Origin: Neocallimastix lanati (nom. inval.)
Lineage: Eukaryota; Neocallimastigomycota; Neocallimastigomycetes; Neocallimastigales; Neocallimastigaceae
NCBI GenBank assembly: GCA_016946835.1
Contig: JACVTC010000045.1
Span: forward strand, 1,148,501-1,212,500
Direction: 5' to 3'
Length of the DNA: 64,000 nt
In this document: piece by piece, positions 1 through 64,000 of the stretch
Numbering within the stretch: the first letter of the stretch is position 1
Layout: each line of letters begins with the position of its first letter
Notes under the pieces: model-generated
Databases searched by the model: none
Told to the model about the DNA's origin: nothing
The model's input: the letters and a program-made list of their open reading frames with translations, nothing else
Translations under genes and position numbers: made by a program

Positions 1-1232
1 TTAAGATATATTCTTTTTTAAAATTTTTAAGATATGAATTTTATTTTAATAATTATTAATCTCTAAAATTAATTCTTATAAAGGTTTAAGGATTAAAAGA
101 TATTTATTAATGAATATTATTTATTTATAAAATTATTTATAAAATTATTTATAAAATCGAATAAATATTCAATGATTTTATCATATTATAAAGTTAATAT
201 TTTATTTATGTAAGTTATTTTTTTAAATATATTTGTAAAATCTTAAAAATTTAAAACTTTATAATATAGTTAATGTTATTTTTGTTATATTTAAGTATAA
301 TAAATATATTTTTTCTTTTATAATTCCTATTTTTTTTGTTTTAATTTTTATATAAAAAAATTTATTTGTGATTTACAATAAAACTAAATATTTATTATAA
401 ATATATAATAAATTGTAAATTTTTTTTGAGATAAAATTTTTATTTGGATTTAATTATAAATTTTATTGAATAAAAAATAAAAATAATTCTTCTAGATTAA
501 AATAATTAAAAATATTATGTATGCATTTCAAATATCTTTTTGAAAATTAAAAAATTTAAAATTTCAATAGAGTTTCTATAGAATTATATATAAAACAAAT
601 AATTCGGTAAATATAAAATAATACAATTTATTTAATTTTCGTTCTACAATAGGTAGAAACATTTATATTAGTAACGACAAAATATTGTTGGTAATCACAA
701 TAAATAAAAGGAATTCATTGATATATATAAGAATCTAATTATTCTTATGATGAAATCACCTTATTAACCATGGATTTGTTAGATTATTAAAGAAGTTAAT
801 TTGACATTATAGCAATAAAATGAAGAAAATTTAAAATCATCACTAAAAATGATTTAAAGGAATTCTTTCAGTCTAATTAATTTTTTAATTTATAAAATTA
901 AAAACAATAATATTTTAATAATATTTTTTGTTTCATTTAAATAAATTTTTCGTTAATCGCTATTTAAAATTCTAAATAAAAATTTATAATAGATATAAAT
1001 AAGAAAAATTAGCAAAAAATATTTTTTTATGAATACATTAAATTAAATTTATTTATTTTTTAATAAAAATTTTAATATATTAATTAATTAAAAATATAAT
1101 TATTTAATAAAAATTTTAAGATTTTTATAACTTTATTTATTTTATTTTTAAATTAAAATATAAAAAAAATATATAAATATTTAATAAAAATTCTATTTAA
1201 AAATAAAAAATTTTTATTAATAAATAAAAAAA
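1..1232. other. AT-rich spacer, no gene seen
   Basis: This stretch is almost pure A/T with short direct repeats of ttataaaattatttataaa near 125-155. No open frame with protein-like composition was found on either strand. The last 100 bases are A/T-only leader in front of the glycosyltransferase start and presumably contain its promoter, but no distinctive element can be named. Confidence 0.6.
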
Positions 1233-1994
1233 ATGAATTTAATTTTTGGAGTATTTTTAATTACTTTTTTATTTCTAGAAATATTTATAACGAATATTAA
1301 TGCCTTACCATTATCCATTGTTGTGCCTGTATTTAATACAGCATCATACTTAGACAGGTGTATAAATTCAATATTGAATCAAACTTTTAAAGATTTTGAA
1401 TTAATATGTATTGACGATGGATCAACAGATAACTCCATGGAAATATTAGAAAAGTATAGAATAACCGATAATAGAGTTAAAGTTATTCATTTTGAACAAA
1501 ATAAAGGTGCCAGTGCTGCAAGAAATGAAGGAATCGAAAATGCAAAAGGGGAATTTATTGGATTTGTTGATAGTGATGATTATATTGATGAAAGATTTTA
1601 TGAAAATCTACTAAAAAAATCAAATGGTTATGATATTGTGGTTGGTCAACTTGTTTTAAGTACTAATATTTCTAAATTTTATTATAAAGAAGAATATAAA
1701 GATCATTGGTCAATTTATGATTCAATTTGGAAAAAAGAGTTCTTAAATGAAAATAATATCAGATATGATGAAACATTGAAAATTGGAAATGATTATGCCT
1801 TTAATGTACTTGCTTATAAATATAATCCAAGAATTATGAACTTACCCGATGAAGGAATATATTATTATTACAAGAGAAGAACAGGTTCTCTCAGAAATTT
1901 TTCAAAAAAATCTTTAAAAAAATTTAATAAAATTGCACAAAAAAAATTTAAAATCAAAAAAAAGCATTTAAAGAAAAGAAAAGAATATTTTTAA
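1233..1994 (+). CDS. Family 2 glycosyltransferase with signal peptide (copy 1)
   Basis: Single-exon 253-residue protein. Residues 1-24 form a hydrophobic signal peptide ending NINA, followed at once by the GT-A fold start LPLSIVVPVFN. The nucleotide-sugar/metal motifs are visible: DDGS at 61-64 and DSDD at 113-116. A GIYYYYKRRTGS motif closes the domain near residue 220. The last 30 residues are very Lys/Arg-rich. The family transfers a sugar from a nucleotide-sugar to an acceptor; donor and acceptor cannot be told from sequence. The domain is of the bacterial WcaA/EpsJ type, so horizontal acquisition is likely (inference), yet a eukaryotic signal peptide places it in the ER/Golgi lumen or outside. 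The start is the only ATG giving the signal peptide. A close paralogue lies at 4865-5626 and a third at the right end of the window. Confidence 0.88.
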   Translation: MNLIFGVFLITFLFLEIFITNINALPLSIVVPVFNTASYLDRCINSILNQTFKDFELICIDDGSTDNSMEILEKYRITDNRVKVIHFEQNKGASAARNEGIENAKGEFIGFVDSDDYIDERFYENLLKKSNGYDIVVGQLVLSTNISKFYYKEEYKDHWSIYDSIWKKEFLNENNIRYDETLKIGNDYAFNVLAYKYNPRIMNLPDEGIYYYYKRRTGSLRNFSKKSLKKFNKIAQKKFKIKKKHLKKRKEYF

Positions 1995-2410
1995 ATTATT
2001 TCTTTTTAAATAATATACTTAAAAAAAAAATATATAATTTCTAATATAAATATAATTTCTAATATAAATATAATTTCTAAAATTTAAATTTATTATTATT
2101 ATTTTTATAGTAAAAGTTATATATTTAATTATTATCACATTTTATTATTATTTAAAAATTCATCTTATAAAATTACTTTATTATTAATTTGTAAATAAAT
2201 GATTTATATTTAAGTAAAAATTATTTAATCATTAAATAAATTATAAATAAAATTAAATTATTATTTGTGTTTTATATAAATTAAATTTATTATATATGTT
2301 TATAAATATTAAATTTAAAATAATTATTAATTAAATGTTTTAAAATAGACAGAAAATCTTATTTTGGTTAATTATTTATAATAAATAAAATTTCTATCAC
2401 ATATGGTTCT

Positions 2411-3440
2411 ATGAAAAGTAGGAATCTCTTTTTTATTATGTAAGAATTAAGAATAGTATAAGTCTAATATATTATACATTTTTATTGTATTTATAGTTTA
2501 TGTTCTATGTAGCTTCTTATTATTAGATACATATTTTACACGGATATATTAAAATGTTTAACAATACTCCTTAAATTAATATATTTATAAAACTTTATAT
2601 TTTTATTTTAATTTCTTATTTTCAATAATATTAAAACACCATTGCCAAGATTTATCGGATGAAAGAGATAATTTCATAAAAAATCTTTGTCAAAAAAACT
2701 TTTATTGATAAATGTATTTATTGGATATAAAATACCTCCAAAGCCATTCATAGGTTTTCCGGTATTAACGATCATACTTTTAATAGTATTTAAATCACCT
2801 ACTTCTGTTTTTATATATTAATATTTATATGATTCCTATTTATATTCAGATGTTAAGTATTGATTTGAAGCACCTAAAAATTACATCAGGATATTTTTGT
2901 GTTCTTCTAAAAACATTTTTATCCATCATTGTTTTCATATGATACGGTAATCACAAATTAATATTTGATTATTATGATATTTCTATAAGGTTAATATCAG
3001 CTTTAAATAGTTACTTATATTTCTTTCATGTCATAAGATTTCAATCAAATCTGGATAAATATTTATAATTTAAATAATTAATATTTTTATATATTAATTA
3101 TATATATTTTCTCCTTTAGTATTTTATAAAAGGTTTCTTTTATTGTTTCTTTATCATTAAATTGTTTTAATTTATGAAGGTTTTTATTTTGTTCACAAAT
3201 AATCCATTATTTTTTAGCAAATAATCAAAATAATATAATTTAAGTTATTTTGTATTGATTACTGGAAAATAATCTTTATAAACATTAAATGTTATTAATA
3301 ATATATATATATTCTTTTTTTAAAAATTTTAAATTGTTATTAAAATTGATAGATTGGATTAAATATTATTGATTACAGTTTAGCAAAAATAATGAAATTT
3401 ATATTTAATTCAATATTCATATTTTAATTTATATTAAATT
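2411..3440 (-). mobile_element. Decayed LTR plus internal fragment of the cargo-bearing LTR family
   Basis: 2411-2612 matches, in reverse, the LTR family seen at 5651 and 22073 (ends, TATA-like middle and the ATTAAAGGAG-like block). It runs directly into 2613-3440, which matches the internal part of the larger element at 14550-15620. On the minus strand that internal part contains a glycosyltransferase-like remnant with short recognisable pieces such as FRRTQKYPDVIF, MIVNTGKP and FGGILYP. It is a fossil with many breaks and no partner LTR was found. It sits between the two GT2 genes. Confidence 0.6.
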
Positions 3441-4864
3441 AAATAAAAACACTACAAATTTTATATTTATGAAAAATAAATCATAACTAAATTAAGTTAA
3501 TATTTAATAGAAACAATCAAGTACATTTATAGGTACAAACTAAGTAATCTTAATATACACAGTAATATATATGCGCAAAATAAAATTTAAACAAAATTTG
3601 TTACTATTAATAGTACCCAATAAATTTTATTATAATATGCTAAAAATCAAAAGTATAGCATTTACACCCCAGGTTTCAATGACTACATTGATAAATACCT
3701 ATATGAAAATGCAAATATACCTCCTATAGTGATTATTGTGTTGTTAAAGAATCAAATATAGTCAATATTATATTAAAACCAATAAAATACCTACAGAGAA
3801 CATATATGTTAAAATATTTATATGCTAAAATTTGAAATATAACAAATATTGTATATATAAAAAAAAATTATTATGTTACTTTTTAAAAAAAAAAAAAAAA
3901 AAACGTCCACTTAAATTGCATTTATTTATATAATTATATTTACATAAAATAATAATAGCATGTTTAACACATATTAGGACAATATCTTTATACATTAATA
4001 ACTAAATTTATAGTTTGATAATTTAACAAATAAACCCTGGTATATAAGAAACATACACTATTTATACATAAAAGTATTTACTTTGTAATAAACTATTTCC
4101 ATACTATGATTATGTGAAATAAAATATAATAATATAAAAGATTTAAGAAATCAAAATTTAAACTTTTTTTTTTTAGCACAAAACTATATTTAGAATGTAG
4201 TTATTTTAATGTGCATTTATACATATCATCATAGTATATTTATATAAAATGAAATAACGAATAGGACTACTATATATCAGAAATCTCATATAAAGTAATT
4301 TTAAATTTAATAAAATTTAAATATTCCAGAAAAACATAATAGAATAGTAATTCCTACCTTGAAATAGACTCAAAAAAAAGTGAAAAATATAATAAATAAT
4401 AAAAAGATTTTTATATTATTTATTTTAAAAAAATAAAAAGTAATTGAAATAACAAGTAATTAAGACCATTTGAAACTTGTAATTTGTTACAAAATAATCA
4501 TTTTAATTAACATATTAATTTATTTATACTTTGTTATTTTAATTATATTCATATAAGTTATTAATATGTAACATTATTTATTTAAAAACATTTATATTTA
4601 TTTTAAATTTTAATGTTTTATTTTTATTATTGAAAAACTTTATTTCATAAACTAATATAAAATTAAAAATTTATTAATTAAAAATTATAAATATTAAAAT
4701 TAATTTCTACTAAAGAGTTTTTCTTTTTTGAAAGAAAAAAAGAATTAAACAAATTTATTTTTTAAAGGTTAAAATATTTAGTATTTTATATTCTTAAAGA
4801 AAATTTAATTTAATATAAATATTACTTAAAGCTCTTCCTATATTAAAAAATATTAAAGATAAAA
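3441..4864. other. AT-rich spacer with a diverged repeat
   Basis: No gene seen. About 3990-4250 is a diverged copy of 36520-36760: shared blocks include tttatacataaaa, aataaaccatttcca-like and a tatgtgaaataaaat-like stretch. The repeat family was not identified. The 100 bases before 4865 are the leader of the next gene. Confidence 0.4.
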
Positions 4865-5626
4865 ATGAAATTATTTAATAGTTTATTCCCAATTATTTAT
4901 TTATCTTTAGAAGTATTCTTAAAAAACACCTTTGCATTACCATTATCAATTATTGTACCTGTATATAATACAGGGCCTTACTTGGATAGATGTATAAAAT
5001 CAATTTTAAATCAAACTTTCAAGGATTATGAACTAATTTTTGTTGATGATGCTTCAACTGATAATTCATTAGACATATTAAAGAAATACAAGGAAACTGA
5101 TAATCGAATCAAAATTATTCATCTGGAAATAAATAAAGGACCTGGTGCAGCAAGAAATATAGGAATGGACAATGCAGAAGGAGAATTCATAGGATTTGTT
5201 GATAGTGATGATTATATTGATGAGCGATTTTACGAAAGTCTAATGAAAAATTCAAATGAATATGATATAGTAATAGGTCACAAAGTAATAAGTACTAACA
5301 CTATGGAATACCATGAAAAATCTAAAAATTCTGCTATTTGGAATGTATATGAAAAAGTTTGGAGAAAAACGTTTATAAAAAATAATAACATCAGATTTAA
5401 TGAAACAATGAGACATGGTGGAGATGATGTAGAATTTAATAATTTAGCTTATACATTCAATCCTAAAATTTTAAAATTACCGGATGAAGGAATTTATTAT
5501 TATTATAAAAGAAGAACTGGTTCTAGTACATATATTTCTAAAAAACAATTAAGAAAATTTGAAAAGAAGGTTAAAAAGAATTTAAGAAAACAGAAAAGAA
5601 TTAATAAAAATAAAAAATTTCTGTAG
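4865..5626 (+). CDS. Family 2 glycosyltransferase with signal peptide (copy 2)
   Basis: A 253-residue, single-exon paralogue of the gene at 1233, with the same length and domain layout. It has a signal peptide at residues 1-24 (ending NTFA), then LPLSIIVPVYN, DDAS at 61-64 in place of DDGS, DSDD at 113-116, a GIYYYYKRRTGS block and a strongly basic C-terminal tail. The two proteins are about two-thirds identical by eye, so the duplication is not recent. The most divergent region is residues 125-190, where acceptor specificity usually lies, so the two may act on different acceptors (inference). The decayed LTR at 5651 begins only 24 bases after the stop. Confidence 0.88.
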   Translation: MKLFNSLFPIIYLSLEVFLKNTFALPLSIIVPVYNTGPYLDRCIKSILNQTFKDYELIFVDDASTDNSLDILKKYKETDNRIKIIHLEINKGPGAARNIGMDNAEGEFIGFVDSDDYIDERFYESLMKNSNEYDIVIGHKVISTNTMEYHEKSKNSAIWNVYEKVWRKTFIKNNNIRFNETMRHGGDDVEFNNLAYTFNPKILKLPDEGIYYYYKRRTGSSTYISKKQLRKFEKKVKKNLRKQKRINKNKKFL

Positions 5627-5650
5627 TTGTAATAACAAAATTTATAAGTC

Positions 5651-5845
5651 TAATAGAAATTAAGTTTTATAAATATATTAATTTAAGGAGTGTATTTATT
5701 CATTTTAATATATTCGTGTAAAATATGTAACTAATAATAACAAGCCTCATAGCACATAAACTATAAATTCAATAAAAATATATAATTTATTAGACTTATA
5801 CTATTCGTTATTATTATATAATATTGAGATTCTTACTTTTTCACA
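5651..5845 (+). repeat. Diverged solo LTR
   Basis: Related to the LTRs at 22073 and 41980: it shares an ATTAATTTAAGGAGT-like block, a GTAAAATATGTAACTAATAAT block, an ACATAAACTATAAAT block and a TTTTTCACA end. No internal sequence adjoins it. It is an old fossil. Confidence 0.6.
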
Positions 5846-6668
5846 TCTAATGTTAAAATTTAAAAGACAATATACAAATGTAAATTATATTTTATATTTT
5901 CATGGTTTAAACATTGAAATTATATTAAATATAAAAACATTTAATTTCAATAAAAATTTAAAAATTTTGTCAGATATTTATAATTAAAATATGTAAATAA
6001 AAATAAATTTATAAATAATATAAATAAATATATAAATAAAATATTTTAATATTAAATATAAAAGAAAATTTTACAAAAAATTATGAATTTTTATATTTGA
6101 ATATTTATAAATAAATTGAATTTATTATTTAATATGAAATATTTCAATTAATGTGAAATTCGAAGTACTTTATTTTAAAAAAAGATATTTAAAATAAATT
6201 CTTAAATAATTATTAATAAATTTTATATATTTACATTAAAATCTTTTTTCTTTCTTAAATAAGTTATTTTTTTGTACAATGAAAAAGGAAAATAATAATA
6301 ATAAAGTATTTAATGATTAAATCATGAAATATTAGAAATAAAATAAATGATTAAGTTTTAAATAAAAATATAAATAATAAAATATTATATTCTATAATAA
6401 CAAAAAAAATTTTATTTTAATTATTAAAATTTATACATAATTTAATTTTACTAAAAAAATGAATAAATTTGAAAAATAAAAATTTTAAAAATAATTGTTT
6501 AAAAAAATAATAAAGTTTAATATAATTTTAAATAAAATAAACTCATAACAGAATTGATTATAATAAAATATACAGTAAAAAATAAAATTCACCTAAAATG
6601 ATGATTTTTTGTTTTAAATTTTATTTTCAATTTTAAATATTTAAAAATATAGATCAAGTTTAAACACA
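5846..6668. other. AT-rich spacer, no gene seen
   Basis: Nearly pure A/T sequence without a credible reading frame. It may hold the former promoter of the broken transporter gene that follows. Confidence 0.5.
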
Positions 6669-7735
6669 ATGTTAAAAGGTAAATATATTATTTTATTTTT
6701 ATATTAATTTTTATTTCTCTTATTAAGCAATATGTTTTACTCTTTTTTAAATTATTATAAAAAATTATTTATGTTATAATTTTATTTTTATTTAATAAAA
6801 AATAAATTACAGATAAATTTAAAATATTATGGTTCAATTTTTTAGATATACAAAAGTGTTTTCTTACTATAAATTTACATTATTAAGGGCTCTTTCCTAA
6901 TAAGTATATTCCATTAACAACAGTAGTATTCTCAGAAATAATAAAATTAGTTGTTTCCTCTATTTGTCACGTATATAATCGAAAAAAAAAAGCTTTCCTC
7001 CCAAAAAATAAATTACAATTTTAAAATGTTTTTAAACGAAATTTTTAGCAAACAATATGAATGGTATAAAGTTTTAATTCAAGTTAGTCTTTATCTTTTA
7101 CAAAATAATATTATTTATACTATAGCTTCAAAATTAGATCCAGTGATATTTCAAATTTCATATCAAATGAAAATAATAAGGACTGCCTTTTTAAAGTGTT
7201 AATTTTAAAAAGAATGCTTACGCTACACCAATGGAAATCAATTTTTATTTTAACGATTGATATTACGTTGGTTCAACTGTCTTCCCAATTTAACTAAAAA
7301 AAAGGAACTATTCAAGATATAATAATCGGAATTTTACTTGTTTTTATTTCTTTTATGTCATCTGGAATTTCAGGGATTTATTTTGAAAAAGTCCTTAAAA
7401 ATAGTAAGTTAACTTTATGGGTTAGAACTTTCCTTCTTCTCCATTGTTTCTTGATATTTGTTCGAATAAAGATATATATATGGTGATATATTAAAAAAAA
7501 AAGATTTTTAAGGATTCAATTATTGGAGATTTATTACTATTTTAACTCAAACATTAAGAGGAATATTAATTACTCTTGTAATAAAATATGCACATAATAT
7601 TTTAAAATGTATTGTAACCTCTATATCTATAATAATTTCAGATATTGTTTCTTATTATAAATTTAATATTGATTTATCATAATGGATGCTTAATTGTTAT
7701 ATATGCCACAGTTCAATATGGTAAGAATAAATTAA
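6669..7735 (+). pseudogene. Broken nucleotide-sugar transporter (SLC35A-like)
   Basis: Pieces of an SLC35A/UDP-galactose transporter-type membrane protein are readable in order but in different frames. A possible first ATG at 6669 precedes an intron-like gtaaat...attacag. Then come a piece reading YIPLTTVVFSEIIKLVV (about 6905), an open stretch with YLLQNNIIYTIASKLDP and YQMKIIRTAF (7022-7201), a piece with SSGISGIYFEKVLKNS (about 7355-7415), and a terminal piece with KYAHNILK (about 7588). These match the family's conserved TM-loop motifs (LQNNLLYVA, TYQLKILTTA, SSGFAGVYFEKILK, KYADNILKGFATS). Several frameshifts and stops separate them, including a stop at 7200 and a frame change near 7020, so the gene is dead. 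The family moves nucleotide sugars into the Golgi lumen. Its position just upstream of UDP-glucose dehydrogenase is suggestive but may be chance. Confidence 0.75.
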
Positions 7736-8810
7736 ATACATTTGTAGCCAGTATTTATAATGCTTTGATTTGTTAAATATTATAAAAAAATTTAATATAT
7801 ATATTAAGTATATTAATATAAAATTAGATATAATATTATAAATTATTTTTATAATAAATATATTTAAAAAATTAAAAATAAAATTATATAAATAGAATAA
7901 AATTATCATCATTTACTGTATTTATTTAATATTAAATAATAATAAATAATAATCTAAAATAAATAAATATTATTTATATTATATATAAATTAATGTTTAA
8001 TATAAAATTATTTTTTTATTTTAAATTGCATTTTCTAAATGTCATAATATTTAATAAAATATAAAACATATTTCAATAATTTTTTAATTGATTATATTAA
8101 AATTTTAAAAACTAATATAATTTATTTATATTTTATTTTTAACAAAACTATTATAATTAAATGTTTAGAAACGTAATAAATATTATTTAAAAAAAAATTT
8201 TAATAATAATTTATAATAATTTGTTTTTTTAGATATAAATTTTTAATTATATTGATTATTTACAAATAAACTTTTAATTATTTTAGAAATACATATTAGT
8301 TTTATTTAAAAATTGAAAAATGATTAAATTAATACTAAATATTATAATGAAATTTATTAATTTATTCTAATAAACAATAATTTATTATAAATAATATATT
8401 TATAAATATTATTTATTTAGATATTTTAAAAAAATATATATATTTATAAAAATTAAATAAAATTAGTTGAAACTTAATATAAGAATTACGTATTTTAAAT
8501 TTATAAAAGAATATATAAAAATCTATAAAATCTTATTATATTAATTTCAAAATTAATAAAGCTATATAATATTATATTAAAATTTAAGTTAATAAAGACA
8601 GAAAATAATTTATTTTATTTAAATATCTAATAAATAAATTTAGTAATTATATAATTTATTTATTAAATTAAATATTTTAAAATTTTAATTATAAATATAA
8701 AAAGTGTAATTTTTATTCAGTTTGAAAAATATTTAAAGTAAAAATTTATTATTTAATATTTTTTAAATTTATAATAAATTTTAAATTTTTATTATAAAAT
8801 ATTAAAGAAA
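7736..8810. other. AT-rich spacer, no gene seen
   Basis: About 1 kb of almost pure A/T with no credible frame. The final part is the leader of the dehydrogenase gene. Confidence 0.5.
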
Positions 8811-11159
8811 ATGCTTTTTGAATCACTATTAAATAATGAAAATGAATGTATAATTAAAACTAATGACAAAATCGATCATTTTTCATTTAAAAAGCTCTTG
8901 AATCGACCATTAAATGTTTGCTATATTGGAGCTGGATATGTTGGAGGAACATCAAGTTCAGTAATGGCTTATAAATGTCCAGAAAAAGAGGTTATTGTAA
9001 CAGTTTGTGATGTCGACTCCAAAAAAATTGATTCATGGAATTCTAATAATGTAAATTTTTTATTTATATTATTTATATATTATTTTATATAAATAAATAT
9101 TTTTTTCTAATATTATCATTGATATATTAATATAAAAAAATTTGTATTATAACTACAAAGCTTCCAATTTATGAACCTGGATTAGAAGAAATTGTAAAAG
9201 AGAGAAGAGGAAAAAACTTATTTTTTACTGATGATTTAGATAAATCTATATATTCTGCTGATATTATATTTATTTCTGTTGGCACTCCAACTAAAAAGCA
9301 AGGAATAGGTGCACATCAGGCTGCAGAACTTAGGTGTGTTAAATATTTTAATTAATTTATTTTTTTAACATATTTGAGCTAATTTTAGAATTGCTTCATT
9401 TTCTTTTTAAATATATTAATATTAGTTTAATAATTTTTATAGCTACATAGAGAGTGCTGCTAGAAAAATTGCTACCACATCAAGAAATTCAAAAATTATT
9501 ATAGAAAAGTCAACTGTTCCTTGTAAAACGGCTGAACATATAAGGGCTATATTGGATGCAAATAAATTAAAAAATAATGCATTTGGTAAGGAAATAAATA
9601 TGAATTTAAAGTCTCTAAATTTTAAATAGAATAAAAATGGTAGTCCCCTCAAAATTGGTTGTATTTTCTTATATAAATATATTTTAATATTTTTTGAATT
9701 TAGATAATCTTAAATTATTTAAGGAAAATGTCAAGAACGACAAAAAAAATATAATGAATATGTCACGTTCAAGTAGTAATGCTACTTTAAATGAAAATGA
9801 TACAGTATTTGATGAGAGTAGAGATTTTAATAAAAATGATGAAAGTTTCATACATTTTGAAATTTTATCAAATCCAGAGTTTCTTGCTGAAGGAACTGCT
9901 GTAAATGATATTCTTAATCCTGACAGAATTTTAATAGGAGGATTACCAACAAAGAAAGGATTAATTGCTCAAGAAATAATATGTAAACTTTATTCCTATT
10001 GGATTCCTAAAGAAAAAATTATAAAAATGGGACTCTGGTCAGCTGAGTTATCAAAATTAGTAAATTATTATATTTATATCAATTTTAATTAATTTTTATA
10101 AATTAGATTATAATAAAAATTATTAAATATCTAATTTCACTTTAAAAAATTTAAAGACAGCAAATGCATTTTTAGCTCAAAGAATATCTAGCATTAATTC
10201 TTTAAGTGCTTTATGTGAAGAAGTTGGTGCGGATATTCAAGAAATATCTCATGCCTGTGGTTTAGATTCAAGAATAGGACCCAAATTCCTTAATGCCAGT
10301 ATTGGTATAACAATGCTTTTATATTAATATATATTAAATATATATATATTTATAATCTAAATAAAAACTAATTATAATTTTAATATAGGATTTGGAGGAA
10401 GTTGTTTCCAGAAAGATATTTTAAATTTAATCTATCTCTCAAATTACTTTAATCTTCCAGAAGTTGCTGATTATTGGAAACAAGTAATTACAATGAATGA
10501 ATATAGAAAGACTAGATTTATTAAAAATATTTTTAATAAACTGTTCCAAACTATTAATGGAAAAGTCATATCTATATTTGGTTTTTCATTCAAAAAGAAC
10601 ACTAAAGATACAAGGTAAGTTAAATATTATATTTGAAAGGAATTTCATTTTTTAATATTATTAATATATTAATACCAAAAAATATTAATAGAGAATCTCC
10701 TGCAATAGCAGTAGTGATAGCGTTATTAAGAGAAGGTGCTATAGTTAAAATATATGATCCAAAAGTAACTCTAGTACAAATTAAAAATGATATAAAAGAA
10801 AACAGTGATAATGTAGAATATAATGGTAATTTAAAAAATAAATAATAAATTATAAATTAGTATACATTTATATAACTTATTAATCAATATATAATTATTT
10901 TTATATTTGTATTCTTTAAACAAAAAAAAAAGACTATATTTCAAATGTCATAGTTTGTAATTCATGCTATGAAGCGTCTGATGGTGCAAATGCCATTGTA
11001 ATATGTACTGAATGGGATGAATTTGTATCTCTCGATTATAAAAGAATTTATAATCAAATGTTGAAACCTGCTTTTATGTTTGATGGAAGACTCATTTTGA
11101 ATCACGAAGAATTAAAAAATATTGGTTTTCATGTAGAAGCAATAGGAAAAAAATTATAA
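8811..11159 (+). CDS. UDP-glucose 6-dehydrogenase, eight exons
   Basis: Oxidises UDP-glucose to UDP-glucuronate with two NAD+ in the cytosol. Exons I can place with GT-AG borders and matching phases: 8811-9050, 9161-9333, 9443-9585, 9704-10059, 10157-10304, 10389-10614, 10692-10825 and 10933-11159. Together they give 1647 bases, or 548 residues. The NAD-binding motif GAGYVGG is at about 40-46, EKSTVP in exon 3, [10 protein letters not shown] and WSAELSKL in exon 4, and the catalytic-cysteine motif [10 protein letters not shown] (Cys about 359) in exon 6. Exons 7-8 give YDPKV, TEWDEF and FDGR of the UDP-binding C-terminal domain. The protein is about 50 residues longer than the animal enzyme. 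It has a roughly 30-residue N-terminal extension and an Asn/Ser/Lys/Asp-rich insert at the start of exon 4, before the FEILSNPEF block. The seven introns are 77-118 bases and extremely A/T-rich. The reading frame is intact, so the enzyme should be active. Confidence 0.93.
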
Positions 11160-11958
11160 TAGTAATTATATATTTTAAGAATTAATTAATAATATTAGTT
11201 AAATTAATATTAAATTATTGAATTTATAAAATATCATTAATAATTATATATTAAAATATATTTCTTTTTCATATAATACTTTTAAAATTTATAGTAATAA
11301 CTTTATTACATTACAAATTAAGGAATATTTATAATATAAAATCTTATATTGATTATAATAAAACTAAAATTAACATTTAAAAATAATTATTAATTGTATA
11401 TATTAATATAGTTAAAACTATTAATTTATTAAATTATTGAAATTAACTCTTTTTATAAAAATCAATTTAAAAATAAATTGAAAATATCATTTTTTATATT
11501 AAAAATAATATTAATTATATTATTAAAATTCTTAATATTTGAAATATCAAATAAAATTATTATTTTTTTAATATATAAGAAATTCATTAGTTTATTTAAT
11601 AAAAAGATGTTATATTTTTATATTTCATAAACTTAATAAAATCAAATTCATTGGTCATTTTATTTATAAATAAATTTAATTATTTATAGTATTCAAATTA
11701 TTATTTTTAACTTTCCTGTTAAAATATATTCATTATATTTTGATTTTAATTAACCAATCAATTAGTTTAATATATATTAATATAAAAGCTTTGTAAGCGA
11801 AAATATTTTTCTTTAATTCTATTTTTTAAAATACATTAATAAACAAAATAATATTTATACTATAAAAAAATTAAATCATTATGAAATTATATAAAATATT
11901 AATGTGTCTCAATCTACTAATTGAGTTTAGCTTAAAATAAAATTAAGTTATAATATAA
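11160..11958. other. AT-rich spacer with a diverged repeat
   Basis: No gene seen. About 11780-11950 shares a layout with 24030-24200 and 42640-42850: a tataaaagctttg-like TATA box, a ttcttt-rich stretch, then gtctcaatctactaattgag. The end resembles the primer-binding leader of the LTR elements, so these may be remnants of old LTR 3' halves plus leader (inference). The target site duplication TATAA of the next element is at 11954-11958. Confidence 0.4.
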
Positions 11959-12168
11959 TGTGAAAATTATAAATCTCCTTTTTTTATTATATAAGAATAA
12001 AGAATAGTATGTATGCATAATTTTATACTTTTTTATAGTATTTATAGTAAACATAATATGTGGCTTTTTGTTACTATTGGTCACATATCTTACACTAATA
12101 TATTAATTTATATAACATTACTCCTTTAACTAATATAACTATAAATCTTTATATTTTTGTTTCTAACA
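11959..12168 (-). repeat. 3' LTR of the cargo-bearing element
   Basis: Begins TGTGAAAA and ends TTTCTAACA on the plus strand. The partner LTR is at 16772-16981. Confidence 0.9.
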
Positions 12169-12171
12169 TTC

Positions 12172-12875
12172 TGTAAAGATGTGATTATCCCAATCACATT
12201 TTAAATTAAAAATTTTTCTTGTGTAATTCAAAAATGTAAATTATTCTTTGATTTATAAAATAATAAACAAAGTAAATAAATCATATGAACTAAATTTTTG
12301 AATTATATTCTTTAAGCCACAAGATAAATTTTTAATGTAATAATTTTTATAAAATTTAATTCTGAGAAAATTATTGTTGTAAAATAATTTAAATGAATTA
12401 ATTAAAGTTTAAAACAAAATAAATTAATAATTTATTTTGTGAAAATTAAGTTTCAAAATTTAATCATGACTCCTTTAACATTGTTTTTAAATCGTAAATA
12501 AATAAAGACTTTACTTATAATATTAAAATAATAAATAGATAATAAATGTACTTAATTTTAATTATTTAGTATTTAGTTTAATTAATAATTATATTTTTCT
12601 AAATTTAGTTATAGTTTATATATTTATTATTTAATAAAATTCATTAGGATAGTTTTATGTTAAAATATATGTAATTTAAATAAAATAATATATTATCAAT
12701 GTATTTAGGAAAAGTATAAATAGAAGATACTTTTCGCATTTTTTCTCGATGTAATTGTTATTTTTAACAAATAACTATTAAATATTAATAAAATATATAT
12801 TAATAAAAAAATTTTTAATAAAATAAAATTTATTGTATTTTGTTATTGTAATCTATTTTAGTGTTTTCTTTTACA
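12172..12875 (+). mobile_element. Nested solo LTR inside the cargo-bearing element
   Basis: A 704-base insertion with ends TGTAAAG...CTTTTACA, flanked on both sides by the direct repeat CATTC (12167-12171 and 12876-12880). It separates the polypurine tract of the host element from its LTR. A TATA-like tataaatag at about 12717 suggests plus orientation. No other copy of this LTR is in the window, so its family is unknown. It must be younger than the element it interrupts. Confidence 0.75.
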
Positions 12876-13179
12876 CATTCCCCCTCAAATCTAACTTTGG
12901 GTGAAAGTTAGAGTTGAACAGAAATATTGCAAATGTATTACTATATAAAATAATATTTTATTTTTAATAATAATAATACAAATAACATATTATAAAGTAC
13001 ATGAAAAAGATTTATTTTATTTTTATTTGTAAACTAAAGAAAATATTTTTATATATTTTAGATTCTAACGTTTCCCCTTACTTTCAAATTGGATTGGAGT
13101 TATTTTTTTATTATTACTATTATTTATTAATCTTTCTTTAATTATTATTATGTCTTTTTATCTTATTTTATTATTATTA

Positions 13180-13930
13180 TTATTATTTATTTATATGAAT
13201 CACTTTCTGGGAAATAATTTATTGTTTGATAATAGAAAATAATCATAGAATCATACATAGATTGAAGGTAATTTGGTATATCAGCCTTACCCTTATCTTC
13301 TAATAATTCAATATTTTTAATAACTTCACAGAATAATTCATATTTAACTTTCTTTATTTTATAAGATTGTTCATGTTCCCTTAATATTGAGGTAGCACGT
13401 CTACCTTCTTGAATGCCATTAATTTCGGTACTTAATCTTTATTTTGTTTGTACAATTATTTGAGTAGTAATATCCATTTCAGTACGAACATTATTATAAT
13501 TGTAAAAGGAATCTTCGGCATCACGAAAAGCTTTATCTAAGAAAGTTTTAGCCATTCATGGAAGTTTTCCATAGCTGGTAAGTATAAATAATCAATATCT
13601 TTAGAACTTGAACTTAAAGAATAACTAACAAGATAAAACTTTTTTTTTTTTTTTTTTTTATTATAAAACAACTTCATCTCCTTTTAATTTTGCATCTTTA
13701 GATACAATGGTAAATTGCTTTTGTTTGTTCATAGTAGTTTTCATACAATTAATCATTTTTTTAATATTTTCTTCGGTTGTTTGATATATTTCTTCAATCT
13801 ATTAAGTATATCAATTATTGTATCAACCTTTGGATCAACAGTTTTGACTGGTTAGAAAAAGCTAAACTGAGCGTTAACTTGTTCTTTAAAAGCTTGATTA
13901 AAGTAAGCTGAAAATATATAAAAAATTTAC
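13180..13930 (-). mobile_element. BAR-domain-like cargo remnant
   Basis: On the minus strand this is a diverged copy of the cargo at 40950-41680 and 25440-26146. It carries recognisable short pieces of a helical protein, as described under the 38442 element. It is decayed. It lies just inside the polypurine tract, the same position as in the other two copies. Confidence 0.55.
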
Positions 13931-14549
13931 AAAACTATAACAATATATAATTTATAATATTGGTTTATTGTTGATTATTACATTTATATTAATATAATTT
14001 TTTATTTATATATATGTGAAAAACAAATTTATAAATCTAAGACAAACACTCTATTAATAAAAACAATATAACAAAGTATTTTATGTTATTAGTAATATTA
14101 TAAAATGTTTATTAATAATTTTTATTATAAGGATATATATATTTTTTTTCAAAGAGATATTTTTACATTAAATTTATTTCATATTTTTATATCTTAGTTA
14201 ACATTATTTAATTTACTTAGAGATTAATTATTTGTTGATATAAATTAATAATATAAATAAATGTATGTAACGATTTCGTCTCTAACAATATATATTGATT
14301 ATATTAAGAGTATTGTATATAGCTGTATTTAAATAATGTGTGTTTTTTATTTTTTTTTTTATTTTTTATTTTTTATTTTTTTACTAATTATATATAATAA
14401 AATTTAATTCATTTGATAAAATGCTGTATTTGTCATTATGTATTACTAGAATATCTCCATTAAACTAATTATTATTTTTACGAAATAAATATAACACTGT
14501 TTCAAAATCTACAACGCATTTGTCATTTATTTGTTAATTTAAAGTAATA

Positions 14550-15180
14550 TCTTTTAAGTAATAATAAATTGTGAAGGATAAACGTAACTTCTTATTTTCA
14601 ATAATATTAAAACACCATTGCGAAGATTCATCGGATGAATGAGTTAATTTCATAAAAAATTTTTCTCAAAAAATCATTTATTGGTAAATGTATTTATTGG
14701 TTATAAAATACCTCCAAATCTATTCAGAGGTTTTCTGGTGTTAACGATCATATTTTTAATAGCGTTTAAATCTCCTACTTTTTTTTTATATATAAATATA
14801 TATATGATTCCCATTTATATTTAGATGTTAAACATTGATTTGAAGCACCAAAAAATTATATTATCAGGGTATTTTTGTGTTTTTCTAAAAACATTTTTAT
14901 TATTCATTGTTTTCATATGATGGGGTAATCACAAATCAATATTGGATTTTTAGAATATTTTTTATAAGGTTAGTATCATCTTTTAAAGATTATATATATT
15001 TCTTTCATGCCATAAGAATTCAATCAAATTTGGATATTTATTTATTATTTTCATACTTTATTTTTATATATTAATAATTTAAAATTTCTCCTTTAGTATT
15101 TAATAAAAAGATTCTTTTAGTGCTTCTTTATCATTTAATTGTTTTAATTTATGAAAGTTTTTATTTGATTCACAAATAAC
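14550..15180 (-). mobile_element. Glycosyltransferase-like cargo remnant
   Basis: On the minus strand short pieces read QKYPDNIIF, VGDLNAIKNMIVNTRKP, FGGIL and HSSDESSQWCFNII. The order (acidic site, then GGxLYP-like turn, then DDxWxW-like block) resembles small glycosyltransferases known from bacterial LPS loci and from anaerobic fungi. That assignment is by memory of the motif layout and is tentative. Related copies are at 2613-3100 and 40270-40740. Many breaks. Confidence 0.4.
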
Positions 15181-16139
15181 TTATTATTCTTTTATTTTTA
15201 AGATGTTTAGAATAAATATTATTTACAGTAATACATTTTTCATTATTTTACTTTTTTTTTTTTTAAAGAATAATTTATGAATATTTGGAGAATAATAAAT
15301 AATTCAAACACTATATTTTAAATTATTTTATATATATTATCTAAATGTAATCTTCCCTATTATTGTTATTGATATATATAAATGGGTTTTATATGAATAA
15401 ATATGTCATTCAAAAAATATATTAGAGGTTTCGAGATTTAACAAAAATTAGATTAATAAATTATTAAATGGTAAATTAGATTTTTATAAATATATATATT
15501 ATTAATAATATAATTTTATTGAAAAAATTTTAAATTGTTATTAAAATTGATGGATTGAATTAAATATTATTGATTAAATTTAGTAAATTAAATGAAATTT
15601 GTATTATGGATTGAATTTAATTTAATTTTAATTTAATAAATCATTAATATTATTTTTAATGGTTTGATATAATTAGACATTTTAAAATTATTATAAATTA
15701 AAATTTGAAATGTATTAAATAAAAATATTATAATATATTAAAATTTTATTGATTTAAAAGTTTTTTTTTTTTTTTTAAATTAATTTCTCGTATACTATGT
15801 ATATTATATCTTTTATATTATATTGAAATGTATAATGTAAGAACGGATTTTGTGTATGAGGATATATTATTTAATATTTAATAATTTTATTATTTTATTA
15901 ATTATATATTTATTTATATTAAAAATAAATTATGTTTATATTATATATTAATGTTAATATTAATTTTTATAAATCATTTTTCTTTATCTCTTTTGCAATT
16001 AGTTGTTAATTTTTTATTTTATGTGTTTCATTAATATTTAGTTAAAAATGGTTATTATTAATTAACTTGAATAAACAGATTATTTGTAATTGATAATTCT
16101 TAGTCTTAATAACTTAAAATGACTATTATTTTAAATTTA

Positions 16140-16460
16140 ATTAATTAAAACTTCACTAGTTAGACTATTATTTTTATTTTTATTTTCTATTATTTTCAAT
16201 TTAGTTAATCTAGTTGACAATCATTTTATTTTCTATTATTTTCAATTTAGTTAATCTAGTTGACAATCATTTTATAGTTAATTATTTTCAACTTAGATAA
16301 ACTAATCAACAATTATTTTTATTTTTATTGTTAATCAACCTAGCTAGTTGACAATTATTTTTATTTTATTATCAATTATTCACAACTTAGCTAGTTGACA
16401 TTTATTTTTTATTTTCAATAATTCTCAACTTAGATAGACTAGTTGACTATTATTTTATTT
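16140..16460 (-). repeat. Leader minisatellite of the cargo-bearing element
   Basis: Six to eight imperfect copies of a roughly 40-50 base unit built on a caactta-g-tag-actagttgacaat core followed by an A/T tract. It lies between the primer site and the cargo. The matching array in the element at 38442 is at about 38985-39240. Non-coding. Confidence 0.7.
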
Positions 16461-16981
16461 TAATATTTTCTTTTTCTCTAATTATATGTATATGTATTTA
16501 TATTATTTTTTTATTTTTAAAAAATTAATAACTATTACCTATTACAATAAATATTTTATTTTAAATTTTATATCCTTAACATTCTCACAATTGTTCTGTA
16601 ATATTTTCTTATCGATATTGGTTATTACGTTTTGTTTCTATAATAAATTTTATAAAAATAATAAAAATATATTTTTATTAGTTTGAATATTAATGATAAA
16701 ATGATTATATATTTTATATATTTCAACTTAGCTTTATTGATAGCTCAACTGAAGAGTTGAGACTCTTAATCTGTGAAAAATATAAATCTCTTTTTTTTAT
16801 TCTATAAGAATAAAGAATAGTATGTATACATAATTTTATACTTTTTTATGGTATTTACAGTAAACATAATATGTGGCTTTTTGTTACTATTGGTCACATA
16901 TCTTACACTAATATATTAATTTATATAACATTACTCCTTTAATTAATATAACTATAAATCTTTATATTTTCGTTTCTAACA

Positions 16982-17827
16982 TATAAATTAAATTTTTCTA
17001 TTTTTTCTTTTTAATAAAACCAAAGAACTAATAAATTATTATTTTTGATATTTATTATATTTAATTTATTATCGAATCAAATCCGTAAGAAATAAAGATA
17101 TTTTTTTAATCAACAATAAATAAAATTATAATTAAATAATAAAAAATAAAATAAAATTAATATCATCAAGATGAAAAATTTATTGTAAATTGATTATATT
17201 AATATTAAAATAAAATAAATTTAATATTATCAGGATGAAAAATTAAAATATCATTCTGATAATGTTAAGATAAATTTAAAAATAAAGATATCATCAAGAT
17301 GAAAATCAAATAGTCAATTGATGATATTTAGATAAATTTAAACTAAAATATTACTAATATAAAAAATATAAATAAATTAAAAATAATAATAAAAACTAAT
17401 TATATGTATCAAAAAAAATTATGAATAAATCACATTATTTAATATATCAAAAATATTAAAATGAAATTATAAAATTAATCAATAAATAAACAATTTATAA
17501 ATAGATTTAAAATAATAATCAACTATTATTTAATCAAAATTAATAATAAATTGAATATTATCAATGCCTTGTTAAATAAAGTTTGATATTACAATGTGGT
17601 AAAAATAGTAACAAAATAATGAAATTAAATTTGAATAAAAATTAAAATGAGAATTTTTAATATAATAAATTAATACTAATATGTTAAAAAAAATTAACAG
17701 AATTAAATATTATAATACTATTTCTTAAAAGTACTAAAATATTTTGTATTAATAAAGAAATTAAAAAATAGTTATAATTAATTTAAAACAATATTAAAAA
17801 AAATTTAAGTTTTCAAAAGTACTCAAA
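16982..17827. other. AT-rich spacer with short interspersed repeats
   Basis: No gene seen. At 17161-17345 a tatcatcaagatgaaaaat motif recurs three times with variants (about 17161, 17224, 17290). This may be the leader of the deleted copia fragment that follows, since other LTR elements here also carry repeats in their leaders (inference). Confidence 0.45.
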
Positions 17828-18520
17828 ATGGCTGGAAGAAGAAGAAATAAAGAACAAGTTATTAACCTCAGCGGAGAAGATATCACTCATAACGGAATAA
17901 CCTTTAATTATTCCGAAAATTTCAACCAAATTACTGAATTAAATAAAGAAAACTATTCTGGTTGGAGAAGAAAAATTCTATATTTGTTAACATTAAATAA
18001 ATTGACCAAATATGTCCTTCATCCAATTGTAAAGAAGTTAAAAAAAGAGATATAATTGAAGAATTAACTTATTACTCAGAGGATCAATTTGATAGTTCGT
18101 TAGTCTATAAAGAGAACACTAAAAACATTGACATAAGTAACGACATCACGGCCAAATGGATTATCATAAATGGACTTGGAGAACAAAATCAAAAACTAAT
18201 AAATGGAAATGAAAAGACCGCTTTCCAAATTTGGAACATCCTCTAAGACTCATTTAATAAAAGAAGGGAAAGAAGAAAAATCGAAATCCAAAACAAAATT
18301 GAAGCATAATAATATAGTCTTTGTGAATGTACGAAGCATTCTATGCAGTATAAAAACATATTGAAAAAACTTAAACGTAAAATAAATTTCTTAATAATAA
18401 ATAATGATAATAAAGAAGTAATATATAATGGTATCAACCAATTTATCTATCCCAAAAACAAATCTATTAATATTAGAAACCATTACATAAGAGAATTAAT
18501 TGGTGATGGCAAAATATAAT
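17828..18520 (+). mobile_element. Internally deleted Ty1/copia fragment (gag start joined to RNase H end)
   Basis: It begins with a copia gag-like start (MAGRRRNKEQVINLSGED, then a GWRRKILYLL segment typical of copia gag). About 450 bases later it continues with the end of a copia RNase H domain (pieces such as CECTKHS and NKSINIRNHYIRELI). Protease, integrase and reverse transcriptase are missing. No flanking LTRs were found. It is a fossil with several breaks besides the large deletion. The gag is related to that of the element at 18726-22058. Confidence 0.7.
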
Positions 18521-18725
18521 TTAAATATTAAATAAATAAATATTAAATAAATAAATGAATAATAAATAATAAATAAAAAATAATAAATAATAAATAATAA
18601 AAATACTATATACAATTAAATAATTTTTCATATTGTTTTCAAATATAAACAAGAATAGTAAATAATTCAATAAATTATAATAAAAATATATATTTATTGT
18701 ATAATTTATTACTAAAATGTAAAAT

Positions 18726-21700
18726 TGTAAAAAATATCATGTTAAGAAACATTCAAATAAACTATAATAAACACAATAGTAATTATATATGGGTTAATAG
18801 TTTTTAAAAAATATTTTATTATAATATATTTATATCAGTATAAAGTATTTTTTATTCTCTTTTTTTTAGTATAGATGTATTTTTATAAAATAATAATTCT
18901 ATGATTTTTTATACTTTTTTTTTAAATATTAATATATTTTATTGGTCATTATTAATATTAAAAATAGATTAATTAAATTAATAATTATTTTGACATTCCC
19001 CCAAAAATCTAGTTTCAAAAAAAAAAACTTTTTAAAAGATAAAAAAAAAATGAAGATAGATTTTAATATAATTAATTGATTATTTTCGTTAATAAGGTAT
19101 TCCTAAATTTGTCCATTAAAGAATTAATTAAGTATTTTGTAAAACCATCAGCAAGGTTGTCCTTTGATTTTATGTATTTTAATTTAATGATTTTTATATT
19201 TACCAAATCCCTAATATGATGATACCTAATGTCAATGTGTTTTGATTTCGGATTTATTGATTGATTTTCACTATTATATATTGTTGCTTTATTGTCTATG
19301 AAAATTGTTATTTCTTTGATATTTATGTTTAATTCGTTTAATAAATTTTTGTACCACAATGAATGTTTTGCGCATTCACTTAAGCTATAATATTCAGCTT
19401 CTGTAGTTGAGGTGGAGACACAGTGCTGTAATTTGGAATACCAACTTGTTGGAGTATCCCCCATTAACATAAGGAATCCAGAAGTTGATTTTCTTGTATT
19501 TGGATAGCCAGCAAAATCGGCATCGATATATATTTTTAATTTCATTCCTTTTTTTATTTTGATTCCATAATTTTTTGTATATTTGAGATATCTAAAAATT
19601 TTTAAAACATTCATCCAATCTTCTAAGTTGGGATCTTTTGATTTTCTTGAAGCTCTGCTAACAGCAAAAAGAATATCAGGACAGGTTCAGATAGCTAAAA
19701 ATAGTAAGGTTCCTATTGCACTTCCGTATTTTGTTTCATTGAATTTCTTGGTTCTTAGATATGGATTTACTAATGGCATAAGATTTTTTACTGGTGTTAA
19801 GTTGTTAATATTAAATTTATTTAAAATATCATTTATGTATCTACCTTGATGTAAAATGTAACCATTTAAAGTTTTGGTAAATTTTATTCCAATTACAAAT
19901 TCAACATCCCAATATTCTTTATATTAAACTTCCTTTTTGTAGTGGCCGTATTTTCCACATAAGAAACATTTTCCATTTTTTCTTCCTCTTATTTTTAAAT
20001 ACTTATTATTTTGTTTATTTTTGTTTTCAGTTTTAAATTAAAAATATTTTTTTGCGTTTTCTTCTTGAATTTTTCTTTCCTTGATATTTGAGAAAAGAAT
20101 ATCTGGTATTATTCTTTTTACGTAGTTGCAACATTTTATCCATTCATTATTAAACTGGAAAACATTTATCCACCTTAGATTTTCAGGTGAAGATCTATTC
20201 AGAATTCCTACCTTTACACTATCACTCATGTCTGTATCGATAATTTCCAATTCATCGATCATATTTTGAAGTGTTGCAAGGAAGATATATATATCATCAT
20301 CTGTAGTAAATTTTAATCTGTTTAATTTATTTCGTAATATCATTTTTTGATGCTTTTCTCCTAATGTAAAGAAATCTTGGAGGAAGTTCTACATTTCGAA
20401 GGCGGTCTTACTATGGCTATTTTATTATTTCTTTTGTTTTCTTTCCCAAGCTATTATTAATTATCCATTTAACCATGATGTCATTCTTGATATCTGCTTG
20501 GCTTGTCCCAATATCGTAAACAAAAGAATTATTAAATTTATCTTTAATGTACTTATTTAAATCTTTTTTAATATTTTTCTTTCTCAATTTTTTTACTTTT
20601 GGTAAACTAACGTATTCTTCTAGATTATTGATGATTAAGAGATCCAATACGTTAGTTTTCCAATCTTGGAAGTTTTCAACGGTTAATTCAGTAACATGAT
20701 TGAAATTCTAGTAATTAAAAGAGATTCCTTTAGTGGAGAAATTACTTTCTGATCAGGGGATTTCGATGATTTGATTTCTGGAATTACTTCTTGAATTGTT
20801 TCTGCTTATTTTCTACCTTTTATTTTTAACTTCTTGTTTTAATTAAAAGTATTTATGTTTTATTATTTTCTTAATATATTTTTTATTGCTTTTCTTTAAT
20901 TTGTCTTTTATATATTTTTTATTTCTTTAGTTAAATTTAATTTTATTAAATTGAGTAATGTAAATTGTAATTAATTTTTATTGGTTCTATTTTTAGTAAC
21001 AATTAATTATTAATCTATTTATATAGATTTTTTAATGATTAATGCTTATTAAATTTAATAAAATTTAATTTAAAGATATTAATATACATTTTTTAATATT
21101 AAGGAAGGAATTAGTATAATTTTATTATTATTGAAACCAATCATTTTGATTCTTTTATTAAATAATGTGAATGTGATTATGTTACTATTTCTTTTTAATT
21201 AATAATAAATTATTTTTATTAATGTTTATTACAAAGTATTGTATATATTTATATTACGAATAATAATATAAAGGGATTAATTTATATATATTAGGTGTAT
21301 TTAAAAAATTTTGCTATTGTTGTGAAAATGATTATAACATTAATTATTCATATTTAATATATTATTGTAATTTCATTTTAATTAAAATCTTTATTTTAAT
21401 TATTTATTATATAATTGAATTTTTTATTATATTTTCCCCAGCTTATATAGCATAGCTGACATGTTATGTTCTTTATTTTCAACTTATATAATATAGCTGA
21501 CTTTTGTTTCATCCTCAGCTTATGTCTAATAACAGACCTTTTGTTTATTTTCAATTTAAATTATATCGATTTTGTACTTCTTTATATAGTTATTTTAAAT
21601 ATTAAAGATTCCACTTTTATTTTAGTTCTATAATTTATAAATATTAATATATATATATAAATAATTAAAAATTAATATTTTATAATAAATATATAAATTT

Positions 21701-22058
21701 CAAAAATATTTAATGATAAATTTTTATTTTAAAAAAAAAATACTTAGCTTTCATATGGATTAATTGGTTGAGATTGAGACTCTTAATCTGTCAAAAATAT
21801 CATGTTAAGAAACACTCAAATAAACTATAATAAACACAATAGTAATTATATATGGATTAATAGTTTTTAGAAAATATTTTATAATAATATATTTATATCA
21901 GTATAAAGTATTTTTTATTCTCTTTTTTTTAGTATAAGATGTATTTTTATAAAATAATAATTCTATGATTTTTTATACTTTTTTTTAAATATTAATATAT
22001 TTTATTGTTCATTATTAATATTAAAAATAGATTAATTAAATTAATAATTATTTTGACA
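18726..22058 (-). mobile_element. Ty1/copia element relic with both LTRs
   Basis: LTRs of 270 bases at 18726-18995 and 21789-22058 (TGTCAAAAT...ATTTTTGACA on the minus strand) differ at about 8 sites (about 3%). The flanks aaaat and aaaag are a near-match target duplication. The primer site gattaagagtctcaa abuts the 5' LTR (21774-21788), and the polypurine tract (TTTTTGGGGGAA) is just inside the 3' LTR near 18996-19007. Coding remnants on the minus strand: gag (about 20000-20700, with a zinc-knuckle-like CFLCGKYGH at about 19960) and RNase H (about 19072-19614, with STTEAEYYSLSECAKHSLW). Most of integrase and reverse transcriptase is absent. It is a fossil with many breaks. Confidence 0.85.
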
Positions 22059-22072
22059 AAAAGTATTTAAAT

Positions 22073-22277
22073 TGTTAGAAATATAAATATAAAGTTTTAT
22101 TAATATATTAATTTAAGGAGTATAGTTATACAGTTTAATATATCTGTGTAAAATATGTAACTAATAATTATAAGCCACATAGCACATAAACTATAAATAC
22201 AATAAAAATGTATAATATTTTAGAAATATTCTATTCTTAATTCTTACATAATAAAAAAGAGATTATTCCTACTTTTA
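22073..22277 (+). repeat. Diverged solo LTR
   Basis: Starts TGTTAGAAATATAAATATAAAG and follows the LTR pattern of the cargo-bearing family (AATTTAAGGAGT block, AAGCCACATAGCACATAAACTATAAAT block, AATAAAAAAGAGATT near the end). Closest to 5651-5845. It lies 15 bases from the copia relic on its left. Confidence 0.7.
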
Positions 22278-22840
22278 TATATTTAAATTTATTTTTATAT
22301 ATTAAATATATTGAAATTTTTTTATATATGAAAATTATTAATAAAATTAATATTTATTAAATTTATATATAAAATTAGTTTATGTAATTTTATTAAAAAT
22401 TGTGAAAGATCGAAATCTTAATACAATTATATGTAATTAAAGATAATTATTTATTATAATAATATTATATATAACTTTATATCTGAAAGGGATCATATTC
22501 AATCATTATAGTATAAATAAAATTTATTAATGAATATAACACTAACCCTTATTTTTCTAATTCTAGGATTATGTTTAAATATTTTATTTAAAAATAATAA
22601 TTCTTTCTGTTTGATATTTTTATATAAAAGAATAATTCTTTTCTTATATATAAATTATTAGGTTTGAATCATTTAATATTTATTTCAACTTTAATAGTAA
22701 TGTATTGATACAAATAATTAATAATAATAATTTTATTTAAAAAAAACTTTTAAAGTTTTATTACCAACATTTTAGAATTTATTAAATCATTGATAAAAAA
22801 ATTTTTTTGATTTAATATATTTACTTATACATAATTAAGA
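22278..22840. other. AT-rich spacer, no gene seen
   Basis: Nearly pure A/T. The right end is the leader of the methyltransferase gene. No motif can be named. Confidence 0.5.
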
Positions 22841-23780
22841 ATGAATATAAATAAAAAATTTTTAATAATTTCATTGATTATTTCTTTTTTATTCATTATT
22901 TCAACTAACGCTGTTTCTAAAGGTATGAAATTTTATTAAAACTAAACATTAATTAATAAAAATAGTAACGAAAAATAATAATTTTATTTTTATTTAATAT
23001 TTGATAGATCAGAAATTATTATTACGTTGTAAGAGAAAATGTAATGGGAAAAAAGTAAATTCAAAGAAATTTTGTAAGAGATGTCCATCCTTAGAAAAAA
23101 TCGTTGATATTGGGGAAGCAAAAATCGTTGACATAGGTGACGCAAAACTTTATGTTCCTTATTATCCCGCTGATTTCATTCAACGTATCATTGTAAATAG
23201 TAAAACGTTTTTTGAAATGAGTATATTACAAGAATTACAACCATATATAAAAAAAAATGCCGTAATTTTTGATATAGGAGCGAATATAGGTAATCACTCC
23301 GTATATTGGGCCATAAAATCTAATGCAAAGAAGATTTATTCCTTTGAACCAGTACAAAATATATTTAATATATTGAAAAGAAACATTGAATTAAATAATG
23401 TTACTGAAAAGGTAAAAATATACAACATAGGATTAAGTAATGAAAAGATAAATGGAAGTATTTCTTATTATAATCCAAAAGATATTGGAAGAACACAAAT
23501 AAAACAGGATTTAAATGGAAATCTGTCATTAGAAAAATTAGATAATATAAAAATTGATGAAGATACAATAGATTTTTTAAAAATTGATGTAGAAGGACAT
23601 GAATTGAAAGTACTTCAAGGAGGAAAGGAGACAATTAAAACATATAAACCGATTATATTTGTGGAAAGTTTTCCAGAAAATAAAAAGAAGGTTCATGAGT
23701 ATCTAGAAAGTCTTAATTATAAATTAATAAAAGAACTTCCATTAGATAATTATTTATATAATTTTGATGCTGAAAAATAA
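22841..23780 (+). CDS. Secreted-type FkbM family methyltransferase, two exons
   Basis: Exon 1 (22841-22922) encodes the start MNINKK, a hydrophobic core and STNAVSK, a clear signal peptide. The intron 22923-23007 (gtatga...gatag) is phase 1, and exon 2 (23008-23780) carries the enzyme, 284 residues in all. Exon 2 has a short Cys/Lys-rich stretch (CKRKC, FCKRC), two near-identical tandem pieces KIVDIGEAK and KIVDIGDAK, the SAM-binding motif I DIGANIGNHSVYWA, the acidic SFEPV after strand 2, and the family hallmark LKIDVEGHELKVLQGG. FkbM enzymes O-methylate sugars or small hydroxyl substrates; the substrate is not predictable. The core is bacterial-like and uninterrupted. An intron exactly between signal peptide and core suggests that a targeting exon was added to a transferred gene (inference). 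The lumenal location matches the GT2 and GT34 proteins nearby. Confidence 0.88.
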
Positions 23781-25216
23781 AATAAAATAATAATTAATAA
23801 TATTGAATATATTAATTTTAATTAATATAAAAAATTTAATCTTATAAAAAAAATTAAATTAGTATATACAAAATACAATTAAATCAGTGATACATACATT
23901 TATAAAATTTTAAATTTACATGAGAATATTAATTATTATAATTATTACATATTATTATTAATTTTCATTAATTATTAATGAAATTATATTAAAATTTAAT
24001 ATATTTTATGTTATATAAATCAATCATTTCTTATGTATAAAAGCTTTAAGGAGAATATGTTCATTAATTCTTCTTGTTTAATTTTAATAAAATTATATAA
24101 AATATAATGGGTTTAAAAAATTAAAATTCTCAATTTATTGGCTGTGTTTGAATCAGAATATAACTTAATAACAATATATATTGAATTAAGTCACTTCATT
24201 TTTCGTAATACGAATAAATAAATTTAAAAAATTAATTATTAACAAATAATTATATTTATTAAATTATTAATAAAATTTTATATTTATAAATTAATTATAA
24301 ATACTTTAAATATTAAATACTTTTTTTTTTTAATTAAACTTAATGTTATATTTTAGTAATATTTTTCTTCAATATCTATGTTTTTTATTTTGTAGTTTAA
24401 AAATAAAATATATAAAAATATATATTTTATTATTTTTAATAAAGAATTTTTATTTTTTAATTAATTAAAATAAGATAATTATAATTAAAAAAATGAGTAA
24501 ATAAAAATTTATTTATTAAATTTATATGCTTTATATAAACTATCTATAATTATATTAATAAAAAAATTTTAAAGTAAAGAAAATAAAAAATTATATTTAT
24601 AAAATTTTTAAATATATATAGAATTATTAAAGAGTAATATAAGAGAGAATTTTTATAAGTTATCTTCCAAATCCATGGAGTGTTGATAGAAAAGGAATAG
24701 CCAATATCAAATGAATTAATTACTATTATCTGTGATTCGACAATCGATGGTTATCTTTTCTAAAGTGGCTTCTAGTAGTAATAGAGAAAATTGGAATACT
24801 GGAAGACTTGTTAAAAGTGAACCTTATGTTTTATATTGTTTTAAACTGGATATGTAGTAACATTGGAGTAATATAATTAATAATATCATGTAGTTTCTAT
24901 ATATTATTATAATGAGTCTATTGTATTTTTTATTTTAGCATTATATTGTATTTTTCAATAATATTATTTAAACTCTCATGTAGCTATTGTAAAATGGAAA
25001 TTTTGGAGATTGATTCACTCCAAAGCTTGTGTTTAAGACATTATTTAATGGATGGAATCTTTTTAAAGTCTTTCACTATTAACAATTTTTTAAATATATT
25101 ATTAGCTAATTTATGAGTATTCAACAGAAAATTTTTTACGTTTTAAAGAATATTATTAATTGAAAGAATAATCATCAATAAACCAATATTAAAAATTATA
25201 TATTGTTATTGTTTTT
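23781..25216. other. Spacer with diverged repeat and an unidentified less-AT patch
   Basis: 24030-24200 is one of three diverged copies of a TATA-plus-leader repeat (see 11160). 24640-25060 is less A/T-biased and has short protein-like pieces (for example SNRENWNTGRLVKSEP at about 24775), but frames break quickly and no family was recognised. It may be a decayed gene or the 5' part of the truncated element that follows. Confidence 0.35.
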
Positions 25217-26645
25217 GTAAATTATTTTATTTATTTTCTGGAAAATTTAATAAAAATAATAATAAATAATCTGACAAAACAAGACAAACAAAAAAAATAA
25301 AAAATTAAATTATAAAATAAATACAAATATATAAATAAAAATAAGAATTCTATTTTTTTTAAATAAATTTTTAATTTAATAGAAGTTAAAAAAAAAAGAA
25401 AAAAAATTAAAAATGGTTAATTCTAATCATCATTTTTCGTTTAGCTTATATTTAATAAAGATTTTAAAGAAAAAGTTAACTCTCAATTTGGCTTTTTCTA
25501 ACCAGTTAAAACTGTTGATTCAAAGGTTGATACAGCTATTGATATACTTACTTGATTAAAGAAATATATCAAACAAACAGGAGACTATGTTAAAAAGATG
25601 ATTAATTGTATGAGAACTACCATGAATGCACAAAAGCAATTTGATTTTGTTTCTAAAGTTGCAAAATTAAAAGAAGATGAAGTTGTTTTAAAACAAAAGA
25701 TAAATCTTGTTAGTGATTCTTTAAGTTCAAATTCTAAGGATATTGAATTCTTATACTTACCAGCTAGGAAAAACTTCCATGAATAGTTAAAGTCTTTCTT
25801 AGATATAAGGCAATTCGTGAAAACGAAGATTCTGCTTAAAATAATAATACTGTTAGTACATAAATGGATATTACCACTCAAATGATTGATCAAACTAAAC
25901 AAAGATTAAGTACTGAAATTAATGGTATTCAAAAATATAGACGTGTTACCTTAATATTAAAGGAACATAAACAATCCTATAAAATAAAGAAGGATAAATA
26001 TGAATTATTATGTGAAGAAGTTATTCAAAAGAATTATTAGAAGCTAAGCGTAAGGCTGATATATCAAATTACTTCAATCTATGTATGATTCTTTGCACAT
26101 TTTCTATCATCAAACAGTAAAATATTTCCTAGAAATTGATTCATAAAATATAAATAAAAAAATAAAATAATAATAATTTAAGTAAAGAAAGATTAATGGA
26201 TAAAAGTAATGATAAAAAATATATATATATAACTCCAATCCAATTTGAAATTAAAGGGTAATATATATATAAATAATTTATTAAATTTACAAATAAAAAC
26301 TAGGGTTAGGGTTAAATCATTTTCATTTACTTCATAATATGTTATTTGTATTATCATTAAAAATAAAAATATTATTTAATATTGTTATACATTTGCCATA
26401 TTTCTACTTAAATCTAACTTTAAGTGAATGTTAGATTTGAGGGGGAATGTTAGAAACAAAAAATATAAAGCTCTATAATTATATTAATTAAAGGAGTAAT
26501 GGTATATATATTAGTATAAGATATGTGACCAATAATAATAGACCACATATTATGTTTACTGTAAATATAATAAAAATGTACAAAATTATATAAATATACT
26601 ATTCTTTATTCTTATATAATAAAAAAGAGATTTCTACATTTCACA
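25217..26645 (+). mobile_element. 5'-truncated copy of the cargo-bearing LTR element
   Basis: A 3' LTR of 198 bases at 26448-26645 (TGTTAGAAAC...TTTCACA) is preceded by the polypurine tract GAGGGGGAA. Before it, at 25440-26146, lies the same BAR-like cargo as at 40950-41680, and before that an intron-like stretch from about 25217. No 5' LTR or leader was found. It is a fossil with several breaks in the cargo. Confidence 0.75.
26302..26314 (+). repeat. Two-unit telomere-like repeat
   Basis: The sequence agggttagggtta occurs inside the truncated LTR element. Fungal telomeres commonly use TTAGGG, but two units may be chance. Confidence 0.3.
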
Positions 26646-27175
26646 TTTTAAGACGAAAATAAACTTTTTATTTAATTATAATATTTACTCAATATATAAT
26701 TAAAAATTTTCAAAAAGAAAAACAATATTACAAATTCGCTAATATTTAATTTTAAAAACTAATTAATATATTAAATGGAAAATAAAACATTATTTTGTAT
26801 TATCAATATTTACTGAATTAAAATAATAAAATAAAATATTATTTAGGTTTTATAAGAATATATTTTATATAAATTTTAATATTTTCGCAAATACTAATAT
26901 AAATTATTTTTAAGAATTGATAAAAATATTTAATTTTCTTAATTTTGTTTAATTTATTAAAATAAGTACTTTTTTTAAATCTATTTTCTTTAATTTTTTT
27001 GATTTTTTATTTTATAAAAACAATATTAAATTATTAAAATAAATTTTAAAATAATTAAAATATAAATTACAAAGTAAATAAATAACTAAATTAATTCTAT
27101 ATTTAAAATAAGTAAATTTTGAAGTATTAAAACATTGTATTACATTTAAATATAAATTAACATTATAAAAATAAT
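26646..27175. other. AT-rich spacer, no gene seen
   Basis: It separates the LTR of the truncated element from the stop codon of the galactosyltransferase on the opposite strand. No feature is supportable. Confidence 0.5.
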
Positions 27176-28780
27176 TTAAGGATATAATTTAATGGTCTTC
27201 TGTTTTTCTTTTGGTAACGCATAATAGTCTAAGACTTCTTTACGTGTTTCTTCATTTGTTTTTAAGTCCCATCCTTCTTCAATTTTATATTTGTTAAAAA
27301 ATTCTTTAAATCTAATTTCCTTTCCAGAACCACCACCAAAATTATGAAATAAAAATTCACCTTTTTTATAATGTCTATTATTGAAATATTGCTGTGGAAA
27401 AATAACATAATGATCAGTTTCATTTGATTCAATTAAAACATTATTTAATGATGTTTGATCATGATATCTAATTATTTTCTCTTTATTAAAATATTGATAT
27501 GATATTGCTCTAGTAAATAAATTTAATGACCATTCATGTACTCTAATAAATAAAATTCCTGCATTTATTCCACAACAATATTTTGGATCATCCAAATATT
27601 CATATGCTGCTAATAAATGAACATTATTCATAGTTTCATTTGGCAAAAATGTTTCTAGTCTTATATTTGGATTAAGAATGGCAACGTCATTATCAACCCA
27701 GCTATGAAATAATAATTAAAAAAATAATATAACTTTTCAATAAATTTTCAATAACAAATTAAAATATTAAAAATTTTATTACATATAGTAATTAAAAACA
27801 TTCATATTTACAATATCCAGTCATATTTTTTATATTTCAATCCTTCAATCAATTTTTCAATAATACTATAAAATTTCATAAAAAATATTTTTCTACCAGG
27901 AGAATAATTAATAGTTTCTAATTTATAATCATAGCCATGAATATTAGCATATTGATAAAATTCACTAACGGAATGTTCTTGCATTGAATTTGATTTTATC
28001 CCATTATAAAAAGAAACTATAGAAATTTTTTCCTTCGTTAATTTCTATAAAAATAATATAATTTATAATATTTTTAATTTTATTTTATGATATATTTACT
28101 ATATATTTTTAAAATATTTATGTTAATAATTTAATATATGAATCTTACAGAATTTTTAACACAATGAAACTTAATATAAAGATATTTCGAAACATTACCA
28201 CAATAATTTTCAAAGAAATGATATGTTGGAATAATAGTACAGTATTTTTTATTTTCACATAATTCTTTAAGATATTTTGTTGGCTCGTAACCACAACTTT
28301 TTCTTATTTTCTTTTTTTTGTTTTTTTTAAAATTATTATCTTTAATTCTGCAATGTACATTATCTTTTTTAAAACGTCCATAAATGTTTTATCAATTTTA
28401 ATAGTATAATGTTTTGGACAAGAAATATCGTAACCTTTCAAAGTTTCTGGTCTAAAAGAACTTTTATTTCACAGAGGTATTCTTCTCTTTCTGATGTAGT
28501 GGATTTAAGTTTATTAAATTTATCGTAATCATAATAAAAAGAGTCATCCTCAATTCTAATATTTTTATATAAATTACGTTTTTTTCCATCATCTTTATCT
28601 CTATCGAGTGTAATTGGGCCATTAAGGTTATTTTCATCAACAAACATAAAGCCGTCAGGCCGGTTGGTTTTTTTATTTATTTATTTCATTTTTTTTATTA
28701 ATATTTAGATGAATTTGTTCGCAGTATACATAATTAAATAAAAGTATAAATATTAATAACATAAAAATTAAGTCATTCAT
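27176..28780 (-). CDS. GT34-type galactosyltransferase with SUEL-type lectin domain; frame problems
   Basis: Read on the minus strand. The ATG at 28780 starts a signal peptide (FMLLIFILLFNYVYC), then a charged linker. Next is a SUEL/rhamnose-binding-lectin-like domain ending at 28149, with SCGYEPTKYLKELCENKKYC and a terminal KYLYIKFHC that fit the family's Cys and KYLxVxYxC pattern. After introns 28148-28045 and 27811-27702 comes the catalytic part of the GMA12/MNN10 (GT34) family: KKYDWIF joined to WVDNDVAILNP (the metal-binding D-x-D), NVHLLAAYEYL, CCGINAGILFIRVHEWSL, HDQTSLNNVL and FHNFGGG. The family transfers alpha-galactose in the Golgi. The catalytic exons are clean. The 5' exon is in three or four frames, with shifts near 28672, 28455 and 28386, two of them near A-rich runs. 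Either it is a recent pseudogene or these are consensus errors; both are possible. Fusion of a SUEL domain to GT34 is unusual. Confidence 0.7.
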
Positions 28781-29367
28781 TTCAATTAAACTATAACTTT
28801 GATTTATTTTTAATTAATAAAATTAATCAATTATTTTTTAATAAAATTATAAAAATTAATGAAAATAGAATATACATTAAAAAATTATTATTAATTATTT
28901 ATAATATTATTAAATATATGATAAAATATTGTAAGTATTATTTTCATAAATTTTATTTTTAATATGTATTAAAAAAAATATAAAATTACTTAAAAAAAAT
29001 TATTAAAAATATTAATTATTAATTTATACATATTAATAATATATTTTTTATCAAATAACTCTATAATACTATATTAAAAATATAATATAAATAATATATT
29101 TAAATAGATTGCAGCAAATAAATATGCAATAACTATATAAAGAATAAAATATATTTTGAAATACAATTCATACTTTATAAGAATTATGTTAAATATAAAA
29201 TATTAATTTTTAATAATAAACTTTTTAACTAATATTTATTATTTAAATAATAATTTTAATTAAAAATTCAAATTTAAATAATAATTAATAATGAAAATAT
29301 AAAAATTTTAATTAAAAATTCAAATTTAAAAAATAATTAATAATAAAAAGATAAAAAATTTATATTT
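28781..29367. other. AT-rich spacer, no gene seen
   Basis: Contains a local repeat of a ttaaaaattcaaatttaaa unit (about 29258-29340). The target duplication AATAT of the next element is at 29368-29372. Confidence 0.5.
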
Positions 29368-29372
29368 AATAT

Positions 29373-29698
29373 TTTGAATATTATGTTATTAAATTTTAGT
29401 TTTTGATATGTGATCACTTTATTTATTTTTATTATTTTTATTATTATTTTAATAACTATATAATTTTTTAGTAATATTTTATATTATAGGATTAATTATC
29501 ATAATCCTTAAATGTATATACATTAATAAAATTTAATTTAACTATATTAGTTATAATTGTAAATATATGATGTACATCATTAATACGCCTCATAATATTT
29601 TACATTATACAAAATAATGAAAAACATATTTAATTTAATGAATAAGTAAATCTTGATTATACAAGACTTAATTAAAATATTAAACTTTATTTTTAACA
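29373..29698 (-). repeat. 3' LTR of the near-whole copia element
   Basis: Partner of 35503-35828, with one difference between them. The outer flank is AATAT. Confidence 0.9.
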
Positions 29699-29704
29699 TT
29701 CCCC

Positions 29705-32700
29705 CTAAAGTTTAATATTATTTAGATCATAGAGAATATTATTTCTAAACCTGGTCATTAAAGTAGAATTTAAATATTTGGTAAATCCATCGGATAAGTT
29801 ATTTTCAGATTTTATATACTTTAAATTAATATAACCTTTCTTGATTAATTCTCTTATACTGTGATATCGAAGGTCGATGTGCTTGGATTTCGGATTAATA
29901 GTTTCATTTTCGCAATTGTAAATTGCAGCTTTATTATCGGTGTTTATTGTAATAACATCCTGCTTAAGTCCAAGTTCTTTAAATATATTTCTATACCAGA
30001 GACAGTGTCTTGCACACTCATGAATTCCATAATACTCACTTTCCGCAGTAGAAACTGAAACACAATGTTGCAGTTTGGAATACCAACTAGTAGGAGCTGA
30101 GTTTATCATCATTACAAATCCAGTAGTTGACTTCCTTGTTTCCTTATCACCACCTAAATCGGCGTCAACATAAACATTAAAATTAAAAGTATTAGTATAA
30201 GTGAATTTAATTCCATAGTTAGGATTACCTTTCAAGTATCTAAAAATTTTTAGTACATTGTACCAATCTTCGTATGTTGGATTATCGGATTTTCTGGAAG
30301 CTTTACTTACAGAAAATAATATGTCCGGTCTCGTGCTGATAGCTAAATATAACAAAGATCCTATAGCTTGCTTATATTTTGTTACATTAAATTTTTTACT
30401 CCTTAATTCAATAGATTCGATTGGTGTTGTATTTGATACTGGGTTATATTTATTGATATTAAACTTATTTAAAATTTCATTAAGATATTTCTTCTGATGG
30501 ATAATATAACCATCATTACATTTTACAAATTTTTATACCTATAATAAAGTCTACTTCACCTACATCTGTAGCATCAAAATTATTTTTAATTAAAGATTTT
30601 GTTTTAATTATTTCATCATCCGTTCCTGTAACAATTATATCATCCACGTAGACTGCTAGTAAACATACAATTTCGTTACTTTTATCTTTTTTAATATAGA
30701 CGCATGGGTCACTTAAAAATCTTTTAAAATTTAATTTTAACAATACCTTATTTAAAGTTTCGTTCCACATTCTTCCAGACTGTTTTAACCCATATAAAGC
30801 TTTATTTAATTTACAATATCCCTTTTGTTTCATACCTTCTGGTAGCAACATATAAATATCCTCATTCAATTTGGCATTCAAGTAGGCAGCCTTAATATCC
30901 ATTTGATGTATATGGAACTTTCTTTGGACTGCAATGGCAATTATGATTTTAAGTGTATCTTGTTTGAGGGTAGGTGAAAAAGTGTTTTTATAGTCAACCC
31001 CATATATCTGGCTGTAGCCCTTAGCTACTAATCTTGCTTTATATTTAACAATTTTACCTTCTGAGTTTCTTTTGTATTTAAGAACCCATCTTGTAGAAAT
31101 GATATTTGCGTCTTTAGGAACTTTATTAATAATTGTAAATACCCTCATTCTCTTCATATTATTCAATTCTTCATCCACTGCTTTTAACCACATGTCTTTA
31201 TCATTCATTAAAAATATTTCTTTATAATTACGTGGTTCAATAAACTTTTTGTCGTCTATTGCTAGAAGTGCAGTTGTATCTAAAATATCTTTAATATTGA
31301 ACGATTTCACTTTCTTTGTTGGATGATTTTTAATCATATATTCATTGTTATAGCGTTTTCTACGTTTATTATTGTTTTTTCTTATATATATATTACCACT
31401 ATTATTAGATTGTTTGGTATTTTGTTTATTTTTATCATTATTGTTTCGTTTATCAGCATTCTTATTATTTTCATTATTTAATTGATTAAATTTTTCACTA
31501 TATTCTTTCGACTTATTTAAAAGAAATTGAATAGTTTCCTCTTTACTCTTAGCATTACTTATTCTATTAGAAATTAATTTATTTTTATTTTTATTCTTCT
31601 TAAGAGTTATTTGTTTATTATCATTATCATTATTGATAATTGATTTTTTACTCTTATTTTGGTGTTTATTTGTTTGTTTATTTTCATTGTTTACCTTACC
31701 ACCTGAATTGTTTTGGTTAAATTCTTTATTGTAATTATTGCTAAATTTTACATTCTGTATATGATAATTCACATTGGAATTATACTCATTGGCATTAGTT
31801 TGTTTATTTAAATCATTTAAATTTATTTCTTTAATTTTATTTGATTTATATAAATTTATCTCTTTATTTATATTGTAATTATTTTCTCCAATGACGTTAG
31901 AATTATTACCATTATTTAAATTATAATTTAAGTCACCTCTCATATAATAATTATTCATTTTATTATTATCGTTAATAATTATATTATTATTATCACTTAC
32001 TTTATACACGCGTGGATTGTTATTTACATTATCGAACGAATTATGTAGGTTATTTTCTTCTAAATTATAATTATGGTTATTTATTTCATTATTCATTAAT
32101 TCAGGATAATTTGAATTATTACTTACGTTTATATTTAAATTATTTTTATTTAAATTTATTTTGTTTATTTCTGTGTTTATTCCTGAATTTATTTCTGTGT
32201 TTATTCCTGAATTTATTCCTGTGTTTCTTCCTGTATTACTTAATTTTCTTTCATAATTTAAATTAAAATTATTGTCTTTAATTAAATTTAAATTATTCGG
32301 ATCATTATTATAATTATTATTAGTATTATAATTATTATTAGTATTATAATTATTGTTAGTATCAATTAAATTATCAATATTAAATTTTTCTTTATTTCCA
32401 TTACAAAAATCTTTATTATTTTCTTCTTGGAAATAAATAGAATTAATATTTTTAGGAATTAAATTATTTAAATTAATTTTATTATTATTATTTAAATTTA
32501 ATGATCCTTCATTAGAATTATAATGTAAATTATTTAATTGGTTGTTAGAATTGGAAATTGAAAAATTATTATTATTATTATTTTCTGAATTGTCCATATA
32601 TTGAGTGGGTCCAATAGTTTTATTTTGATTTTGTAAAATTAAATTATTATGATTCATATTAATAAAATTATTATTATTTGGATGGTACATATTATTAGGA

Positions 32701-32741
32701 TCATAATTATGATTATTGATTAGGTTATTTATTTCGGTATC

Positions 32742-32774
<33 letters not shown>

Positions 32775-34300
32775 TATATTATAAATTTCATTATATTCAC
32801 TATTATTATCATTTGTATTACTTTCATTGTCATCATTGTTAATATGATCTATTTCTTCATTTTCATAATAATTAGTGAAATTAATACTGTCTGGTGATGT
32901 TAGAGGGGCACTTATATTTGCGGGTTCATCTTCGAGGAATTCTACAGTGCGAGCTAAAACTATTTTGTTATTTTTAATGTCATATATTTTATAAGCTGTA
33001 TGGTTTATTTCATCATATCCAAGGAAAATACCTGGGAGAGTTGTATTGCAGAACTTCTTCCTAAATTGTTTTGGAACAAAAAAATATACACGACACCCAA
33101 AAACTCTGAATTTATTATAATCAACTTTATCATTGTACAGAATTTCATATGGTATTTTGTTATTATTACCTTTATGGGGTAACCTGTTATGTATATAATT
33201 TGCTGTGGTTACAGCATCTTCCCAAAATTTATGATTTAGCTTTGCATCGTTTAACATAGCGTCACCATTAGATATTAATGTTCCATGAAGTCTTTCCACT
33301 CTTCCATTTTGTTGTGGATTATGAGGAATAGTATGTTCATGTATTATGCCTGTTTTTTCATAAAACTCGTTGAAATTGCTATTGAAAAATTCAGTGCCGT
33401 TATCAGTTTTAATGTATTTAATATTACAATTATCAAATAAGTTCTTAATTTGATTATACCATATAATAAAAGTTTTGAATGTTTCACTTTTTCTTTTTAT
33501 AAAAAGGACCCAACTGTACCTTGAATAATCATCAAGAATAGATAAAAAATACTTATTCCCGTAAATAGAATAGTCGGGAACAAATACCAAATCCATGTGA
33601 ATAAGTTCAAATGGTTTTGTCATATGATTAGTAGATGGTTTGTAAGGGAGATTCTTTAATTTCGAACAAGAACAAATTTTACACTTATGCTTTATATTTA
33701 TTTTATTTAAATTATCTTTGATAGAGTCAATATTAAAATGACCCATTATTCTATGCCAGAGATTCATATCAGAATCGTTTAAGGCATCTTGTAAACTATA
33801 ACATATAATGTTATTTGAGCTATTACTTATATTATTTTTGCTTGTTAGTATTTTGTAAACTTTAGATTTATTTGAGAAAGATGTATAGATTCTTTTGCCA
33901 TTATTGTTATATAAAATAGCGCAGTTTTTATCGTTGTACTTATTTTTACAAAATACAGTTTTATAATTATCCTTGCTTAAATGATCTATGGAAATTAGAC
34001 TTCTTTTAAATGATGGTACATAAATGACATCGTTTAAAATAATTTTGTGATTATTAATTAAACCAACATAATTACCAATGTATTTTGATTTTACCATTCC
34101 TCCATTAGCAAAATGTATATTGATACAGAAATCACGTGTATTTGTTAAAATGTTTTTATCATGGGTCATGTGATATGACGCCCCAGAGTCCAATGTCCAT
34201 AAGATAATGTTGTTGTTATTTTTGTTTGTTTTATTAATTTTGTTATTATTATTTTTGTCATACTTGGCAGTATAATAACTTAAGCTCTGCCTAGTATCTT
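29705..34300 (-). mobile_element. pol region of the near-whole copia element
   Basis: Parts in order on the minus strand: protease around the DSGAS active site; the GAG-pre-integrase segment (LWHRIMGHFN plus a Cys pair); integrase with the D...D...E residues (HMDLVF, IKTDNGTEF, HNPQQNGRVERLHG); a low-complexity Asn-rich linker of several hundred residues (about 31300-32880); reverse transcriptase (MDIKAAYLNAKL, NKALYGLKQSGRMW, LLAVYVDDIIVTG); and RNase H (YVDADLGG, STAESEYYGIHECARHC, DLRYHSIREL). The Asn-rich linker, with runs of Asn and GINTEINSG-like repeats, is far longer than in typical copia elements. Confidence 0.88.
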
Positions 34301-34303
34301 GCT

Positions 34304-35353
34304 TTAATGAAAAATTTTAATATTGTTTTTATTCTCTGTGTTTTCTGTTGTAACACAGTTAGATTGACCTTCTTCCCTTTCATCATTATAATCCATATTT
34401 AATGCATTACTGTAAATATCAACATATCTATCTGATTCTTCTTCTTGGTCATTTATTTCTACATTATCGGCATGTTTTTGATGTTTTATCTTTTTTTCTT
34501 TATAATGTGCTTTACCGTATTTATCGTACACCACACCTCCGTGTATTCTTCCATATTTGAGACACTCACGTGATATATGACCAAATCCGCCACAATTATG
34601 ACATCTGATATTTCTTTTACTGCGCTTTCTATTTTGTTTATTTCTACTGTTACTTTCATTAATTCTTACTTCATTATTGAATACCTTAGCCTTTTCTTGT
34701 TTAATTTTTAAAGTATTCAAAAATTTTATTCTTGGAATTGATGTTTTTAGCATATTACAACATCCATTCCAATCATTCTGAAAACCAAGTAAATTTGTTA
34801 ATTGGGCAATATCGGATTGGATAGCATTATATAAATAATTGAATTTTCTTTCATCGTTCACATTTTCCCCAAGTTTCTTTAATTTGTCGAAGGTAATTTC
34901 CATGTTGGCTATAAAAATTCCTATGTCTGTGGATTTATCGTAAGTCATGTTCTCCAGCTTTTCGTTTAATTGTAACTTCATTTCTTCATTACCTTTGGTA
35001 AAAGTTTTCTTTAGCAATTTCCATATGTCGTATGCGGAACTATTCTTGAAATCTATACTTAATTTAATTTCGTTTTCTAAATTCATACTAATATATCTTT
35101 TTGCTTTGCTGTCACCAACTATCATTTTCGTTGTGACTGATTTATGGTAATAAGTATCAGTTCCTCTAATTTTCATACCCTTTAAGGATTCGAAATTTTC
35201 AGCGTTGTTGGCAATTTTCTTCATATTATCTTCGTAGATATATTGATCTAATTCATTAGCAGTTAATATTAGATCCATATCTGAAGCCCAAAGTGGATAG
35301 GTTTCCATGGTAAGTTTTTTATTACTTAAAATGTTGAACGCTTTATCTTCCAT
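34304..35353 (-). mobile_element. gag of the near-whole copia element
   Basis: 349-residue product. The N-terminal half is the copia-type gag capsid region (WASDMDLILTANELDQYI, YDIWKLLKKTFTKGNE, NMTYDKSTDIGIFIANME). A CCHC zinc knuckle CHNCGGFGHISREC lies near residue 250, flanked by Lys/Arg/Asn-rich sequence that would bind RNA. The C-terminal 80 residues are acidic and polar. Confidence 0.9.
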
Positions 35354-35502
35354 TGTTTTAGAATTTTAAAAATTAAGATTTAATTAAATTGAATTTTGAG
35401 ATTTCGAAATTTCAATTTCTTTTTGTTTTATTATAATGTAATTTATTTTTGAGATTTATAAACTAGCTTTTATATGCTGGAGCTAATTTGAGACTCTTAA
35501 TC

Positions 35503-35828
35503 TTTGAATATTATGTTATTAAATTTTAGTTTTTGATATGTGATCACTTTATTTATTTTTATTATTTTTATTATTATTTTAATAACTATATAATTTTTTA
35601 GTAATATTTTATATTATAGGATTAATTATCATAATCCTTAAATGTATATACATTAATAAAATTTAATTTAACTATATTAGTTATAATTGTAAATATATGA
35701 TGTACATCATTAATACGCCTCATAATATTTTACATTATACAAAATAATGAAAAACATATTTAATTTAATAAATAAGTAAATCTTGATTATACAAGACTTA
35801 ATTAAAATATTAAACTTTATTTTTAACA
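35503..35828 (-). repeat. 5' LTR of the near-whole copia element
   Basis: Starts TGTTAAAAATAAAG on the minus strand. It ends ATATTCAAA directly at the primer site, which together with the AATAT duplication fixes the boundary two bases beyond the nearest CA. Confidence 0.88.
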
Positions 35829-35833
35829 AATAT

Positions 35834-37902
35834 TTAATACTAAAATTTGAATTAATATTTATTAATTAAAATTTAAAAATTATATTTTTAATTAAATATA
35901 AAATATTATTTAAATAAAAATTAATTTAAATAATTTTTTAATAATATAATTTTTTATTTGTATCCAAGTTGAAAACAATTGATAAAACAAATAATAGACT
36001 ATTAGTTAATCTAAGTAGAAAATAATTTATATTACTAAATAATTAATTGAAATATAAAAAAAAATATAATATATAGAATCACGAAAATAATAAAATATTT
36101 ATTATTGTATTTTCAATTAAAAATCGTTTATTTTAGTAAAAAAAAATTAAAATTAAATTATTTTAATATGCACATTATGAATCATTATTTAATTAAAGAA
36201 TTTAATATTAATATTTATTTATTAATTAATTCTAAAAAATTATAACAATTCATTATTATTTTTGGATTTATATATTATAATACTAGTTAATTTTAACTTT
36301 CTTAAAATTAGACACTAAAAGGAAGTATTATAATATAGATATATATTGTTTTAATTTATTTATTAAAAATATAAATTATATCAATCAAATTAAATAATAT
36401 TTATTATTTAAATTACTCTTATTAATAATAGAAATATTAATAATTAAAATTTTACACAAAAACTTTAACTACATATTTGAACGAAATAATCAAACATCTA
36501 AAATTATATTTATAATATAATATTTTAACAAATAAAATTCCAATTTATAAAGAATGTACAATATTTATACATAAAAAATCTATAATAAACCATTTCCACT
36601 CTTTGATTATATGAAATAAAATTTAATAGAATATAAAATTTATAAATATTTAAACCATCATATATTAAATTATTTTTTTGTTAAATCATGATACCTATTA
36701 TTTAAAGTATGGTTTTTTAATATGCATTTATAAATATCAAGCCTTACATATATCACAAATAATAATAAGCCACATATTATGTTAACTATAAATATCATAA
36801 AAATATACAATATTATATTTCAATACAATTATTATATTTTAATTCATTAAATAATATTTTTTCTATTAATAAAATGGAGATTTTATCATTTAAAGTAATT
36901 ATATTAAAAATATTAAAAATAATTTTATAATAATGTAATTGTTTAAAAATATTAAATAAAAATTTAGATATATTTAATAAATTTTAACTAATAATTACTC
37001 GAACTAGGTTCTATCTTGGGTGTTAGTAACTGTGCTAGCATATATAAGGATCCTGGTTCAAAACTGCTTTATGTTCGTTTTTACGAAATATAGTGGTTAG
37101 GTTTATAGATAATTAGTCTATTTCTATATATTATTAATAGAATATGAACTTAACTAATTGTGAGGTTTGAGTACATGACTTTGTACATCCATGCAGATAT
37201 ATTCTACTAAATTGTAATCTTTCTGACAATTATTCAATTGTCAGGGAGTTAGTACGAAACATTATAGGTTAGGTTATACAAATCTCACTACAAAAGGAAA
37301 TTACGAATAGGAGAAGCACTTGGATAAGTAATACTCGAAAAATTTTCAGAAACAATATGCATGTCAGAGTACCAATGATGAAACACTCAGTAATGTCGTC
37401 CACTAGGGATAATTCTTCCTTTATAAAAAAGAAATGTACTACTACCTCAATAATTCTACTAGAAATAAAAAAAAAAATTACTAATAATAATTAGAATATT
37501 TAATAAACTTTAAAAAATTTATATTTAATTTATTTTCTTTTCTTTTGAAAAAAATAGAGAATTGTTTAAAAAATCTTATATAAATATGATTGCTGGTTTT
37601 ATTTTTTTTTTTTTTTTTTTTTTTTGAATAAAAATACGTTTATAAATAATAATATTAAATTAAATCTATAAAAAAAAATATATTATAATAGTATTACATG
37701 CTTTACAGAGATTAAAAATTTACAAAATAAATTATCTATTAGTAATATTTAAAGTTTCGAGAAGTTTTTTTGCATTAATGCATGTTAAATATAAAAATGT
37801 GGAATTTCGTTTATTAAGATTCAAAAATAGATATAAATATGTATAATTTTAATCATAAAAAATAGTAATTGCTACCATAAAATTAAAAATATATTTACAA
37901 TT

Positions 37903-37943
<41 letters not shown>

Positions 37944-38436
37944 ATTTTTAAGTTTTCTTTACTATAATTGAAATTTAATAGAGTAAATAATAATTAATGG
38001 TATTTTGATTATTAAAATAAAAGTTATTATTTATAAATAACATCAAAAGATATTTTATGATTACTGTAATTATTATTTTGAGTTTATTTTTAAATTTATA
38101 TAAAATAACAATAAAATTATTAATATAAATTTTGTTTTTTAATAAAAATAAATAATTATTTTTAATATAAAATAATTAACATTTTTATTTTTATTTTTAT
38201 ATTTTTTTAATTTAGCATTCATACTCAGTTTTTAAATTTATTAAATAGAAATGAAAAAAAAAAAAAATTACTTATTTATATTATTTCTATTTTAAAATGT
38301 TCATTAGCAGAAGTATTTCTGTCGAGTTTAACTGTTTTTAATTATAATGAAATTACCAATTTAATTCTCATCTTTCAGATAAATGTAATAAAATTTTAAA
38401 TGACATTAATAATATACTATCATCCTTAAATACATA
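35834..38436. other. Long AT-rich spacer with repeats and a less-AT island
   Basis: No gene seen. 36520-36760 is a diverged copy of 3990-4250, and 36760-36890 resembles a very decayed LTR of the cargo family. 37000-37470 is an island with normal base composition and no stable frame; it contains a perfect hairpin ctgacaatt-attc-aattgtcag at 37226-37247. Long T and A runs occur at about 37602-37625 and 37904-37941. Confidence 0.45.
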
Positions 38437-38441
38437 AAATA

Positions 38442-38649
38442 TGTTAGAAACAAAAATAATAAGATTTATAGTTATATTATTTAAAGGAGTAATGTTATAT
38501 AAATTAATATATTAGTGTAAGATATGTGACCAATAGTAACAAAAAGCCACATATTACTTTTACTATAAATACTATAACGAAGTATAAAATTATGTATGCG
38601 TACTATTCTTTATTCTTATATAATAAAAAAGAGATTTATACTTTTCACA
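38442..38649 (+). repeat. 5' LTR of the young cargo-bearing element
   Basis: Identical over 208 bases to 41980-42187. The primer site follows without a gap. Confidence 0.95.
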
Positions 38650-38664
38650 GATTAAGAGTCTCAA
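38650..38664 (+). promoter_or_regulatory. Primer-binding site matching the tRNA-Lys(CUU) anticodon arm
   Basis: The sequence gattaagagtctcaa is complementary to the anticodon arm and loop (TGAGACTCTTAATC) of eukaryotic tRNA-Lys(CUU), not to a tRNA 3' CCA end. The same 15-mer abuts the 5' LTR in the elements at 11959 (16757-16771), 18726 (21774-21788) and 29373 (35488-35502). Confidence 0.75.
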
Positions 38665-38984
38665 CTCTTCAGTTGAGCTATCAATAAAGCTAAGTTGAAA
38701 TATATAAAATATAAAATCATTTAAATATAAAATTATTACTAATCAAACTAATAAAAAATATATTTTTATTATTTTTATAAAATTTATTATAGAAACAAAA
38801 CGTAATAACCAATATCGATAAGAAAATATTACAGAACAACTGTGAGAATGTTAAGGATATAAAATTTAAAATAAAATTCATATTGTAATAGGTCATAGTT
38901 ATTATTAATTTTCTAAAAATAAAAAATGATATAAATACATATACATATAATTAGATAAATAGAAAATATTAAAATAAAATAATA

Positions 38985-39240
38985 GTCAACTAGTCTATCT
39001 AAGTTGATAATTATTGAAAATAAAAAATAAATGTCAACTAGCTAAGTTGTGAATAATTGATTATAAAATATAAATAATTGTCAACTAGCTAGGTTGATTA
39101 ACAATAAAAATAAAAATAATTGTTGATTAGTTTATCTAAGTTGTAAATAATTAACTATAAAATGATTGTCAACTAAATTAACTAAATTGAAAATAATAGA
39201 AAATAAAATTAAAAATAATAGTCTATCTAGTGAAGTTTTA
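38985..39240 (+). repeat. Leader minisatellite of the young cargo-bearing element
   Basis: About five to six imperfect units with the core gtcaactag-taagttg, each followed by an A/T tract. It corresponds to 16140-16460 in reverse. Confidence 0.7.
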
Positions 39241-40949
39241 AATAATTAAATTTAAAATAATAGTAATTTTAAGTTTTTAAGACTAAGAATTATCAATTAC
39301 AAATAATCTGTTTATTCAAATTAATTAATAATAACTATTTTTAACTAAATATTAATGAAACACATAAAATAAAAAATTAACAACTAATTGAAAAAGAGAC
39401 AAATAAAAATGATTTATAAAAATTAATATTATCATTAATCTATAATATAAACATAATTTATTTTTAATATAAATAAATATATAATTAATAAAATAATAAA
39501 ATTATTAAATATTAAATAATATATCCTCACATACAAAATCCGTTCTGACATTATACAATTCAAAATAATTTAAAAGATATAATATACATTTATTATGAAT
39601 CAACTTAATTTTTAATATACAATAAAATACCATCAAGAAAAATTAACAAGTAATTAAAGTTGAAACTAGGAATAATCCACAGAAAATATAATAATAGAAA
39701 TTTTAATAATTAAAGTTTTACACTAAAATTTTAACAAATAAGGTTCAAGAAATAAATTAAAATTAAAGTATCCGAGAAATTATTTTTAACAAATCTTTTA
39801 TAATCAATAAAATTTTAATTTATTATAATATTTTTATTTAATATATTTCAATTTTAATTTATAATAATTTTAAAATATCCAATTATATCAATCTATTAAA
39901 AATAATATTAATGATTTATTAAATTAAAATTAAATTAAATACAATCAATAATATAAATTTAATTATTTTTGCTAAACTTTAATCAATAATATTTAATCCA
40001 TTCCATCAATTTTAATAAACAATTTAAAATATTTTTAAAAAAATTATATTATTAATAATATATAATATTTATAAAAATCTAATCTATCATTTATTAATCT
40101 AAATTTTGTTAAATCTCGAAACTTGATATTTAAAATATTTATATAATTTTTTTAATAACATATTTATTCATATAAAACCCATTTATATATATCATTAACA
40201 ATAATAGGGAAGATTAAATTTAGATAATCTATATAAAATAATTTAAAATATATTATTTGAATTATTTATTATTCTTCAAATCAATGCTTAACATCTAAAT
40301 ATAAATGGGAATCATATATATATTTATATATAAAAAAGAAGTAGGAGATTTAAATGCTATTAAAAATATGATCGTTAATACCAGAAAACCTATAAATAGA
40401 TTTGGAGGTATTTCATAACCAATAAATACATTTACCAATAAAAGATTTTTGAAAAAGATTTTTTTTTATGAAATTAACTCATTTATCCGATGAATCTTCG
40501 CAATGGTGTTTTAATATTATTGAAAATAAGAAGTTACGTTTATCCTTCACAATTTATTATTATTTAAATATTATTACTTTGAATTAACAAATAAATGACA
40601 AATGCGTTGTAGATTTTGAAACAGTGTTATATTTATTTTATAAAAATAATAATTAATTTAATGGAGATATTCTAGTAATACATGATGACAAATACAGCAT
40701 TTTATCAAATGAATTAAATTTTATTATTTATAATTAGTAAAAAAAAAAAAAAAAAAAAATAATAATTATAAAAAACACACATTATTTAAATACAGTTATA
40801 TACAATACTCTTAATATAATCAATATATATATAAAATAAAAAAAAAAAAAAAAAAAAAAAATTATATTAGTATAAATGTAATAATCAACAATAAACCAAT
40901 ATTATAAATTATATATTGTTATAGTTTTGTAATTTTTTTTTTTATTTAT

Positions 40950-41680
40950 TTTCAGCTTGCTTTAATCAAGCTTTTAAAGAACAAGTTAATGCTCAGTTTG
41001 GCTTTTTCTAACCAGTTAAAACTGTTGATCCAAAGGTTGATACAACTATTGACATACTTAATATATTGAAGAAATATATCAAACAACCAATGACAATATT
41101 AAAAAGATGATTAATTGTATGAAAACAACTATGAACGAACAAAAGCGATTTGCCTTTGTATCTAAAGATGCAAAATCAAAAGGAGATAAAGTTGTTTTAA
41201 AAAAAAAAAAAAAAAAATGGATAAATCTTGTTAGTTATTCTTTAAGTTCAAGTTCTAAAGATATTAATTATTTATACTTACCTGTTATGGAAAACTTCCA
41301 TGAATGGCTAAAAACTTTCTTAGATAAAACTATTCGTGATGCCGAAGATCCTGTTTACAATTATAATAATGTTCGTACTGAAATGGATATTACTACTCAA
41401 ATGATTGCTCAAACAAAATAAAGATTAAGTATCGAAATTAATGGCATTCAAGAATGTAGACGTGCTATCTCAATATTAAGGGAACATGAACAATTATAAA
41501 ATAAAGAAGGATAAATATGAATTATTATGTGAAGAAGTCATTAAAAATATTGAATTATTAGAAGCTAAGTGTAAGGCTGATATACCAAATTACCTTCAAT
41601 TTATGTATGAATCTATGAATATTTTCTATCATCAAACAATAAATTATTTCCCAGAAAGTGATTCATATAAATAAAAAATA
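40950..41680 (+). mobile_element. BAR-domain-like cargo remnant
   Basis: Two open stretches (41107-41421 and 41486-41674) plus flanking pieces encode a Lys/Glu-rich, helical, hydrophobic-heptad protein: MINCMKTTMNEQKRF, YNNVRTEMDITTQMIAQTK, YELLCEEVIKNIELLEAK and IPNYLQFMYESMNIFYHQ. The length of about 240 residues and the layout (long helices, final motif with a helix before a YFxE/FF-like end) resemble fungal BAR-domain membrane-curving proteins. This was assigned by eye, without a search. An intron-like gtaattt...ttttcag lies just before it. No gag-like features were seen. Several breaks. Confidence 0.5.
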
Positions 41681-41979
41681 ATAATAATAATAAAATAAGA
41701 TAAAAAGACATAATAATAATTTAAGTAAAGAAAGATTAATAAATAATTTTAATAATAAAAAAATAACTCCAATCCAATTTGAAAGTAAGGGGAAACGTTA
41801 GAATTTAAAGTATATAAAAAAATTTCTTAAGTTTACAAATAAAAATAAAAATAATTCCTTTCATATACTTAATAATATGTTAGTTGTATTATTATTAAAA
41901 ATATTATTTTATATAGTAATACATTTGCAATATTTCTCTTCAACTCTAACTTTCACCCAAAGTTAGATTTGAGGGGGAA

Positions 41980-42187
41980 TGTTAGAAACAAAAATAATAA
42001 GATTTATAGTTATATTATTTAAAGGAGTAATGTTATATAAATTAATATATTAGTGTAAGATATGTGACCAATAGTAACAAAAAGCCACATATTACTTTTA
42101 CTATAAATACTATAACGAAGTATAAAATTATGTATGCGTACTATTCTTTATTCTTATATAATAAAAAAGAGATTTATACTTTTCACA
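41980..42187 (+). repeat. 3' LTR of the young cargo-bearing element
   Basis: Preceded by the polypurine tract tttgagggggaa. Followed by AAATA, the same five bases as before the 5' LTR. Confidence 0.95.
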
Positions 42188-42192
42188 AAATA

Positions 42193-42949
42193 TAGTAATT
42201 CAATATTTTTATTAGCTTTATTATATTATGAAAACATTTTAATTTAATTTTTATTTTTATCTTTTTAATTATATAAATTGCTTTTCCTAAAAATAAAAAG
42301 AATTTCCTATTTATTATTTGTATTGTTTAATAAAAATATATATTTTATTTCTTTCAATAAAATACTTAAATGTATATAATTTTTTTTTTTTTAGAAATTA
42401 CTTATTTGTTAAAAAAAAATATAATTACAATTATATTTAATGATTTATAATTGAAATTCTTTTTTAACAGTAATTTATATATTCTCTAAAATTAAAGAAT
42501 TATTTATGAATAGTAAAACTAATGAAAAAAAAATATTTAATCTTTTTTATATAATTTTGTTTAATATAAAGGTTTTAAATGAGTGCTTGATTTACATTAA
42601 CCATTATTAGTATAATAAATTATAATAAATATTATTATTTCGGTATAAAAGTTTTATAAAAGAATAATATTTTTCTTAAATTCTTCCTTTTTAAAAAAAT
42701 AAATAATATTTTAAATAAAAATTAAATTATAGTATTGTAAAATTATATAATATATTAATTTATCTAAAAGATTAAAAGTCTTAATCTACTAATTCAATTT
42801 GAATCAAAATAAAGTTAAGTGATAATTAATATTAAACATTATTATTTTAATAAAAATAAAGAACTAATAAATAATTATTTTTTATATTAATGAATATATT
42901 TTTATAAGTTATGGTGAACCTACATTTCACCTAGATATGTATTCTATTC
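42193..42949. other. AT-rich spacer with a diverged repeat
   Basis: No gene seen. 42640-42850 is the third copy of the TATA-plus-leader repeat (tataaaagttttataaaag ... gtcttaatctactaattca); compare 11780 and 24030. Confidence 0.4.
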
Positions 42950-43170
42950 CTAAAGAATTTCTATTTACTTATGTATCCCCTTCAGTATTGATCTTTCTCT
43001 TGAGCCTATTATTACTTACATGAATACAAAAGTTAAAAATCTTTATTATCTTTTGCTAGTTTTTATCGAGTAATAAAGTTCTATTAACATTTAAAATATC
43101 TATTATTTATTTATATATGATTAACAAAGCATTACATTTTGCTCCAATTCCTAAATTAATATAAAATTAA
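42950..43170 (+). mobile_element. LINE reverse-transcriptase fragment
   Basis: The plus strand matches the minus strand of 61420-61650. Shared pieces are LSLEPIITYMNT, a block ending in NKALHFAPI, and LTFK. It is the region between reverse transcriptase and the C-terminal zinc finger of a non-LTR element. Both ends are missing, and at least one frame break lies near 43075 (FIE followed by a stop). Confidence 0.6.
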
Positions 43171-44104
43171 ATCATGAAGGAATTTAAAAATTAATGAAGA
43201 AACACCTAATCAAATCTTAAACAATTATAAAAAAATTATTCATTTTCTAATGGAACAATTCAAATAATTATTTAATTTGATTATTAAAAGTTTTTGAATT
43301 CCAAAATGAAGCTTAGAAATTTTTAATTTTTAAATTTATTAAACAATATCTCATTTGGATAAATTACATTATAAAAATTTAATTTATAATATTTTGATTA
43401 CCTAATTTTTAAGATACTAAAATATTTTAATGATTTAGCTTAAAAATTTAAAAATAATAAAAATTATAAAGCAAATTAATAATTAAATTTATTTTTAAAT
43501 TTATAATAAATATTCTTATATAATTTGAATTATGTAAAATTTTTAATTTTATAATCCCTTAATTTCAAAATAATTTAAAAATACCAATTATAATTTAAAT
43601 TTTAAATTTCTTTCAAGTGAATTATACATCTTATTATTTAAGAAAATAAACAGAGAAACTTACATTTAAAATTTATAAAAATATATAAATAATTTAAAAA
43701 CAAAATAAATTTAACTTTCTTTATTAAATTTTTTTTACAATATTCAAAAAATATTATTAGCAATTAGTACATTTATTTGTAAATATTTAAATTTTATAAA
43801 GAAATATTCTTTAAATTTATATATTTTTTTATAAAAGTTATCAATAAAATAGATTTTATTATTTTTACATATATAAATTAGTTGAAAGTAATAAAAGAAA
43901 ATTTTAGTATGTAATACTACTAAAAAACATAAATCTACTTCTTTTTCTTAAAAAAATAATTATAGTCATTTAACTATTAAAACTAAATATAAAATTCAAA
44001 AATTTTAATAATAGAAGTTTTATATTAATCATAAATATTAGAGTATAAATTAATATTACATATATTAATCTTATCAATTTAATATAATTATTTAAAATGA
44101 AAAT
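43171..44104. other. AT-rich spacer, no gene seen
   Basis: No supportable feature. It separates the LINE fragment from the satellite. Confidence 0.5.
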
Positions 44105-45185
44105 GAATACATATTATCTAATGCCAGAGGTAAAATTACAACATTTCGGAATTATACTACCAGAAATTTGACCAATAAATATCCTTACGGATATTCCATA
44201 GGAAAAACTCTTTCCAAGGAAAGAATTCCTTAACCAGAAATAACATAGTAACCCTCAGGAACTGATACCACCAGGAATTTGGCCATAGTAATACTTGCTC
44301 TGGTAAATTTTATAGAAAAACCCTCCGGAAACTGAATGGGCAAAAGTTTAGCCAAAGAAATTAATTTTCTGGCTTAAAAAATAGAACAACCCTTCGGAAT
44401 ATCATTAGGAAAAATCTAGCAATGTAAGGAAAAACCTCAGCCAGAGATAGGACTACAACCCTTCGGAATAATACTACCAGAAATTTGACGAAGAAAATAA
44501 TTCTCAGGCTTTAGGAAAAAAGCAACCCTACGGATTTTCATTAGGAAAATCTAGCCATGGAAGGCATCTTCTGCTAGAAATTACATAACTACCCTACGGA
44601 AACTGTATGGGCAAAAGTTTAGCCACAGAAATTAATTTTCAGCTTAAGAAATAGAGCAACCCTTCGGAAAATCTTAAGGAAAAATCTAGCCATTGAAGGA
44701 AAAACCTCAGTTAGAGATAGGACTACAACCCTTCGGAATAACACTACCAGAAATTTGACCAACGAAAAATAATTCTAAGGCTTTAGGAAAAAAGTAATCC
44801 TACGGAATATCATTAGGAAAAATCTAGCCATGGAAAGACATCTTCTGCTAGAAATAACATAGCAACCCTCCGGAACTAATACCACCAGGAATTTGACCAC
44901 AGTAAAAAAAAGCTCAGGTAAATTTTATAGCTAACCCTCCGGAAACCGAATGGGCAAAAGTTTAGCCATAGAAATTAATTTTCAGGCTTTATTAGTATAG
45001 CAACCCTACGGAATATTTTTAAGAAAAATCTAGCCATAGAAGGAAAAACTCAGCCAGAGATAAGACTACAACCCTTCGAAATTATTCTACCAGAAATACG
45101 ACCAAAGAAAATTAATTTTCAGGCTTTAGGAAAAAAGCAACCCTTCGGAAAATTATTTAGAAAAACTCTCGCCAAAGACATACTT
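44105..45185. repeat. 68-69 bp satellite array with higher-order structure
   Basis: About 16 monomers, marked by a ccctncggaa core at 44147, 44188, 44257, 44326, 44395, 44464, 44531, 44597, 44665, 44734, 44803, 44871, 44940, 45009, 45077 and 45146; the spacing is 66-69 bases after one short first unit. Four monomer types follow the core: a (actaccagaaatttgacc), b (atcattaggaaaaatctagc), c (taccaccaggaatttggcc), d (gaatgggcaaaagtttagcc). Their order is a b c d b / a b d b / a b c d b / a b. The array is clearly less A/T-rich than its surroundings. Stops interrupt every frame I tested across several monomers, so it is not coding now. Confidence 0.85.
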
Positions 45186-45917
45186 AACATTTAAATTTAT
45201 TCTTGCCCAACGATTTACACTACCGAATAGTATCTTTACCCAACCATATTACTGCGAACTGTTTGGTACTTTTACATAACATAATCAATTTTTAAAATTA
45301 AAAATATAAAAAAATTTTAATCATGAATTTTTAATTATAATTTTAAAATATCCATGTTTAATAATAAATATTTATAATCTACTATTTATTATTTAATTAT
45401 TAATATTAATTAAAAATTTATATTTAATAATGAAAATAAAAATAATAAAAGTATAAAAATTTATATATTTAATATTTAATACTTAAAAATTAAATAATAA
45501 ATTTTTATTAAAAGTTAAATATAAATTAAATGTTTTCAATATTAAAAGCATTAGATTTTATAATATTTTTAATAATAAAAATACAATATTTTAATTGTAG
45601 AGTTTTAATTATTATAAATATTCGATTTTAATAAAAATTAAAAATAATAAAAATAAAAAATATTAATTATAAATTATAAAGAGTAGAAATATAAAATAGT
45701 TAAGAATTAATATTTATTATTACGATATTAAATTTATATAATAAATTTTTAATAGTTAAATATTCAAGTTTATTAATAAATTTATAATAATAAATTTTTA
45801 ATAACAAAAATAATATTAATAAAAATTAACATATAATATTTAAATGACAAAATTTTTATAAAAAAAAAGAAAAAAGATTTAATAATAAAATTTTAATAAT
45901 AAGTTTTTAATATTTTA
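45186..45917. other. AT-rich spacer, no gene seen
   Basis: Pure A/T-type sequence downstream of the satellite. No feature is supportable. Confidence 0.5.
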
Positions 45918-45974
45918 ACACAATGACACGAAATATTTTAAAAAAATATTATATTTAAATGAATAAGTCATAGC

Positions 45975-46018
<44 letters not shown>

Positions 46019-46100
46019 TAATTTCAATAATAAATTTAATTAGAAATCCCTTTTTCTAAATTATACTAATAATTTCAGCTAATAATTGTAAATTTTTTTT
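45918..46100 (-). repeat. Second copy of a scaffoldin-like gene intron
   Basis: Closely matches 49430-49600, the intron between exons 8 and 9 of the scaffoldin-like gene: shared acacaatgacac, aaatattttaaaaaaatatt, atttaaatgaataagtcata, then a long A run, then a ctaataatt-rich end. The flanking exon sequence is not present. It is either a remnant of a duplicated gene or a mobile intron-like repeat. Confidence 0.65.
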
Positions 46101-46225
46101 TTTAGAAAAATAAAATTTACTTAAATAGATCCTTCCATTCTCTTGTTATTAATACTTCTTCCCCCAAGAAGGAAATTAAACACTTTTTCACACACACTAT
46201 AATTAACATACATATTATTTTCAAT

Positions 46226-46345
46226 ACTATTACTAACATTACTAATAATACTATTACTAATATTATTACAACTAATATTACTATAATTATTATTACTATA
46301 ACTATTATTACTATTACTATTATTACTATTATTATTATTAACGAT
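46226..46345. repeat. ATTACT/ATTATT microsatellite
   Basis: Imperfect attactattattactaat-type repeats. The minus strand gives an Ile/Val-only frame that is not a real protein. Confidence 0.75.
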
Positions 46346-46395
46346 ATCATTTGTTAGGTCGCCATGGTCTAAGCGTTATATAAGAATAAAGTTTT

Positions 46396-46658
46396 ATAAT
46401 TAACTTTACTACGAATATGATTGAAAAAGGGACAATCAATTAACCAATGCTTATTCAAAGTTTATTACTTTTACAACGGGGACAAAAATTAGGACACACT
46501 TGATCTATTATTTTTACAGTTTTTGCAATTCTAGCATTTAATCTATATCCGATTCGTGCTCTCAATAGCCAATAGAAACTATAAAATCCATACCTTATCA
46601 TTTCGACGCTCTTTTTTTTTTTTTTTTTTTTATTAATATCTAAAAAAATAAAGATCAA
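46396..46658 (-). mobile_element. LINE 3' fragment (zinc-finger region)
   Basis: The minus strand reads a piece with YWLLRARIGYRLNARIAKT followed by CPNFCPRCKSN, the R-rich block and CCHC-type zinc finger found after the reverse transcriptase of LINEs with an APE endonuclease. It aligns with the same region at about 61330-61420. A stop follows the second Cys pair, and the 5' part is missing. A T-run precedes it on the right. Confidence 0.6.
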
Positions 46659-47654
46659 TAATTATTGAATAAATAATAAATAATAATAATTTTTTAAATT
46701 ATATTATGTTAATTATTAGGGGAAAATAAATAAAGATTATATATTTAATAACAAATATTAATACTAAATAATTTTAAAGAAATAATATTTATTTTTCAAA
46801 ATTAACAAACACATTTGATTATTTCATATTTTTAAGAATTTTTTTGCTATATTTTATTAATTATTTTTAAAATGTCTTTTATATAAATGAAATAAATCTT
46901 TTTTTTTTAATATGATTTATAATTTGAAATATAATTAATAAGAATAAAATAAAGGTAGTTTTCTTTTATTGCATTTATTTAATAAAAAATATTTTATGTT
47001 CATTTTAATAAAGTGATATTCTTTCTTTTATAATAATTTATTTTAATTAAAATATTATAAATGTTATTATTAAAGTATTTTTTTTTTTATTTATTGAAAA
47101 ATTTCTTACAAAGGCTTATTTAAATAAAACAAAATTTTATTATTTAAAAATAAAATAGAAATAATATAATAAAATTTTCAATTTTTTTTTCTTTAAAATT
47201 TAAAACTACTTGTATAAAGTTTTATCATAAATACAAAATAAATATAATTTAATTATTTATATACATTTTTTTTTTATTATTTTAATAAAAAATTATTATG
47301 CCATTTTTTTTTTAAAATATTATTTTTTTATTATTTGTTAATATATTTAAAATAAATTATTTTTCCTTTTTGTATTTTCCATAAAATTAAAATAAATTAA
47401 ATAATAGTGTTTTAATGATACACACTTGCAGAATAACAAATTTAAATTTCTTCATTCTAAATAAAAATAGCAAAATAAAAATAAAAAATTAAATGTATAG
47501 TTAATACTTTAATTTATATTTATTTAAATGTCAAGAAATAAATGGATTTAAGTATTATAATAAAAAAAAATAAATTCTATATATAAATATATTTTTATTA
47601 AATAATGAATAATTAATTATAAATAAGAAAAAAATTTTATATTTAATTACATGT
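46659..47654. other. AT-rich spacer downstream of the scaffoldin-like gene
   Basis: No gene seen. The right end should contain the 3' UTR and poly(A) signal of the minus-strand gene; several AATAAA-like strings exist, but none can be singled out. Confidence 0.5.
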
Positions 47655-47982
47655 TTAACAAGATTTCCTGATGTAATTATCATCACACTTTTGATACTCC
47701 TCTACAACATCAGTTATTAACATATTTTGATGAGAAGGACATTGATTACTATTCAATACAGCAAAAGTTTCCTTATTGACATATACGTAGTTATTCTTTG
47801 TGAATTTGTCTATAAATAAATAATAATAAAATTATACATTCAAAAAAAAAATATTCATTAATGAAGGAATAAACCATTTCTTTGTAAAATCTATGATACT
47901 AATTTTTGTCAATTTTTATAATCTAACTAAAACTATAAAATAAAATTATCCTTTAAAAATAAAAATACTAAATTATATTTCT

Positions 47983-48016
<34 letters not shown>

Positions 48017-51000
48017 CACTTTTAGTTTGTTTCTTTTTTTTTTTTTAATATTTTTTATATTTATATATTAAAAAAAAAAAAAAATTATACAGAACTTACA
48101 ATTTTTGTTAATAGCTGCTGAATTTTTATCAACTTTAACAATGGCATTTGCTCCACTATTAATTCCAAATATATTACCCTCTTTATATTGTATTAAATAA
48201 TTGCCTGACGTGTTGGAATCTATCAAAACTGGATAAGCTTTGTCAGTGTAATTAACACATAAATTAAGTTTACCATTACCATCGACAAAGAGTTTACCAA
48301 TATCATCTGAATTTCCACAATTACCAAGAGTGTATACTGTACAATCAAGTTTTCCACTTCCAGTTACACATTGGTAAATTTCATCTTTAGAGTTGATATA
48401 GTATCCAGGAGAATCGACCTTAGAACAACTGAAGCCACTCTCCTTCTCGGAATCTTCTTTACAATAGTAAATGGTTCCTTTGTTGCTTGCAGTTTTTCCT
48501 GTTTCTATAATATAATCGGTAGCTTTGACATTGTAGTACTTGCTGTCTTCACAGTTTGCACCAGTATTTACTCTACATTCTTTTTCGGAAACACAAGAGT
48601 TAGTTGTGGTACCATCACAAGTAATGGTATAATTTTTGTCTGTACCATCGAGTTTTCTACATGACTGTTCATTTTTGCTTACACATCCAGTACTACTACA
48701 CTCTATAAATTTCGTGTCAGCATCACCGTCTATAAAGTATAATTTATCTTCTCCGGTTAAATTGGTTGTAATGGATACACACTTCTCCTCATTACATGTA
48801 ATATATGATTTAGCATTTCCATTATCAATGTAGGCAACACCCTGATTTTTATTAGATTCCATTGTCAAACAAATAATGACATTGCTAATACTGTCACATT
48901 TAATCACATTGTTAAGGTTACCAGCATCAACATAATATCCACTTGTGAAGTTATTGATCCTAGAACAGGAAGTGGCAATGGTATCGGTACATTGAATTAA
49001 TTGTCTATACTTTAAGGTAGTTCCAACTTCTGGTATGCCACTCAAATAGTAACCTACTGAAATCTTATTGACAATCATACAGTTACCCGAGTCATCACAT
49101 TTATAGAGATATTTCTCTTCGTCTTTCTCATACAAGTGGAAGGAAGAGATGACCTGTTCAAAAGATAAACTATCTCTATTATAGACGTAGATGATACCGG
49201 TTGAACTGATACCCCATTCGGCTGCCTTATATTTATTTCCAATTTTTTCAATTAAAACATCCTCAGTTTTGGCTTCACACTTTCCATCCTCGGTTGATTC
49301 ATAAATAATATTATTACTTGAATAACAGTAGTAGCCACTATCAATATTGTTACCGTTGTTGTCCTTACATAAGCTTTCTCCATTTGTAATTCCAGATTCA
49401 CAACCCGAAGAAATTGCTATTTTTACACAATGACACAAAATATTTTAAAAAATATTATATTTAAATGAATAAGTCATAGTAATTTTTAGAAAAAAAAAAA
49501 AAAAAAAAAGTTAATTTTAATAATAAATTAAATTAAAAATTGCCCTTCCTAATTAATACTAGCAACAACTATAGCTAATAATTTTAATTTTAATTAAACA
49601 GATATTTACCTGCAGAAGAAATACATCCTTTTCCGGAGACACAATTAATGGTTCGATTACTGTCACTTCCATCTACCTGAGATCCAGTTCCTTTAGAGGT
49701 ATCCTTGACACAACTGACGGCTTGAGCAGAGGCAGAACAGGTAATAAGATATTCAATATCATCAGCATAAATGAACTTCTTTTCACTGGATAAATCAGTC
49801 GTGGTAAAGGTTGTGACAGTACAACCGGTACTGTTACAGGTGATAATGGATTTTCCATCAGCGTTGACATAGGCATGAGCATTGGCCGTGCTTCCTTCCT
49901 TGGATTCACAGCCGCCGCTATTACTAACCTTAATGACTTTATTCGTTTCTTTGCCATCAATATAATATATGGTATTTTCATTTTGTACATTGGTTGATTT
50001 ATCGTTTACAGTACAGGTTTGACCAACACAGGTGATAATATTTTTGTTTATATTACCAGAAGACTTATTATCAATATAGGCATGACCAGCAATAGCACTT
50101 CCTGTTTCTAAGTTACATCCATCCGCATCTGTACAGATAATGACTTTGGATTGATCTAATTGGTTTACAAAATTTAATTTAGATGACTTAAGGTCACTCG
50201 TCCTGTCATTGTATTCATAACGACTATTACTTTGATAGATAATACTTTTCTTCATAGGATCACCAGAATCGATAATGGCATTATTATTTAGACCCGTACC
50301 ACTATGGAAGTTCACTTTGCTACATCCACTGGAATTACATTTTATCAAGACATTTTTTTCGTCTTTTTCTGCAAATTGATTAAAGTAATAACTATCAGTA
50401 GTGGGTTTTGGCGATGCAATCACCTTAATGAGATCTTTTGAAATGGAGAGGAAGACAATATCTTCTATGGCAGCTCCATAATACTTATTGGCTTCCTTAG
50501 CATTGAAACCAATTGTTTTGACGTTATCATCCGTTGGAAGTGGAACAGTTCTTGAATCAGTTCCATCCGTAAAACATAATAATTTACTATCTGTACTGAC
50601 ATAATTACCAGTATCTTCAGGTGCACAATTTGATCCGCTCGTATCGACAATTTCACATCCTTCATCCTTCCAACCATTACAATGAATCGTTTTTCCACCC
50701 ATGATCGCATAACCCTTAAACAGTCCACATTCGGTAGGGGTACAATGGTAGGCCAATACATCGGTTCGGGTTTCGGTCAGTTCACTGAGAGCCTTACCCT
50801 TCGTATCAAAGAAGAGTAGTTGTCCATCCTCATCTACAGTTTTAACGGTACATCCACCGTTACTGGTTTCATAAATCTTTTTAGAGGTGGCATGCCAACA
50901 AAATTGTCCCTCCCTTGCCCCATTGAAACAAGGGCTACTGGTAGAAATGGTTTCGGAACAGGCGGTCAGGCTGTCATTTTCCATGAGAACGGCCGCGCCA

Positions 51001-54000
51001 TCTGAAATCTTTAAGGTAATCTTTCCACCGGCAGCAACACCAGGGAATTTATTTACTGGGACTTCTTTAAATGATTTGTAGATCACCGTTCCATCGGATA
51101 TTTTCTGAATTTCTATTCTATCCGTATTATCTGTACCACAGGTATTATCATAACAAATATATACAGTGTTGTCTCCATAACCATAGCCATCAGACAATGA
51201 ATCAATGTAAGCGATTCCGGTGAGTTTTTCCTTTAATTTTCCATTCTGTTTATCCTCTATTTCTTCACAAATTGTTCCATTACATTGAATGACTGGCTTT
51301 ATATCATCTTCTAATTCATTATCATTTAAAAAGTATCCCTTGACGGTCTTACGTTGTAAATGACAACCATCGTATTTACAGGTAATCACTCGCTTACTGA
51401 AGGTATCGAGGAAATGAGTAATATCTGTATCATAATATTCACCTATTCCAAATTCTTCGATATAACATTCTGATAGAGCACTTTCACCAGTTTCCTCGTC
51501 CCCGTATCCATAGTAATAGTCAGATTCTGTCTCATCACAGTAAACTAAGGCATCATATCCAGGTTCTTTTCCCTTTCCTTCACCATCATAAACGGTAGCG
51601 AAATTATAGTAATAACCTGGTTTAATATCTATTAAAATTTATATAAAAAAAATTACAAAAGAATAAAAATAAATATAAATATATATTACATATACAATTT
51701 ATTATCAGAGTTGGATAAAAAAATTTTTTAATGCGATAAAAAAAAATATTTAATAATATTATATATCAGAGATAAAAATTTTATTCATTAATAAATTATA
51801 AATAAATAAATTAAAAGAAAAAATGGACTTACTTCTGGCCAAGACGGCATAATTTTTATTGAATCTAATTAAAACATTACCATCCTTCAAGGTATTTGGG
51901 AATGGCGTTTCTCCATTTTTGAAAAAGACTTGTCCCTCCTCTCCGAATGGAATACTAATTAGTTTAGTGTTATCAAAGAGATATTCATAGGTATTTTCAT
52001 CTTCATCCACCACATTAATACACATTCTGAAGGTTTCTCCATCAAATTTATAGGATCCGGTGGCAGCAAGATTGATTGCATTTTTTACTTGCTCCGGAGT
52101 ACTGCTTGTTGAACCTGAGCATAGATCATCATGACTTTTATCTTCATTGAGATGAATACATCCGATAGGATTTGATAGAGGTTCGAGGGAATCATCTTCG
52201 GCATTTATATTATTACCCATATAACAATTGACAAACTCATTATTACTACCATACTTGATGAAACCACTACTTTGAAGACATTTCTCGTCCGAACAATCGT
52301 AGATAACAAAGAATGGAGTCAATTCCTCTGAATTTGGAGATACGCTATCCAAGGTGGAGGTAACATCCACAAATTTATTAAAAGTACTCGTTCTCTGGAA
52401 TATTTTTATACCAGTGGCCGCAGCACCAGTGGCATCCTTTCCAAACATTATCTTACAATTGCTACTATCCTTCTTTAGGATAGTAGTACCGTCATATTTA
52501 AGACAGAATTCATTAGTTTGAATGGAAGTGGTTTTCGTGTCACAATTCGTATCTTCACACACTTTACAATTGTCATCACAAAGAGGAAGTTGTGGACCTT
52601 TTTAAAATTATAAATATATAAAAAAATATTAGTATATAGGATTCATATTTATTTATTTAAAATTTCATAACAAAAAAAAAAATAAAAAAGGATCCATTAT
52701 AATTTATAATTTTTCTTTTTTAAAACTTTATCACTAATATCATTAAAATTTTTATTTTTAAAATGTTAAAAAAAAAATTAATCTAAAAGTTTTCATCACT
52801 ACTAGAATTATTCTATCATTTTTATGTAAAAAATTTTTCCTTCCTCTATTCTATTATAAAATATTAAAATCAAAATTAAAAGTAAAATTTTTTTTCAATT
52901 ATATTCCGTTATTACTAATTAAAATAGTAAATGTTTTAATAATAGTTTTATATTTATTTTTTTTCTGTTTCATTTTTATTTTTCTATTTGTTTCATCAAA
53001 ACAATATTCTAATAATTTTTTTTATATTCATTAATAATAAAAATTCTTACTGTGTTTGGCTAAAGTGACAACATTAGCGTCAGTTCTAAGAAGAGCAATA
53101 TTTGAGTAGGCGGCATTGGCAAAGTCCACATTTGTAGGAAGAGGATCATCAAAAGTATACGGTCTCAGGACGTAGTTCTTTCCATCAACAACGTTAACCC
53201 ATTTGGATTTTGTCTCGGTGGTGGCGTGCGCATCACCTTTTTTACCACTAATATCAATACGATCCAAGACACACACCTCTAAAGTTTTTACGGAACCATT
53301 CACGGTAAATTTAATGTTTCCTTGGTCGTTAGGATCTTCACACTTCGTATTAGTTACCTGACTGGTGATATCTATTGTGTCATCTTCAGCAGATTTGTAT
53401 ACCTTTCCATTATTTTGAATGTAACCAGAGGTTCGTATACATTCACCGTAGGCACAGTGATAGATAGCTAAGTAGGGATTGGTGAGTGTTGCAGAGATAT
53501 CAGATATTAAAGCAGTTTCAAGAACATTTGAGACATTAAAGATCTTTAAGCCTTCATCCTTCTGAGAAACTTTAAATGCTATTTCACATTTTTCATCTGC
53601 TATACCCTTATATATGGTTTTCGTATCAGATATACAATATTTATTCTGTTTTAATTTTGAATTATTATTTATTGGTAGTGTACATACACCATTATTAATT
53701 GTACAAAGAGGTAAATCCACTATTTCATTATTTTATTTTTTTAAATAAATAAATATAGAAAAATTATTAAATAATTATTTCAATAAATAAATCAATAAAT
53801 AAATATTTTTATAATTCAAATTAAATTAAAAATATATTTTTAATACAACTTTTAAATATTTCTATATATTAATAATAAATATAAAATGATAATTTAATTA
53901 AAAATTAAAAAAAAAAATTAAAATATAAAAAACTATAATAAAATTAAAAAAGTCACTAAAAACACAAAGTATTCAAGATTTTTAATTTTAAATATAGATA

Positions 54001-54985
54001 TTTTCAATTAAAAATTATTCAATCTCAAGTATTAATGAATCACCTTTTAGATTTATAGAATTCGCTTTGATATCAACAAGGATTTTTTGTTCACTTTTCA
54101 TTCCAAATACATTGTTTACACCATACTCTAGTAATTTTTCACCAGTATCTGCAAAGGCTTTTGCTTTATCTAATGTTTTCTCTAAACAAATTGCAACAGT
54201 ACCATCGCTCTTAAGACCTAGTTTACCTACATTCGAGGCACTACATTTATCCGTAGGTTTGGCATCTAATTTTCCGAAAGTATAAGTTCCATCAGATTCC
54301 CTTTTCACGAATATATATTTTCCGCTTTCCATATAATATCCAACTTTAGTTGAATTGCTAACATCGCTGCAGCTTCCAATATCTGTTCCTGAACAAAGTA
54401 ATACAGATTTATAAACCCAATAAGGTCTGGTAGTAGAAAGTGTTGGAAGACTAGTAAAGTAATATTTATCTTTTGTGACATCGCCAGTTTTTTTGGCACA
54501 TGTACCATCTACACAATCATATAAATATGTGGAATCGGGGTCCAAGTAACTTGTGTCGACATACTGAGAACAACCATTATCATCACATTTATAGATAAAT
54601 ACAGTTGTTTCAGTGCTATCAACTTTAGTGTAATCAGATTTGAAGAAGTAAATATCAGGATCTGTAATAGCTGCACATTTTGAATCACTTGTCGTATAAT
54701 AAATTTTACCATCAGTATGAATACAATAATTATTTGCATTTATTGCAGAACCATCTGATTTCTTACATTTTGTATCTGAAGAAATACTTTTACACTGTTG
54801 TAAACCTTTTTTTTACATATTTTTAAAAAAGTATATTTTTTTTTGAAGGTTTAATTTTTTAAAAATAAAATAATATTAATAGTTTTTCCAAAATAAAACT
54901 TTTATAAATATTTTTTTTTATTTTCAAAATTTATTTTATTCATCATTTCATTATTCTAATATAGTTTTTATTAATTATCTTTATG

Positions 54986-55016
<31 letters not shown>

Positions 55017-57215
55017 TTTTTTGTTTCTAGTTTTATTTCTTTTCTAAATATCGTTTAATTATTAAAAATTCATTTTCTTTTTTTTTTTTTTTTAAACAAT
55101 ATATTACCTTTAGAAGAGAAACATCCACCATTCTTAACACAAGTAATTGTATAGGTTGCATCAGTACCATCAGCAAAGAAAGCTACATTAGTTTGGAGAT
55201 CACTGGTCTTTTTTATGGTACATTCAGCTGCTGCTTGATTTTGAGCAGAACCTTTACCAACGCATTCAATATATTGTTTTGGATTAGCTGGATCAAGCAA
55301 ATAGACTTTATCATCAGCTTTTACCAAATTTGCAGATTTATCCAAAACAGTACAAGCAGTTCCATCACCTTTACATGTTATAAACTTTTTATTAGAAGAC
55401 GTTCCTGTCTCTGAGGCATCAATGTAGGCGTATCCTTTTCCTGAAATACCGGTGAAGGATATACATTTAGGTTTACCGGAAGTAGCATTTTGGTCACATG
55501 AAATGATATTACCGACGGTACCGGTATCAATGTAATAGCCATCTGGATTTTCAACCAATGGACAACTTTCATCAGTACATAAATGTAAATTACCATCGGT
55601 ATCCACATAATAATTTAAATTATCATCATAATATTCGCCTTCATCTTTCATATCACAGGTCATTCCATCACAGAAATAAAGTTCATTGGGATTTAAGGCT
55701 TTTGCATAGTATCCATAGGAAACTTCATTTTCTGGAGTTTTTGTACAACTGTTTCCCGAACAAACAATCAAATCAGTAGCTTCTTTGTAGTAATCTAAAT
55801 CAGCAAAATCAATAATTTCATTTATACTATTCACCAAATAATTACCAGCAACTATTCATAAAAAAGTATTAATTTTTAAAAAATATTAGAAAAGAATGGA
55901 AAAAAGAATTATAGAAATAAAAAATTAAAAATAAATAATAAAAAGAAATTTTATAAATAAAACATATAATTAAAAAAGAAAAAATAATTCTTTTTGAATT
56001 ATATTCAATACTGAATATCAATCATGCATATCATTAGTGCATATTAATTTATGCACAAAATAATGAAACGAAATAAAATTAAAAAAGTACAATATATAAA
56101 ATCATCAAAGTATAAATTAAATAGATGGTAATGAAAAAAAAAATATTATTAATAAAAAGAAAGCCTACCTGCATCTTCTACGGTAAGAACATTTGCAGTT
56201 GAATATTCACCATAAGCTACTGAAATGACTTGATTTTTATTTGAAGATAAAATAAAATATTTTGCTTCCTCAACAGAAGTAAATTCATTTCCAAAGATAC
56301 ATAACATCAAAGCATTGTTTTCAATTTTAAATTTTCCTCTATTGTTACCATCACAAGTAGTGGTATCGGGAATAGTATAATCTGACCAATCCCAACTGTT
56401 ACTTTTATAAGCATATTCATATACTTTAGTACCATCACTATTTGTTACGAAAGTATAACCTGAACTTTTAGAACAGATACCTTTGTTACATTTATAAATA
56501 GCATAGCTGGAAAGTTCTCCAGCCTTAGTAACTGAACTAGTATCACCATTTACACTAATGGTATCAGTATTTTCTATTTTTATTAAATTTGCTCCACTAT
56601 CTATAAATATATTAATATTTAAATAATTAAAAATGTATTTGTATTTTTATTTTGTACCAAAAATGAAAATTTATTAACTTAGTAAATATTATTTTTTACC
56701 TGAAAAATCTGAGGTATAACCTTGAGTTAATTGTTCCAAATTAGTTCCATCATAGTAATAAATAATTTCACCTATGGTATCGTCATCTAAATCACAAGAA
56801 TCATAATCACATTCAAATGTATAATAATATCCGCTAGTTAATGTAAATATTTTACAAGAGTCCTTATTGGAAATGTAAATTTCATTTCCCTTCTTACAGT
56901 ATGTTTTTTCATCGGGTAGTGAGGCATCACATTTTTCCGATCCACTAGTTGATGCACTATTACAAGTTGGTAAACCTGTTTTAAATTAAACAGTATTATA
57001 AATTTTAGAACTGACATTTCGTAATATTTTATTTTAAATAATTAATTTATATTTATAGTAAAATTCTATATGAAAATCTTATTTATAATCTATAATTATT
57101 TTATTTAAATAAAATACCCGTTAAATCATAATAAGCTTTTACAACTGTAATAAAAGTAATTATTAGTAATGGCTGTAGTAATTTACTTTTATAGATGAAA
57201 ACAATGAAATATATA
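47655..57215 (-). CDS. Large Cys-rich GYY-repeat secreted protein, scaffoldin-like
   Basis: Exons on the minus strand with GT-AG borders: about 57215-57118 (uncertain), 56975-56700, 56600-56169, 55851-55108, 54805-54044, 53719-53051, 52597-51833, 51628-49610, 49416-48100 and 47809-47655, about 2,400 codons. Every junction is phase 1. One kind of exon opens LPxC or xxxC, then YC-xxx-IY-xxx-C, and ends near ANxxVxVxxN. Another, larger kind carries repeated CxxxGYYxxxxxxxIxCxxxxC units and ends CxxxGGCxSSxG. Short repeats such as GYYIDTG, KFITC and AYID recur. The donor at 54043 is GTGATT, weaker than the rest; if not used, the exon would end at a stop at 54015. The uncertain first exon reads LLIITFITVVKAYYDLTG, signal-peptide-like, but I see no in-frame ATG. 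Anaerobic-fungal scaffoldins (cellulosome scaffolds that bind dockerins) have such repeats. The identification is from memory and is moderate. No transmembrane segment is seen at the C-terminus. Confidence 0.75.
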
Positions 57216-60200
57216 AATTTCGATCATTAAAATAAAGAAGCAACATTTATATTGTATAACAAAATAAAAATAATAAAATAATAAATTTATTTATAAAATA
57301 TTAAGAAATTTAATAAAATATTAGTAAATGAATTATCTTTTTTTTTAATTTCATATTACTTTTTTATTATCATAAGAAATTTTAAATATTTAATGAATCA
57401 TACTAAAAGTCTTATTATTAAATTTGACTTCAATTTTAAACTATGAACATTTATATATATATTGATTGACTTTTCTACATTTATTTTTACATTAACTATT
57501 GTATTAACTATTGTTCCACTATTACTATATAATAAACTTTTTCTTTTTTTTTATTATCTAATATGCACACTTACCTAATTTTATTTTTATTTATCATTCT
57601 TTAATAGAAAATACAAATTATATAATATAAAAACAAAAACAAAAAAAGTCGATTATTCCCTCAACAATAAATATTAATATTAGATTATATATGAATTAAG
57701 ATAATATATAAAATGACAAAAGGAATAATAAAAGAAGTAAAAAAAAATAAAAGAAATGAACGACTTTTCTATATTTTTTAAAAATAAATTATTTTATTTA
57801 AATTTATATAAGTTTTATCTTTTTTAAAGTTTTTTTTATATTTATTTATTTTATTCTACTTTTTTTTTTTTTTAAGTTGGGATTAGAATACTTTTAAAAT
57901 TATTTAATAAAAATAAAAAAACTAATTTAATTAAAGATATTCATATCCTCTTATAAGAAAGATTTTCATTAAAAAATAAATGATAAAGTTTAGTTAAATA
58001 ATTAAAAACAAAATTGAATTTCTATGAGGAGTTCAGGATAAATACAATCTTATAAATAATAAATAAATAATAAATAATAAATGTTAAAAAGAGTATTTAT
58101 AATAAATAATAAATAATAAATAATAAATAATTGAATAATAAATAATAAATAATTGAATAATAAATAATAAATAATTGAATAATAAATAATAAATAATAAA
58201 TAATAAATAATAAATAATAAATAATAAATAATAAATAATAAATAATAAATAATAATAAATAATAAATAATAAATAATAATAAATAATAAATAATAAATAA
58301 TAAATAATAAATAATTAGTAATAAATATTAAATATTAAATGATAAATAATAATAAATAATTGAATAATAAATAATAAAATATTTAAATAATAAATAATAA
58401 ATAATTATCCAGGATAAACTTCAGAAGAGAACCAACTACTAGATTTAATTTTTCGCCCCTATACCAAAATTTGATGAATAATTTACATGTCAGAGTTTCC
58501 TCTGACTTTACTCTGTTCAGCGTGGTTAATAAATAATAAATTATAAATAATGAAAAATAAATATTTAATAAATAAACAAATAATTAATTAATTAATAAAA
58601 ATTTTTAGTATTTATAACATTTATAATAAAAATAATATTAATTTAAAAAATTATATATTTTTTTATTATTTTATTTTATTTTATTTTATAACACACAATA
58701 ATCCAAAAATATAAAAACATTTGAAATAGTAATTTTAAAAATTTATTTCATTAATATACTAATTTTTTTTATTTCATTTAATTATTATAGTTTTATTATG
58801 AGTTATTTTTAGTTACTTGAAGTAGTAATAATAATGAAAATCCATAAAAATAAAATGTATTAAGTGTTCGTTATCTTATGAAGTAATAAAGCTATAAAAT
58901 ACAGATGTTGAATTTTCCTATATCAAATTTTCTATATAATAAAATATAATTTATATGATTGATAATGGTAAAAATAATAAATAAAATTAGTTATTTCAGA
59001 AGGATGAATTAAATAACAAGTATTAAAACTATTGATAAAAAAAAATCAATAAATATAAAGATATTAATTTAAAAAACGAAATATTATTTTGATATCAATT
59101 TATTGTTATTTGTCAAATAGTAAACAATATAATTAAATAAATATTTTTATGTAATAAATAATAAATAAAAATAAATATTATGTAATATTATAAAAACAAA
59201 GTAAAATAATTTAGAGATAAAAATAATTAAAAATTAATAAATAAAAGAAAGAAATCAATTTTTTATTTTTCTATAGATCTAAAACTACAGTTTAAAAAAT
59301 CGTTTTTTTTTTATCATCAACTCTTTAAAATTTTAATAATAAAAAAATTTATAAAATTTTCTTAAAAACAATAATAAAAAAATGTTTCTTTAAAGAACAA
59401 AACCAAAAAAAAAAAAAAAAAAAACAAAAAAGAAAAAACTTTCCTTTTTTAAGATGCATATATTAATTATTTTCTTATTTTTTATTTTATTAAATATTTT
59501 TTATTCACATTCTAACAGAAATTGTTAAATAAAAAAAAATTTTAAATGTTTATTTAGAGAGAACTTTTTTTTTTTTAAAAAAGATATATAAATAAATAAT
59601 TGATTTTAAATGCATTTTTTATTGTTCTATAAAATAATACTTTTATTTACTGGTATCAAAGATATCTTAATATAAATTAATTAGTAAACTTCTTTAATAT
59701 ATATAATTTTTATTATTCATAGAAATTTGTATTCATATTTTTTCTTTATTTTATTTAATAAAAAATAATATAATTATTAATATGTTCTGATGAAAAAAAA
59801 ATTTAATATTATTTATAATTTTATGTATAACTTTAACTCTTCTCTTTTATCATAATGAAACATTATTTTTTAAAATATTAAAAAAAAACAATTAAAATAC
59901 AAAATAAGAAAATTTATTTTTAAAACTTTTTAATACATAATTCTAATGTTAAGTCAATATTTAATATAACAATAATCGTTAAAATTTAAGATATGATTAT
60001 AATAAATATTTTTTATATGAAAGTTAATATCTAAGTTATATTAATTTATGATCATTTATAATATTTATTATTTTTTTTTAAAAAAAGTATTAATTGTAAA
60101 TCTTTTTCGAATTTCATTTACTGTTCTTTAAAAAAATATTTTCTTTCTATTCAAAATATATCGTAATAATGAAATATAAAATATATTATATATAAAATCA

Positions 60201-60669
60201 GTAATAATTTGGAATGTAAATCCTTTGTTAATTTTTTTAAAATTCTCCATAAAATATTACAAATAGATTACATAAATGAAATTTAAATCATATAAAATAC
60301 GTATTCAATTATAATACTTCAAAAAAAAAATTATTTTTCCATATAATTTTAACATACGTTGTTTTTTTTTCTTTTATTCTTATTCAAATTATAATTTAAA
60401 TTAAAAAAAATATAAATCATTAAATTTTTTTAGACTATGAAGAGAATACACTTCCAATGCTTTATTAAATGGATTAAAATATTTTTATGTATTATATTTA
60501 ATTATAAAAATATACATCATATAATTAAAAGATAAAAAAAAAATAAAATGTATGTAAAAGATTAAGTAAAATAAAAAATAATAAAAAGTTAAGAAATAAC
60601 AAATTTTAATTAATCAAAGAAAATTTAACGTAATAAAGAATAAAAATAACTTCAAGAGTTAAAAAAAAT
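57216..60669. other. Long AT-rich spacer with TAA microsatellite and small island
   Basis: The left part is upstream of the scaffoldin-like gene and should hold its promoter. 58050-58410 is a long aataaataat (TAA-type) microsatellite. 58410-58535 is a less-AT island inside it, with the perfect hairpin gtcagag-tttc-ctctgac at 58485-58502. No gene was found from 58540 to 60670. Confidence 0.5.
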
Positions 60670-61925
60670 TCGGTGTGATGTATACTACGAGTAGTAATAT
60701 GATCACCAGTTAAATCTAAAATAATAAAACAAAGAAGTAACATCTTTAAAATAGATAGTGTGGTATCCACTAAACTCTCCCCTGAACCACAAGAAAGATC
60801 AACACAAACTGAATTACTTACTATAGGTTCTGTTAGTTAATGTGTATTGATGAGAATTAATAGGACTTCTAACTGTACTATTCCTTTGCCATATCGGTAC
60901 GACGTTGGCACTCTTGGTAATGAAAGTGTTTTTTCTAAACCTCTCAAAAAGTAACTCAAGAGAGCTACTAATGATTGGTATTGTATTAGCATGATATTTT
61001 TTCGCAAGCCCCACAATATACGGAACAGTAGACCCCTGTGAACGTTTTAGGAGTTATTCACTTAAAAGTTTCTGTTCCCCAGTATCGAATTGTAGCTCAT
61101 CTAAAGCTGAAATTCCCCCAATAAAGAAAGTATAAATATACCTGTTTATGAAATTTTCAAATTCTAAAAATATTAGAATAAGAAGGAAGTAAGGAAAAGA
61201 GACCTTTACTTTACTGGCAAATATAATGAATAAATCATCGATAAATTCTAAAGATGTACATTTACATAAAGAAAAGGTAGAACATTCAAATATCTAATGG
61301 ATAAAAGATTGTTCACTTTTTCCACAACAAGGGCAGTATTTAGGACAGTTGTCAGAAACTCTTCCACTTCTAATTGCAATAATTGAAATATATTTGTAAC
61401 CAGCTCTTAATTTTAAGATTCAGTTAGAATTGTTTTTGTTTGAACCTAAAAATGGACCAAAATATAATGCTTTGCTAATAATATATGATTGAATAATAGA
61501 TCTTTTAAATGTTAATGGAACTTTATTATTGGATAAAAAAAACTCGAGAAAGAAAATAAGGATTTTCTAACTGTAGTATTCATATAAGTGATAATAGGCT
61601 CAAGGGAAAGATCATTACTGAAGGGGATACCTAAGTAAATACACACAGACGCTTTACGGATAGAATACATTTATTGATACCAAAAGTCATTTCATTTATA
61701 TTAGCCCAACAAAAAACATGACTGAGTAGAGCCTTCATTTTTCTTTCACTAGGCGCTATGAAGGGCATATTAAAGTCACCTAAAAGAACAGCAGGAGAAT
61801 TTTCCTTATTATGACTACTTAATCATTTTTCCATTTCAGAGAAAGCATTTAAACGAGCTTCAGACCATCTATATAGAGAAAAGTATATATTGCCAATAGA
61901 ACAATATTGATTCCAAAATGACGTC
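60670..61925 (-). mobile_element. Internally deleted LINE
   Basis: Read on the minus strand. An APE-type endonuclease piece with VLLGDFNMPFIAPSERKMKA (about 61800-61735) runs directly into a piece reading FCWANINEMTFGINKC (about 61720-61675) from the end of reverse transcriptase, so most of the polymerase is deleted. Then follow LSLEPIITYMNTTVRKS, SIIQSYIISKALYFGPFLG, LKLRAGYKYI and the zinc finger CPKYCPCCGKSEQSFIH, then a C-terminal tail (open at 60814-61014). At least four frame changes or stops separate these pieces (for example near 61560, 61425 and 61300). No poly(A) tail or target duplication was identified. Confidence 0.7.
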
Positions 61926-63442
61926 AAACTAACTGATATTATATAAGTTGAGTTGATATATGAGTTGAGTTCATTGTAAGATAATCAAAATAATAATACT
62001 GTAGAATTTAAAGTTTAAATTTGTGATAATTATAACTAAAAAATAAGCTGAGTGATAAGATAATTATAGGTAAGTTTATTTTTAATTTTTTTTTTTTAAT
62101 TGTAATAATATCATTGAAGTTTGAGTATTGTTGAGAATAAAAGATCAAATTTTGTAGTAGGATTAACGTATTAAACTGGAAATATTTTAAAGTAAAATTC
62201 AAAAAAAGTAAAAGAATAAAGATAATAAAATATTAACATAATAATCGGTAAAGTAGAAGAAAGGAAAGATAAGTACTCAATTCATTTATAAGGAGAAGAA
62301 AAAAGTGAAAAAATAAAAATAAAAATAAAAAAAAAATATAAAGTATATGTAAAATTATTAAATATAAAAGTATGTATAAATATATATATTTTTAAATATA
62401 TAAAAAATAATAATAAAGAAAAGATAAAAGAAATAAAAAAGTTAGTAAAGAAAAAAATTAAATAGTTCCAAGATCCATCATGATTAAAAAATAAAAAAAA
62501 AATAAAAAAAAAAAAAAATTGATTAAAACAAAAATATAAATGAAATGAATTTCTAAACTTCTACAGACCGATCATTAATATTCTATGTAAACTATAATTC
62601 CCTTTGCCAAGAGAGGTATTAATAGTAATATCCCTCAGGGACACCATTTCTGGTGGTACGATCCTCAGAGGGATTAATCATTAAATATTAATTATTACTA
62701 GTATTTTATTAATAATATTAAAATTTAAATTAAAAGTAATAAAAAACTTTTTAAAAATTTTAAAAATATTAAAAAAATAAATATATTTTTAATAGAGTTT
62801 TAAATAATTTTTTTTCTAGAATTATAAATACTTATAATAATTAGTTATAGTCACTTCTACACATAATATGTAAATTAAAGTAACATTTTTTTGTATTCAT
62901 TATTAAAAAAATTAAAAAGCTTTAACTAAAGTCTTAAATAAAGCTTTTAATCAGTAAAATCTAATTAAATATATAAATTCTTTTTAAATTAACTCTTATA
63001 CTTTTTATATTTTTTTGATTTAAAAAAAGAAGAAAATAAAAAAAATTAAATTTAGATTCAGATATTTTTCATTGAAAGAAATTTAAAAAGACTTTTAAAT
63101 AAATGATTTCTGTGCTTATTATTGTGCTCTTTTTTATTAATGAAATAAATATAATGATTGTATTGAAAAGAATAAGTAATATCCTTTTTATAAAAGTTTA
63201 TTAGTAGAGGCTTTTATTAAATATATTTTTTTAATATTACATTTTTTCTAATGAATAAGTATTTATTTTATTAGTTTTTTTTTTTTAATTTAAAATTTTA
63301 TTCATTATTTTTTAAATAATTATTCACTCAAAATTTTAATATAACTGAATATATAATTAAGCTATTTGTCTATTTTGAATATAAATAAATAATTTTTTTA
63401 AGTTATATATAAGTATTGGTTAGAATTAATAATTTAAAATTA
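61926..63442. other. AT-rich spacer with one satellite-like monomer
   Basis: No gene seen. The short unit at 62625-62685 is listed separately. The right end is downstream of the partial glycosyltransferase. Confidence 0.5.
62625..62685 (-). repeat. Isolated monomer related to the 68-69 bp satellite
   Basis: The minus strand reads ccctctgagg, then gtaccaccagaaatggtg, resembling type c of the 44-45 kb array (ccctcagga, then gataccaccaggaatttgg). It also forms a hairpin, caccatttctggtg. The similarity is partial. Confidence 0.4.
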
Positions 63443-64000
63443 TCATATCATACTATATTCCTTAATTTCAGCAATATTTCTCCTTTTATGTTGATTTCTT
63501 TTTTTTATTATTCTATTTATTCTTCTTGTCATATGTTTCATATATCTTTTTCCTCGGTTACAGAGCGATCCTTCTCTCTGCTTGTAGTAGTAGTAGATCC
63601 CTTCATCTGGTGTCTTAAATATTTTAGGTTGGTACTTATAACAATTTTCTCGGAAAATTTTATCCTCAGCATATCGTATGTTGGTTGGGAAACGAAGATT
63701 ATTATCATCAAGAAATTTTCTTCGGAATATCGTATCCCATACAAAGACGGTTTTGCCAAATCGTCGGTTGGGTATGTAGTCATCGGAGTCATTAATACTC
63801 TTCACATAGTTACCAACAATCATATCGTTATTAGCGGTGTAGTTGTAGAGATTCTCGTAGAATCTATTATCAACGTCGTCGTCACTATCCATGAAACCAA
63901 CATATTCACCATTTGCAACATTGATACCAGTATTTCTACAAATAGAGGGTCCTTTGTTTTCCTTCATGGAGATCACTTTAATCCTGGAATCTTTTTCCTT
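63443..64000 (-). CDS. Family 2 glycosyltransferase (copy 3), 5' end outside window
   Basis: The minus-strand frame is open to the window edge and begins in the middle of the domain (DSRIKVISMKENKG). It has SICRNTGINVANGEYVGF followed by DSDDDVD, then FRRKFLDDNNLRFPTNIRY, a DEGIYYYYKQREGS closing block and a basic tail (RRINRIIKKRNQHKRR). The same blocks occur in order in the genes at 1233 and 4865. About the first 85 residues, including any signal peptide and the first catalytic motif, lie beyond 64000. It is clearly more diverged from the other two than they are from each other. No internal break is seen. Confidence 0.85.
   Translation of the reverse strand, partial: KEKDSRIKVISMKENKGPSICRNTGINVANGEYVGFMDSDDDVDNRFYENLYNYTANNDMIVGNYVKSINDSDDYIPNRRFGKTVFVWDTIFRRKFLDDNNLRFPTNIRYAEDKIFRENCYKYQPKIFKTPDEGIYYYYKQREGSLCNRGKRYMKHMTRRINRIIKKRNQHKRRNIAEIKEYSMI

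Follow-up and report, generated by a model that had tools for sequence, protein, structure and literature searches.

Gene structure at the locus

The window, meaning the whole 64,000-nucleotide stretch of DNA that was analyzed, carries a long repeat-protein gene on the minus strand (57223-47655), for which ten exons are predicted. Exon 1 (57118-57223) encodes what looks by eye like a hydrophobic leader, in an open frame that has no in-frame ATG. The eight internal exons, rebuilt on the minus strand, are all bounded by phase-1 introns on both sides (class 1-1). Exon 2 (56700-56975; 276 nt) starts with a six-cysteine module (LPTC) and exon 3 (56169-56600; 432 nt) with SGANL; by eye, these two resemble one unit cut in two. 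Exon 4 (55108-55851; 744 nt) carries short GYYID...C...C repeats and ends in GCFSSKG, exon 5 (54044-54805; 762 nt) has a six-cysteine start, and exons 6 (53051-53719; 669 nt) and 7 (51833-52597; 765 nt) each form a whole unit. Exon 8 (49610-51628; 2019 nt) combines repeats with a larger core module (50418-51419, about residues 70-403), and exon 9 (48100-49416; 1317 nt) runs from a six-cysteine start through repeats to a terminal end module. The short C-terminal exon 10 (47655-47809) includes the stop codon.

All nine predicted introns are GT-AG and phase 1, with lengths of 99-453 nt: intron 1 (56976-57117), intron 2 (56601-56699), intron 3 (55852-56168), intron 4 (54806-55107), intron 5 (53720-54043), intron 6 (52598-53050), intron 7 (51629-51832), intron 8 (49417-49609), and intron 9 (47810-48099). 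Junctions in this gene and in its relatives are predictions from DNA, and both were run through a purpose-written splicer with no phase term in its scoring. For the window gene, the splicer returned the same nine junctions, at least 8.6 nats better than the best other-phase solution; for intron 2, no other-phase solution exists. Because the splicer was trained on the window gene's own codons and introns, this result is a consistency check, and the real test of the phases lies in the other family genes. The rebuilt exons and the splicer agree with the original prediction of nine introns, all in phase 1, and of internal exon lengths that keep the frame.

The same prediction placed the gene start at 57215, where there is no start codon. 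The ATG at 57227 reads MIEIYIFHCFHL and then meets a stop, after 12 codons. When exon 1 is aligned with that of the closest paralogue, an intact gene ~240 kb away, the window copy has one extra base, which leaves this ATG one base out of frame. Another possible start, at 57246, would need a 42-nt intron, and no corresponding acceptor is seen when the paralogue is aligned. A check for a signal peptide found exon 1 hydrophobic by eye, with the start broken in the window gene; at the matching place in the paralogue, start and leader are intact.

Intron phase in the family and in control genes

The original prediction had named paralogues with mixed phases as evidence against it. We looked for these among the scaffoldin-like genes of the genome, and in ten genes all 46 introns that could be called are predicted to be phase 1, with one C30 fragment left out (degenerate, frame broken, forced to phase 2 with a margin of 5.3). 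Counting this fragment in gives 46/47 (p = 3.8e-8). Five more borders, which were called from one side only and lie outside the 46, also fit phase 1. Among control introns, 10/25 are phase 1 (Fisher p = 3.6e-9 against the family), although many of the 46 family introns are homologous to one another and therefore not independent. With only about seven junction classes counted, by our own grouping, the comparison gives p = 0.0058; for the window gene alone (9/9), it gives p = 0.0018.

The controls are mostly intracellular chaperonins plus one dehydrogenase, with only three introns from subtilisin-type proteases. Nine of 12 chaperonin loci were analyzed, after which the near-identical C146, C749, C24, and one of C100/C89 were dropped. 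Control introns with a margin below 5 were left out (UGD u4, C457 i2, and three GT/lectin introns), as were C757 i2 and i3, which rest on a wrongly picked ORF. Restoring these seven calls brings phase 1 to 11/32 and the window gene comparison to p = 0.0005. The three protease introns, from genes that are secretory by family name only, are in phases 2, 1, and 0. Across 82 protease matches, the domain lies inside one open frame in most.

Exon borders and whole-exon differences among relatives

Five of the eight internal exons of the window gene begin at one and the same six-cysteine module. Together with five exons of the C41 genes, this makes ten exon starts at one module in which all six cysteines are invariant. 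The splicer called the acceptors of eight of these; the other two (first exons of C41 genes A and B) were set by hand, and in each the sole AG within 75 bases upstream is in phase 1. Within the window gene, exon 6 aligns with exon 7, and exon 5 with exon 9, near the exon starts; exon 5 also aligns from residue 1 with exon 2 of both C41 gene B and C41 gene C. Exon borders therefore coincide with module borders, as originally proposed; the converse does not always hold, since exon 8 contains an internal border (about residue 403) at which C41 and C357 relatives carry an intron. The end of the core lies inside exon 8 but coincides with exon ends in C357 and in C41 A and C.

Whole exons are present in some gene types and not found in others. 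Exon 6 has homologues in the paralogue (75% identity), in C357 (34%, residues 9-220 of 222), and as a degenerate copy in C30; exon 7 has homologues in the paralogue (90%), in C357 (44% over 254/254 residues, i.e., the whole exon), and also in C9 and C30. Neither exon had a detectable homologue in the C41 genes. C357 has a core exon after its homologues of exons 6 and 7, with order and phase as in the window gene. The last C357 exon analyzed, whose 3' border was set by hand and whose best donor there is in phase 1, matches C41A exon 3 nearly end to end (residues 2-435 of 435 against 5-447 of 447); the window gene matches C41A exon 3 only in part. A C9 gene contains a repeated cassette in which exons B-C-D adjoin E-F-G, with C-F and D-G paired by BLASTP and B-E by position only. 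The core module also occurs in the C41, C357, and giant C212 genes and matched no C9 exon. Exon 3 has a weak match among the 5' exons of a giant C212 gene (E = 4.6e-4), and exon 10 has its only other match in the genome in exon 10 of the paralogue. Since whole exons differ between gene types and the C9 cassette is repeated, duplication and loss of exon units is favored.

The relatives also document changes that do not follow exons. The closest paralogue has the same ten exons, none gained or lost, and each of its internal exon lengths is a multiple of three. A conversion tract between it and the window gene runs across exon borders and includes intron 7 (95.6% identity over ungapped columns). 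Paralogue aside, the best matches to exon 8 sit in long single frames: ten of 37 matches lie inside uninterrupted frames of 3253-3264 aa, so repeat units also exist without flanking introns. Over one and the same region, C41 gene B has one exon, C two, and A three; as far as their predicted structures go, the C41 genes exemplify intron gain or loss at fixed sites that involves no shuffling. The exon-shuffling interpretation is partly supported, by the phase-1 symmetry, the homologous borders, and the whole exons and cassettes that some relatives have, others seem to lack, and others carry twice. As a general source of variation in repeat number, it is not supported, given the ten uninterrupted matches and the unchanged exon set of the paralogue.

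We compared 36 of the 46 introns with one another, and matches occur only between orthologous pairs and in one weak other pair. The breakpoints are presumably too old for a trace of recombination to survive in the introns. On the same comparison, we rejected an introner-like spread of introns. We also considered the giant genes as retrocopies of an intron-rich gene; a giant C212 gene retains two 5' introns.

Likely function and origin of the phase-1 units

The window gene family most likely represents the scaffoldin-type backbone of fungal cellulosomes, an attribution based on resemblance and on the genome's own fungal dockerin domains (PF02013; all 150 scored matches over the cut-off, out of 1440 candidates). 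As ScaA-type scaffoldins of Neocallimastigomycota are described in the excerpted sources, the shared features are large size, repeat richness, a multigene family, a dockerin-rich genome, and dissimilarity to bacterial parts (PMC8262932, PMC10978972, PMC6690862); the likeness is one of description. Excerpts on Neocallimastix cameroonii var. constans give 96 scaffoldins (PMC12341934). The window gene and its paralogue have no C-terminal hydrophobic tail (membrane or GPI anchor) by eye, unlike the two C212 genes whose ends were read; scaffoldins are described both with and without such an anchor, and the cohesin of anaerobic fungi is called elusive (PMC8262932, in excerpt). A search of open-licence literature on how fungal scaffoldin genes are built or shuffled turned up, among the passages on introns or exons examined, no description of scaffoldin exon structure.

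Scanning the eight internal exons against Pfam and NCBIfam gave nothing over the cut-off (best Pfam E-value 0.023), the Pfam cohesin domain included. The family may share with the bacterial cohesin/scaffoldin pairs of clostridial cellulosomes the presumed job of carrying dockerin-bearing enzymes, but the eight internal exons of the window gene match no Pfam family at cut-off. One scan of prokaryote genomes with the core profile, for which one peptide pattern was usable, found no relative, and querying the PDB with exon 8 and with profiles of the core and the start module gave sub-threshold matches or none (best E-values 0.25 and 0.48). The second of these is a profile match to the glucan-binding repeat solenoids of glucansucrases, which is not significant; the GYY repeats look similarly hairpin-like by eye. 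Glucansucrase solenoids differ from the window gene repeats in their cysteines. Exon 4 modeled alone with AlphaFold2 has a mean pLDDT of 40, and the model was set aside.

Altogether, we think it probable that this is a secreted, cysteine-rich repeat family, likely of scaffoldin type, built of phase-1-bounded units that are open to exon-unit recombination. A unit would consist of a six-cysteine start module, then either short GYYID-C-C repeats or the larger core, and then an end module. Because all borders share one phase, a whole unit or multi-unit cassette could be copied, dropped, or recombined via introns with the reading frame kept, and recombination inside introns would be the mechanism. 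In other family members, introns are absent at borders, and units have merged into larger or giant exons; intron loss, rather than gain, would be the direction of change. Both the scaffoldin role and secretion are inferred.

The proposed geometry would resemble that of class 1-1 modular proteins of animals, with which the family shares a presumably extracellular type of protein, introns all in phase 1, exons equivalent to modules, and modules reused across genes (PMC8001218, in excerpt). It differs in being fungal, in having modules that match no Pfam family at cut-off, and in borders that are often intron-free. The literature presents class 1-1 exon shuffling as a specialty of animals, and why it uses phase 1 is under debate; Patthy 2021 confines exon shuffling to Metazoa (PMC8001218, in excerpt). 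It is possible, at somewhat less than an even chance, that class 1-1 shuffling evolved independently in anaerobic gut fungi, yielding secreted, probably enzyme-carrying backbones, with the giant genes as later fusions of units. If a fungal family shares this geometry, the causes proposed for it, namely proto-splice bias, secretion, and shuffling itself, could be compared in a second case independent of animals. The modules of the family also define a concrete grammar for the scaffoldin-like proteins that anaerobic fungi make.

The phases could instead stem from old insertions at AG-containing linkers, which favor phase 1, with tandem duplication, unequal crossing-over, and gene conversion doing the rest and exon symmetry playing no causal part. 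In the coding sequence of the window gene, 176 of 382 AG proto-splice sites (46%) are in phase 1, and a phase-1 excess in secreted proteins is documented (PMC1626468, PMC8001218, in excerpt). Consistent with such a history, intron presence varies at fixed sites in the C41 genes without exon loss, and the conversion tract crosses exon borders. However, the AG-site bias alone would give nine phase-1 introns with a probability of 0.46 to the ninth power (0.0009), and 46/46 is harder still to obtain, though not all of these introns are independent. Five window exons starting at the same module position and the presence or absence of whole exons among the window, C357, and C41 genes also argue against this explanation, which we regard as rather unlikely.

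It is unlikely, too, that the window copy is decaying or mis-sequenced, so that its 5' end yields no protein and its exon pattern is simply inherited, an account that would be compatible with the phase-1 unit model. The lack of an in-frame ATG and the extra base in exon 1 point that way; against it, exons 2-10 are open, and dN/dS relative to the paralogue is 0.49 over 2279 codons, such that the gene body looks to be under constraint. A split into two genes at the donor at 54043 appears very improbable. This donor is weak (GTGATT), and if it stayed unused, the frame would continue to a stop nine codons on. We argue that it is used, because GTAATT stands at this position in the paralogue, followed by the same next exon, and the exon-6 and exon-7 homologues of C357 likewise precede a core exon in conserved order and phase.

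Gene model and intron phase across the family

Rebuilding the scaffoldin-like gene of the window on the minus strand (57223-47655, ten exons) reproduced exactly the exon lengths and phases of the original prediction. Introns were called with a purpose-built splicer that uses codon usage, intron dinucleotides, and generic splice weights and has no phase term; it was trained on the window gene, for which it returned the identical nine junctions, phase 1 throughout. This model is weakest at its 5' end: exon 1 looks like a hydrophobic leader but contains no in-frame ATG, the ATG at 57227 reaches a stop after twelve codons, and that at 57246 would be usable only with a 42-nt intron.

Uniform phase 1 extends past the window gene to every called intron in the intact family members of this genome (46 of 46), each with a margin of at least 5 nats above any other phase. 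These introns come from the window gene (9), its closest paralogue on the same contig (9), genes A, B, and C on contig C41 (4, 3, and 5), two C212 genes (602.5-616.5 kb, 2; the second, 2), and genes on C511 (2), C357 (3 + 1), and C9 (6). Mixed phases in paralogues, the outcome named in the original prediction as telling against it, were checked for, and none was found among these introns. Five more borders seen from one side (four acceptors, one donor) agree with phase 1 and are not counted in the 46. A further locus, C30:391500-399000 (L056), carries degenerate exon 6-like and exon 7-like stretches and is apparently a relic of the family; its frame is broken, the call for this exon pair is forced to phase 2, and it was excluded from the 46.

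Controls were called with the same splicer and margin as the family introns. Chaperonin and UDP-glucose dehydrogenase genes gave 10/9/3 introns in phases 0/1/2, and subtilisin-type proteases one in each phase, so that 10 of 25 control introns are phase 1. The UDP-glucose dehydrogenase gene, named by eye, lies in the window (8778-11156, plus strand, eight exons; phases 0,2,1,0,1,2,1; the margin for the fourth is just 4.6). Against these controls, the window gene by itself gives a Fisher p of 0.0018 and the full set of 46 introns one of 3.6e-9; the value is 0.0058 when about seven junction classes, which we grouped by flanking module, are counted as independent.

Modules, exon borders, and whole-exon differences

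Exon borders recur at module borders. Ten exons (window exons 2, 5, 6, 7, and 9 plus five from C41) start within 2 residues of one point in a module with six invariant cysteines; eight of these starts are acceptors called by the splicer; the other two, at the first exons of C41 A and B, were placed manually, and for each the only AG within range is in phase 1. Window exons 4 and 8 end in a repeat type that also ends the first exon of C41 B. A core of ~330 residues, whose seven compared copies share 28 invariant columns, is common to exon 8, C41 exons, and one giant (a C212 gene with one very long exon), and is also present in two C357 exons. Exons of C41 A, C41 C, and C357 stop where the core stops, whereas window exon 8, C41 B exon 3, and the giant continue past that point. 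Of 156 BLASTP alignments between the compared exons, 28 begin within 12 residues of both exon borders and 37 finish there; these counts are descriptive only, as orthologous pairs are numerous among them and a few borders were hand-set.

Whole exons set three gene types apart. The window gene and its paralogue have exons 1-10, including 6 and 7. In C357, exons homologous to 6 and 7 are joined by two core exons and one that matches C41 A exon 3. A search of the C41 genes for window exons 6 and 7 gave no match. The first C357 core exon aligns with exon 8 from residue 1 and stops at the core end. Both later C357 exons have counterparts in C41, and the last, whose 3' border was hand-set, matches C41 A exon 3 over its full length. 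On C9, exons C and F match over nearly their whole length, D matches G, and B and E correspond in place; the exon A unit reappears fused within D and partly in G. The C41 genes form a tandem cluster (C41:56000-101000) together with the end of an upstream gene and the start of a downstream one, the gap between B and C being mostly low-complexity repeat. Where gene B has one exon, C has two and A three; the presence of introns varies at fixed borders, with the phase unchanged. Judged from sequence, duplication of exon units followed by intron loss would give this pattern of whole-exon and intron differences; independent intron insertion at homologous borders would be a less economical explanation.

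Probable gene conversion and single-exon repeats

The paralogue (C390:957570-947536), ~240 kb from the window gene, shares its ten-exon layout, and all nine introns are phase 1. Its start is intact and its frame is free of internal stops; the internal exons are 270, 405, 738, 765, 657, 768, 2046, and 1329 nt. Alignment with this paralogue reveals one extra base in window exon 1, either an error or decay, and dN/dS over exons 2-9 is 0.49. Identity, 72-90% over most of the gene, reaches 89-94% over 55800-55200 and climbs to 92-99% over ~52500-50400 (exon 7, intron 7, and part of exon 8). The latter stretch is likely a gene-conversion tract, crossing exon borders.

In both C212 genes read to their ends, phase-1 introns lie upstream of a single long terminal exon, with frames of 3254 and 2223 aa, which closes with a hydrophobic tail that by eye resembles a GPI signal; the window gene protein has no tail of this kind. 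Uninterrupted frames of 3253-3264 aa hold 10 of 37 genome matches, and frames of 2329 and 2271 aa hold two more. Repeats within one exon of this type are not variable through exon shuffling. The animal-like exon shuffling originally proposed is partly supported; it agrees with the uniform phase 1 and whole-exon differences, but would not reach the repeats in giant single exons. In the text consulted of PMC8001218, exon shuffling is regarded as confined to Metazoa, and no account of such scaffoldin exon structure was found in the portions consulted of the open-licence papers searched.

Scaffoldin attribution and genomic setting

Searches of Pfam and NCBIfam with the eight internal window exons, and of PDB sequences with exon 8 and the core and start-module profiles, gave no significant match. 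The scaffoldin role is putative; it is suggested by analogy with published scaffoldin descriptions, by scaffoldin counts, and by dockerins in the genome. Passages of PMC8262932 describe fungal scaffoldins as large, repeat-rich, and unrelated to bacterial ones, with size and anchoring varying widely, and an excerpt of PMC12341934 gives 23 to 101 scaffoldins for seven anaerobic-fungus genomes. The assembly holding the window (at C390:1148501-1212500) comprises 199 Mb in 762 contigs and has at least 150 matches over the cut-off to the fungal dockerin (PF02013; 150 of 150 scored). Its chaperonin genes include closely similar pairs across contigs (C89/C105; C312/C146), which suggests unmerged haplotypes or large duplications.

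Within the window, G+C over the gene region (48-56 kb) is 27-34%, higher than in the remainder; together with the dockerins, this is in keeping with an anaerobic gut fungus. A retrotransposon with gag- and pol-like frames, named Copia-like by eye, lies at 35365-29708 (minus strand), and degenerate copies of it occur at 20707-19075. At 1224-1991 and 4847-5623 (plus strand) and 64000-63446 (minus strand) are three related frames resembling family-2 glycosyltransferases, also named by eye; two of them appear by eye to carry a leader.
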